In this document: positions 1 through 64,000 of the stretch, one piece after another
Numbering within the stretch: the first letter of the stretch is position 1
How the letters are laid out: the number at the start of each line of letters is the position of its first letter
Assembly: GCA_016218765.1 (NCBI GenBank)
Contig: JACRCZ010000141.1
Location: forward strand, 1-64,000
Reading direction: 5' to 3'
DNA: 64,000 bases
From: Deltaproteobacteria bacterium
GTDB lineage: Bacteria > Myxococcota_A > Polyangia > DRWM01 > JAAZOP01
Made by a program: the position numbers and the translations under genes
Notes under the pieces: model-generated
Database searches by the model: none
The model's input: only the letters and a program-made list of their open reading frames with translations
What the model was told of the DNA's origin: nothing

Positions 1-897
<897 letters not shown>

Positions 898-898
898 A

Positions 899-921
899 GG
901 GGGGCGACAGATTCGCCCCCC
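899..921 (+). terminator. Hairpin just after groEL stop (GGGGGGCGA-CAGAT-TCGCCCCCC)
   Basis: Perfect 9-bp inverted repeat with 5-nt loop directly after the TAG; no clear U-tract. Confidence 0.6.
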
Positions 922-1208
922 ATCGGCCCGCGGGCGCAGCCCGCGCGCCGATTCCCCCCACTTCGGCGCTGGCCCGCTCGCGGCGCGCGCGCAGGGAACC
1001 GGGCCGCGCACCGCGACCGACGTCTCGCCTTCCGTCAGCAAGGCTTGAGATCACCCGCCAGGTCGGCGCGCGCACCTCGCGGGCGCCCGGCGCCGACCGG
1101 CGCTCCGCGCCCAACAAGGGCGACGGCTGGGTTCCTCCTCCTGTTTGCCGAGTTTTTTCAGCCGGCACCCCGCGATCCGTCGTCCAATGGGATCCGCGGA
1201 GGTGACCC

Positions 1209-3491
1209 ATGGGTTCTCACAGCATCACGCAACGACACGGGCGCGGCGAAGCGACCGCCAGAGACGCAGCCCTCCAGGGGAGTCCATACTCGGCACCACT
1301 CCTCCCCGGCGGCGTTCCGGCCGCCCCGCGGCTCGTGCAGTGGATGGCCACCGCCCGCTGTCCCCTCTCCTGCCCGCACTGCCTCGCCGACGCCGGCCCG
1401 ACCGCCGACCGCCGGCCGCCGACCGCCGCGCCCGAATTGGGCACCGACGAGGCGCTCGGGCTTGTCGACCAGGTCGCGAAGCTCGGCGCGTCCGAGTTCC
1501 TCGTCACCGGCGGCGAGCCGCTCGCGCGCCCCGATCTGCCGGTCGTGATCGAGCACATGGGCCGGGCTGCGCTGCGCTGGTCGCTGAACACCTCGGCCGA
1601 GCCGTACGGCGCGGTGCGCGCGGCGCTCGAGCGGCATCCGCCGGCGTTCGTCGCCGTCAGCGTCGATGGGCCGCCCGGGGTCCACGACGCTTTTCGCGGA
1701 CGGTGCGGAGCGTTGGAAGAGTCGTTGCGGGCGATCGAGTTCTTTGCGGGGCTCGGGTCCGTCGTGGCCGCGGGGACGACGGTCACGCGGCGCAACTTCG
1801 GCGCCCTGCCCGACACGCTCGCGCTGGTCGCGCGCACGCGCGCCGCGCACTGGGGCCTCCACCTCCTGGTGCCGGAGGGTCGGGCGAGCCGGCGCCCCGA
1901 GCTGTTCCTCCGCCGTCCCGAGCTGCGCCGGCTGCTGCGCTTCGTGGCCGACAAGCGCCGGCACTACCCCGTCGTGATGGCCGACGAGCTGGGCTGGTGC
2001 GGCGACTGGGAGCCGCTCCTGCGCGACGCGCCGTGGCGCTGCGGCGCCGGACGCGAGCAGTGCGTCGTCCTGCCCGACGGCGAGGTGGTGCCGTGCACCA
2101 CGATCGACCGATCGGAGAGCGCCGGCAACGTGCGGGCGCTTTCCCTGGCCGGAATCTGGCGCGACGGGTTCCCGGAGCTGCGCGAGGGACGAGTCGCCGG
2201 GGCGTGCCGCCGCTGCGAGCATCTTCCGTCCTGCGGCGGCGGGTGCTGGCTGCTGCGTCGCCGCGGCCGAGGGTGTCAGCGCGTGGTGTGGGAGACCCCG
2301 CGCACGAGCGCCTGGTCCCGCGCGGTCTCGGTCGTCCTGGCCGCGAGCCTCGCGGCGTCCGGCGCGTCATCCGACGAGTCGGCCGTGCCCGAGGATCCCG
2401 CCGAGGCCGTGACCAGCGAGACCGGCGCGGGACTCGAGGCCGCCCTCGTCGTGTGGAACACCCGGGGACTCCCGCCTTCCGGGTTCCACGATCGCTGGGG
2501 CGGCCTGCCCGGAGACGGCGGAGCGTCCGTGCCCGACGACGGAGCCGTCGAAATCGTGCCGCCCCCGGAAATGGCCGACGACCCCGGCTGGCGCTTCTTC
2601 CAGGATGTCGCGGCCGGCCGACTCCCGCGCGGACTGGAGTCCTGCGCCGCGGCCATTCGCGACGCGCTGGAGACCCGCGAGCGCTCGCTCGCCTTCTCCG
2701 CCCTGCTCTTCCGCTCGCTCGCCGAGTGCACCCTCGACGACCGGGCGCCGCACCGCCGCACCGCCGACGAGCGTCGGGCGCTGCGCGAGGCGCTCGCGAA
2801 GCTCGACGCGCGGACCGAGGCATGGCGCCGGGCGATCTACACCGAGCGACTGGACCCCTACCTGGCACGCGGCCGCGAGTTCACCTACTACCGCTTCGAG
2901 ATGTCCAAGGCCCTCATCCCGCCGCCGAACTGGCTGCACCTGACGCGCGACGTGGCCCTCGAGCGCTGGGGAAGTGCGGAACAGGCCGCCGCGGACGATT
3001 GGCTCGAATCCCATTCCTGGGCCGATCAGCTCGTCCTGACCGTCACGGCGGAGAGCGGGACGATCGACATCGCCGGCTCTGCCGCGGCCGGGGAAGGTGG
3101 AGCGACGAGCCTCGCGGCGACCGGCGTGCTGGTCGCGCGGGTAGACGCGGCGACGGGCGCGGAGGAAGGCGGGGACGCGGGTGGTGGGGACGACGACGGC
3201 AACGGGGGCGCCAGCGCCCACGACGTCTCGTGCACGGTGACCTCGGCAGCGGGCGACGCCTGGCCGGTCGTCCTCCCGGCCGGCGTCGAGCTGACCTGGG
3301 CCGACGTCGTGCGTCTGGTCTACGAGCAGAACCGCGAGGCGCTGGACGAGCGCGCGACCGCCATCGTGGAGAACGGCTGGAGCTGGGAGGACGACGCCTC
3401 GACTCCCGACCCGCTGCTCTGGCCCGCGCTTCGGGCCCACGGCAACGACCCCGAGGTCGCGCCGTGGATCGTCGATCTTTGGATGTTCTAG
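1209..3491 (+). CDS. Radical SAM/SPASM protein with hydrophobic segment and about 380-aa C-terminal extension
   Basis: CPLSCPHC (CxxxCxxC), TGGEPL, SPASM-type pattern CGAGREQCVVLPDGEVVPC...CRRCEHLPSCGGGC; then AVSVVLAASLAASG and a long C-terminal region. Confidence 0.85.
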   Translation: MGSHSITQRHGRGEATARDAALQGSPYSAPLLPGGVPAAPRLVQWMATARCPLSCPHCLADAGPTADRRPPTAAPELGTDEALGLVDQVAKLGASEFLVTGGEPLARPDLPVVIEHMGRAALRWSLNTSAEPYGAVRAALERHPPAFVAVSVDGPPGVHDAFRGRCGALEESLRAIEFFAGLGSVVAAGTTVTRRNFGALPDTLALVARTRAAHWGLHLLVPEGRASRRPELFLRRPELRRLLRFVADKRRHYPVVMADELGWCGDWEPLLRDAPWRCGAGREQCVVLPDGEVVPCTTIDRSESAGNVRALSLAGIWRDGFPELREGRVAGACRRCEHLPSCGGGCWLLRRRGRGCQRVVWETPRTSAWSRAVSVVLAASLAASGASSDESAVPEDPAEAVTSETGAGLEAALVVWNTRGLPPSGFHDRWGGLPGDGGASVPDDGAVEIVPPPEMADDPGWRFFQDVAAGRLPRGLESCAAAIRDALETRERSLAFSALLFRSLAECTLDDRAPHRRTADERRALREALAKLDARTEAWRRAIYTERLDPYLARGREFTYYRFEMSKALIPPPNWLHLTRDVALERWGSAEQAAADDWLESHSWADQLVLTVTAESGTIDIAGSAAAGEGGATSLAATGVLVARVDAATGAEEGGDAGGGDDDGNGGASAHDVSCTVTSAAGDAWPVVLPAGVELTWADVVRLVYEQNREALDERATAIVENGWSWEDDASTPDPLLWPALRAHGNDPEVAPWIVDLWMF

Positions 3492-3498
3492 AAGGGAG

Positions 3499-4707
3499 CT
3501 ACTTCACGTCGACCTTGAGGACCACGGCGGCGCCGGTGTCGCCGGCGGCGCACCCGTCGAAGAGGCCGTAGCCGCCGCCCTTCATCGCCAGCTCCTCGAT
3601 CAGCTCGACGATGAGGCGCAGGCCCGTGGGGCCCTGGGGGTGGCCGTACACGAGCGACGAGCCGAAGTTGTTCATCTGGTCGGGCTTGAGGCCGAACTCG
3701 CGGCAGAACAGGACGTCGTTCACCGCGAACGGGTTGTGCGTCTTGATCGCCTTGCAGTCCTTGATGCCGATGCCGGCACGCTCCAGCGCCTGCTTCGCCG
3801 CCGGGATGATCGCCTCGGCCATGAAGCCCTTGCGCACGCGGCCCTGGCCGTACGAGAGGATCTGCACCGTGACGTTCTTGTCGCGCGACAGCTCGGCGGC
3901 CTTCTCCCGGGTCGTGACGAGGATGCCGGCGTTGCCGTCGGCGGGGAAGGTCTGCGTGCCGAAGCTCACCGTCCCGTCGGGCTTGACCGGCTTGAGCGCC
4001 GCCAGACCTTCGGGGGTGCTCGACCGCACGCCCTCGTCGGCCTTGACCGTCGCCAGCACCTTGCGGCCGCTCGGGTCCTTCACCTCGACCGGCAGCAGCA
4101 TGTAGCGCTTCTGGAACGCCTGGTCGTTGGCGGTCGCGTCGCGGTACTGCTTCTCGCGCAGAAGCGTCAGCTCGTCCTGCTCGCCCTTGGCCACCTTGTA
4201 CTCGCGGGCGCAGTTCTCGGCGGTGTCGATCATCGCGTTCTTCGCGAAGGGGTCGTGGCCGAAGTTGTCGAGGACCCAGTCCTCCTTCTCACCGGTGCCC
4301 CCGGGTCCCATGGGATTGGGGAACAGGATGTGGGGGCCGTTGGAACAGCGGTCGGCGGTGACGACGAGGGCGACGCGCGACGCCCCGGATTCGACCTCGT
4401 TGGCGGCGGTCTGCACGCACTTGGCGCTCGTGGCGCACGCCTGGCCGATCATCGGCCCGGTGATGCCCGGGGCGCCGATCAGGCCCGCCACCCACGGGGC
4501 ACCGTAGAAGGCCGACTTCTGCGGCACGGTCCAGCCCAGGACGATGGTCTCCAGCGCCTCGAGCGGGACCTTGCGGTCGGCCAGCGCGCGCTGAGCACAC
4601 TCGGCGGCGAACTTCAGCGAGTGCAGGTTGGCGAAGCTCCCCTGCCAACGGCAGAACGGAGTCGACCAGTAGCAACCGAACGGAACGAACGCCTTCTGCA
4701 GGGTCAT
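3499..4707 (-). CDS. Thiolase family protein (acetyl-CoA acetyltransferase-like)
   Basis: GQACATSAKC nucleophile region, NPFAVNDV, GHPQGPTGLR and CAAGDTGAAVVLK motifs; RBS-like aaggaggtcc upstream. Confidence 0.88.
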   Translation of the reverse strand: MTLQKAFVPFGCYWSTPFCRWQGSFANLHSLKFAAECAQRALADRKVPLEALETIVLGWTVPQKSAFYGAPWVAGLIGAPGITGPMIGQACATSAKCVQTAANEVESGASRVALVVTADRCSNGPHILFPNPMGPGGTGEKEDWVLDNFGHDPFAKNAMIDTAENCAREYKVAKGEQDELTLLREKQYRDATANDQAFQKRYMLLPVEVKDPSGRKVLATVKADEGVRSSTPEGLAALKPVKPDGTVSFGTQTFPADGNAGILVTTREKAAELSRDKNVTVQILSYGQGRVRKGFMAEAIIPAAKQALERAGIGIKDCKAIKTHNPFAVNDVLFCREFGLKPDQMNNFGSSLVYGHPQGPTGLRLIVELIEELAMKGGGYGLFDGCAAGDTGAAVVLKVDVK

Positions 4708-4834
4708 GCGGGACCTCCTTCCGCTCCAGGCGTGTTAGCCGCCATCGCGCGGGGAGTCAACCGGGGCAATTGGAGAAGTTGGACGATCGGAGGAGTTGGT
4801 CGAACGTGAGGAGTGGGTTGATCGGAGGAGTGGG

Positions 4835-6478
4835 TCAGCCGCCGGGGTTGAACGCGATGCGGGGGAGCGGGGCGAGCTGGCCCTGCTTGGCGGGGTCCAT
4901 GCGGTAGGAGCGGCGGGTGAACTGCGGCTGCTGGCCGATGTCGTGGCGCAGCTTGAATTGCGTGTAGCGGATCGCCGCGGAGACCACGAGCGACGAGACG
5001 CGCTCGGACGCGGTCATCGGGCCGGTGGCGGCCGCGATGCGGTCCTGGAGCCCGCGCAGCCAGGCCGCGGTGGCCGCGTTGACGTGCCGGCGACCACCCG
5101 GCAGCAGGGCCATGGCGCGGTGGGCCTGCCGCCCGTAGCGCTCGGCCTTCGCACGCACGCGCTCGACCGCGTGGCCCCGCAGCGAGGAATAGCCGGCCAG
5201 CCAATCGTCGACCACCCGGAAGACGGACGGCCCCAGCCGGGCGAACTCCTCGCGGTAGAGACCGCGCTGGATCGCGGACATCTCGTCCCGCCCGATGTGC
5301 GGGTGGCGGAAGCCGAGCGAGAACCCGTCGTGGAGGCTGTGGTTGTTCATGACCTCGGGGTCGATCCGCCCCTCCGCCGCCAGCCGCGCGTAGAGCGGCG
5401 TCCCGTGCGCGGGTCCGTAGATCAGGAACTGACACATCGACGGCCGCAGCGACAACAGCTCCTCGTACTCCTCGCGGATGATCTCCGGCGTCTGGTAGTC
5501 GAAGCCGATGATCATCGAGGCCAGGACGCTGATGCCGTGCGCGTGCAGGTCGGCGAAAAGGTCGCGGTACGAGCGCCCCTGCATCTTCGAGAAACCCGCG
5601 CGGCGGCCCTCGAAGCCGACCCAGATCCAATCGATGCCCATCTCGACCAGCTCGTCCGCCGTGTACTGCGACAGGCCCTTCACGCTGCCGAACACGCTGA
5701 TCGACAGCGGCGGCAGGTCCGACCGGCGGATCGCCTCGAGGAAGCCGCGGCCGCGCGACTCGTCGAGCAGGAAGTCCTCGTCGTTGATCCAGATGCTGTC
5801 CAGCCCGGGGATTTCCCGGCGCAGGCGCTCGATCGCCTCCAGGATCGCCGGCCCGTCGGGCAGGAGCCGTACGTGCTTCTTGCCGAAGTAGTGCGAGGTC
5901 GCGCAGAAATCGCAGCCGTTGGGGCAGCCCAGGCCCGCAATGACGTAGCCCGTGCGGTTCAGCACCGGCAGCGAGAACAACGTCGACTGCTGCGTGATCA
6001 GCGGCTGCCGGATCGGCACGTCCGTCCGCTCCCCCAACAGCCGGCGCATGAACTCGACCCCCTCGCCCCGACACACGTAGTCCGCGTACGGCGCGATCTC
6101 GTCCCCCAGCGCCGTGCCGTAGCCGCCGAGGATGATCTTCGTCTTCGGCGCGACCTCGCGCACCGCCTGGACCATCGGAATCATCTTGTGCAAGGTCGGC
6201 GAGACGAACGCGATCCCCACGTAGTCGTACCCCTTCTTCACCTCGGCCACGAACTGACGCATCGTCGGGTAGTGCAAGGTCGTAGTCGGAATGTTGAGGT
6301 TCTCGGCGATGAAATCGATCCCCCATTGCGTCGTCGTCGCCCGCGTGCGGAACGCCCCCTGCGCCCACATGATCTGATGCGTGCCCTCGTACGACACGCC
6401 GAACCCGTCGCCGTGCTCCGGCCCGAACGGGCGGCAGACGCTGGAGAGGAGCAGTTTACGGCCGATGGTCTTCTTCAT
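4835..6478 (-). CDS. B12-binding-type radical SAM protein
   Basis: CPNGCDFC cluster motif; N-terminal Rossmann-like ILGGYGTALGDEIAPYADYVCRGEGVEF; start MKKTIGRKLLLSS. The longer ORF to 7615 is antisense read-through over gluQ. Confidence 0.88.
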   Translation of the reverse strand: MKKTIGRKLLLSSVCRPFGPEHGDGFGVSYEGTHQIMWAQGAFRTRATTTQWGIDFIAENLNIPTTTLHYPTMRQFVAEVKKGYDYVGIAFVSPTLHKMIPMVQAVREVAPKTKIILGGYGTALGDEIAPYADYVCRGEGVEFMRRLLGERTDVPIRQPLITQQSTLFSLPVLNRTGYVIAGLGCPNGCDFCATSHYFGKKHVRLLPDGPAILEAIERLRREIPGLDSIWINDEDFLLDESRGRGFLEAIRRSDLPPLSISVFGSVKGLSQYTADELVEMGIDWIWVGFEGRRAGFSKMQGRSYRDLFADLHAHGISVLASMIIGFDYQTPEIIREEYEELLSLRPSMCQFLIYGPAHGTPLYARLAAEGRIDPEVMNNHSLHDGFSLGFRHPHIGRDEMSAIQRGLYREEFARLGPSVFRVVDDWLAGYSSLRGHAVERVRAKAERYGRQAHRAMALLPGGRRHVNAATAAWLRGLQDRIAAATGPMTASERVSSLVVSAAIRYTQFKLRHDIGQQPQFTRRSYRMDPAKQGQLAPLPRIAFNPGG

Positions 6479-6685
6479 AGAGCCCCGTCCTCCGGTCGCG
6501 CGGGAAGTTGTCGGTGTTGTACCGGCACGCAGGAACTCGCCGCCGGTGCTCCACGATGAGCGCCGGCCCGTCACGGATTCGTCATCGCGGCGGGGAAATC
6601 GTGACCTGCGGCGGGCGAATTGACCCCCTACGAACTTGCGCCGCATCGTACTAGCCTCTCCGCGACGGAGGCGCACGACCCGCTC

Positions 6686-7621
6686 ATGACCGCTCCCACC
6701 ACACGATTCGCTCCCAGCCCCACCGGTCGCCTGCACCTCGGGCACGCGGCGTCGGCCCGGCACGGATTCGAGGCGGCGCGGCAGGCGGGAGGACGGTTCC
6801 TGCTGCGCATCGAGGAAATCGATGGCACAAGGTGTCGAAGGGAACACGAGGACGGGATCCTCGATGATCTGCGATTCCTCGGACTGTCGTGGGATGGGGA
6901 GGTGCGGCGGCAGTCGGAACACCTGGACGACTACGAGCGCGCGGTGGAGCGGCTGCGGGAGATGGAGCTTCTGTACCCGTGCTTCTGCACGCGCGCCGAC
7001 ATCGCGGCGGAGATCGCACGCGCCGCATGCGCCCCCCACGACTTGCCCGTTCCCGGGCCGCTCGCGGGCCCGTGCGGGCCCCTCTATCCCGGCACCTGCC
7101 GCCGGATGGCGCGGGAAGACGCGGAGCGGCGGATCGCGAGCGGGGCAGGCTACGGGCTGCGGCTGGACGTCGAGCGCTCGGCGAGGCTGGCCGAGCAGCG
7201 CAACGGCGGACCGCTCTTCTGGCACGACCGGGGAGCAGGGCGGATCGAGGCGACCCCGCGAGCGCTCGGCGACGTGGTGCTGGCGCGCAAGGAGATCCCG
7301 ACCAGCTATCACCTCGCCGTCAGCGTCGACGACCATCTGCAGGGTGTGACGCTGGTCACGCGCGGGACGGACCTGTTCCACGCGACCCACATCCACCGCC
7401 TGTTGCAGGCGTTGCTGGGGTTGGATGTGCCGGAATACGACCACCATCCTCTGGTGCTCGACGATCGGGGGGAACGGCTCGCGAAGCGGCGTCACGCCCC
7501 GACGATCCGGTCGCTCCGCGACGAAGGGCGGACGGCGGCGGAGATCTGGCGGATGGCCGGCTGGCCGCCGGTGGGGGAGACGCGGAGTGGGGAAGCAGAA
7601 ACCACAGATGGACACAGATGA
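6686..7621 (+). CDS. gluQ: Glutamyl-Q tRNA(Asp) synthetase
   Basis: RFAPSPTGRLHLGHAAS (HIGH motif), RIEEIDGTRCR, YPCFCTR...YPGTC zinc-site pattern, ERLAKRRHAPTIRSLR; short, no anticodon-binding domain. Confidence 0.9.
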   Translation: MTAPTTRFAPSPTGRLHLGHAASARHGFEAARQAGGRFLLRIEEIDGTRCRREHEDGILDDLRFLGLSWDGEVRRQSEHLDDYERAVERLREMELLYPCFCTRADIAAEIARAACAPHDLPVPGPLAGPCGPLYPGTCRRMAREDAERRIASGAGYGLRLDVERSARLAEQRNGGPLFWHDRGAGRIEATPRALGDVVLARKEIPTSYHLAVSVDDHLQGVTLVTRGTDLFHATHIHRLLQALLGLDVPEYDHHPLVLDDRGERLAKRRHAPTIRSLRDEGRTAAEIWRMAGWPPVGETRSGEAETTDGHR

Positions 7622-7631
7622 GCACAGATAG
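7599..7631 (+). repeat. Dispersed repeat family A copy (aaCCACAGATGGACACAGATGAGCACAGATagg)
   Basis: 10-bp period words; homologous copies at 29849-29912, 44466-44499, 55361-55392, 55419-55440, 56742-56767 and 56791-56822. Confidence 0.85.
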
Positions 7632-8349
7632 GAGAGATGCGGAGCGGCGATCCGGACTTCGGGCGATGTTCGCGGGTGTACCGGGAAGCTACGACCTGCT
7701 GAACCGAGTGTTCACGTTCGGGTTCGACCAGCGGTGGCGGCGATGCGCCGTGGAAGAATGCCTGTTCGATCGGCCGCGACGGGTTCTCGATCTTTGTTCG
7801 GGGACGGGGGATCTGGCGGTGATGCTGTCCGGGAGCGCCGATCCCGGCGCCAGCGTCGTGGCTGCGGACTTCTCGGAGCCGATGCTGGCGGTCGCGCGGG
7901 CCAAGGCCGAGTCGGCGGGGGTGGCGGGGCGGATCGAGTTCCGGGTCGCGGACGCCGCGGCGCTGCCGTTCGCGGACGGCGAGTTCGACGCGGCGGGAAT
8001 CGCGTTCGGGTTTCGCAACCTGACGTGGAAGAACCCCGGTCGGGAGAAGCACCTGGCGGAGGTCCGGCGGGTGCTGGCGCACGGGGCGCGGTTCGTGGTG
8101 GTGGAGACGAGCCGTCCGCCATTCTCCGCGCTGCGAACCGGGTTCGACGCCTGGATGGCGGCGGCGGTCGCTCCGCTGGGGGGTCTGATCTCCGGACAGG
8201 GCGGCGCGTACCGTTACCTGGCCCGTTCGGCGCGCGGCTTCTACCGTGCGGACGAGGTCGACGCGCTGCTCCTGGGCGCAGGGTTCCGCACGGTTCAGCA
8301 CCGGCTCTTCCTGGGCGGTGTCGCCGCGCTGCACGTCGCGGTGAGGTGA
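7618..8349 (+). CDS. ubiE: UbiE/MenG-type ubiquinone/menaquinone methyltransferase
   Basis: MFAGVPGSYDLLNRVFTFGFDQRWRR, LDLCSGTGDLAVML, AFGFRNLTW; overlaps gluQ stop by ATGA. Confidence 0.9.
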   Translation: MSTDRRDAERRSGLRAMFAGVPGSYDLLNRVFTFGFDQRWRRCAVEECLFDRPRRVLDLCSGTGDLAVMLSGSADPGASVVAADFSEPMLAVARAKAESAGVAGRIEFRVADAAALPFADGEFDAAGIAFGFRNLTWKNPGREKHLAEVRRVLAHGARFVVVETSRPPFSALRTGFDAWMAAAVAPLGGLISGQGGAYRYLARSARGFYRADEVDALLLGAGFRTVQHRLFLGGVAALHVAVR

Positions 8350-8376
8350 GACGGGAACGGATCCTTGGGCAGGGGG

Positions 8377-8880
8377 CTAGTGGCAGACGCTGCAGGCCGG
8401 TCCTAGACCGCCGCTGTTGCCGGGGCCGTGGCAGGTCTCGCAGGACGAGCTGGATCCGGAACGGTGGCTGTAGCCGCCGCGGACGGACGTGTGGTCGCTG
8501 TTGTCATGACAGTCGTAGCAGCTCGGGCCGACGCCGCCGGTCAGATCGGCGCCGTGGCAGGAGGTGCAGTTCGCCAAGGGATCCTCCTTGCCGGGACGGT
8601 GCATGACGCCGCTCATGTCCTCGGTGTGGCCGGGCGGATAGACCGCATCCTCGACGACTTCGCCGCCGCCGTCCGCCTCGGGCTCCACTTCGCCCACGCC
8701 GTCCGCCTCCTCGACGGTCTCCGCCGACGACTCGGCCTCCAGCTCGGCATCCGCCTCCACGCCGCCCTCGGTTGAGACGTCGCTGCCGTCGACCGGCTCG
8801 CTGTCGTCGCTCCCGCCGCCGCAAGCCGACGGGATCACAAGGAACAGGCCGGCGCACAGCACCACCAGGGTCCTCGTCAT
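8377..8880 (-). CDS. Tetraheme c-type cytochrome-like lipoprotein
   Basis: MTRTLVVLCAGLFLVIPSACGGG lipobox, acidic linker, four CxxCH motifs (CTSCH, CYDCH, CETCH, CSVCH) in the last ~60 aa. Confidence 0.8.
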   Translation of the reverse strand: MTRTLVVLCAGLFLVIPSACGGGSDDSEPVDGSDVSTEGGVEADAELEAESSAETVEEADGVGEVEPEADGGGEVVEDAVYPPGHTEDMSGVMHRPGKEDPLANCTSCHGADLTGGVGPSCYDCHDNSDHTSVRGGYSHRSGSSSSCETCHGPGNSGGLGPACSVCH

Positions 8881-9116
8881 TCGAAGCGGAACTCCCTTGG
8901 CGCCTCGGCCTCCCCGGCTCCACCATGGAACCGCTGGGCGCCACCCCCCGGAAGCGGCCGAACGGCCGCACAGGGAAGAATAGCAGCCCGAATCGGGCTG
9001 GGCCATGACATTTTGTCGGACTCCGCGTCCGGATGGCCGCTGCGCACGACCATCCTCCGAGTGCAGCGACGACAGCTCTGTACCGACGACCTGCCTCGGA
9101 GCTACTGTGACCGGCC

Positions 9117-9536
9117 ATGATTGCACGACAGGAGATCGAGCTGCGCGGAACGAGCGAGACGGATGTCGCGGACGTCACGAAACGCGTGGCGCAACTGGTG
9201 GAGAAGTCCGGCGTGCAGGAGGGGCTGTGCGTCGTGTTCGTCCCCGGCTCGACGGCGGCCGTGACCACGATCGAGTACGAGCCCGGAGTGGTGGAAGACC
9301 TCAAACGGGCGATCGAGAAGCTCGCGCCGCGCGGAGAGCGCTACGCGCACGACTCGGCGTGGGGCGACGGCAACGGCTACGCCCACGTGCGCGCCGCGAT
9401 GGTCGGCCCGTCCCTGGCGGTGCCCATCGCCGAAGGCCACCTCGTCCTGGGCACGTGGCAGCAGCTCGTCGTGCTGGACTTCGACAGCCGGCCCCGGCGC
9501 CGCCGCGTCGTCGTGCAGATCTCGGGCGAGAGCTGA
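9117..9536 (+). CDS. yjbQ: YjbQ/UPF0047 family protein
   Basis: 139 aa; VVFVPGSTAAVTTIEYEPGVVEDL, GNGYAHVRAAMVGPSLAVPIAEGHLVLGTWQQLVVLDFD family signature. Confidence 0.92.
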   Translation: MIARQEIELRGTSETDVADVTKRVAQLVEKSGVQEGLCVVFVPGSTAAVTTIEYEPGVVEDLKRAIEKLAPRGERYAHDSAWGDGNGYAHVRAAMVGPSLAVPIAEGHLVLGTWQQLVVLDFDSRPRRRRVVVQISGES

Positions 9537-9549
9537 GCGACCGGCCACC

Positions 9550-9768
9550 GTGCCGTGGACGGCGGATCTGGTCGCGCACGCAGCATGGCGCTGGGGCGTG
9601 CCGCTCGCCGGGGCCCTGCTCCTGGCCGGCAGCCTCCTCCTTCGCCCGCACCGCACGCTGTTGTTCGCGGGTCTTGCCGCGGTTCTGCTCCTGCTGCTGA
9701 TTCTGACCTACACCTGGGCCATGGCGCCGCTCACGGCGGTCTCCGACGCGGTCCGCTCCGAGCCCTGA
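9550..9768 (+). CDS. Small two-TM membrane protein
   Basis: 72 aa, GTG start, two hydrophobic segments; follows yjbQ on the same strand. Confidence 0.45.
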   Translation: MPWTADLVAHAAWRWGVPLAGALLLAGSLLLRPHRTLLFAGLAAVLLLLLILTYTWAMAPLTAVSDAVRSEP

Positions 9769-9811
9769 CGGTCCGGCGAGCGCCCCGAGCGGACGGCGCC
9801 TGGGGTGTGCC

Positions 9812-9836
9812 ACCGGCGGCGAAATTCACCGCCGGT
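9812..9836. terminator. Hairpin ACCGGCGG-CGAAATTCA-CCGCCGGT between convergent genes
   Basis: Perfect 8-bp arms spanning the stop of the ATPase gene. Confidence 0.4.
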
Positions 9837-19434: not shown

Positions 19435-19731
19435 CTACTCGATCGGCGGGTAGTACTCCTGCGGCGGCGGGTACCATTCCTCGGCAGGCGGCCCGTAGTA
19501 CTCGTAGGACGGCCCGCCGTATTCGTACGGCGGCGGGTAGTACGTCGGCGGGGGCGCGTAGCCGTACCCCTCGCTGGTCGGTCCGGGGGTGTAGGTGGGG
19601 GCCGGGGCCGAGCCGGTCCACGAGGTCGTCTCCTCGCGGAAATTGACCTGCGAATGGCGCACGACGCAGCCACCGTTGGCCAGCGCGATGAGCGCGGCGG
19701 CGATGCGAAGCTTGTCCTTGTTGATTTCCAT
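19435..19731 (-). CDS. Small Pro/Tyr-rich lipoprotein
   Basis: MEINKDKLRIAAALIALANGGC then PTYYPPPYEYGGPSYEYYGPPAEEWYPPPQEYYPPIE. Confidence 0.65.
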   Translation of the reverse strand: MEINKDKLRIAAALIALANGGCVVRHSQVNFREETTSWTGSAPAPTYTPGPTSEGYGYAPPPTYYPPPYEYGGPSYEYYGPPAEEWYPPPQEYYPPIE

Positions 19732-19800
19732 GACCACCCGCCCTTCTTGGGCATGGATTGTGGCGTTTTCCCGGGCGGCACGCAAGGGGAGGCGTCGTTG

Positions 19801-19838
19801 GTTGTTGGTTGGTCGTCCGGGTCGAGTTGTTGGTCCGG
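19801..19838 (-). repeat. 38-bp dispersed repeat family F, copy 1
   Basis: Reverse complement CCGGACCAACAACTCGACCCGGACGACCAACCAACAAC; one mismatch to 51642-51679. Confidence 0.9.
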
Positions 19839-19873
19839 ACGAGCGGGGGAAGAGCATGGAGGGGGGGGTGGGA

Positions 19874-21118
19874 TCACGGGCGGAGCATGCCCAGGGCCTT
19901 GCGGGCCTCGTCCGCGTCGGAGAACGGTGTCTTCCTGCCGCGGATTTCCTGGGTGCGCTCGTGGCCCTTGCCGGCGATGATCACGACGTCTGAGGCGTCG
20001 GCGGCGTGCAGCGCCAGGGCGATGGCGCCGGCGCGGTCGAGCTGCCGGGTCCAGCGCGCACGGCGCGGGGAGAGGTCGGCCTCGACGGCGTCGGCGATCA
20101 CGGCGGGGTCTTCGCCCCGCGGGTTGTCGCTCGTCAAGACGACCTCGTCGGCGCCCTCGTCGGCGATCCGCCCCATTTGCGGACGCTTGCCGCGGTCGCG
20201 ATCGCCGCCGCAACCGAAGACGCACCAGACGCGACCGCCGCCGGCGGCGGCGAGACGGCGACCGAGCGCGAGCGTGCGCGCGAGGGCGTCCGGGGTGTGG
20301 GCGTAGTCGACGGCGACGAGCGGCTCCTGCGCGACGAGCTCGAAGCGGCCGGGCACGCCCGTAAAACGCTCCAGACCGGCGCGGATCGCGGAAGGAGCGT
20401 AGCCCAGCGCCTCGGTCGCGACGGCGGCGGCCAACGCGTTCTCGGCATGGACCTCGCCGAGCACGGGCAGGAGCAGCTCACCGCCGAGCGTGGTTGCGAG
20501 GTCGGACGGCGCGAGGACCACGTGCGTGCCGGCGCGGGAGACAGTGACGGCCGACGCGAATAGGCGGAGCGGGAGGCCGGAACAGGTCTCGGCGACGCCG
20601 CGGGCGGTGTACGCGACGCGGGGGATCTCCGGCCGCATCAGCTCGGCCAGAAGCGCGCTGGACGGATCGGCGGCGTTGAGCACGGCGATGCCGTCGTCGG
20701 GCAGGGAGAGGAAGAGCTGCGCCTTGGCCGCCAGATACTCCTCGGGCGTGCGGTGGTAGTCGAGGTGGTCGCGGGTGAGGTTGGTGAAGACGGCGACGCG
20801 CGCGGGCCAGCGCCAGGCGAAGCCGGAGGCGAGCGACTTGGAGGTGGTCTCGATCGCGAGCGTGCGCGTGCCGGCCGCGACGGCGCGCTCGACGGTGCGC
20901 AGGAAATCCTCCATCGAGACGCCCGCGGCGACCTGCTCGGCGCCGACCCACGACCCGACGGTGGTGATGCGGGCCGAAACCTCGCCCGCGGCGGCGACGA
21001 TGGCGTCGATCATCGAGGTGGTGGTGGTCTTGCCGTTCGTGCCGGTGACGCAGATGGTGCGCAGGCTCTCGCGCGCGCGGACGAGGCGGGGGTCGTCGGG
21101 AGCGGGCGCGGGGGTCAT
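19874..21118 (-). CDS. murE: MurE-like Mur ligase lacking the usual N-terminal domain
   Basis: VTGTNGKTTTTSMID, NLTRDHLDYH, VDYAHTPDALA, DNPRGEDP (meso-DAP-type motif), IAGKGHERTQEI; only 414 aa. Confidence 0.85.
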   Translation of the reverse strand: MTPAPAPDDPRLVRARESLRTICVTGTNGKTTTTSMIDAIVAAAGEVSARITTVGSWVGAEQVAAGVSMEDFLRTVERAVAAGTRTLAIETTSKSLASGFAWRWPARVAVFTNLTRDHLDYHRTPEEYLAAKAQLFLSLPDDGIAVLNAADPSSALLAELMRPEIPRVAYTARGVAETCSGLPLRLFASAVTVSRAGTHVVLAPSDLATTLGGELLLPVLGEVHAENALAAAVATEALGYAPSAIRAGLERFTGVPGRFELVAQEPLVAVDYAHTPDALARTLALGRRLAAAGGGRVWCVFGCGGDRDRGKRPQMGRIADEGADEVVLTSDNPRGEDPAVIADAVEADLSPRRARWTRQLDRAGAIALALHAADASDVVIIAGKGHERTQEIRGRKTPFSDADEARKALGMLRP

Positions 21119-22485
21119 GGGAGGGGCGACGCCGCGGCCGGATCCGGGGTGGTCCAGCCGTCGATGGGATCGGGGCCGAAGTTGATCACCGGCGCGTGGC
21201 CGCGCAGGGGGAGGTAGTCGGCTTCGAAGACGAGCTGCAGGCCGCCGCGCTCGGAATAGGAGCGCTCGAGGCGGAGGGAGCCTTCGAGCGGCTCGCCATC
21301 GCGCCAGCCGGTGTGGAGGTAGCCGTAGCCGGCGGCGATGTGTTCTTCGTCGGAAGCGCCGTCCTCGCTGAAACAGCGCACGGCCTCGCCGGCGCCCATC
21401 GCGGTCTTGGACCACTCGCGCAGGCGCCGGTAGGCGTCCACGGTGGCGTTCGGGCCGTCGGCGAGGAACAGGACGACGGCGAGGCAGCCGTCGTAGAAGC
21501 CGAGGTGGACCTTGCCGGGGGTCCCCTCGACGTCGCGGATGAAGTACACCTCCCCGTTCGCGCTCGTGAGCGGGCGGCCGAGGATTTCCTCGACCTGCTT
21601 CTGAGAGGCGCCGAAGGGCAATCCGAGGATGGCGGCGTGGGGCGCGGCGGAGAGGTCGACGGTGCATTCGACGGATTGTTTGGCGGACCGGGAAGGGAAT
21701 TTTCGCGCAGAGGCGCAGAGACGCAGAGAGAGGGGAAGAACGGGCGGTGTGGCGGCGGCACCCTGGACAAGGTCCTCGTCGGCGAAGTCGGTGGGGGGAA
21801 GGAGGGACGGCACGACGAAGAAGCCGCGGATGCGGAGGCCCTCGGGGCCGTAGTCCTTGGTCAGGGCCAGCTCGCCGGTCCAGGCGAAGGGCGGGTCGCG
21901 CCATTCGATTCGGAGGCCGCCCCAGCCGTGGGCGAGGTATTCGTCGAACGGAACGCCGTCCTCGCTCTCGCAGCGGGTCGAGTGACCGGGGCCGAGGTCG
22001 GCCTGGGCGCGGGCCTGGAGCGCGCGGTAGTTCGCCTCGTTGGCGGCTTCCCCGACCAGGTCGAGCGCCACGACGGCGACCCGGCCGGACTCGAGGGAGA
22101 TCTTGAGCTCGATCGGGATGCCGTCTACCACCGTGGTCCAGGCCTTCATCGACGAGGTCAGGGCGGCGGGGTCGGCCGCGGGAGCAAGGCCGGGGCAGGC
22201 GGCGGCGAGGGTTTCGGCCTCGGCGCCGAGAGGGACGCCGAAGATGGTGGTGACGGTTCGCGAGGGGTCCGTGGAGGCGGCGTCGCCGTCCGGAACTGTC
22301 GTGGTCGCGCCGCCGGCGGAAACGGCCGTCGCAGAGGGTTCGCCGGTGCGCGGGCCGCAGGCGGCGGCGATGAGGAGGGCGGCGAAGGTGAGGGCGGTGC
22401 GGGCGAGATGAACAGTGTTGCTGGGCGGCGGAAATGAAGAATGCAAAACAGGCGATGAAAGATGAAAAACGGCGGATGGTGACAT
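21115..22485 (-). CDS. Lipoprotein-like protein with two homologous domains separated by a repeat-derived linker
   Basis: Copies IFGVPLGAEAETLAAACPG...HGWGGLRIEWRD and ILGLPFGASQKQVEEILGR...AGYGYLHTGWRD; linker PLSLRLCASARKF. Start uncertain (22485 or 22518). Confidence 0.6.
   Translation of the reverse strand: MSPSAVFHLSSPVLHSSFPPPSNTVHLARTALTFAALLIAAACGPRTGEPSATAVSAGGATTTVPDGDAASTDPSRTVTTIFGVPLGAEAETLAAACPGLAPAADPAALTSSMKAWTTVVDGIPIELKISLESGRVAVVALDLVGEAANEANYRALQARAQADLGPGHSTRCESEDGVPFDEYLAHGWGGLRIEWRDPPFAWTGELALTKDYGPEGLRIRGFFVVPSLLPPTDFADEDLVQGAAATPPVLPLSLRLCASARKFPSRSAKQSVECTVDLSAAPHAAILGLPFGASQKQVEEILGRPLTSANGEVYFIRDVEGTPGKVHLGFYDGCLAVVLFLADGPNATVDAYRRLREWSKTAMGAGEAVRCFSEDGASDEEHIAAGYGYLHTGWRDGEPLEGSLRLERSYSERGGLQLVFEADYLPLRGHAPVINFGPDPIDGWTTPDPAAASPLP
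21699..21735 (+). repeat. Dispersed repeat family B copy (TTTTCGCGCAGAGGCGCAGAGACGCAGAGAG)
   Basis: Direct sequence match to other family B copies. Confidence 0.8.
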
Positions 22486-22575
22486 GGACCCACCTCGGGG
22501 ACAGTTGGACTGTCCCACCGCATGGGGCTTGGTGCAAGGGCGGGTACGCGGAGTCCGGGGGCCCCGGCCCTCGAG

Positions 22576-23835
<1,260 letters not shown>

Positions 23836-23881
23836 CGCCGAAGCTCCGTCGCCACCCTGCCCCACTTCGCGGGGAATTGCA

Positions 23882-24787
23882 CTACGCGGTGCAGACGCCG
23901 CGCAGGCAGGTCTGGCCCGCGGCGCACGCGCTGCCGCAGGCGCCGCAGTTGAGCTCGTCGAAGAGCAGGTCGACGCAGACGCCGCCGCAGTCCGTCTCGC
24001 CCGAGCCGCAGGCGCAGCCCTCCTCGTCCACGACGCCGTCGCAATCGTCGTCCAGACCATTGCAGACCTCGGCGGCGGGCGAACAACCGCCGTGCGTGCA
24101 GGTGTCGGCGGCCTCGTCGCAAACATCGACCGTCGCCGGGTCGCCGTCGTCGCAGCGGACGTCGGGCAGGACCACGCATTCGCCGCCGACGCAGCTCTCG
24201 GTCGTGCAGAACAGGCCGTCGTCGCAGTCCGCATCGCTCGTGCACGCGGCCTCGGCAACACACGCGCCACGCAGGCACGATTCCCCGGTCGCACAGGCCA
24301 TCCCGCAGGCGCCGCAGTTCGCGTCGTCGAACAGGAGGTCGACGCAGGCGCCGCCGCAGTCCGTCTCGCCCGAGCCGCAAGCGCAACCCTCCTCGTCCAC
24401 GATGCCGTCGCAGTCGTCGTCCACGCCGTTGCAGACCTCGACCGCGGGGGTGCAGACGGCGGGGTCGGCGACGCACGCCCCCGCCTCGCAGCTCGTCCCG
24501 GCCGGACAGTCGGCGTCGGCAGCGCACGCCCACGGCTCCGGCGCGAACTCGCACACCCCGTCCACACACACGCCCGCCGGACAGTCGGCGTCCGAAGCGC
24601 ACTCGGGCATGCACCAGCCCCGCACACAGGTCGCCTCGCCCGGACACGATTCGTCCGCCGCGCACTCCACCGCCCGCGCCGTCGAACCCGTCGCGCCGCC
24701 GTCGTCCTGACAGGCCGGACCGACGAACAGGACCGCGAAGAGAACCCCAACGACCACCAACACCAGCCTCGAACCGAAACGCGCCAT
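23882..24787 (-). CDS. Paralogous MopE-like Cys-rich lipoprotein
   Basis: EVCNGVDDDCDGIVDEEGCACGSGETDCGGACVDLLFDDANCGACG twice; C-terminus nearly identical to the neighbour. Confidence 0.82.
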   Translation of the reverse strand: MARFGSRLVLVVVGVLFAVLFVGPACQDDGGATGSTARAVECAADESCPGEATCVRGWCMPECASDADCPAGVCVDGVCEFAPEPWACAADADCPAGTSCEAGACVADPAVCTPAVEVCNGVDDDCDGIVDEEGCACGSGETDCGGACVDLLFDDANCGACGMACATGESCLRGACVAEAACTSDADCDDGLFCTTESCVGGECVVLPDVRCDDGDPATVDVCDEAADTCTHGGCSPAAEVCNGLDDDCDGVVDEEGCACGSGETDCGGVCVDLLFDELNCGACGSACAAGQTCLRGVCTA

Positions 24788-24955
24788 CGTCCCTTCCTCC
24801 CCGCCGGGCCCCGCCCGACGACTCGCCCTCGGTCACGCACCCGAGGGGCAATCCGCTCGCCGGTCGCCACGCACATCGCACGGACACACCGGACAAGGCA
24901 TGACCGCAACCAACTGCGAAGACGGGGCCACACACGACAACAACAAATATCCATG

Positions 24956-25017
24956 ATTACAGCACAGTGCAGGCACGGCAACCGGAGATGTTGTAATGAA
25001 AACGTACCTGCTGTAAT
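24956..25017. promoter_or_regulatory. Putative operator cluster: ATTACAGCA, TGTTGTAAT, TGCTGTAAT
   Basis: 24956-24964 and 25009-25017 form a perfect 9-bp inverted repeat; half-site TGTTGTAAT at 24989-24997 (1 mismatch), 20 bp from the third site; just upstream of the start at 25029 in an AT-richer island. Confidence 0.55.
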
Positions 25018-25028
25018 TCTGACGGTAC

Positions 25029-28000
25029 ATGATTCTCTTCCACCGGTACGAGCTGATCCGGACGGTGCAGGAGGGGGTGCACTTCGCCAAGGACCTGCTC
25101 GACCCGGACGTCGTGGAAGTGGTCCTCAAGGAAGTCCGCGCGGACGGAGATCGGACGCGGGACGAGCTGGTTCGCGAGTTCCGGACCGTGACCGGAATGC
25201 GGCACCCCGGCATCGTGCGCGCTCTGGATTTCGGCGGCGACGCCTCCGGGGCATGCTACCTGACGATGGTGCCGGTGGACGGCAAGCCGCTGGACCAGGT
25301 CGGCGCTTCGGCCTCGCCCGTCCAGGTGACCGATCTGTTCGTCCAGGCCGCGGACGCCCTGGCCTGGGCACATCGGCACGGCGTGCTGCACGGGGACCTC
25401 AAGCCGCAGAACCTGCTGGCCCGCCTCGGCCCGCCGGCCAGATTGACCGTCATCGACTTCGGGCTCGCGCGCCCGCTCGCGGGCGACGTCCCGGCGGTGG
25501 GCGGCTCAGCCGGTTTCCTGGCCCCGGAGATCCTGTCGGGCGCGCGCCCCTCCGTCGCGACGGACCTTTGGGGCCTGGGCGCCGCCTTCCTGGCGGCGCT
25601 CACCGGCGAACCGCCCCGCCCGTTCGCGCTCGCGCCGGTCGTCCGGCACCCGGCGGTGCCCGCCGCGCTCGCGCCGGTCCTGGAGTCTCTCTTGGCGCCC
25701 GATCCGGCCGCGCGGCCGGTGGACGCGCACGCCGTCCTGCGTCGGCTGGGCGCCTCCGCCACGGCAGGCTCGGCCGAGCTGCCGTTTGCGGGCCGCCGCA
25801 CCGACCTCGACCTGCTCTGTCGCCGCCGTCCGGGGGCGTTGCTGCTGCGGGGGCCGGAGGGGGTCGGGCGGACCCGCCTGCTGCGCGAGGCGCGCCGCCG
25901 CCTCCAGCTCGAAGGACGCCTCGTGGCCGCGACCGACCTGGGCCGGGGTATCGATCACGGCGTCCGGCCGGCCTTGCTGCCGCGCCTGCTGCGGGTCGTG
26001 GCCTCGCTCGCGCGAGACGAGGCGGCCAGTGGTGCGGTGTCGTTCGAGCCGTGTACGCCCCAGGACGCGGTCGAGCTGCTGCACTCCGCCGCGCCGGCCG
26101 GGCCGACGCTGCTCCTGGACGACCTCGACCCGGCGCCGGCCGCGGAGCAGGACCGCGTCCGGGCGCTGTGCGCCTCCTGCGTCGCCGAGCCTCACGCCTC
26201 GCTGCTCGTCGCGTGCGCGCCGGGCGCCGTCGCCGACGCGCTGCTCGCCGAGGTTCCGGGCCTCGACGTTCTGGACCTCGCACCGCTCGACCGCGGCGCC
26301 GTCGGCGCCCTGGTCGCCGCGGCGTTGGGTCGCCCGGACGACGAGCTGGCGCGTATCGTCCACGACCGTTCCGGCGGCATCCCGGCGCACGTCGTCGACC
26401 TGCTGCAGGGGCTGGGGGAGCGCACGGAGCGGGGCGAGGTCGACGCGAACGCGTTGCGTCTCTCTCCGGACGCGGCGGTGCGCGTCCGCCGGAAGATGGC
26501 CGAATTGTCGCCGGCGGAGCGCGACGGCTTGGCCGTGCTGGCGGCGTTGGATCGCCCCGCGCCGCTCGACGAGCTCGCTGCTTGCGCCCCCGCGTGCGGC
26601 GAGACGGAGCTGGGGCGACTGGAAGCCGCCGGGCTCGCGACGCGCGGGCCCGCGGGCTGGAGGCTCCTGGCGCCGGCGACGGCGTCCGCCGTGTTGGGCC
26701 CGGACGCGCGCGTCCTCCACGCCCGGTTGGCCGAGCGGCTGGAGCGGCGCGGTGCGGACGCCGCGGAGCTCGACCGGCACCGCGGGGCGGCCGGAGACCT
26801 CGAGGCGGCCCTGCGCGTCGCGTCGGCACTGGCCTCGCGCGGCGCGTTCCGCGAGGCGTTCGAGGCTCTGGCGCCCTTCCGGCCGGCCGTACTGGGTGCG
26901 GCAGGCGAAAGACCCGAGCCGGTGCTGGCGTGGGCGGAGGCCGCCGCTCGCGCGGGAGAGCACGCGGCGGCGCGGGCGGCGTTCGAAACCCTGGCGGAGC
27001 ACGCCGAGCCCGGCGTGCGGGCGCGCGCGTCGCTGGGTCTGGGCGAGACGCTCGAGCGTCTCGGGGATCTGGCCGGCGCCCGCACGCGCCTGGAGTCCGC
27101 GCTCGGGACTCTCGCACATCCCTCGCAGCGGGCCGTGGCGCGGCTGCGACTGGCGCGCATCGCGGGGCTCGGCGGCGACTTCGCGGCCGCGGCGGATCAT
27201 GCCCGCGCGGGTCTGGAAGAGCACGGCGGCCACTCGATCCCCCTGCGCGTGCAGCTCGGCAACGCTCTCGCCCGCCTCGGATCGACCGACGCGGCGCTGG
27301 AGACGCTCGAATCCGCCCTCCGCGAGGCGGAAGCGTCGGGCGATCGGCGGCTCATCGCGGCGACGGCGGGGAACCTGGCGATTCTGCGCTCGAGTCGGGG
27401 CGAGTTGCCGGCGGCCCGCGACCTGTTCCTGCGGGCGCTCTCGGAGGCCGAGGCCGCGGGGGACACGGCGGCGCTGCCGGCGCACCTGCTCAACCTGGCC
27501 GGGATCCACCAGTCCTTGCAGGAGCCGGCCGCGGCCATCGAGCTATTGCGGCGGGCCGAGACATTGGCACGGCGGCTGGGGCGCGCCGGACCGCTGGGCG
27601 CGGCGCTCATCAACCTGGGCAACCTCTACGCGGAAATCGGGGCCGACGACGAGGCGCTGCTCGTGGCGCGGGAGGCACGCGAGCTCGCGGAGCGCACCGG
27701 AGTGCGCGCCGTCGCCGCGCAGGCGGCGCTCGTGCTCGCCGAGATCGAGGCGCGCCGCGACCCGGAGCGCGGGCGGCGCTCCGCGGCGGAGGCGCGGGCC
27801 GCGTTCGAAGCGATGGGCGAGAGCGGCCGGGCGGCCGAGGCGAGCTGCGTGGAAGGGGAGATCGCCGCGGCCCTGGCCGACCCCGCGACGGCGCGGGAGG
27901 CGCTGGCGCGCGGCCGTGCCACGGCCGGCCCCGGCCTCGGGCCGCGCCTGGACCTCCTGGAAGCCGCGGTGCTCCGCGCGGAGGGCGCGGCGGCCGCGGC

Positions 28001-29849
28001 GATGGAACGGCTGGAGCGTTCCGTGACCGAGGCGGACCGCGCGAAGCAGGGCGACCTCGCGGCGCGCGCCGAGGCGGCGGCCGCCGACCTGCTCGACGAG
28101 ATCGGCTCGCCGCTGGGCGGCGAGCGGCGGAGGCGGGCGGCGGAGCGGTGGTCGGCGATCGCGCTCGGCCTGCCGCCGGCGCTGCGGGAGGCCTTCTGGC
28201 GCGTGCCGTGGAGGCGCAGGGCAGGAGGCGCAGGAAGTCCCGACGACGGTCACGACCACGCGGCGGTCGGGGGGGAGGGGGCGGCGCTGCGGCTCCTGGC
28301 GCTGGCGCCGCGGATCGCGGCGGAGCGGGACGCGCAGCGGGTCTTGGAGCTGGCGCTGGACGCGGGGCTGGACGTGCTCGGCGGCGAGCGGGGGTTCCTC
28401 CTCCTGCGGGCGGGGGACGACTGGCGCGTGGCGGCGGCGCGGAACATCGACCACGAATCGATCCGGCGGGCGGCGTTCAAGTTCTCGCGGTCCGTGGCCG
28501 AGGAGGTGGCGCAGAGCGGCGAGCCGCTCCTGACCGCGAACGCGGTGGAGGACCCGCGCCTGGCGGCCGCACGCAGCGTGCACCAGCTCGCGCTGCAGTC
28601 GATCCTCTGCGTGCCGATCCGCTCGCCCGAGCGCGTGCTGGGGACGATCTACGTCGAGAACCGTTTCACCCGGGGCCGATTCGGCGAACGACACCTGCGG
28701 CTGGCGCAGGCCCTGGCCGACCAAGTGGCGTTGGCGCTGGAAGCGGGGCGGCTGGAGCGCGAGCTGCGGGACCGGGCGGAGGAGCTGGACCGCGCGCGGC
28801 AGGAGCTGGCGCGGCGGGTGGAGAGCCAGGAAGACGAGCTGGCGCGGCTGGAACGGGAGGTGCGGCGCTCGCGGGAGGAAGTCGTGCTGCGGCACGAGTA
28901 CGCGGGCATCGTCGGCCGCGGCGCGGCGATGCGCCGGCTGCTCGAGACGCTGGACCGCGCCGCCGACACGAGCCTCCCGGTGCTGATCGAAGGACCGACG
29001 GGGACGGGCAAGGAGCTGGTGGCGCGGGCGCTTCATGCCAACGGGCCGCGGCGGGGCCGGCCGTTCGTCTCGGTCAACTGCGGCGCGCTGCCCGACCTGC
29101 TGCTCGAGAGCGAGCTGTTCGGCCACGCCCGGGGGGCGTTCACGGGCGCCGACCGGGCGCGCACGGGCCTCATGCGCGAGGCGTCGGGCGGGACGTTGTT
29201 CCTGGACGAGGTGGGGGAGATGAGCGCCGCGATGCAGGTGAAGCTCCTGCGCGCGCTCCAGAACGGCGAGGTGACGCCCCTGGGGACCGACCGAGCGGTG
29301 CCGATCGATGTCCGCGTCGTGGCGGCGACGAACCGGCGGCTGCGCGAGTTGGTGCAGGCGGGCCGCTTCCGCGAGGACCTGTTCTACAGGCTGGACGTGA
29401 TCCACCTGGACGTGCCGCCCCTCTCCGAGCGGCGGGAGGACGTGCCGGAGCTCGCCGCACACTTCCTGCGGCGCGCGGCGGACGAGGGAGGAGGCGCGCC
29501 CAAGAAGCTCTCGCGCGGCGCGCTGGCGGCGCTCTTGCGGCGGGAGTTCCCGGGCAACGTCCGCGAGCTGGAGAACCTCCTCCGCCGCGCGGTCGTGTTC
29601 GCCCCGGGGGAGGAGATCCAGTCGGAGGACCTGCCGCCGGCCCGCGCGGCCGAGGGCGAGGGTTCGGGGCTGCCGGCCGGACGTTCGCGTCGCGACGTCC
29701 TGCGGGCGGCCGACCGGCGGCTGGTGGAACAGGTCCTGCGGGAGTGCGGGCACAACCTCTCGGCCGCCGCGCGGCGTCTCGGCGTCTCGCGCCCCACGCT
29801 CTACCGGCGGATGGGGGAGTACGGGCTGGGACGGCCGGGGGGGAAGTAG
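25029..29849 (+). CDS. Ser/Thr kinase-like, NTPase, TPR, GAF, sigma-54 activator and Fis-type HTH fusion (1606 aa)
   Basis: LHGDLKPQNLLA and VIDFGLAR; NTPase GPEGVGRT and LLLDDLD; TPR-like central region; GAF-like region; GPTGTGKELVARALH, GAFTGADRARTG, FLDEVGEM; C-terminal HNLSAAARRLGVSRPTLYRRMGEYGL. Confidence 0.92.
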   Translation: MILFHRYELIRTVQEGVHFAKDLLDPDVVEVVLKEVRADGDRTRDELVREFRTVTGMRHPGIVRALDFGGDASGACYLTMVPVDGKPLDQVGASASPVQVTDLFVQAADALAWAHRHGVLHGDLKPQNLLARLGPPARLTVIDFGLARPLAGDVPAVGGSAGFLAPEILSGARPSVATDLWGLGAAFLAALTGEPPRPFALAPVVRHPAVPAALAPVLESLLAPDPAARPVDAHAVLRRLGASATAGSAELPFAGRRTDLDLLCRRRPGALLLRGPEGVGRTRLLREARRRLQLEGRLVAATDLGRGIDHGVRPALLPRLLRVVASLARDEAASGAVSFEPCTPQDAVELLHSAAPAGPTLLLDDLDPAPAAEQDRVRALCASCVAEPHASLLVACAPGAVADALLAEVPGLDVLDLAPLDRGAVGALVAAALGRPDDELARIVHDRSGGIPAHVVDLLQGLGERTERGEVDANALRLSPDAAVRVRRKMAELSPAERDGLAVLAALDRPAPLDELAACAPACGETELGRLEAAGLATRGPAGWRLLAPATASAVLGPDARVLHARLAERLERRGADAAELDRHRGAAGDLEAALRVASALASRGAFREAFEALAPFRPAVLGAAGERPEPVLAWAEAAARAGEHAAARAAFETLAEHAEPGVRARASLGLGETLERLGDLAGARTRLESALGTLAHPSQRAVARLRLARIAGLGGDFAAAADHARAGLEEHGGHSIPLRVQLGNALARLGSTDAALETLESALREAEASGDRRLIAATAGNLAILRSSRGELPAARDLFLRALSEAEAAGDTAALPAHLLNLAGIHQSLQEPAAAIELLRRAETLARRLGRAGPLGAALINLGNLYAEIGADDEALLVAREARELAERTGVRAVAAQAALVLAEIEARRDPERGRRSAAEARAAFEAMGESGRAAEASCVEGEIAAALADPATAREALARGRATAGPGLGPRLDLLEAAVLRAEGAAAAAMERLERSVTEADRAKQGDLAARAEAAAADLLDEIGSPLGGERRRRAAERWSAIALGLPPALREAFWRVPWRRRAGGAGSPDDGHDHAAVGGEGAALRLLALAPRIAAERDAQRVLELALDAGLDVLGGERGFLLLRAGDDWRVAAARNIDHESIRRAAFKFSRSVAEEVAQSGEPLLTANAVEDPRLAAARSVHQLALQSILCVPIRSPERVLGTIYVENRFTRGRFGERHLRLAQALADQVALALEAGRLERELRDRAEELDRARQELARRVESQEDELARLEREVRRSREEVVLRHEYAGIVGRGAAMRRLLETLDRAADTSLPVLIEGPTGTGKELVARALHANGPRRGRPFVSVNCGALPDLLLESELFGHARGAFTGADRARTGLMREASGGTLFLDEVGEMSAAMQVKLLRALQNGEVTPLGTDRAVPIDVRVVAATNRRLRELVQAGRFREDLFYRLDVIHLDVPPLSERREDVPELAAHFLRRAADEGGGAPKKLSRGALAALLRREFPGNVRELENLLRRAVVFAPGEEIQSEDLPPARAAEGEGSGLPAGRSRRDVLRAADRRLVEQVLRECGHNLSAAARRLGVSRPTLYRRMGEYGLGRPGGK

Positions 29850-29912
29850 CCACCGATGGGGAAGGGCGGGGATGGAAGAAACCACCGATGGACACCGATG
29901 GACACCGATCAG
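29849..29912 (+). repeat. Dispersed repeat family A, CACCGATG subtype
   Basis: GCCACCGATGG and ACCACCGATGGACACCGATGGACACCGAT after the regulator stop codon. Confidence 0.8.
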
Positions 29913-29937
29913 GGAAGGCGGGCTGCCGTGACCGGGG

Positions 29938-30696
29938 TTACCACACGAACGGGACCAGCGCCTTGCGCTCGGACGGGTAGTCGGGAAAACGCTCGTGGTA
30001 CCAGCGGTGGTTGCGCCGCGCGCGAGGCACGAGGTTGGCCGCGGAGACGGCGAGCAGCGTGGCGCTGCCGAGAGACCACGTCACCAGCGTCCAGCCGGTC
30101 CACTCCAAGAGCTCACCCAGGTAGTTCGGGCTGGTGACGAAACGGAAGCCGCCGCCCCGCGGGATCTTGTAGCCCTTCTCCCCCGGCTTGCGCAGCCCGC
30201 GCAGGATGAGGTCGCTCGAGACCGACAGGGCGAAGCCGCCGAAGAAGCACAGCGTCCCGCCCAGGAACCGCGGGTCCCACAGCCACTCCACGCCCCGTGC
30301 GGGCCCGAAGTGGAAGATCCACCGGCCGATGAGGTAGCTGAACCCGCTGTTGAGCAGGAACCCGAGCGCGACCACCGACAACGACATCGTGCTCGACCGC
30401 GGGATGAACGGGTAGATCAGCGTGCGGTACGCGTAGTGGAACATCCACATCGCCAGCAGCACGAGCGCCACCGTGTTCCCCTGCCGATCGCCCAGCGCGA
30501 ACCAGAGCCCCAACCCCACGGGCTGCGGCAGCTCCATCAGCATCCACGCCAGCCAGGACGGCAGATCCGGCCCGCTCCACCACGTGCGCCCGTACCGCCC
30601 GTACGGCGCCGGTACGAACACCGAGAAGATCGCCGTCCCCGCCGCGACCGCGAACATCCCCCACAACAACCACGAATAGAACGTCGGCTCCGTCAT
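29938..30696 (-). CDS. 3-oxo-5-alpha-steroid 4-dehydrogenase (SRD5A)-like membrane protein
   Basis: Multiple TM; FRFVTSPNYLGELLEWTGWTLVTWSL and NHRWYHERFPDYPSERKALVPFVW C-terminal signature. Confidence 0.85.
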   Translation of the reverse strand: MTEPTFYSWLLWGMFAVAAGTAIFSVFVPAPYGRYGRTWWSGPDLPSWLAWMLMELPQPVGLGLWFALGDRQGNTVALVLLAMWMFHYAYRTLIYPFIPRSSTMSLSVVALGFLLNSGFSYLIGRWIFHFGPARGVEWLWDPRFLGGTLCFFGGFALSVSSDLILRGLRKPGEKGYKIPRGGGFRFVTSPNYLGELLEWTGWTLVTWSLGSATLLAVSAANLVPRARRNHRWYHERFPDYPSERKALVPFVW

Positions 30697-30807
30697 CGGG
30701 CGGATTCTAGCCCAACTTCGTCCATCGGGGCTTCATTCCGCCACCTTCCGGCGCGTCTTGCGCCTCGGTCGGGAATGTCCGCATTATCCGGGTGCGGAGG
30801 GCTGGGC

Positions 30808-32322
30808 ATGCGAAATCGGATCATTTCGTGCGCACTATTCCTGGTGATGACGGCGTCGGCCAACGTGCTCGCGCAGACGGATGATGATCCGGGGGCGGCG
30901 GCGACGTCGGAGGGCCCCGCTGCGGAACCTGCGGGCGACCCGGGCGCGGGCGCCGAAGCGCCGGCGGCGACGGGCGAAGCGCCCGCCGTCGGGGCGGTCG
31001 AGGAAGGGCCGGCGGCGTCGGGCGTACCGCCGTTCGCGGAGCTGGTGGAGCGGCCGGGTGTGGAGGCGGCGACGGGGCCGGCGACGCCGCCCGCGACGCT
31101 CGCGACGCCCGTGGCCGCCGCGGCGTCGGCGGGGGGCGAGGACGAGGGGATGCCGGTGCCGAGCGCGCCGCCGGGCGGCGCGATGCCGCCGGCCGACCTG
31201 CAAGCGGCATCGGCCGCGGTGGGCGAGATGACCGACGACGGCGCCGGCGAGGACGACGAGAGCTGGATCGCGAGTCTCGACGCGGTCTCCGAGGATTCGC
31301 CGCTCCTGCAGCTCCGGACGGGGCCGCTGGTCATCGCGCCGGTCGGGATGGTGCAGTTCCTCGGCGTTCCGTGGCAGCAGGGCGGGGCGCAGCTCGCGAA
31401 CGGCGGGTGGGTCGACGAGCCGGGCCTGCGTTTCCGGCGGGTACGCATCGGCTTCCAGGGCTGGGCGCCGTACGACGTGAGCTTCGAGTCGGTGTCCGAG
31501 TTCGACGAATCCGGCTTCCAGCTCCTGGACCTGACGATGACGTGGGCTCCGTTCGAGGCGCTGGCGCTGACCGCGGGCGGGGGGAAGACGCCGTTCTCCG
31601 GCTCCGAGCTGACGCCGGCGATGTTCCAGACCTTCCTCGACCGGCCGTGGGGCGTGGACGGGGAGACGCTGGACGGCGACCGGGTCGGCATCGCGCCGGG
31701 CCGGATGCTCGGCGTGTGGCTCTCCGGGACGTGGAGCGTGCTCAAGTGGCAGGCCGGGGTCTACAACGGCAACCACGACTACTTCATCGGGAACGACAAC
31801 GACGGGGTGCTGGTCGGCGCGCGCCTCGAGTGCCTGCCGCTGGGCGACCTGCCCGAGGGGCAGCTCACCGTGGAGGGTGGCGAGCCGCGGGTGCGGATCG
31901 GCGCGTCGTACTACTGGAACGACGATGCTCCCGGCGACACGCATGGTGTCGAGGGCGACGTGAAGTTCCGGGTGGCGGGGCTGACGATCGAAGGCGAGTT
32001 CCTGTGGAGCACGTTCGCCCTGGACGCCGACCCGGCCCGTCCGCCCGGGGAGCCGGGCGACGTGCGCAAGATGGCCTACTACGCCCAGGTCGGGTACCTC
32101 GTGTGGGATCCCTGGCTGGACGTCGCCGCCCGGTTCGACTCCTTCGAGATGGACGACGGGGTGGACGATTTCAACGACCGCTGGAGCGTCGGCGGCGTCG
32201 CGACGCTGTTCTTCCTGCGCAACCGTGTGAAGCTGCAGGCCGAGTTCGCGCACCACCAGGAATGGGCGGACCCGCAGATCCCGAACGACTCCTTCGCGCT
32301 GCAGCTCCAGGGGAGGTTCTGA
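30808..32322 (+). CDS. Phosphate-selective porin O/P-like outer-membrane porin
   Basis: Signal peptide; Ala/Pro/Gly-rich linker; RFRRVRIGFQGWAPYDVSFESVSEFDES, AGVYNGN, ends LQLQGRF. Confidence 0.75.
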   Translation: MRNRIISCALFLVMTASANVLAQTDDDPGAAATSEGPAAEPAGDPGAGAEAPAATGEAPAVGAVEEGPAASGVPPFAELVERPGVEAATGPATPPATLATPVAAAASAGGEDEGMPVPSAPPGGAMPPADLQAASAAVGEMTDDGAGEDDESWIASLDAVSEDSPLLQLRTGPLVIAPVGMVQFLGVPWQQGGAQLANGGWVDEPGLRFRRVRIGFQGWAPYDVSFESVSEFDESGFQLLDLTMTWAPFEALALTAGGGKTPFSGSELTPAMFQTFLDRPWGVDGETLDGDRVGIAPGRMLGVWLSGTWSVLKWQAGVYNGNHDYFIGNDNDGVLVGARLECLPLGDLPEGQLTVEGGEPRVRIGASYYWNDDAPGDTHGVEGDVKFRVAGLTIEGEFLWSTFALDADPARPPGEPGDVRKMAYYAQVGYLVWDPWLDVAARFDSFEMDDGVDDFNDRWSVGGVATLFFLRNRVKLQAEFAHHQEWADPQIPNDSFALQLQGRF

Positions 32323-32327
32323 TGGGA

Positions 32328-32450
32328 GTCGACAGTCATGAGTCATGGGTCATGAGTCGACCACCAGGCGACCGGCTGCGTGCGGCGGAATGGCGCACGC
32401 CGTCCGGAGCTCACGACTCACGACTGTCGACTCACGACTCGGGACTCGCG
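32328..32450. repeat. Dispersed repeat family C, two oppositely oriented blocks of GAGTC/GACTC words
   Basis: GTCGACAGTCATGAGTCATGGGTCATGAGTCGACC and CACGACTCACGACTGTCGACTCACGACTCGGGACTC; related block at 36214-36287. Confidence 0.75.
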
Positions 32451-32453
32451 GCC

Positions 32454-35400
32454 ATGGCGCTGCTCCTCCTCGTCTCCTGCTCCACCGCCGAGACCTCCAC
32501 GAACGCGCGGGCCTACCGCATGGACAGCCGGGTGCAGGGGGTCGGGGGACCGGGGGCCGTCGCGGACGAGGGAGACTTCGTGCTGGACAACGGGGTCGTG
32601 CGCGTGGCGATCCTGCGCGACGGGAACTCGCCGGGGCCCGGGATGTTCGGCGGCTCGCTGGTCGACGCGGATCGCGTGCGGAGCGACGGGACGCACCGCG
32701 CCGGCAAGGGGATGGACGCGTTCGCCGAGCTGATGCCCATGGTGAACCTCATGGTGCCCGGGTACCGCGACGACCCCGCCCAGCGCTCGCACTACACGAC
32801 GCTGTCGGTCGAGGTGCTGGCCGACGAGGGACGGTTCGCCTGTCCCGGCGGGACCTGCACTTGCGCGACCAGCCTCGCGGCATCGACGGCGGCGGCGCGC
32901 GCCGCGGGCGAGTGCCCGGTCGAGGGCGGCGAGCCGGGATGCTCGGCCATCCTGGCGTGCGGCAAGGCCGACCGGCTGGTCGAGGCGCTCGGCATGATCG
33001 AGACGCTCGGCGTAAGGATGAACCTCTCGATCGAGACGACGTACCTGCTGGATCCGGGCGCGGACTACGTGCGCATCCGGACGGACGTGTTCATCGACAA
33101 CCGCTGGGTCGACTCGGCGACCCCCTACGCGCTGGGCGGGGTCGAGGACTTCATCCGCGACGGCCTGGGCGTGCTCGACGTGCTGACCGGGGACGAGCTG
33201 CTGCCGCCGACAGAGCCGCACGTCTGGCGGCAGGGCTTCCTGGCGGGCGACTTCCTGCTGATGGGGAAGAAGGTGCGGATCTTCGCCGCGGGGCACGGCT
33301 TCGACTTCCCGGACACGTTCCAGCGGCTGTTCGACGAGGGCAAGGACATCCTGGGCACGCCGCAGGCGGCGGATGCCGTGGTCGGCGTGGGCGACGGGGT
33401 CTCCTACGCCTACGGCTCGGAGGACGGCCCGACCATCGTGCCGATCTACACGGGCGAGTTCACGGGCGCGTTCACGAACGGCATGCGCTGCGCGAACGAC
33501 GACACGGCGTGCGTCGCCCACGAGACGCAGCCGCTGCGCTACGAGCGGATCCTCGCGATCGGCCGCGGCGACGTGGCCTCGGCGCTGGCCGCGATGTACC
33601 GCCTGCGCGGCGAGGCGACCGGGACCCTGGCCGGGCACGTCCACGATCGGCGGACCGGCCGCGCGCTGCCGGGAGCCGAGGTGTTCGTGCTGCGTGACCC
33701 GTGGGCGTCGGATGCGACCCACGAGTTCCCGGCGACGGCCGAGCGCCTGCTGGAGCTGCTGGTCGAGGAGCTGGGGAATCCCGGGGTGGTCACGGAGCTG
33801 GGGGCGGACCTCGCCGACGACGCGGTCCCGGACGGCTCGTTCTCCGGCCCCGTGCCGCCGGGGAGCTACTTCCTCGTGGTGCGGGTGGAAGGGCGGGCGC
33901 TCTCGGCCCCGGTGCGGGTGCGGGTGGCGGCGGGCGGACGGACGGACGCCTCGCTGGCGGCGGGACCGCCGGGACGGGTGGACGTCGAGGTGTTCGACGA
34001 GACGGGCTCGCGCTCGCCGGCCAAGCTGACGTTCGTGGGGCCGATCGCGGCCGGGGATCCGTGCGGATCCGGCGCGGCGGTGGCGCACCTGACGGCGCAG
34101 AGCGCGGCCCGGCCGCTGGCGCTGGGGGGCGGGGAGATCGGCGACCGCATCGCGGCGATCGATTTCACGGTCGACGGAGCGCACTCGACCGAGCTGGAGC
34201 CGGGACGCTACGACCTGTGGATCTCGCGGGGCTTCGAGTACTCGGTGCACCGGCAGTGCCTGGACGTGCCGGCGTACGACGCGGCGCGCGTGGTGGGAGT
34301 GGTGCGGCGGCAGGTGCGCACGACGGGCTGGGTGAGCGGCGACTTCCACACCCATGGCGAGAACTCGTACGACGCCGACATGCCGTACGACCTGCGGGTG
34401 CGATCGGCGATCGCCGAAGGCGTCGACGTGGTGGCCGCGACGGACCACGACGTCGTCACCGACCTGGGGGCGCAGGTCGAGGCGATGGGTCTGCGGCACC
34501 GGATCGTCACGGCGACCGGGGATGAGGTGACGCCGATCGAGACGGGGCACATCATCGGGTTCCCGCTGCGCTACGACGCGCGGGCGCCGCAGGGCGGGGC
34601 GATCGACTGGACGCGACGCGACTTCTGCGTCGAGCACCCGGACGCGCCGGACTGCAACCACGACGGGGAGGCGGGCTACGTCCTGCCGCTGCGCCCCGGC
34701 GAGGTGTTCGCGAAGCTGCGCGAGCTGGGCCAGTACGGGCCGCAGGACACGCTGGTGATCGTCCCGCACCCGCGGGACGGCTTCTTCGGGCTGTTCGACC
34801 AGTTCGGCCTGAACCATTTCGACGCGTCGTGGAACTCCCCCGGCCTCATCCGCGGGCAGCACCCGCTCCTGCGCGCGGCGTACTTCTCCTGGGACTTCGA
34901 CGCGCTCGAGCTCCTGAACTCGAAACGCTTCGAGATGATCCGCACGCCGACGGTCTCGGAGATCTCGGACTTCACGCACGACCTCGCCCTGCTCCAGGAA
35001 GAGCGGCGCCCGGAGCGGGAGATCGCCGACCTCCACCGGATGTACCAGGGGCTGGTCCTGGCGCGCACGGCGGAGGAGGCCGCGGCGCTGCGCTACGGCG
35101 CGACGGCGCAATGCCTGCGGGACGAGCACTGCGGTGCGGGAGAGATGTGCGACCTGCAACGGCAGGCCTGCGCGCCCGCGGGGGCGCGGTGCACCGGCCA
35201 CGGGGACTGCGCCGACGGCCAGGCGTGCCTGTTCGAGACGTCGCCGTCACGCTGCGCGGCGGCGTGCACGAGCGACGCGGACTGCCGGCTGGATTCCCGC
35301 TGCGACGCGACGACCGACCCGCCGCACGCGCGCTGCGTGCGACGCACGTGCGCGCCGGCGGAGGCTCCGGACTTCCCCTGCGTGCAAAGCGGGTCGCCCG

Positions 35401-36155
35401 TGCGCGCCGGACCGGTCGACGACTGGTTCCGGCTGCTCGAGCACGGCATCGTCAAGACGGGTCTGGGCAACTCCGACAGCCACTCCATTACGTCCCTGGA
35501 AACCGGCTGCGCGCGGAACTTCGTGTACGTCGGCTCGGACGACCCGGCCGCGGTCGACATCCGCGACGTCGTGCGGGCGATCAAGGCCGGGCGGGTGGTC
35601 GCGTCCTACGGGCCGTTCGTCGAGCTCCTGGTCGACGGGCACCGCATCGGGGACACGGTCTCGCTGGGAGCGGGGGGCGGGTCCGTGCACGTCGAGGCGA
35701 GCGTGCAGTGGGCGACGTGGTTCGACGTCGACCGCGTGGAAATCTACCGCTCGGGCGAGCTGCTCCGGACGATCGAGCCGACCGCGTCGCAGCGGTCGCA
35801 GGGCCGCGCGGAGCTGTCCTTCGACGATGAGGTCCCGGGCGGACGCGACGCGTGGTACGTGGCGATCGCGATGGGTGCCGGTCCCGACGCGCGGTCGCTG
35901 GCGCCGGTCTACACGCCGAACCGCCACCCGTACCTCGGCTTCACCCAGGTCGTGGCGACGACGTTCGCGTCGATCGACGACCCGCTGATCCACGCCGTGC
36001 TGTCGATGCCGCTCCCCGTCCCGGAGGAGGTCGACATGCTGCCCTACGCCATCACGAACCCCGTGTTCGTGGACGCGGACGGGACGGCAGGCTTCCAGGG
36101 CCCGGCGGGCCAGGCGCCGGCGGTACGGTGGGCGCCGACGGAGGAGGAGCCGTAG
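32454..36155 (+). CDS. CehA/McbA-type PHP-domain hydrolase lipoprotein with internal Cys-rich module
   Basis: MALLLLVSC lipobox; GDFHTHGENSYD, AATDHDVVTDLG, GLGNSDSHSITS; internal Cys-rich CLRDEHCGAGEMCDLQRQAC...CTSDADC. Frame also open from ATG 32322 through family C. Confidence 0.8.
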   Translation: MALLLLVSCSTAETSTNARAYRMDSRVQGVGGPGAVADEGDFVLDNGVVRVAILRDGNSPGPGMFGGSLVDADRVRSDGTHRAGKGMDAFAELMPMVNLMVPGYRDDPAQRSHYTTLSVEVLADEGRFACPGGTCTCATSLAASTAAARAAGECPVEGGEPGCSAILACGKADRLVEALGMIETLGVRMNLSIETTYLLDPGADYVRIRTDVFIDNRWVDSATPYALGGVEDFIRDGLGVLDVLTGDELLPPTEPHVWRQGFLAGDFLLMGKKVRIFAAGHGFDFPDTFQRLFDEGKDILGTPQAADAVVGVGDGVSYAYGSEDGPTIVPIYTGEFTGAFTNGMRCANDDTACVAHETQPLRYERILAIGRGDVASALAAMYRLRGEATGTLAGHVHDRRTGRALPGAEVFVLRDPWASDATHEFPATAERLLELLVEELGNPGVVTELGADLADDAVPDGSFSGPVPPGSYFLVVRVEGRALSAPVRVRVAAGGRTDASLAAGPPGRVDVEVFDETGSRSPAKLTFVGPIAAGDPCGSGAAVAHLTAQSAARPLALGGGEIGDRIAAIDFTVDGAHSTELEPGRYDLWISRGFEYSVHRQCLDVPAYDAARVVGVVRRQVRTTGWVSGDFHTHGENSYDADMPYDLRVRSAIAEGVDVVAATDHDVVTDLGAQVEAMGLRHRIVTATGDEVTPIETGHIIGFPLRYDARAPQGGAIDWTRRDFCVEHPDAPDCNHDGEAGYVLPLRPGEVFAKLRELGQYGPQDTLVIVPHPRDGFFGLFDQFGLNHFDASWNSPGLIRGQHPLLRAAYFSWDFDALELLNSKRFEMIRTPTVSEISDFTHDLALLQEERRPEREIADLHRMYQGLVLARTAEEAAALRYGATAQCLRDEHCGAGEMCDLQRQACAPAGARCTGHGDCADGQACLFETSPSRCAAACTSDADCRLDSRCDATTDPPHARCVRRTCAPAEAPDFPCVQSGSPVRAGPVDDWFRLLEHGIVKTGLGNSDSHSITSLETGCARNFVYVGSDDPAAVDIRDVVRAIKAGRVVASYGPFVELLVDGHRIGDTVSLGAGGGSVHVEASVQWATWFDVDRVEIYRSGELLRTIEPTASQRSQGRAELSFDDEVPGGRDAWYVAIAMGAGPDARSLAPVYTPNRHPYLGFTQVVATTFASIDDPLIHAVLSMPLPVPEEVDMLPYAITNPVFVDADGTAGFQGPAGQAPAVRWAPTEEEP

Positions 36156-36213
36156 GGGGAGTCGGCTGGTAGCTGGTGGCTGGTGGCTGGTGGATCTGGG
36201 TCGCCAAGGGGGG

Positions 36214-36287
36214 AAGTCGAGAGTCGCGAGTCGACCATCGACAGTCGAGAGTCGTGAGTCATGAGCTGTGAGCGGTCGGTCGTGAGT
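36214..36287 (+). repeat. Dispersed repeat family C copy, preceded by GGTAGCTGGTGGCTGGTGGCTGGTGG (36165-36192)
   Basis: GAAGTCGAGAGTCGCGAGTCGACCATCGACAGTCGAGAGTCGTGAGTCATGAG. Confidence 0.7.
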
Positions 36288-36289
36288 GG

Positions 36290-37279
36290 ATGCTGAAGCG
36301 TCTGGCCGGACTGTCGCGGTTCTTCGTGCCGCTGTTGGCGGCGGTCGCGGCGCTGGAGCTGGTGCTGGCGCGGGGGATGTCCTTCGTGCAGCACGAGCGG
36401 GTGCGGGCGCGGCTGCCCCTGTCCGGGGACGAATGGTGGCAGCTCGGGGCCTACGTGACGACGTTCACGGGTCTCCTGGCGGTGGTGACGATCGCGGCGC
36501 TCGGCTTGCGTCTGGTGGTCTCGCGGTTGCCGCCGGCGGGGCGCGGCCTGGGACTGGGCTTCTCCGCGACGATCGCGGCGCTCGGCCTCACCGCCGTTTT
36601 CCTGCCGCCGGACGTCAAGGGAATCCTGACGATCCACCTGGCGGTGGTGCTGGGTGGGATGGCGCTGGGCATCGTGACGCTGGCGGCGGCGGGGCGGTGG
36701 GAGGTGAAGGTCGTCGCGGTGCTCCCACTGTTCCTGCCGCCGCTGGCGACGGCCGCGCTGGCGGTGCCGGGCCGGGAGCAGGCCGTGCTGCGAGCCGGGC
36801 TGGTGATCGCGACGGGGCTGGCGGCGGTGGGGGTCGTCGCGGCGGCGATACGCCGCGTGCGCCGCGCCGCCCGCGCGTCGCAGCTCATCGTCGTGGCGTA
36901 CTCGCTGGTGGTCGCGTGCCTGGCCGGGGGGGCGGCGCTGCTGCACCCGCGCCGGGTGGTGGAGTTCGTGCTGTTCTCCCACGGGCTGCTGCTGGGGTTC
37001 CGCGGGGCGCTGGCGTTCGTGACGCTCGCCGTGCTGGGACTGGCCTTCGCGTCGGCGGCGTTCGTGCTGCCGCAGCGCGATGCGGAGCCGATCGATGGGG
37101 ACGGCCGGCTCCTGGGCCTCGGGCTGCTCCTCTCGTTCCTGGCGGGCCCGACGCCGCTCAGCGCCACGCAGTCGCTCCTCCTGGCCGCGGGGAGCATGGC
37201 GCTGGTGGTGGGGGCGCGGGATCCCGCCCCGGCGGTGATGCCGTGGGAGCTCGGGGACGAGGACGGGGAGCAAGGCTGA
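36290..37279 (+). CDS. Polytopic membrane protein of unknown function
   Basis: About 9-10 hydrophobic segments; ATG start MLKRLAGLSRFFVPLL. Confidence 0.7.
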   Translation: MLKRLAGLSRFFVPLLAAVAALELVLARGMSFVQHERVRARLPLSGDEWWQLGAYVTTFTGLLAVVTIAALGLRLVVSRLPPAGRGLGLGFSATIAALGLTAVFLPPDVKGILTIHLAVVLGGMALGIVTLAAAGRWEVKVVAVLPLFLPPLATAALAVPGREQAVLRAGLVIATGLAAVGVVAAAIRRVRRAARASQLIVVAYSLVVACLAGGAALLHPRRVVEFVLFSHGLLLGFRGALAFVTLAVLGLAFASAAFVLPQRDAEPIDGDGRLLGLGLLLSFLAGPTPLSATQSLLLAAGSMALVVGARDPAPAVMPWELGDEDGEQG

Positions 37280-37298
37280 CGGCGGAGACTCCGGTAGC

Positions 37299-37322
37299 GG
37301 GGACCGCGCGGCGGCGGTCCCC
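37299..37322. terminator. Hairpin GGGGACCGC-GCGGCG-GCGGTCCCC between convergent genes
   Basis: Perfect 9-bp inverted repeat between stops at 37279 (+) and 37348 (-). Confidence 0.6.
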
Positions 37323-37347
37323 GTCCGCCGTGCCGGGCGGCTGTCGC

Positions 37348-38016
37348 CTACGCCCCCTGCGCCCACTCCGGCAGCACGGGGTGCTTACACGCCAGCGGCT
37401 CCCGGCCCCACTGCGGCCCCGGCTTCGTCTCCACCATCGCCGTCATGATCGCCTCCTGCTCCAGCACGTGACGCGCGAGATCGATGCTCGACAGCTCCTC
37501 GCGGGGCACGAAGACCCAGCGCGGCGACACGCGGCATGCCAGCTCCGCCGGGGGACTCGGCGACCATCCGACGAACTCCTCGCCGCCCCGCCAATCGACC
37601 CACGCGGAGCTCCAATCGTCGCCCGGCGACCAGACCCAGCCGAAATTGTCGTCCACGAACCAGCGGCCGTAGTGGAAGACTACTCGACCGAACGGCCAGA
37701 TCGAACCGAACTGCCGGCCCAGCGGCGTTTCGGTCCACCATCCGCCCGACAGGTACGGCACGAAGTCCGGACCCACGAGCGACTCCTTGGGCCGCCAGAC
37801 GCGGCCTGCCGCCGTGCCATCGATCCAGTAGCCGTACGGGTTCACGACATCCGCAAGCTCGCGCAGCGTCACGGCCTGGTCCCCGTCCGGCGGCGCCTGG
37901 ACCTCGTTGGCGGGCTCGTCAGCCGCCGTCGCACGGGATCCCAGCAGCAGGACCGCCGCGAGTGCCGGCGCCATCCAAGCCTGTCGTCGATCTCGCCACC
38001 ATCGTTCTACTCTCAT
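37348..38016 (-). CDS. DUF6600-like secreted protein
   Basis: Signal peptide; aromatic repeats PYGYWIDG, YGRWFVDDNFGWVWSPGDDWSSAWVDWRGG; RBS aaggaggaacc. Confidence 0.72.
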   Translation of the reverse strand: MRVERWWRDRRQAWMAPALAAVLLLGSRATAADEPANEVQAPPDGDQAVTLRELADVVNPYGYWIDGTAAGRVWRPKESLVGPDFVPYLSGGWWTETPLGRQFGSIWPFGRVVFHYGRWFVDDNFGWVWSPGDDWSSAWVDWRGGEEFVGWSPSPPAELACRVSPRWVFVPREELSSIDLARHVLEQEAIMTAMVETKPGPQWGREPLACKHPVLPEWAQGA

Positions 38017-38254
38017 GGTGGTTCCTCCTTGGACGCCCTTGGTTGCCTTCGCGACGAATCGACGGCCGGGAAGGACGTCCGGGTTCCCAACCATCTGTCG
38101 TACCCCGTCCAGCCTAACGACCGATCGGCCGCCGTCATTCCCGAAAGTCGATCTTTCCGTTTTTCCCCGCGATTTCGCGGACCGGGACGCCTGTTTTCGA
38201 GGTGCGGTTGCGCCCGTCGCCCCGCCGGCGTACCGTACCCGTCGGAGGCTCACC

Positions 38255-39862
38255 ATGCGACGGGCGACGGTTCCGGCGGTTGCGGCGACGGTCCTGGCGT
38301 GCCTTTCGTGCGGCGGAAGCTCGGCCGGGTCCGGGAATGCACAGGATGATGCGGGTACCGGTGGCGACATCGTGATCGAGGACGCCGCTGCGGACGAGGC
38401 GCCCGACAACGTGGACGCGGAGGTCGGCGGGGAGGTGGGGGATGGCGCGGAGGACGGAAGCGGCGGCGATGCATGGCCGGAGTTCCTGGGCGACGGCGCG
38501 GTCCTCGACGCCGCCGGTTGGGAGGCGTCCGAATACGTCGTCCTCCCGCCCGGCAGCGGCTGCGGTGACGGCGTCCTCGACCCCGGCGAGCAGTGCGACG
38601 ACTGGAACCGCCTGGACGGCGACGGCTGCGACTGGCTCTGCCGGCTCGGCGACGGCGAGCCGCCCCCCGCGCCCGACCCCGACGCGAGCGACTACGTCCC
38701 GTCGGGCGAGCTGGTGACCGTCTCCGCCAGTCCAGGGCCGGCGGGAATGGAGCGGCTGCCGCTGGCCTGGACCGGCTCCGAGTTCGCCACGGCGTGGTTC
38801 CAGCGGCCCGAGCGCGACGGCGACATCGGCTTCCTCCGCTTCCGGCGCTTCGACTCCGCGGGTCGCCCGATCGATGCCGAATGGCGCCTGCCTTCGGTCG
38901 GAGACTACGGGGGGCTGGAAGTCGTGTGGACCGGGACCGGATTCGGCCTCTTCTTTGTCGATGGCCTGACCGGCCTGTGGTACCTCCGGCTGGACGCCGC
39001 CGGCAAGCCGATCGGCGGTCCGGTCCTGATCGAGGGGGACGTGCGGGCCCGCGCGCCCGCCGCCGACCTCGCCCCGGACGGCACTTTCGTCGTCGCCTGG
39101 ATGCACGACTCCGGCTCCGGGGACGGGTGGTCAACCTGCACACCGGACGGCAGCCCCGACCTCACCCGCGTGCGCCGGGTGACCATCGCTGGCGCCACGC
39201 CGGGACCGGTGTTCACCGTCGACGAGACCGGCCAGGGTTTCCCCGATATCGCCGCGGGAGAGGATGGGTTCGGCATGGCGGTATCGGTCCAGGTCGGGCA
39301 TGAGGAGGGCTTCTGTTCCTTCCGCTTCCTGCGCCTGGACGACACGCTCGAGCACGCCGCCGGCTCCGGTGTCCTTGGCGGCTACGTCTGGGGCGACGTG
39401 AAGTGGATCGCGGCCGATTCGCGGTACGTCACCGCCTGGGCGGGGGAAGCCGACGAGTCCATCGGGATGGAGAGCGAGCTTCGCGTCGCGTTCTTCGAGC
39501 CCGATGGAACGCTTGCGGGCCCGCCGATCCGCAACTCGGAAGGCTGGCCGGGTTGGCTGACCCATCGGCCTGTCCGAGTGGGGGCGGGCGACGGCGGCCT
39601 CGCGCTCGTCACCGCCTTCTCGGGGTACTCGGACGAACGGCTGTCCTTCCTGCGCACCGACCGCAACGGCGTCGCCATCTCGCCCCTGCGCGACCTCATC
39701 GAGGCCGATCCCGACGGACGACCCGCGCACTTCGGCTCGTACAACACGGTGTGGACCGACGGCGGGTTCGCCGTGCTCTTCGTGGGTGCCTGGCCCGGTT
39801 CGGGAGTGCCCCCGGGAGGAGGGGATTGGCTCTACCTGCAGCACTTCGTGCGCGCGGAGTAG
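38255..39862 (+). CDS. Lipoprotein with DUF4215-like Cys motif and repeat propeller-like region
   Basis: LACLSC lipobox; CGDGVLDPGEQCDDWNRLDGDGCDWLC. Confidence 0.72.
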   Translation: MRRATVPAVAATVLACLSCGGSSAGSGNAQDDAGTGGDIVIEDAAADEAPDNVDAEVGGEVGDGAEDGSGGDAWPEFLGDGAVLDAAGWEASEYVVLPPGSGCGDGVLDPGEQCDDWNRLDGDGCDWLCRLGDGEPPPAPDPDASDYVPSGELVTVSASPGPAGMERLPLAWTGSEFATAWFQRPERDGDIGFLRFRRFDSAGRPIDAEWRLPSVGDYGGLEVVWTGTGFGLFFVDGLTGLWYLRLDAAGKPIGGPVLIEGDVRARAPAADLAPDGTFVVAWMHDSGSGDGWSTCTPDGSPDLTRVRRVTIAGATPGPVFTVDETGQGFPDIAAGEDGFGMAVSVQVGHEEGFCSFRFLRLDDTLEHAAGSGVLGGYVWGDVKWIAADSRYVTAWAGEADESIGMESELRVAFFEPDGTLAGPPIRNSEGWPGWLTHRPVRVGAGDGGLALVTAFSGYSDERLSFLRTDRNGVAISPLRDLIEADPDGRPAHFGSYNTVWTDGGFAVLFVGAWPGSGVPPGGGDWLYLQHFVRAE

Positions 39863-39877
39863 TAGCCGGTTTTCGCG

Positions 39878-41335
39878 ATGGACGCGGAGCCTCGAGATTC
39901 CCTGCCGCACGGTCCGGCACGCTCGCCGAGCCGTTCGGTGCTCGCTCGCCTGACCCCGCTGGCCGCCCTGCTCGCGCTTTCCGCCACGGCCTGCCCGGAC
40001 GGACGCGAGACGGGCGGAGACGGGGACGCAGCCGCGGACGCAGATGCAGGCGGAGATGCGGACGCCGGAGCCGATGCGGAAGCAAGCGGCGACGGGGACG
40101 GAGACGGGGAGGTCACGTTCACGCTCGACCCCATCGTGCGCCTGAGCGACTCGCCGACAGACTCGCAGACGTACCTGAACACGGCCAAGTGCATCGCCGT
40201 CGATGGGGCCGGCACGGTCCACGTCGTCTGGCTGGAGGTGCTCGGGGACGGTTCGGGGAGCGGGCACACGGCCCAGGGGCAGCTCGTCCACGCGCGCTCG
40301 ACCGACGGCGGCTCGACCTTCGCTCCGCCGGTGCCGCTCACGGTCGCCGTCGCCGAGGTCGGCGTGCCCAAGATCGCGGCGGCGGGAACCTCGCTCTTCG
40401 TGACGTGGCACCAGTCCGATGGCTGGCGCGTGCAGGTCATGTTGACGCGCTCGGACGACGGCGGCGGCACCTGGACGGCGCCCGTTTCGCTGGGCCAGGG
40501 CACGTTCCCGTCGATCGATGCGTGGTCGAGCGGCGCGGGCGACACGGCGGTGCACGTCGCGTGGTCGGACAGCCAGAATGTCGAGAACCACTGCGAGGTC
40601 TACCTGGCGAATTCCGTGGACGGCGGCCGCACGTTCGCGGCCCCGGTGATGGTCTCGACCCCGGACGGCCTCTCGTCCTGGACCGCAAGCGTCGCCTCGT
40701 GGGGCTCGACGACGCACGTGGCGTGGACCGACGAGCGCTTCAACCTCGATGCCGAGGGACGGCCCTACGACTGCATCGTCGTGGGCGGCGGCGTGACCTG
40801 TCATGAGGAGGTGTTCTACCGGCGCTCCACGGACGGGGGCGCGACCTTCACCGGGCCGGAGGTCCGACTCACGGACGATCCGCCGGGCTCGCCGGAGTGG
40901 TCGTGGGCGCCGAGCATCGTGGCGTGGCACGACGACGTGCACATCGCCTACTTCGACCACCGCAGCGGCTCGTTCCAGCTCTACCACCGCCGGTCGCGGG
41001 ATGCGGGCGCGACGTGGGGAGCCGAGCAGGACCTGACCGGGGACCTGGTGCCGCAACCGGTCCACTGGTGGCGTCCCTCGCTGGCGGTTCTTGCCGAGCA
41101 GCTCCAGCTCACGTTCTGGGAAGTGGACCTGGACGGAGGGTCATCGGTCTGGACGATGCGGTCCTTGGACGGGGGCGCGACGTGGTCGTCCCCGCTGCTG
41201 CTCTCTTCGGGGCCGACCGCGCTGCAGCCCGCGGTGGCGCTGTCGCCCTCCGGGACGGCGCATTTCGCGTGGTACGACGACATGGACGGCAATGACGAGA
41301 TGTTCTACCGGCGGCTCGCGGCCGGGCGTCCGTGA
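39878..41335 (+). CDS. BNR/sialidase-like propeller lipoprotein
   Basis: LALSATAC lipobox, acidic linker; STDGGSTF, SDDGGGTW, SVDGGRTF, STDGGATF, SRDAGATW, SLDGGATW repeats. Confidence 0.8.
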   Translation: MDAEPRDSLPHGPARSPSRSVLARLTPLAALLALSATACPDGRETGGDGDAAADADAGGDADAGADAEASGDGDGDGEVTFTLDPIVRLSDSPTDSQTYLNTAKCIAVDGAGTVHVVWLEVLGDGSGSGHTAQGQLVHARSTDGGSTFAPPVPLTVAVAEVGVPKIAAAGTSLFVTWHQSDGWRVQVMLTRSDDGGGTWTAPVSLGQGTFPSIDAWSSGAGDTAVHVAWSDSQNVENHCEVYLANSVDGGRTFAAPVMVSTPDGLSSWTASVASWGSTTHVAWTDERFNLDAEGRPYDCIVVGGGVTCHEEVFYRRSTDGGATFTGPEVRLTDDPPGSPEWSWAPSIVAWHDDVHIAYFDHRSGSFQLYHRRSRDAGATWGAEQDLTGDLVPQPVHWWRPSLAVLAEQLQLTFWEVDLDGGSSVWTMRSLDGGATWSSPLLLSSGPTALQPAVALSPSGTAHFAWYDDMDGNDEMFYRRLAAGRP

Positions 41336-41400
41336 GGGCGCCGCGCCTGGAGTCGCGCGGTGCGATCGGGTAAGGTCGGCGGTGAGGCGGGAGGACGAGC

Positions 41401-42498
41401 ATGACGAGAGGGAGGATCAAGATCGCCGTGAACACGGGTGGGGGGGACGCGCCGGGGCTGAACGCCGTGATCTACGCGGTGACGCTGGCGGCGGACCTGC
41501 GGGGCTGGGACGTCTACGGCCTGCGCATGGGGTACCTCGGGCTGCTGGACACGGACGAGATCGTGCACCTGACGCCGGACAAGGTGCAGGGCATCGTGGC
41601 CCTGGGGGGCACGATCCTCGGGACGACGAACAAGGGCAATCCGTTCGAGATGCCGGTGCGCAACGCGGTCGGAGACGTCGAGGTGCGCGATGTCTCGGAC
41701 CGGGTGGTGGAGAACTTCAAGCGCCTGGGGCTGGACGTACTGGTCGCGATCGGCGGGGACGGCAGCCTGGCCATCGCGCACAAGTTCTCCCAGAAGGGCA
41801 TGCCGGTGGTCTGCGTGCCCAAGACGATCGATAACGACCTGGCGGCGACCGTGATCACGTTCGGGTTCGACACGGCGGTGTCCACCGCGACCGACGCGAT
41901 CGACAAGCTGCACTCGACGGCGTCGGCGCACGAACGGGTCCTGGTGGTCGAGGTGATGGGGCGCTACGCGGGGTGGATCGCGCTCAACGCGGGCGTCTCC
42001 GGGTCCGCGGACGCCATCCTGATCCCCGAGATTCCGTTCGACATCGACGCGGTCAGCCGGCGGATCGGGGACAACGAGCTGCGGGGCAAGCACTACGGCA
42101 TCGTGGTCGTGGCCGAAGGCGCGGTGCCGAAGGGGGGCGGGCGGATCCACAAGGGCGGCGGGGAGGAGGGACGGCAGGAGGTCGTGCTGGGCGGGGTCGG
42201 AGAATATGTGGCGAAGGCGATTGCCGAGCGGACGGGGAAGGACACGCGGGCGATCGTGCTGGGCCACCTGCAGCGCGGCGGCTCGCCGACGACCTTCGAC
42301 CGGCTGCTGGCGCTGCGCTTCGGCGCCGCGGCCGTGCGGATGATCGCCGAGGGGAAGCGGAACGTGATGGTGGCGCACCGGCCGCCGGGGATGGTGGCGG
42401 TGCCGATCGAGGACGCGATCGGGAAGATGAAGTGCGTGCCGCTGGACAGCGACTCCATTCTCACCGCCCGCGAGACGGGCGTGTGCCTGGGGGATTGA
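41401..42498 (+). CDS. pfkA: 6-phosphofructokinase
   Basis: NTGGGDAPGLNAVI, IGGDGSLAIAH, PKTIDNDL, VEVMGRYAGWIAL, GHLQRGGSPTTFDR. Confidence 0.92.
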   Translation: MTRGRIKIAVNTGGGDAPGLNAVIYAVTLAADLRGWDVYGLRMGYLGLLDTDEIVHLTPDKVQGIVALGGTILGTTNKGNPFEMPVRNAVGDVEVRDVSDRVVENFKRLGLDVLVAIGGDGSLAIAHKFSQKGMPVVCVPKTIDNDLAATVITFGFDTAVSTATDAIDKLHSTASAHERVLVVEVMGRYAGWIALNAGVSGSADAILIPEIPFDIDAVSRRIGDNELRGKHYGIVVVAEGAVPKGGGRIHKGGGEEGRQEVVLGGVGEYVAKAIAERTGKDTRAIVLGHLQRGGSPTTFDRLLALRFGAAAVRMIAEGKRNVMVAHRPPGMVAVPIEDAIGKMKCVPLDSDSILTARETGVCLGD

Positions 42499-42500
42499 CC

Positions 42501-43505
42501 ATGAGCATCGAAAAAGCCGTCGAGAACATGATCCTGTGCGCGGGGCTGAAGAAGACGGACCGTGTCATCGTCGTGAGCGACGATTCGATCGTGCGGGCGG
42601 CCGAGGAGCTGCAGCGACGCGGCTCGGCAGTCGCGGCCAAGAGCGTGCTCTTCAACCTGGACCGTTTCGGCGCACGCCCGCTGCCGGCGCTCCCGGCCGA
42701 GATCAAGACCGCGCTGGACGACTGCGACGTGCTGTTCGTGCTGGTGCGGGCGGCGGCGGACGAGAAGGTGAACGAGCTCAAGACGGTGCGGCGACCGCTG
42801 GCGCTGCACAACGACCACATCAAGCACATCAACATGCCGGGCCTGACCTACGACGTCCTGGAGAGCGCGATGCAGGACGACCCGCGTGACATGTGGGCCT
42901 TCACGCAGCGGGTCTTCGACGCGGTGCAGGGCGCGAAGGAGATCGTGGTGCGGGGAAAGAACGGGACGGACGCGCGGTTCCGTTTCGCGCCGGACATCCG
43001 CTGGGTGAACTCGGGCGGCGACTACCGCACGAGGTTCCAGGCCAAGGGCAGCAACAACCTGCCGGGGGCCGAGGTGTACACGGCGCCGGCGGAGGCCGAC
43101 GGCGTGTTCGTGGTGGACGGCGTCCTGGGCGACCACCTGGCGCACCGCTACGGCGTGATCACCACGACGCCCGTGACGCTGGAGCTCAAAGGCGGGCGGA
43201 TCGTGAAGGTGACCGCGGCGCGTCCGGAGATGCAGAAGGACGTCGAGGAGTACATCCGCACCGACGAGAACGCGAACCGCATCGGCGAGTTCGCGATCGG
43301 GACCAACCGGTCGCTCAAGAAGCTCCTGGGCAACATGCTGCACGACGAGAAGTACCCCTCGGTGCACATCGCCGCCGGCAGCCCCTACCCGCACGTGACG
43401 GGCGCGAACTGGGAATCGGACGCGCACATGGACTTCATCACCCTGGAGCCGACGATCGATGTGGACGGGCGGCGGGTGATGGAGGCGGGGAAGCACCTGT
43501 TGTAG
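42501..43505 (+). CDS. M29-like aminopeptidase-family protein
   Basis: IRTDENANRIGEFAIGTN and HIAAGSPYPHVTGANWESDAHMDFIT; 2 bp after the pfkA stop. Confidence 0.72.
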   Translation: MSIEKAVENMILCAGLKKTDRVIVVSDDSIVRAAEELQRRGSAVAAKSVLFNLDRFGARPLPALPAEIKTALDDCDVLFVLVRAAADEKVNELKTVRRPLALHNDHIKHINMPGLTYDVLESAMQDDPRDMWAFTQRVFDAVQGAKEIVVRGKNGTDARFRFAPDIRWVNSGGDYRTRFQAKGSNNLPGAEVYTAPAEADGVFVVDGVLGDHLAHRYGVITTTPVTLELKGGRIVKVTAARPEMQKDVEEYIRTDENANRIGEFAIGTNRSLKKLLGNMLHDEKYPSVHIAAGSPYPHVTGANWESDAHMDFITLEPTIDVDGRRVMEAGKHLL

Positions 43506-43585
43506 GCGGCGCGGCATCGGCCGGTCCGGCAAGGAACAGGCAACAGGGGACCGGCAACCGGCAACCGGCGACGAGCTACCAGCCG

Positions 43586-44404
43586 TCAGCGCAGCCGGCG
43601 CCAGCCGCCGGAGCCCTCCGAGGCGCACATGGCGGGGGGATCGACGGCGAGGACGTAGGCGGCGCGGCGGTTGGCTTCGCAGTCGACGCCGTCGCCGGTC
43701 TCCTGGGCCAGGCAGTGCTCGCCGTAGCCGCGGACGTGGATCGGGAACTCGAGGTCGCCGGCCTTGGCGACGAAGTACTCGGCGATCGCCTGGGCGCGGT
43801 GCTCGGCGAGGGTCTGGTTGTCGCCGGGCTGCCCGACGGTATCGGTGAAGCCGGCGATGTACAGGCCGGCCTCGATCCAGTCGCCGTAGTCGCGAAACGC
43901 CTGCTCGATCTTGACCCACGCCTCGTCGAGCTTCTCCTGCTCCGCGTCGCGGATTTCCCACTTGTTGGTCTCGAAGACGACGTCGACGTGGGGGATCTCG
44001 ACCCGGAACGGCCAGATCTTGAAGGTGACGCTGGCCCCGTCCGCGTCCCAGGTCGTGACCTCGATCAGCGCCACCGGCTCGGACGGCACGGGCCAGGTGA
44101 CCTCGATCCGGGCGCCCGCACGGACGCCGTCCAGCTCGATTTCCTGGCTGTGCACCAGGTCGCGCTGCATGCCGCGAATTTCGATGGTGGCGCGGACGGC
44201 GACGCGGCTGATGGAGTAGGCGACGCGGCCGTTCTCGAGGTCCACGTCCTGGCGCCGGAGGTTGAGGCGCGGGGGTGAGATCTCGCGAACTTCCCCGCCC
44301 TGGCCCTCCTGTTCGTCGTCGGACTGCGCGCCGACGACGACGGGGACGGCGAGCAGCGCGGCGACGATGGCCCCCAAGCGAATCCCTAAAACCTTGTGGT
44401 TCAT
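43586..44404 (-). CDS. OmpA-C-like domain protein with signal peptide
   Basis: MNHKVLGIRLGAIVAALLAVPVVVGAQ; AGFTDTVGQPGDNQTLAEHRAQAIAEYFV and RGYGEHCLAQETGDGVDCEANRRAAYVL. Confidence 0.82.
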   Translation of the reverse strand: MNHKVLGIRLGAIVAALLAVPVVVGAQSDDEQEGQGGEVREISPPRLNLRRQDVDLENGRVAYSISRVAVRATIEIRGMQRDLVHSQEIELDGVRAGARIEVTWPVPSEPVALIEVTTWDADGASVTFKIWPFRVEIPHVDVVFETNKWEIRDAEQEKLDEAWVKIEQAFRDYGDWIEAGLYIAGFTDTVGQPGDNQTLAEHRAQAIAEYFVAKAGDLEFPIHVRGYGEHCLAQETGDGVDCEANRRAAYVLAVDPPAMCASEGSGGWRRLR

Positions 44405-44465
44405 GGTCGTTCTCCCGGCGCCGCTTCGACGGCGGATGGCCGAAGAAGTTTCATGCGGGGAGAAG

Positions 44466-44499
44466 GAAACCACAGATGAACACAGATGAACACAGATGG
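44466..44499 (+). repeat. Dispersed repeat family A copy (AACCACAGATGAACACAGATGAACACAGATG)
   Basis: Direct sequence; 10-bp period. Confidence 0.9.
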
Positions 44500-44515
44500 G
44501 GCGGAGGACAGATCC

Positions 44516-44965
44516 CTACGGGCAGGGGCAGTCGGCGGGACAGCGGGTGCAGTTCTCGGTGGGCGCACAGGTGCCGTCGCCGCAGACGGCGGGGCAGGAG
44601 CCGCAGTCGGCGGTGCAGTCGCGGCAGGATTCGCGGGGACCGCAGACGGAGTCGCCGCAGACGTCGCCGCAGGTGGAGCAGTCGGCGGGGCAGGTCGAGC
44701 AGTGCTCGGTGAGGCCGCAGACGTGGTCGCCGCAGACGTCGGGGCAGGAGCCGCAGTCGTCGGGGCAGGTGACGCAGCGCTCGTAGGGGCCGCACTCGCC
44801 GTCGCCGCACCAGGCGCAGACGCCGCAGTCGGGGAGGCAGGTGGTGCAGAACTCGGGGTAGTCGCAAATCCCGTCGCCGCAGTAGTTGGGGCAGTAGCCG
44901 CAGTCCCACATGCAGGACTCGCAGTCCTCGGTGGGTCCGCAGCGGGAGTCGCCGCAGACGTCGGG
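44516..44965 (-). pseudogene. In-frame continuation of the Cys-repeat protein downstream of an internal TGA (6 further repeat units)
   Basis: Same frame as 44966-47881; after TGA reads PDVCGDSRCGPTEDCESCMWDCGYCPNYCGDGICDYPEFC...CPADCPCP-stop. Confidence 0.8.
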
Positions 44966-47881
44966 TCAGGCGCAGCATTCGTCGGGGCAGCGCCAGCAGC
45001 TCTCGGTGGTGCCGCAGCGGCCGTCGCCGCAGACGTCGGAGCAGGGGCCGCAGTCGTCGGGGCAGGTGACGCAGGACTCGGTCCAGAAGCAGTGGCCGTT
45101 GCCGCAGGTGTCCTCGCAGTAGTCGCAGTCCATGGGGCAGTTCCAGCAGTCCTCGCCGGGGTCGCAGGTCCAGTTGCCGCAGCCGGGGCAGGAGCCGCAG
45201 TCGTTCGGGCAGGTGCCGCAATCCTCGCCGGTCTCGCAGGTGCCGTCGCCGCACCAGGTCGGGCAGTCGCCGCAGTCGCGGGGGCAGGTGTAGCACAGCT
45301 CGGAAGGGCCGCAGGTGCCGTCGCCGCACTCGTCGGGGCAGGAGCCGCAGTCGGCGGGGCAGTCGCGACAGTCCTCGGTGATCCAGCAGGTGCCGTCGCC
45401 GCAGACCTGGCAGCGGCCGCAGTCGTACCAGCAGCTGGCGCAGGTCTCGGTGGTGCCGCAGGTGCCGTCGCCGCAAGTGTCGGGGCAGGAGCCGCAATCC
45501 TCGGGACAGGTGGCGCAGCGTTCCGTGAACGGGTCGCACTCGCCGTCGCCGCAGGCGGGGCAGGCGCCGCAGTCGGGCCGGCAGCTCGTGCAGGTCTCGG
45601 AGATGCCGCAGGTGCCGTCGCCGCAGAGGTCGGGACAGGCGCCGCAGTCGGTGCGGCACGACGAGCAGTTCTCCTCGAACTCGCACCGCCCGTCGCCGCA
45701 CACCGGGGCGCAGAAGCCGCAGTCCTGCTGGCAGGTCGAGCAGGTCTCGCCGGGCTCGCAGATCCAGTTGCCGCAGCGCGGGGGGCAGGCGCCGCAGTCG
45801 GCGGCGCAGTCGGCGCAGGACTCGGTGGTGCCGCACACGCCGTCGCCGCAGACCTCGCTGCACGGGCCGCAATCGCCGGGGCAGTCGTAGCAGCTCTCGA
45901 GGTAGGCGCAGACGGCGTCGCCGCACGTGGGCTCGCAGAGGCCGCAGTCGTAGGGGCAGTTGTCGCAGGTCTCGCCGTCGCGCGAGCGGCAGTGGCCGTC
46001 GCCGCAGCCGGCGCAGACGCCGCAGTCGAGCCAGCAGCTCGAACAATCCTCGCCGACCTCGCAGATCCAGTCGGGGCAGCGCGCCGGGCAGGCTCCGCAG
46101 TCGCCGGGGCAGAACTCGCAGGTTTCCGTGGTGCCGCAGACGTGGTCGCCGCAGGAGTCGGGGCAGGGGCCGCAGTCGGCGGGGCAGGAGCCGCAGCTCT
46201 CGGAGCGCTCGCAACGCGCGTCGCCGCAGGCGCCGGGGCACTCGCCGCAGTCCCAGCGGCAGGTGGCGCAGCTCTCGGTGCGGTCGCACATCTCGTCGCC
46301 GCAGATGCCGGTGCAGACGCCGCAGTCTCCCGGGCAGGACCAGCAGGTCTCGGTGGCGCCGCAGGTGCCGTCGCCGCAGGAGTCGGGGCAGCCGCCGCAA
46401 TCGTCCGGGCAGGTGGTGCAGGTCTCGGAGGCGAGATCGCACCGTGCGTCGCCGCAGCCGGGGCAGCGCCCGCAGTCGTCGGGGCAGGAGGCGCAGGTTT
46501 CCGTGGCGCCGCAGACGCCGTCGCGGCAGACGTCGGGGCAGCCGCCGCAGTCGGCGGGGCAGTTGCGGCAGCTCTCGGCGAGGCCGCAGACGCCGTCGGG
46601 GCAGGCGGCGGGGCAGTCGCCGCAGTCGGCCGCGCACGTGACGCAGGACTCGGTCGGTCCGCAGACGCCGTCGGCGCAGACGTCGACGCAGGCCCCGCAA
46701 TCGGACGGGCAGGAGGAGCAGGATTCGGACGCGGAGCAGGCACCGTCGCCGCAACCGGGGCAGACGCCGCAGTCGACCAGGCAGGAGACGCAGGTCTCGG
46801 TCGCCCCGCACCGTCCGTCGCCGCAGAGGTCGGGGCAGGCGCCGCAGTCCGCGGCGCAGTCGGCGCAGTCCTCGGTCACGCCGCAGATCCCGTCGCCGCA
46901 GCGATCGGGGCAGACGCCACAGTCGCCGGGGCACGACGAGCAGGACTCGCCCCCGGTGCAGGTGCCGTCGCCGCAGCCGGGGCAGGCGCCGCAGTCCGCG
47001 GCGCAGGAGAGGCAGCTCTCCGTGGGACCGCAAAGCAGGTCGCCGCAGCGGTCGGGACAGAGACCGCAGTCCGCGGAGCACGAGGTGCAGGTCTCCGTGA
47101 AGCCGCACGAGCCGTCGCCGCAGACGTCGGGGCAGACGCCGCAGTCCTCGGGACAATCGACGCAGCCCTCCGTGGAGAGGCAGACGCCGTCACCGCAGGC
47201 GATGCAGGCGCCGCAGTCGGCACGGCAGGTGCGGCAGTCCTCGCCCGCCCCGGCGTCGCACGCGCCGTCACCGCACATGCGCGGGCACTCGCCGCAGTCG
47301 CCCGGACAGGTCTCGCAATCCTCGGCACCCTCGCAGGCGCCGTCGCCGCACTCGCCGGGACACGCGCCGCAATCGCGCGGACAGGACGCGCAGGTCTCGT
47401 CGGCCGAACAGATCCCGTCATCGCAGCCGGGACAGACGCCGCAGTCGCCCGGGCAGGAAGAGCACGACTCGGTGGCGTCACAGATGTCGTCGCCGCAGAC
47501 GCCGGGACAGACGCCGCAGTCGGACGCGCAGGTCTCGCAGGATTCGTCGGCGGCGCAGTAGCCGTCCCCGCAACCCGTGCACGAGCCGCAGTCCAGGGGG
47601 CAGGAGCCGCAAGTCTCGCCCTCGCCGCAGACGCCGTTGCCGCAGCCCGTGCAGGTGCCGCAGTCGGAGGCGCAGCTCCGGCACGACTCGGTCGTCCCGC
47701 ACGTGCCGTCGCCGCAGACGTCCGGCACGCACGGGCCGCAGTCGGCCTCGCACGACGAGCACGTCTCGCCGAAATCGCACGTGCTGTCGCCGCACGAGTC
47801 GTCCAGTACGGGGGTGCGGCCGCAGGCGGAGAGGGAGGCCACGGAGAGGAGGATCGAGAGAGCATGTCGTGCTGACATCAT
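44966..47881 (-). CDS. Large Cys-rich repeat lipoprotein (about 38 units of CGDGxCxxxExCxxCxxDCGxCP before the TGA)
   Basis: MMSARHALSILLSVASLSAC lipobox after AGGAGCAC; about 24-26-aa units, each with ~6 Cys. Confidence 0.88.
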   Translation of the reverse strand: MMSARHALSILLSVASLSACGRTPVLDDSCGDSTCDFGETCSSCEADCGPCVPDVCGDGTCGTTESCRSCASDCGTCTGCGNGVCGEGETCGSCPLDCGSCTGCGDGYCAADESCETCASDCGVCPGVCGDDICDATESCSSCPGDCGVCPGCDDGICSADETCASCPRDCGACPGECGDGACEGAEDCETCPGDCGECPRMCGDGACDAGAGEDCRTCRADCGACIACGDGVCLSTEGCVDCPEDCGVCPDVCGDGSCGFTETCTSCSADCGLCPDRCGDLLCGPTESCLSCAADCGACPGCGDGTCTGGESCSSCPGDCGVCPDRCGDGICGVTEDCADCAADCGACPDLCGDGRCGATETCVSCLVDCGVCPGCGDGACSASESCSSCPSDCGACVDVCADGVCGPTESCVTCAADCGDCPAACPDGVCGLAESCRNCPADCGGCPDVCRDGVCGATETCASCPDDCGRCPGCGDARCDLASETCTTCPDDCGGCPDSCGDGTCGATETCWSCPGDCGVCTGICGDEMCDRTESCATCRWDCGECPGACGDARCERSESCGSCPADCGPCPDSCGDHVCGTTETCEFCPGDCGACPARCPDWICEVGEDCSSCWLDCGVCAGCGDGHCRSRDGETCDNCPYDCGLCEPTCGDAVCAYLESCYDCPGDCGPCSEVCGDGVCGTTESCADCAADCGACPPRCGNWICEPGETCSTCQQDCGFCAPVCGDGRCEFEENCSSCRTDCGACPDLCGDGTCGISETCTSCRPDCGACPACGDGECDPFTERCATCPEDCGSCPDTCGDGTCGTTETCASCWYDCGRCQVCGDGTCWITEDCRDCPADCGSCPDECGDGTCGPSELCYTCPRDCGDCPTWCGDGTCETGEDCGTCPNDCGSCPGCGNWTCDPGEDCWNCPMDCDYCEDTCGNGHCFWTESCVTCPDDCGPCSDVCGDGRCGTTESCWRCPDECCA

Positions 47882-48130
47882 GCGTGCTCCTTTTCGGCGA
47901 AGCATGCCACGGGCTTCCGGGGGCGTCGAGCCCACCGGATCACTCCGCCGCCTGTGACAGCGTGACACGACATCGGTCGACTCCGGATTGGTCCGACGCG
48001 CCGGGATCCTGCCGGAGGAGTTGGATCCCGGCGCGCCGAGAACCGGGGAGAGAGAGGTGCGGAGAGCGTGCCAGTCAGGGGAAGTGCGGGGAGAGCGGGG
48101 AGAGCGGGAAGTGCGGGGAGAGCGTCGGGG

Positions 48131-48916
48131 TCAGGAGGATAGCGCGAGGACGCCGGCCTGGCGGCCGGCGTCGTGACCGTCGCGTCGGAAGGAGAAGAAG
48201 TCGCGGGGCTCGGAGACCGTGCAGCGGGGGAAGACGGCGATGCGAGTGGGGGCGATGCCTGCGCGGATGAGCAGGAGGCGGACGGCGGCCTGGAGATCGA
48301 TGTGGGGTTTGGCGCGGCCGGGGCGGCGGAGAACGACGTCGAGCGAGACCTTCTGTGCGAACGCGGCGGCGACCTCCTCGCCGACCTCGAAGGCGTCGGG
48401 GCCGATGCAGGGGCCGATGGCGGCGGCGAGGGTGGGCTGGGCTTCGCCGAGTTCGCGCCAGAGGCACGCGACGGCTTGCGCGACGAGGCCCCGGACTGTG
48501 GAGCGCCAGCCGCAGTGGAGGACGGCAGCGGCGGGGCGGTCGAGCGAGGCGAGGAGGACGGGGCAGCAATCGGCCGTTCGAACGAGCGCCGCCAGGGGCG
48601 GCGCGTGCCCCCCGACCAGGACGACCGCGTCGCCTTGTTGGCCGCGTACGGTGCGGCCGTCGGCGGCGCGGCGGACGACGTGGACGCGGTGGCCGTGAAC
48701 CTGGCGGACGGTGGCGAGGGTTTCGGGATCGTAACCGAGGGATTCGGCGAGGAGGCGGTGGTTCTCGCGGACGTGTTCGGGGTCGTCGCCGACGTCCCAG
48801 CCGAGGTTGAGCGATTCGTAGGGGCCGGTGGAAACGCCGCCATGGCGGGTGGTGAAGCCCCAGCGGATCCAGGAAGGGAACAAGTCCGGGATGTGGAGAA
48901 GGGGAGGGATGGTCAC
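48131..48916 (-). CDS. pgeF: Peptidoglycan editing factor PgeF / YfiH laccase-domain protein
   Basis: GFTTRHGGVSTGPYESLNLG, RTADCCPVLLA, VLHCGWRSTVRGLV, AAIGPCIGPDAFEVG, CTVSEPRDFFSFRRDG; GTG start, overlaps upstream stop (GTGA). Confidence 0.9.
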   Translation of the reverse strand: MTIPPLLHIPDLFPSWIRWGFTTRHGGVSTGPYESLNLGWDVGDDPEHVRENHRLLAESLGYDPETLATVRQVHGHRVHVVRRAADGRTVRGQQGDAVVLVGGHAPPLAALVRTADCCPVLLASLDRPAAAVLHCGWRSTVRGLVAQAVACLWRELGEAQPTLAAAIGPCIGPDAFEVGEEVAAAFAQKVSLDVVLRRPGRAKPHIDLQAAVRLLLIRAGIAPTRIAVFPRCTVSEPRDFFSFRRDGHDAGRQAGVLALSS

Positions 48917-50361
48917 CGTGCCAGCATCCCGTCGACCGTGGACTGAAGGGCTTCGGCGGTCGTTCCGGCGGCGACGCATGCGTCGCTCCAGGTGGAGGCC
49001 GGAGCGGGAAGGAGGTGAGTGCGGACGGCGTCGAGACCGACGGTGTCGACGGCGGCTGCGACGAGCAGCCCGGCCAGCGGGTAGGCGGTCGCCTCGGGGG
49101 TGCGGCGGAAGCCGGCGCCCAGAAGGTCGGCGAGGCGGGGTGGGGCGTCCAGGCGCTGCTTCCATTGGTCGAGGGTGGCGCCGCCGTACTGGCCGCTGGC
49201 CCAGACGGCCAGACCTTCGCCGACGAGCGCGGTGCCGGCGGGGCCCCAGGCGGCGTAGGCCAGGACGTGGGTTCCTTCGTGAACGACGAGAGTCTCGAGC
49301 GGGCCGCCGGGGGAGGGATCGGCGTGGAGGACGTGGAGGACGTTCGCGGAGACGACGGCGTAACCGTCGCCCTGGTCGCCGGTGAGCGAGAGCTTGCTGC
49401 GGCGATCGGGGTAGACATAGAGGGACAGGGAAGAGGGAGCGGCGAGGCCCAGTTTCTTCACGGCGACGGCGAGGCCGCGGAGAGCCGCGTCGATGACCTC
49501 GGCCTCGTCGCCGGCGGGCGCGAGCTGTTCGGGGAAGCCGAAGCGGACGGTCGCCGGCGTTGCGTCGCCGGCTGCGGGTGCGAGGGGGCGCTCGACGACG
49601 CGCCAGGCGATGCGGGGGGAGGGGGGATCCGGGAAGGCGGCCGCGACGGCGCCGGCGGGGGATCGTTCCCAGCGACCGGCCTGGAGGCGGCCGAAGGCGT
49701 TCGCGACGAGGATGGGTTCCTGGCCGTGCTGGACGCCGTTGATCTCGGCGACGGCGGCGGAGCCGGTGCCGGCGTAGAGGAGGAACTCGGGGTGGCCGGG
49801 GCCATTCGCGTCGGAGGCGCGGGCGGGGACGACGGCGATGACGCGCAGGTCGGTGCCGCGGAACTCGCGCTCGCCGAAGGCGAGGCGATCGGGGCCGAGA
49901 GAAAGCGGGAGGACGGGGGCGAGGCGGGCGACGACGGAGCTGACGTCGGGGCCGCCGTAGACGACGGGGTTGGGGGGCCATGCCGAGGCGCCGGCGGCGA
50001 CGTCGATGGAGTCGTCGAGGACGGTGGCCGAGGCCTTGAACAGCTCCCGGACGAGTCCGACCTGCGCGGCGACGATGCGATCGGCGCGATCGTCGCCGGC
50101 GGTGCCGAGGACGAAGGTGGGGATGCCGCGCGCGAGGAATTCGTTGGGGGTGGTGTTTATCGCTCCTGGGGCCGGGGCGGGTTCCGCCTCCGGGACATCG
50201 CCGCCGGAGGGCGCCGGGCGTGGCGCGGCCGGCGCGGCGTCGGCGACGGCCGGCGTGCCGGCTTCGCGTGCAGCTCCGTTCGGTGCGGGGGTTTCACGCG
50301 AGCGGGAGCAGGCGATGGGGAGGAGGAGAAGGTACACGGAGAGTCGGTGTGGCATGGTCAT
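48913..50361 (-). CDS. Lipoprotein with HExTH-like gluzincin metallopeptidase motif
   Basis: LLLLPIAC lipobox; VVHEGTHVLAYAAWG followed by LVGEGLAVWASG. Confidence 0.7.
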   Translation of the reverse strand: MTMPHRLSVYLLLLPIACSRSRETPAPNGAAREAGTPAVADAAPAAPRPAPSGGDVPEAEPAPAPGAINTTPNEFLARGIPTFVLGTAGDDRADRIVAAQVGLVRELFKASATVLDDSIDVAAGASAWPPNPVVYGGPDVSSVVARLAPVLPLSLGPDRLAFGEREFRGTDLRVIAVVPARASDANGPGHPEFLLYAGTGSAAVAEINGVQHGQEPILVANAFGRLQAGRWERSPAGAVAAAFPDPPSPRIAWRVVERPLAPAAGDATPATVRFGFPEQLAPAGDEAEVIDAALRGLAVAVKKLGLAAPSSLSLYVYPDRRSKLSLTGDQGDGYAVVSANVLHVLHADPSPGGPLETLVVHEGTHVLAYAAWGPAGTALVGEGLAVWASGQYGGATLDQWKQRLDAPPRLADLLGAGFRRTPEATAYPLAGLLVAAAVDTVGLDAVRTHLLPAPASTWSDACVAAGTTAEALQSTVDGMLAR

Positions 50362-50501
50362 GGACCGGAGGATAGGCGGGCGGGGGCGCGTTGGGCAATG
50401 CGGCGGCTCCGACGTTCGTGCCGGGCGCACTTGCGCCGGCTGGGTGTGCGGACCATTCTTGTGCCCAAGCGCGGGGAGCGGGGGCGGTCCGGGGAGGGGA
50501 G

Positions 50502-51602
50502 ATGACGAAAAGATGGCTCGTGGCGGCGTGCGTGGCCCTCGGCGCCTGCGACGGGGGGACGGTGCTGACGGGGGACGGCGGCGGCGACCGCGCGGACGCG
50601 GTCGATGCGGACGCGGCGGGCGAGGACGCGGCGCCGAGCGACGGCGTGGACGGCGTCGTGGACGACGGCGGTGCGAGTGACGCGGCGAACGAGGACGCGG
50701 GAGTCGAGGCGTCCTGCACGACGGAGGCGCACTGGGAGCTGGAGCTGCGGACGATCGAGGAGGTCGACCTCGTCGACGTCGAGCCGGCCCGCTACGGCGC
50801 CACCGACCGGCTGCGGATCCAGGTGCGGCTGCGTTCGGCGTGCGAGCGGCTGGGCCGGGTGGACGTGGAGCTGACGGCCGGCGGTGCGACGGACTTCGCG
50901 AGCCTGAGGGCGTGGGCGTGGGTCCCGCGGGGCCTCGACTGCCCGCCGTCCGCGCCGCTGGTGCCGTGGATCGTGCTGTTTCCGGGGCGCGAGCAGGGGA
51001 ACTTCCGCGTGCTCGTGGAGGACGGCGGCAGCCCGGGCGGCGGCCTGCGGCTGGAGTACGGGCGCGAGATCGGCTGCTCGGGCATTCCGGAGTGCGAGTG
51101 CCACGCCGGCACGCCGGCGGGGACGGCGACGGAGGGCAGCCCCTGCGTGACGGACTGCTCGTGCGCCGAGGGGCTTTCCTGCATCGGGTCGTACGGCGTC
51201 GGCGGCCCGTACTGGGCGTGCGCGCGCCCGTGCAACGACCTCCTGGACTGCGGCCCGTACGAGATCTGCGAGGAACCCGTACCGGACGGCATGCCGTGGG
51301 TCTGCAGCGGGCCGACGGACCAGTGCTCGACCGACCGCCCGTGTCCCGACGGCTTCGACTGCGTGACCGACACGGGCGATGCGCCGAACGCGTGCGTCGA
51401 TCGGCGCGCCTGGGAGCCGCTCGGTACGCCCTGCGGCTGCGACGAGACTTGCGGCGGGGCGGGGAACTGCGTCGGCTCGACGGACCCGCCGGTGGCGCCG
51501 CGCTGCGTCATCCCATGCCTCCGCGATGTCGACTGCGACCCGGACGGCAGCTGGTTCTGCTCGTGGGACAACACGTGCCAATTCTCGGACGGGTACACGT
51601 AG
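50502..51602 (+). CDS. Cys-rich lipoprotein with acidic linker
   Basis: MTKRWLVAACVALGAC; Asp/Ala-rich linker; Cys pairs CVTDCSCAEGLSC, CNDLLDCGPYEIC, CLRDVDCDPDGSWFCSWDNTC. Confidence 0.75.
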   Translation: MTKRWLVAACVALGACDGGTVLTGDGGGDRADAVDADAAGEDAAPSDGVDGVVDDGGASDAANEDAGVEASCTTEAHWELELRTIEEVDLVDVEPARYGATDRLRIQVRLRSACERLGRVDVELTAGGATDFASLRAWAWVPRGLDCPPSAPLVPWIVLFPGREQGNFRVLVEDGGSPGGGLRLEYGREIGCSGIPECECHAGTPAGTATEGSPCVTDCSCAEGLSCIGSYGVGGPYWACARPCNDLLDCGPYEICEEPVPDGMPWVCSGPTDQCSTDRPCPDGFDCVTDTGDAPNACVDRRAWEPLGTPCGCDETCGGAGNCVGSTDPPVAPRCVIPCLRDVDCDPDGSWFCSWDNTCQFSDGYT

Positions 51603-51641
51603 GGGAGCGGTGGAGCGGGAGAGCGGTGGAGCGGTGGAGGC

Positions 51642-51679
51642 CCGGACCAACCACTCGACCCGGACGACCAACCAACAAC
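51642..51679 (+). repeat. 38-bp dispersed repeat family F, copy 2
   Basis: CCGGACCAACCACTCGACCCGGACGACCAACCAACAAC; preceded by GGAGCGGTGGAGCGGGAGAGCGGTGGAGCGGTGG words (51604-51638). Confidence 0.9.
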
Positions 51680-51760
51680 TTGTCCCGGACGTCCAACGAC
51701 CCCCCCCTCCCTTGCCCTTCTCCCCCTCCCTCTGATACCTCCTTCTCCCGGAGGTGGCTC

Positions 51761-52189
51761 ATGGCGCACAAGTTCCCGTCGGCGGAGTGGGTGGCGGCGT
51801 TCAAGGACGCGGTGAACGGCAATCCGGCGTACAAGGCGTCGGGGCGCGAGTGGACGCACGGGGTGATCACGCTGGTCGTCTCGGCGAATCCCGGCCTCGG
51901 CCTGGCCGAGGATACGTGCATGTGGCTCGACCTGCACCAGGGGGTCTGCCGCGAGGCAAAGATCGTGGGGCGCACCGAGGCCGACAAGGGCTCGGCGTTC
52001 ATCATCGTCGGCGACTACGCGCGTTGGAAGCAGGTCATCCGCAAGGAGCTGGAGCCGATCAAGGGGCTGATGCAGGGCAAGCTCAAGCTGGCCAAGGGTC
52101 AGCTCCCGGTCATCGTGCGCTTCGTGCAGGCGGCGCGGGACTTGGTCGAATCGGCGACGATGGTGCCGACGACGTTCCTGGGCGACTAG
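51761..52189 (+). CDS. SCP2 sterol-binding-like protein
   Basis: 143 aa; ADKGSAFIIVGDYARWKQVIRKELEPIKGLMQGKLKLAKGQLPVIVRFVQAARDL pattern; RBS gaggtggctc. Confidence 0.65.
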   Translation: MAHKFPSAEWVAAFKDAVNGNPAYKASGREWTHGVITLVVSANPGLGLAEDTCMWLDLHQGVCREAKIVGRTEADKGSAFIIVGDYARWKQVIRKELEPIKGLMQGKLKLAKGQLPVIVRFVQAARDLVESATMVPTTFLGD

Positions 52190-52200
52190 GGCGGCCGGCC

Positions 52201-53364
52201 ATGGCGTACGACGACAGCTTGTCGTTCCTGCACTTCGCGCCGACGCGGGTGGTGTTCGGGGCGGGTGCCCTGTCCGAGGCCGGTCTGGAGCTGGACCGGC
52301 TGGGCGTGTCGCGCGCGGTCATCGTCACCGACGCGGTCATCGCGGAGAAGACCGACCTCGTGGCGAAGCTCAAGGCGTCGCTGGGCGCGCGCTGCGCGGG
52401 CGTGTTCGCCGGCGCGGTCCCCGACTCGGGCCTGCACATCGTCGACGCCGGGGCCGCGGCCGCACGCCAGGCCGGCGCCGACAGCCTCGTGTCGCTGGGC
52501 GGCGGCTCGGCCATCGACACCGCGAAGGGGATGGCGGTGGTGCTGACCGAGGGCGGCTCGCTCATCGACCACCAGGGTTTCCAGAACCTGACGCGGCGGC
52601 AGACGCCGCACGTCTCGATCCCGACGACGCACGGCACGGGGAGCGAGGTCACGCGCTACGCGGTGATCAAGGACCACGAGGAGCGGCACAAGCTGTTGTT
52701 CGGGGACTTCCACCTGATCCCGGACGTCGCGATCCTGGACCCGGCGCTCACGGTCGGGATGCCGCCCGTGATCGCGGCGGGGACGACGCTGGACGCGCTG
52801 ACGCACGCGATCGAGGGGGCGCACTCGCTGCAGCGCAACCCGATCGCCGACGCCCTGGCGATCCACGCGGTGCGGCTGATCCGGCGCTGGCTGCCGCGGG
52901 CGATGTCCGCGCCGCGGGATCTGGCCGCGCGCGGGCAGCTCCTGCTGGCCTCGACGATGGCCGGAACGGCCTTCGACAACGCGCAGGTGGGGCTCGTGCA
53001 CGCGATCGCGCACTCGGTCGGCGCGCGTCACGGCGTCCATCACGGCCTGGCCAACGCAATCGCGCTGCCGCACGTCATCCGCTTCAACGCCCCCGATGCG
53101 GCGGACGTGTACGCCGAGCTGGCGCGGGCGGCGGGCGTGACGGCGGCGACGTCCGACGAGGAGGCCACCGAGGCCCTGGCGGTGGACGTCGCGGCGGTGG
53201 CGAAGGCGGCGGGTCTGCCCTCGCGCTACCGCGACGTCGGCGTGCCGGAGTCGGACCTGGAGGCGATCGCGGAGCTGGCGATCACGGACGGCTCGATCGT
53301 CTACAACCCGCGCATGGCGATGGACCCGGCGCTGGTGCTCGAGGTGCTGCGGGCGGCGTGGTAG
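52201..53364 (+). CDS. Iron-containing alcohol dehydrogenase
   Basis: LGGGSAIDTAKGMAV, IPTTHGTGSEVTRYAVI, DALTHAIEG, GLVHAIAHSVGARHGVHHGLANAIALPHVIRFN. Confidence 0.93.
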   Translation: MAYDDSLSFLHFAPTRVVFGAGALSEAGLELDRLGVSRAVIVTDAVIAEKTDLVAKLKASLGARCAGVFAGAVPDSGLHIVDAGAAAARQAGADSLVSLGGGSAIDTAKGMAVVLTEGGSLIDHQGFQNLTRRQTPHVSIPTTHGTGSEVTRYAVIKDHEERHKLLFGDFHLIPDVAILDPALTVGMPPVIAAGTTLDALTHAIEGAHSLQRNPIADALAIHAVRLIRRWLPRAMSAPRDLAARGQLLLASTMAGTAFDNAQVGLVHAIAHSVGARHGVHHGLANAIALPHVIRFNAPDAADVYAELARAAGVTAATSDEEATEALAVDVAAVAKAAGLPSRYRDVGVPESDLEAIAELAITDGSIVYNPRMAMDPALVLEVLRAAW

Positions 53365-53457
53365 GGGGGGCTCGGCGGTCGGCGGTCGGCGGTCGGGGGA
53401 ACGACGCGAACTCGAACCGGACGACGGCCACGACTTCGACGACGAGGGAAGACGGGG

Positions 53458-53889
53458 ATGGCGGACGAAGGGCCGGTGCGGATCACGCCGGGGGCGGAGG
53501 AGAGCGGGCTGGCCAACATGGTCGCGGACCTGGTGCGCCAGAACCTCGAGGCGCATCCCGAGCGGAGCTCGGCGCTGGCGGGGCTCGACCTGTGGCTGGG
53601 GATCGATGCGACGGACGTCGAGCTGGGGTTGACGCTGGTGTTCGAGGGGGGTCGGCTGACGGTGGTCGACGGGATCCTGCCGCGCGCGGAGGTGGTCGTG
53701 ACGGCGACGTCGGACGCCATTCTGGACATGTCGCTGGTGCGCATCGGGCGCAGCGGGCTGCCGGTGCTGTGGGATACGGCGGGCCGGCGGCTGGCGGGGC
53801 GGTTCCTGCGGGGCGAGCTCCGGATGAGCGGCGTCGGCGCGGCGGGGCGGTTGATGCGGGTGATGCGGCTTCTGTCGGTCGCGGAGTGA
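53458..53889 (+). CDS. Second SCP2-like/lipid-transfer-type small protein
   Basis: FEGGRLTVVDGILPRAEVVVTATSDAILDM...GELRMSG. Confidence 0.5.
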   Translation: MADEGPVRITPGAEESGLANMVADLVRQNLEAHPERSSALAGLDLWLGIDATDVELGLTLVFEGGRLTVVDGILPRAEVVVTATSDAILDMSLVRIGRSGLPVLWDTAGRRLAGRFLRGELRMSGVGAAGRLMRVMRLLSVAE

Positions 53890-53925
53890 CTTGACTGCGC
53901 TGACGGCGGGCGCACGATCCCGGCC

Positions 53926-54774
53926 ATGGATCTTCAACTTCAAGAACACGTCGTCCTGATCACGGGGGCTTCGGGCGGGATCGGCCGGGCGGTGGCCGAG
54001 GCGTTCGCGGCGGAGGGGGCACGCCCGGTGCTGCACGGGTTCCGACGCTTCGACGCGCTGCGGGAGTGGCTGGCGGAACAGCCGTGGCAGGAGCGGGCGG
54101 TTGCGGTACGGGCGGACCTGACGCAGGCGGCGGAGGCGGACGCGGCGTTCCGAGAGGCGGCGGAGCGTTTCGGGCGGGTGGACGCGTGCGTGGCCAACGC
54201 GGGAGCGTGGCCGACGACGGATCTCCCGATCGACCAGGTGCCGGAGGAGCGGCTGCGGGGGACGGTCGAGGCGAACCTGTGGAGCGCGATCTGGACGGCG
54301 CGGGCGTTCTTCGGGGCGTTGCGGCGCAGCGGGCCGCGGGCGGACGGGCGAGGTGCGACGCTGGTGTTCACGGGGTCCACGGCGGGGCGGTTCGGCGAGC
54401 GCGGGCGGGTCGACTACTCGCTGAGCAAGGCGGCGCTCTACGGACTGGTGCGGTCGCTCAAGAACGAGATCGTGGCGCTGGACCCGTACGGGCGGGTGAA
54501 CATGGTCGAGCCTGGGTGGACGGCGACGGCGCGGGCGTTGCCGGAGCTGTCGAAGCCGGAGACGGTGCGGCGGATCGTGCGGACGATGCCGGTGCGCCAG
54601 ATCGCGCGGCCGGCGGACATCGCGCGCGCGATGGTGCTGCTGTGCTCGCCGGCGGCGTCGCGGCACATCTCGGGCGAGGTCCTGACGGTGGCGGGCGGAA
54701 TGGAAGGCCGCGTGCAGTGGGAGCCCGAGCAGATCGACGCGGCCGCGGTGCGGCGACGGCTGGACGAGGAATAG
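53926..54774 (+). CDS. SDR family oxidoreductase
   Basis: LITGASGGIGRAVAEAF, NAGAWP, SKAALYGLVRSL, HISGEVLTVAGGM. Confidence 0.92.
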   Translation: MDLQLQEHVVLITGASGGIGRAVAEAFAAEGARPVLHGFRRFDALREWLAEQPWQERAVAVRADLTQAAEADAAFREAAERFGRVDACVANAGAWPTTDLPIDQVPEERLRGTVEANLWSAIWTARAFFGALRRSGPRADGRGATLVFTGSTAGRFGERGRVDYSLSKAALYGLVRSLKNEIVALDPYGRVNMVEPGWTATARALPELSKPETVRRIVRTMPVRQIARPADIARAMVLLCSPAASRHISGEVLTVAGGMEGRVQWEPEQIDAAAVRRRLDEE

Positions 54775-54780
54775 GGCAGG

Positions 54781-54812
54781 TTCGCGCAGCGGCGCAAAGG
54801 CGCAGAGGGGCG
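54781..54812 (+). repeat. Dispersed repeat family B copy (TTCGCGCAGCGGCGCAAAGGCGCAGAGGGG)
   Basis: Starts about 7 bp after the SDR stop codon. Confidence 0.75.
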
Positions 54813-54856
54813 GGGGGGGTGCGGGTCACGCAGGGGTCGGGCGGAACCCAGTCGCG

Positions 54857-55384
54857 CTACGGTTGGACTTCGAGCTGTTCACCCAGCTCGCGGATCTTGT
54901 CGAGGACTTCCTGCCGGCGCTCGTCGACCATGTCCGGGTCCTCGCCGAGATAACGCTGGTAGGCGCCGATGGCGCTGGCGACGTCGCCGAGCCGCTCGTG
55001 GCAGACGGCGAGGTTGTAGAGAATCGCGGCGCGCGGCGACAGCTCGTAGGCCTCGTTGAACTTGTCCAGCGCGGTGGCCCATTCGTCGACCTCGAATGCT
55101 CGCAGTCCCTCCTCGAACAGGTTCCTCGCCGCCTCGAGCCGCGGGTCGGGTGGGGGAGGGGGTGGGGGCAGGGGGATGGGCGGTTGCCCCGGGAGCGGCG
55201 GTCGCACGCCCGCCGCGGAGCCTTCGCCTTCCGACCGATCGGAAAGAGCCGAGTGGGCGACGTGCGCCTCGTACGCGGTCCGCACGGCCTCGTCCTGAGC
55301 CGGGCCCGCGCACGCGGCGGCGAGGAGGGCGGCGAGTAGCAGGACCGCTCGTGCCGTTTCCCATCTGTGTTCATCTGTGTTCAT
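54857..55384 (-). CDS. TPR lipoprotein whose start and N-terminus lie in a family A repeat
   Basis: MNTDEHRWETARAVLLLAALLAAACAGP; TPR-like FEEGLRAFEVDEWATALDKFNEAYELSPRAAILYNLAVCHERLG. Confidence 0.75.
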   Translation of the reverse strand: MNTDEHRWETARAVLLLAALLAAACAGPAQDEAVRTAYEAHVAHSALSDRSEGEGSAAGVRPPLPGQPPIPLPPPPPPPDPRLEAARNLFEEGLRAFEVDEWATALDKFNEAYELSPRAAILYNLAVCHERLGDVASAIGAYQRYLGEDPDMVDERRQEVLDKIRELGEQLEVQP

Positions 55385-55440
55385 CTGTGGTTGCCTTGTC
55401 CCCTCCGCGCCCTTTCCCCATCTGTGTTCATCTGTGGTTT
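55361..55440 (-). repeat. Dispersed repeat family A, two adjacent copies (55361-55392, 55419-55440)
   Basis: CCATCTGTGTTCATCTGTGTTCATCTGTGG and CCATCTGTGTTCATCTGTGG. Confidence 0.9.
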
Positions 55441-55474
55441 CTTCTTCCCCTCTCCGCGCCTCCCCGGCCGGGGT

Positions 55475-56677
55475 TCACCCTGCGGCATCCGCATCGATGC
55501 GCCGCAGGAGGCGCAGGGTGAAGTCGAGGGTGTGATCGAGGGCGCGGGGGTCGATGTTGTCGGGGGAGTCGGTGTGCCAGTGGTAGTTGGGCGGGTAGTC
55601 GTCCTCGTCGAGGGCGAGGAGCGCCATGGCGCGCAGGCCGCGCACGGCGGGGACGAGGGCGTCGGTCGCGAAGGTCATGGTGTACGGCCGTACGGGGGGC
55701 GCGCCGTCCTCGGTGGCGACCTCGCGGCAGAAGCGCACGAACTTCCCGTCGTACGGAATGCGTCGCAGGAAGCCTTCGCCGGTGCACCAGCGCAGCGAGC
55801 CGGCGCCGACGGTGTCGATGGCGAGATACCAGGTGTGGAAGGCGTCCAGCTCGGCGGCGTGGCGGTCGCAGAAGTCGAGGGCGCCGCCGAGCATGGCTTC
55901 CTCGCAGCCGGTGGCGACGACCCAGACCTCGGTGTGCGGGAGCGGCGCGGCGGCGAGGCGGTCGGCGGCGGCGAGCATGACGGCGACGCCGGAAGCGTCG
56001 TCGGAGGCGCCGGGAACGGGATCGGAGAAGGCGGCGCGGCCCATCTGGAGGGCGACGAAGGCGTGGAGCTGGGCGAGGGCCCACTGCGGGAGGCGGGTAG
56101 GCAGGCCGGCGAGGCCGAGGGCCTGGAGGGCGGTCTGGGCGACGCCGCTCCAGAACACGAGCTGCACGGGGTTGGGCGCGCCGCCCAGCTCGCGCCGGAA
56201 GAAGCGTGCCGCCGCCTTGGCGCGCTCGGGGGCGAAGAAGAGCGGCGGGCCCTCGCGCGCGACATCGACGTGCGCCATGAGCACGACCCGCTCCCGCACC
56301 TCGCCGGCGGCGGGGATGCGCGCGACGACGTTCTGCGAGGGGCCGGCGGGCAGCAGCTTCGCCAACCAGAACCAGCGGCTTTCCAGGTCGCCGAAGAAAG
56401 AGGCGTTGGCCGCGGCGGAGAGCGCGGTCCCCAGCCACGGCGCGGCGAGGCCGACGGTGCCGGCGGCCCAAAGCACGCCGGCGTGGGCGGCGAAGCGCGC
56501 GTAGCCGTTGGACTGGAAGCGGAACGACTCGGTCGAAGGCTGGAGTCCGAGCGCCGCCAAACGGGAGGCGACGTGCTCGTGCCCGCGCCGCTCGCCCTCG
56601 GAACACGGCAGTCGCGGGGGGAGGGCGCAGAGGGTGCGGATCTCATCCATCATGTCGATGCGTGTGGGGTTGTCCAT
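55475..56677 (-). CDS. M28-family aminopeptidase-like protein
   Basis: VVLMAHVDVAR, GASDDASGVAVMLAAADRL, ATGCEEAMLGGALDF, YHWHTDSPDNID. Confidence 0.85.
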   Translation of the reverse strand: MDNPTRIDMMDEIRTLCALPPRLPCSEGERRGHEHVASRLAALGLQPSTESFRFQSNGYARFAAHAGVLWAAGTVGLAAPWLGTALSAAANASFFGDLESRWFWLAKLLPAGPSQNVVARIPAAGEVRERVVLMAHVDVAREGPPLFFAPERAKAAARFFRRELGGAPNPVQLVFWSGVAQTALQALGLAGLPTRLPQWALAQLHAFVALQMGRAAFSDPVPGASDDASGVAVMLAAADRLAAAPLPHTEVWVVATGCEEAMLGGALDFCDRHAAELDAFHTWYLAIDTVGAGSLRWCTGEGFLRRIPYDGKFVRFCREVATEDGAPPVRPYTMTFATDALVPAVRGLRAMALLALDEDDYPPNYHWHTDSPDNIDPRALDHTLDFTLRLLRRIDADAAG

Positions 56678-56741
56678 GGGGTGGATGTTCGTGCGTTCAT
56701 GGGGCGGCGTCAACGACGGGAGGGGGGGAGAGGGAAAAGAG

Positions 56742-56822
56742 GAACCACCGATGGACACCGATGGGGGGGAGGGGAGGAAGAGGAGAGGAGAAGCCACAGA
56801 TGAACACAGATGAACACAGATA
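56742..56822 (+). repeat. Dispersed repeat family A, one CACCGATG copy and one CACAGATG copy in tandem
   Basis: GAACCACCGATGGACACCGATGGGG and AAGCCACAGATGAACACAGATGAACACAGAT. Confidence 0.88.
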
Positions 56823-56914
56823 CGGGAGAGGGGGAGGGAACGGGACGAGGTGCTATCGGGGTGGGGGCGCGAGGGGGTAGGATCGGGGTAGCGGTGCGCG
56901 ACGCGGGGAGGTGG

Positions 56915-58474
56915 ATGGTGCGTGCGGCCCGGGTCGTGACGGCGGTTTGCGTGGCGGCGGCGGCGTCCGTGTCCGTGGCGGACGAGTCGGAGACGGAGGT
57001 CGGGCTCGGGCACTGGGGCCACTGGCCGGAGCTGGCGGTGGGGCCGGCGGGCGAGCTGCACATGGTCTATCAGAAGTGCGCCGACGCGGCCGGGCACCGG
57101 CCGTGCTCGACGTGGTATCGCCGGTGGGACGGCGCCTGGGGCCCCGAGGAGGAAATCCCGGATTCGGGCGAGGCCTCGATCGAGCCGGCCAACGGGGTGC
57201 CGACGCACCCGCGGGTGGCGGTCGACGACGGGGGAGGGATCCACGTCGCCTGGGCGGGGCCGCTCGGTCGATCCGCGACAGCCGTGCGTTACGCGCGGCG
57301 CGACGGGGCGGGGTGGGCCGCGCGGGAGACGATCGGCACGCAGCCGACCGAGGGCCTGGACCTCGAGAGTTTCGGCGGGAGGGTGTTCGTTGCGGCGCAG
57401 ATCCTGACGGGCGCGGCTCCGCCGGACGACTACGAGATCCGGGTCTACGCGCGCGACGCGGACGGGACGGGGACGTGGACGCAGACGGCGGTGGGGGACA
57501 AGGGCAACGTGGTGGAGCTGGCCCGCTCGTTCCGCGGCGACCGGCTGCTCCTGGCGTGGTGGTGGTCCTCGCGCTTCGTGGGGTACCGGCTGCACGAGTA
57601 CGTGACGGAGTGGGGGCCGGAGACGCAGATCCGGATCCACCCCGCGCTGCCGGACGCGTACAGCGGCGCGCAGCCGTCGCTGGTCGAGGATCGCGACGGC
57701 GGGCGATGGCTGGCCTTCGCCGCGTGGGAGCGGATCACCGGCCTGGACTACGAGATCCGCGACATCCGCGTGCGCGAGCCGGGGGGCGGGTTCGTGACGC
57801 TGAGCGCCGAGCCCCTCTTTCCGGGGCCGCATTCGGACCCGCGCGTCGGGACCGACGGGAGCGGGAACGTCTACGTGATCTGGCGCGACGAGGCGCGCCG
57901 GATGCGCTACGCCAACCGCCTCGCGGCGCGAGGCACCTGGGTGACGGACGGGATCTTCCCCACCGCCTCGCAGGTCGACCAGCCGGCGCTGGCGATTGCG
58001 CCGGAGTGGCATCACCTGGTGTGGCGGGACGGCGACGGGACGCTGCGGCACAACCCGCGGCCGGTGACGCCGCCGGGCGCGGACGCGGACGCGGACGGTG
58101 GACCCTCCGACGCCGAGGACGGTTTCGACGGCGCCGACGCTTCCGGGGAGGCCGACGTGGAGGCGGCGGACGGCGACGGGGCGGCCGAAGGCGCGGCGGA
58201 CGCCTGGGGCGCGGACGACGGGACCGCGGAGAACGGCGCGTGCGAGGCCGTGTCGTGCCACGCGACGTGCCGCGAATGGGGCGAGGGCGGCGGGCAGTGC
58301 CGGGGCGGTCTGTGCGTGTGCGTGGACGCGTCGGGCGGGGCCGCGGACGGGTGCGGGTGTCGGGCTGCGGGCGAGGCCGGGGGCGCGGGCGTGGGCGCCG
58401 CGGTCGCGCTCGGGCTGTGGATCCTGCGCGCGGGAGCGCGCCATCGGAAACGGGTGCGAAGCGGGCGGCGTTGA
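56915..58474 (+). CDS. Secreted propeller-like protein with MYXO-CTERM-like tail
   Basis: Signal peptide MVRAARVVTAVCVAAAASVSVA; C-terminus DGCGCRAAGEAGGAGVGAAVALGLWILRAGARHRKRVRSGRR. Frame open from ATG 56810 in the repeat. Confidence 0.75.
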   Translation: MVRAARVVTAVCVAAAASVSVADESETEVGLGHWGHWPELAVGPAGELHMVYQKCADAAGHRPCSTWYRRWDGAWGPEEEIPDSGEASIEPANGVPTHPRVAVDDGGGIHVAWAGPLGRSATAVRYARRDGAGWAARETIGTQPTEGLDLESFGGRVFVAAQILTGAAPPDDYEIRVYARDADGTGTWTQTAVGDKGNVVELARSFRGDRLLLAWWWSSRFVGYRLHEYVTEWGPETQIRIHPALPDAYSGAQPSLVEDRDGGRWLAFAAWERITGLDYEIRDIRVREPGGGFVTLSAEPLFPGPHSDPRVGTDGSGNVYVIWRDEARRMRYANRLAARGTWVTDGIFPTASQVDQPALAIAPEWHHLVWRDGDGTLRHNPRPVTPPGADADADGGPSDAEDGFDGADASGEADVEAADGDGAAEGAADAWGADDGTAENGACEAVSCHATCREWGEGGGQCRGGLCVCVDASGGAADGCGCRAAGEAGGAGVGAAVALGLWILRAGARHRKRVRSGRR

Positions 58475-58501
58475 TTCGGCGGCACGAGTGCCCTATCAAG
58501 C

Positions 58502-59404
58502 GTGGGAATGGCGTTTTCGCATGCCGGCGAGCTGGCCGCATTGGGTACCGCCTGTTGCTGGACCCTGACGGCGATGATCTTCGAGTCGGCGGGGAAGCGG
58601 GTGGGTTCGCTGCCCGTCAACCTGCTGCGGCTGGTGATCGGCCTGGCGTTCCTGGCGGCGTTCGGCATGGTGGTGCGGGGGACGCCGGTGCCGACGGACG
58701 CGCCGCCGGGGGCCTGGTTGTGGCTGTCGTTGTCGGGGGTCGTGGGCCTCACGATCGGCGACCTGTGCTTCTTCCAGGCGTTGGTCGTGCTGGGCGCGCG
58801 GCTGTCCATCCTGCTCATGGCGCTGGTGCCGCCGCTGACGGCGCTGATCGGCTGGGCGGTGCTGGGCGAGCGGCTCGAGGCGCTGGACTGGCTGGGGATG
58901 GCGATGACGGTCGGCGGCGTGGTTTGGGTGACGCTGGAGCGTCGGCCGGCGGTGGACGGCCGGCCGGCGCGGCTGACGGCTTCGGGCCTGCTGTTGGGTG
59001 TCGGGGCGGCGTTGGGCCAGGCGGTGGGGTTGATCCTGAGCAAGTTCGGGATGGGTTCGTACGACGCGTTCGCGGCGACGGAGATCCGCGTGATGGCGGG
59101 GCTGGCGGGATTCGTCGTCGTGTTCGCGGCGCTGGGGTGGTGGTCGCGAGTCGGGGCGGCGCTGCGGGACGGGGTCGCGATGGCGCGGATCGGGCTGGGG
59201 GCGTTCTTCGGACCGTTCGTCGGGGTGTCGCTGTCGCTGTACGCGGTGCAGCACGCGCCGGCGGGGGTGGCCGCGACGATCATCGAGATCCAGCCGGTCT
59301 TGATCCTGATCCCGGCGGCGCTGGTGTTCGGCGAGCGGATCACCCTGCGGGCCGCGGCGGGGGCGGTGCTGGCGGTGGGAGGCGCGGCGCTCCTGTTCCT
59401 GTGA
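58502..59404 (+). CDS. EamA/DMT family transporter
   Basis: About 10 TM segments; duplicated EamA pattern (ALVPPLTALIGWAVLGERL; IIEIQPVLILIPAALVFGERI). Confidence 0.9.
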   Translation: MGMAFSHAGELAALGTACCWTLTAMIFESAGKRVGSLPVNLLRLVIGLAFLAAFGMVVRGTPVPTDAPPGAWLWLSLSGVVGLTIGDLCFFQALVVLGARLSILLMALVPPLTALIGWAVLGERLEALDWLGMAMTVGGVVWVTLERRPAVDGRPARLTASGLLLGVGAALGQAVGLILSKFGMGSYDAFAATEIRVMAGLAGFVVVFAALGWWSRVGAALRDGVAMARIGLGAFFGPFVGVSLSLYAVQHAPAGVAATIIEIQPVLILIPAALVFGERITLRAAAGAVLAVGGAALLFL

Positions 59405-59410
59405 GGGGCG

Positions 59411-60580
59411 TCACCAGGCGACTTCCGCGGCGAAACCGCGCAGGCAGTGGTCGCTGGACATGCTCGAGCCGTAGGCCCCGGCCGGCAGGAACGCGAGCAG
59501 GTCGCCCTCGGCGACGCGCGGCAGGGCGATGCCGCGGGCGAAGACGTCGTTCGACTCGTTGATGTTTCCCGCGACGGAGCAGATCGTGTCGGCGGCGGCG
59601 AGGGGCCGGGCGACGTGGACGATTTCCACCGGGATGCCGTAGTGCGCCGCGTACACGTTGACGTTGTGCCCGGCATCGACCCCCAGCCAGGTCACCCCGT
59701 CCTTGTTCTCGACGGTATTCACCTGCACCAGCAGGACGCCGGCCCAATCCACGAGCAGCGTGCCCGGCTCGCACGCGATGCGCCCGCCCCAGCGGCCGAA
59801 GGCGGTGCGCAGCGCGTCCGACCAGGCCGGCAGTCCGAGCGGCTCGTCCGACGCGCGCCGGCGCGCCCCGAGCCCGCCGCCGACGTTGAGGGTCTCGACC
59901 GGGGGAAGGCGCTCCGCGAGCGCGGCGAGCATCGCGAACGTGCGCTGCATCGCGGGCAGGGCGCTGGCCGGCAGTCCCCAGCCGCCGTGCACGTGCAGGG
60001 TATCGACGACCAGCCCGAGCGCCTGGGCCTCCGCGGCGACCTGCTCGACGGTCTCCGGCAACAGGCCGAACTTGGAGCGTCCGTAGGCCACCCTGGGATC
60101 GTCGCCGTAGCCGACCGCCACGCCGGGGTCGACGCGCAGGCCGACGGGCGTGCCGCGCGGGACGCGGGCGGCCCAGCGGCGCAGCGCGGAGCGGCTGTCG
60201 AGATTGAGGTGGACGCGGGCGGCGGCGAAGGCGTCGAGGTCGCGATCGGCGAGCATCGAGGCGGTGACGGAGATCTCGGCGGGAGCGAAGCCGTGCCGGA
60301 GCGCCAGAGCGACCTCGCGCGGCGAGCAGGCATCGATGCCGACGTCGCGCTCGGCGCGGAGCGCGTCGAGCACCGGTCCGAAGCGGTTGGACTTCATGGC
60401 GAAGTGCACGCGGTGTTCCAGGCCGGTCGCGGCGAGTGCCTGCTTGAGGAGCCGCGCCCGGCGCCGTACCTCCGCCGTGTCGTACAGGTAGAGCGGAGTG
60501 CCGTGCACGGCGGCCTCCGCGGCGACGGCTCGACCGCCCAGGGTCAGGCCTTCGGGCCCGCATCCGAAGGCCCCGTCCAT
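59411..60580 (-). CDS. PLP-dependent decarboxylase (DAP/Orn decarboxylase fold III)
   Basis: TPLYLYDTAEVRRRARLLK, HFAMKSNRFGPVL, LNVGGGLGARR, EPGTLLVDWAGVLLVQV, GAYGSSMSSDHCLRGF. Confidence 0.85.
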   Translation of the reverse strand: MDGAFGCGPEGLTLGGRAVAAEAAVHGTPLYLYDTAEVRRRARLLKQALAATGLEHRVHFAMKSNRFGPVLDALRAERDVGIDACSPREVALALRHGFAPAEISVTASMLADRDLDAFAAARVHLNLDSRSALRRWAARVPRGTPVGLRVDPGVAVGYGDDPRVAYGRSKFGLLPETVEQVAAEAQALGLVVDTLHVHGGWGLPASALPAMQRTFAMLAALAERLPPVETLNVGGGLGARRRASDEPLGLPAWSDALRTAFGRWGGRIACEPGTLLVDWAGVLLVQVNTVENKDGVTWLGVDAGHNVNVYAAHYGIPVEIVHVARPLAAADTICSVAGNINESNDVFARGIALPRVAEGDLLAFLPAGAYGSSMSSDHCLRGFAAEVAW

Positions 60581-60654
60581 CCACCACGGTTGCGCATCCG
60601 GCACGGGCGGAGTATCGGCGAGCGCGCCGGGCGAAGCAACGGTGCGGGGCGCCG

Positions 60655-62436
60655 CTACTCGTCCTCCTCGCCGGAATCGACGTCGCAGCCGATGGTGAGC
60701 GCGACGGGCCCACTCGCCTCCAGCTCGACCAGCGGCTCGCCGCGGAGCGCGGCGATGAGGATGCCCGTCGAGCACTGGAAGCCCTCGGCGTAGGCCTCGC
60801 AGAAGCCGAGGGAGATCTCGGCGCCGACTTCCAGCGGGGTTTCCTCCAGCGGGTTCCATTCCCAGCAATCATCGCCCAGCTCGAGCTTGAGCTCGGTCTT
60901 CAGCTCCAGCTTGGCGCAGGAGGCGCAGGCCACGGTGGCGACGAGGTCTTCGACCTCGTCGATCATCTCCTCCGTCACGCCGCCCCAGGTGAGCATGCCG
61001 GCGGCGATGCCGAATTCCACCCCGACCGCGCCCGTGTGCATGCCGATGGCGAAGGCGTAATCCTCGTTGAGGCTCGCCTCCTCCGTGGTCACGACGACCT
61101 CGATCATCCCCTGGTGTTGGCCGTCCTCCGCGACGCCGATGAAGCGACCGGAGACGGGATCGATGTCCCACCAGGCCCAGCGCTCGCGTCCCGCGAAGGG
61201 GACCGCGCGCTCGGGCAGCGCCGCCTCGTGCCCGCGGTCCAGGGTCTCGGCGACGCGCGCGGCGACCAGGGGTGGCAGTCCGGCGGGCAGGGCCGCGCGA
61301 TCGGCGGGCCGGAGGCGGCGGGTGCCGATCCCAAGCCGTTCGGCGGTCGCCAAGACGGCGGCGGTCGTGGCGGGAACGCCGCCCAGGGCGCGCCGCAGGA
61401 CGGCGCCCTCGAGGGACGACTCGAGGATCCCGCGGGCGACCTGGAACACGCGGGCTGCGCCCTCGGGCCGACCGGGCTGCGGCCGCGCCTCGACCTCGTC
61501 GAGGCGCAGGTCGAGCGTGGCGGAGGCCGGGCGATCCGCGCTTCCGCCGTCCACGGTCGCGACGAGCAGGCGCGGCACGGCGCGGCCGACGACCACGCCG
61601 CTCGCCGCCGCGAGGCGGTCGGTCAGCAGGTCCGATTCGGCGGCGAACGCCAGGGCGAGGAGTTGCCCGGCCGGCGCGCCGACGGCGTCGTCGAGGGCGG
61701 CGACGCGGGCGAGGGCCGCTTCCTCCCCGCCGGCGGCGGCCGGATCGCGCGCCAGGCCTTCCAGCTCGCGACGGCCGTTCTCGGACGCGACGTCGGCCGG
61801 GACGGCCGCGAGCGCGGCGTGCACGTCGGCCTCTCCGACCCGGCCCGGAGCGACGAGGATCGATGCGCGCCGGAAGAGCGGGGGCAGCTCGCCGTCGGTC
61901 GCGGCGGCGAACAGGTCGAGCGCCGTGACGCGCGAGGCCGCGCCCGGTGCGGCGAGGGTGAATTCGAGGCGCTCGAGCGTGAGGCACGCGTCGTCGCGGT
62001 CGCATCGCGCGGTCCAGGCGGGGACGGCGACGGTCTCGGGGCCGATCCGGAACGAGCCGTCGAGGCGGACGGTGTCGACCGTCCCCGCGCCGCCGGCGGT
62101 TCCTCCCGCGCCGAGGGCCCCGGCCATCGAGCCGAAGCCGAAGGCGGGGGCGGCGGGCGCGGCGGATTCCTCGCGCAGCGGCATGCCGCGCAAATCCAGC
62201 GACAGCGGCACGAGGGCCAGATCGGAGACGGCGCGCTCGACCAGAGGCACGTCGTGCGCGGCGCCGTCGGCGGTCTGCCGCCGCAGGACGACGGAGAGGG
62301 TCCAGCCCGGATCGGGGAGGTCGTCCTCGACGGCAGGCGTCGCGGGGGAGCCGCTTCGTCCGGGGCAGCCGCCGGCGAGGGCGGCGAGCGAGGCGGCCAC
62401 GAAGCAGACGATCCATGCGGTTTTCGTGTGCGTCAT
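60655..62436 (-). CDS. Hypothetical lipoprotein
   Basis: MTHTKTAWIVCFVAASLAALAGGC; Cys pairs near the C-terminus; ATGA overlap with upstream gene. Confidence 0.65.
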   Translation of the reverse strand: MTHTKTAWIVCFVAASLAALAGGCPGRSGSPATPAVEDDLPDPGWTLSVVLRRQTADGAAHDVPLVERAVSDLALVPLSLDLRGMPLREESAAPAAPAFGFGSMAGALGAGGTAGGAGTVDTVRLDGSFRIGPETVAVPAWTARCDRDDACLTLERLEFTLAAPGAASRVTALDLFAAATDGELPPLFRRASILVAPGRVGEADVHAALAAVPADVASENGRRELEGLARDPAAAGGEEAALARVAALDDAVGAPAGQLLALAFAAESDLLTDRLAAASGVVVGRAVPRLLVATVDGGSADRPASATLDLRLDEVEARPQPGRPEGAARVFQVARGILESSLEGAVLRRALGGVPATTAAVLATAERLGIGTRRLRPADRAALPAGLPPLVAARVAETLDRGHEAALPERAVPFAGRERWAWWDIDPVSGRFIGVAEDGQHQGMIEVVVTTEEASLNEDYAFAIGMHTGAVGVEFGIAAGMLTWGGVTEEMIDEVEDLVATVACASCAKLELKTELKLELGDDCWEWNPLEETPLEVGAEISLGFCEAYAEGFQCSTGILIAALRGEPLVELEASGPVALTIGCDVDSGEEDE

Positions 62437-63623
62437 TTGTCCTCCCGGGTGGTGCGCTGCAGGATGGTGCCGAAGCCGCCGACGACCCACAGCCCGTCGT
62501 CCTGGAGGCCCCAGGCGGCCTTGAGGCGGGTGCGGGCGGGGCTGGGCACGGCGACCCAGCTCTCGCCGTCCCAGCGTTCGACCGCGCCCATGTTCCCGAC
62601 GGCCCAGGCTTCGTCGGGGGTCGCGGCCCACACGCCTTCCAGCCAGTTGCCGGAGGTGCCGGGCACGCGGGTCCAGGTGGTGCCGTTCCAGTGCTGGACG
62701 GCGCCGGCATCGCCGACGGCCCAGACGTCGTCGGGGCCGGAGCCCCAGACGCTGCGCAGGAAGGCCGCCGGGCCGGCGCGCACGGCGCCCAGCCACGGAA
62801 CGTCGGGCGGAGGGGCATCCGGATGGACCAGGCCGGCGATGCCCGGCATGGGGCCGGAGCGCACGTCGGACCACGCACGACCGTCCCAGTGCAGGATCGC
62901 GCCGCCGACGGCCCAGACGTCGTCCTCGGCGCTGCCCCAGACGTCGTAGAGGGGGACGTCGGTCCCGGCGGCGACGGGCGCCCAGGCGCTTCCGTCCCAG
63001 CGCAGGATGGTGCCGGCGTCGCCGACGACCCAGGCGGAGCCGCCGACGGCCTGCCACACGCCGTTGAGGTTGACCTCGACGCCGCTGGCCGAAGGAGACC
63101 ACAGCACCCCGTCCCAGCGCAGGATGGTGCCCTTCTCGCCCGCGATCCACGCGTGCTCCCGATCACCGGCCCAGACCGCGTCGAGCCAGACCCTGGAGCC
63201 GCTGGCCACGCGGGTCCAGGCGGTTCCGTCCCAGTGCAGGACCAGGCCGCCGTCCCCGACGGCCCAGACGTCATCGGCGGCGGAGCCGCGGACGGCGACC
63301 ATGCCGGTGTCCGGAGGCGCGCCGCTCACGGCGCTCCATCCGCCGGCGGACGAGTCTCCCGCGGCGGACGCGGTCTCTCCGGCGTCGCCGGGCGTGCGAG
63401 TGCCGCCGGACGAATCGGGCTCGGGAAGCGCGGGCGCCACCGCGGCGTCGTCGGCGGCGGGCGGAGGCAGCTCGGCGCCGCCGCCGGCGTCCGCGGCGCT
63501 CGCGGCGTCGGCCGTGGTCTCCGGGCGCGACGTGCCGGTCCGTGCGGGTCCGCAGCCGAGAAGCAGCGTGACGGCGACGAGGACGGCGCGCAGCGGACGG
63601 CGGATCGAGTCGTTCGGTTTCAT
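62433..63623 (-). CDS. Lipoprotein with repeated VWAVGDxGxIxxWDGxxW propeller-like motifs
   Basis: LLLGC lipobox; DDVWAVGDGGLVLHWDGTAWTRV, SAWVVGDAGTILRWDGSAWAPV, DDVWAVGDAGAVQHWNGTTWTRV and others. Confidence 0.8.
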   Translation of the reverse strand: MKPNDSIRRPLRAVLVAVTLLLGCGPARTGTSRPETTADAASAADAGGGAELPPPAADDAAVAPALPEPDSSGGTRTPGDAGETASAAGDSSAGGWSAVSGAPPDTGMVAVRGSAADDVWAVGDGGLVLHWDGTAWTRVASGSRVWLDAVWAGDREHAWIAGEKGTILRWDGVLWSPSASGVEVNLNGVWQAVGGSAWVVGDAGTILRWDGSAWAPVAAGTDVPLYDVWGSAEDDVWAVGGAILHWDGRAWSDVRSGPMPGIAGLVHPDAPPPDVPWLGAVRAGPAAFLRSVWGSGPDDVWAVGDAGAVQHWNGTTWTRVPGTSGNWLEGVWAATPDEAWAVGNMGAVERWDGESWVAVPSPARTRLKAAWGLQDDGLWVVGGFGTILQRTTREDK

Positions 63624-63758
63624 CGGACTTCCTCCCGGGCATCGTGCGGCCGGCGGGCCGGCGGCCGCGGGCGGGGGGGAGCGAAGCGGGTGGACATCGA
63701 TCGGGCGGACGAAGCGAGCGGTGGTGCGGATCCCCCCGCCGCCACCGCGGCAACCGTA

Positions 63759-64000
63759 TCATCGGTGCGGCGTGCGGGCAACGGTGGCCGGACGTGGCGA
63801 CGCGGGGCGGGCAGGGCGCCGACGTTTCTCCGGCCCGACCGGTTCCGGGACGCGGCTCATCCAGACGACATTGACGTGCGGTTCCCATCGCCGGACGCCG
63901 GCGGCGAGATCCAGGCCGGCGGTCATGAGCCGGCACATGTCGGCCGTGCCGAGCGGGTGGTCGGGCGGGAATCCGAGCGCCCGGCGCAGGAAATCGACGA
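63759..64000 (-). CDS. Partial CDS, C-terminal fragment, unknown function (start beyond window)
   Basis: Minus-strand frame open from the edge: VDFLRRALGFPPDHPLGTADMCRLMTAGLDLAAGVRRWEPHVNVVWMSRVPEPVGPEKRR...; not in the supplied ORF list because it lacks a start. Confidence 0.5.
   Translation of the reverse strand, partial: VDFLRRALGFPPDHPLGTADMCRLMTAGLDLAAGVRRWEPHVNVVWMSRVPEPVGPEKRRRPARPASPRPATVARTPHR

Follow-up and report, generated by a model that had tools for sequence, protein, structure and literature searches.

The stretch of DNA analysed (the window, 64,000 nucleotides) belongs to a metagenome-type assembly of 5.9 Mb in 154 contigs, estimated as 79.6% complete and here called G000. 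On its reverse strand it carries a gene encoding a long cysteine-repeat protein (Table 1). The frame opens at position 47968, the true start being probably an internal ATG near 47905-47878 (read by eye), and it meets a TGA at codon 1001; if this codon is read through, the frame ends with the TAG at 44518-44516 after 1150 residues. An earlier note, made from the letters of the window, had described this TGA as standing at a Cys position of a 44-unit Cys-repeat protein whose frame runs on for six more units to 44516, and both observations proved correct: the codon (44968-44966) lies in unit 38 and the continuation closes in TAG. The in-frame ladder of cysteines beyond the stop certainly exceeds chance.

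Table 1. Features of the Cys-repeat gene and of the site of its interior stop
Feature	Position	Strand	Remarks
Cys-repeat ORF up to the TGA, with SLSAC lipoprotein-type signal and 38 six-Cys units	44966..47968	-	Signal/lipobox by eye
Units 39-44, continuing past the TGA with every Cys retained and closing in TAG	44516..44965	-	Same frame
TGA in frame, in place of the sixth Cys of unit 38	44966..44968	-	TGC in G002, G003, G001
Repeat unit 38, CGDGRCGTTESCWRCPDECCA*PDV, six Cys still ahead of the stop	44957..45031	-	Unit split
Hairpin GUCUGCGGCG-ACUCC-CGCUGCGGAC	44935..44959	-	CAG to CGC on the G000 lineage perfects the stem
TGC codon, the sole Cys of the gene absent from relatives	44972..44974	-	GGC (Gly) in G002, G003

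A mechanical split of the translation gave 44 units with exactly six Cys in each, following the pattern CGDGxC-x(4-6)-ExC-xxC-xxDCGxC, and the full-length product would be a secreted, probably lipid-anchored protein. Pfam and NCBIfam searches assigned it to no family, and a search of PDB sequences with a fragment of the G001 orthologue returned no significant match. A predicted fold of units 35-38 had low confidence scores (pLDDT 61, pTM 0.30) and was left out of the interpretation. Of 96 related genomes, about half carry similar six-Cys-repeat proteins (loci L047, L048 and L049, also L022-L025), with open frames reaching 1421 codons.

Orthologues of the gene were compared in three genomes congeneric with G000, namely G002 (JACRCX010000099.1), G001 (JAAZOP010000342.1) and G003 (JAFGHH010000183.1), which share 92% (G002) and 80-81% (G003 and G001) nucleotide identity with it. 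They encode 44-unit proteins with the same order of units and the same Cys ladder and, unlike G000, have no interior stop, the G003 copy ending at a contig edge. Around the site G002, G003 and G001 read DDCGACPDV, EDCGACPDV and ADCGNCPDV, whereas the window reads DECCA*PDV. The comparison with relatives that the earlier note had proposed thus gave TGC (Cys) in three of three congeners, in uninterrupted frames, so that TGC is the ancestral codon and TGA the derived one. Among 259 Cys columns common to three or all four of the genomes, G000 lacks the Cys at one only, which is the TGA site. No other interior stop was found in any Cys-repeat locus fetched. The idea that UGA recurs in this family was rejected, since the other flagged in-frame stops that were read lie at the ends of repeat arrays.

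Three changes of the G:C to T:A type near the stop had been proposed by comparison with sibling units; judged against the three orthologues they hold on the G000 lineage, as GAC to GAA at 44978, GGC to TGC at 44974 and TGC to TGA at 44966. Half of the polarised G:C to T:A changes of the gene (three of six) fall within these 13 nt, for which random placement gives about 7e-4, a post hoc figure. Clusters of the same size were found at four other places between the two genomes compared, over the aligned parts of the window, which indicates that ordinary divergence can produce them. The 45 nt around the TGA carry six amino-acid-changing and no silent changes on the G000 branch, against 19 and 57, respectively, further upstream (Fisher 0.0005 to 0.0017, again post hoc), and form the densest amino-acid-changing stretch of the gene on that branch. 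The only gained Cys sits two codons ahead of the only lost one, and unit 38 therefore keeps six. Such a patch would fit a local multi-base mutation as well as a fault in the consensus. An origin of the altered stretch by copying from another part of the genome was considered and rejected, as a 21-mer (up to three mismatches) was found at this site only. Template switching between hairpin arms is a mechanism known from yeast (PMC8604942); as an idea, it would fit the CAG to CGC change in the stem, but it does not obviously account for the three G:C to T:A changes.

The position of the TGA at a Cys codon says little by itself. From the orthologous sequence, 404 one-step changes lead to a stop, 285 of them to TGA and 265 from Cys to TGA. 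Although the UGA does align with Cys in the homologues, about 66% of one-step nonsense mutations would do the same, and the coincidence consequently carries almost no weight for recoding. Upstream of the site dS between G000 and G002 is about 0.29, and none of the 36 downstream Cys codons has been hit, compared with 13.7 expected if they had been neutral over the whole G000 branch. If the tail is dead, the stop would accordingly date from within roughly the last 22% of the branch; an artefact would equally explain a tail that has not decayed.

UGA is a normal stop in this organism, since RF2 was detected in G000 above the cut-off and neighbouring genes supported by Pfam (phosphofructokinase, OmpA, laccase-like) end in TGA, and reassignment of the codon was rejected on these grounds. 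A UGA followed by C is a leaky context. The UGA of unit 38 does have C next to it and an intact frame downstream, as would suit leaky or programmed readthrough giving two lengths of protein, but no relative has a stop at the site, no conserved element was found and recency alone accounts for the intact frame. The readthrough listed as an option in the earlier note has no positive evidence on its side, and functional readthrough is in our opinion very unlikely.

The least probable reading, to which we give hardly any credence, is that SelB decodes the UGA as selenocysteine with the downstream hairpin acting as SECIS. Its attractions are the TGA at a Cys position in a frame that continues beyond it, a suitably spaced hairpin and the presence of all four sel genes in the congener G003. 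Gene searches and a tRNA scan, the check that the earlier note had suggested, found none of selA, selB, selC and selD in the host assembly; the best matches to the sel queries were tRNA-Gly, -Tyr and -Leu, IF-2 and ThiL. The joint presence of selB and selC in a genome is the signature of Sec decoding (PMC1273633), and the G000 assembly, about 80% complete, has neither this pair nor selA and selD. Among the four congeners only G003 has a selC-selA-selB cluster (G003:C148, L052:2657-6177), with selD on another contig, and no sel genes were found in G001 (99% complete) or G002; Sec decoding seems to have been gained or lost patchily within one genus. The G003 cluster adjoins a protease-like gene whose G000 orthologue lies inside a 90-kb contig, where the adjoining 9.6 kb do not match the cluster at the nucleotide level; in G001 the same site is also empty across the 2.8 kb present. 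Since the site occupied in G003 is covered, continuous and empty in G000, the lack of sel genes is not just a matter of incompleteness, although it is possible that a sel copy lies elsewhere in the G000 genome.

The hairpin does not help this reading either. A stem about 6 nt after the UGA had been noted and does exist, as a 10-bp hairpin. Bacterial SECIS elements have a small apical loop containing G (PMC1088965), whereas the loop here, ACUCC, has none, and by folding energy the TGA site ranks only 47th among the 261 Cys codons of the gene; the earlier note had itself called the stem weak SECIS evidence. Moreover, selenocysteine at this site would give unit 38 a seventh Cys-like residue, whereas all 44 units hold to six. 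As in bacterial selenoprotein genes, the UGA of G000 is aligned to Cys in homologues and followed closely by a hairpin; unlike them, G000 has no Sec machinery, no G in the loop and no relative with the same UGA, all three congeners having Cys. Selenocysteine was rejected because the genome as assembled contains none of the machinery for it.

The explanation we favour, and hold to be fairly probable, is a recent nonsense substitution on the G000 lineage, with UGA as a true stop. One C to A change in the TGC codon, part of a local burst, would recently have created the UGA and cut the protein from 44 to 38 six-Cys units, leaving the six downstream units untranslated and too young to have decayed. 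The truncated product may be tolerated because its last unit keeps six Cys through the GGC to TGC change two codons earlier. We infer that the organism itself carries this base, that it makes a stable truncated protein and that the Cys pairing survives the shift in position. G000 resembles recent nonsense alleles in having a single, derived stop in a conserved frame, little decay after it and intact copies in close relatives, and differs from them in that the stop accompanies the relocation of a Cys in unit 38. The main rival, to which we assign a clearly smaller though substantial chance, is an error of assembly or consensus in which a GC-rich, hairpin-prone repeat was miscalled and the organism has TGC. 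The metagenome-type assembly, with its many contigs and its incompleteness, speaks for such an error, as do the perfect hairpin adjoining the site, the crowding of half of the G:C to T:A changes into so few nucleotides and the fact that every change in the 45-nt patch alters an amino acid. Against it, 14 conserved ORFs in the window contain no interior stop but this one (the other flagged stops lying at the 5' ends of over-long ORFs), so that the contig is not generally error-ridden, and the equally large G:C to T:A clusters at the four other places weaken the argument from crowding. Of the four options in the earlier note, nonsense mutation and assembly error are thus the ones favoured, and selenocysteine and programmed readthrough are left unsupported.

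Both of the favoured readings, a recent nonsense change and an artefact, involve no recoding. The observation does serve as a warning that, in Cys-rich repeat proteins, a UGA standing where relatives have Cys is a poor basis for calling selenocysteine, because about two thirds of the one-step nonsense mutations of this gene would be of this kind and hairpins abound in GC-rich repeats. Should the base be real, a long array of disulfide repeats has been caught shortening with the six-Cys rule kept. A bolder reading is that the stop and the new Cys are coupled, the array having lost six units at the boundary of a unit while its last unit kept six Cys, in a truncation that is functional and perhaps selected; we consider this improbable.

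The window also contains a short repeat, TTCATCTGTGTTCATCTGTGG, with seven matches (up to three mismatches) and none in 100 shuffles. Its sites include 7602-7622 (-), 44470-44500 (-), 55360-55390 (+), 55417-55437 (+) and 56794-56814 (-), and one copy lies directly 3' of the end of the Cys-repeat gene.
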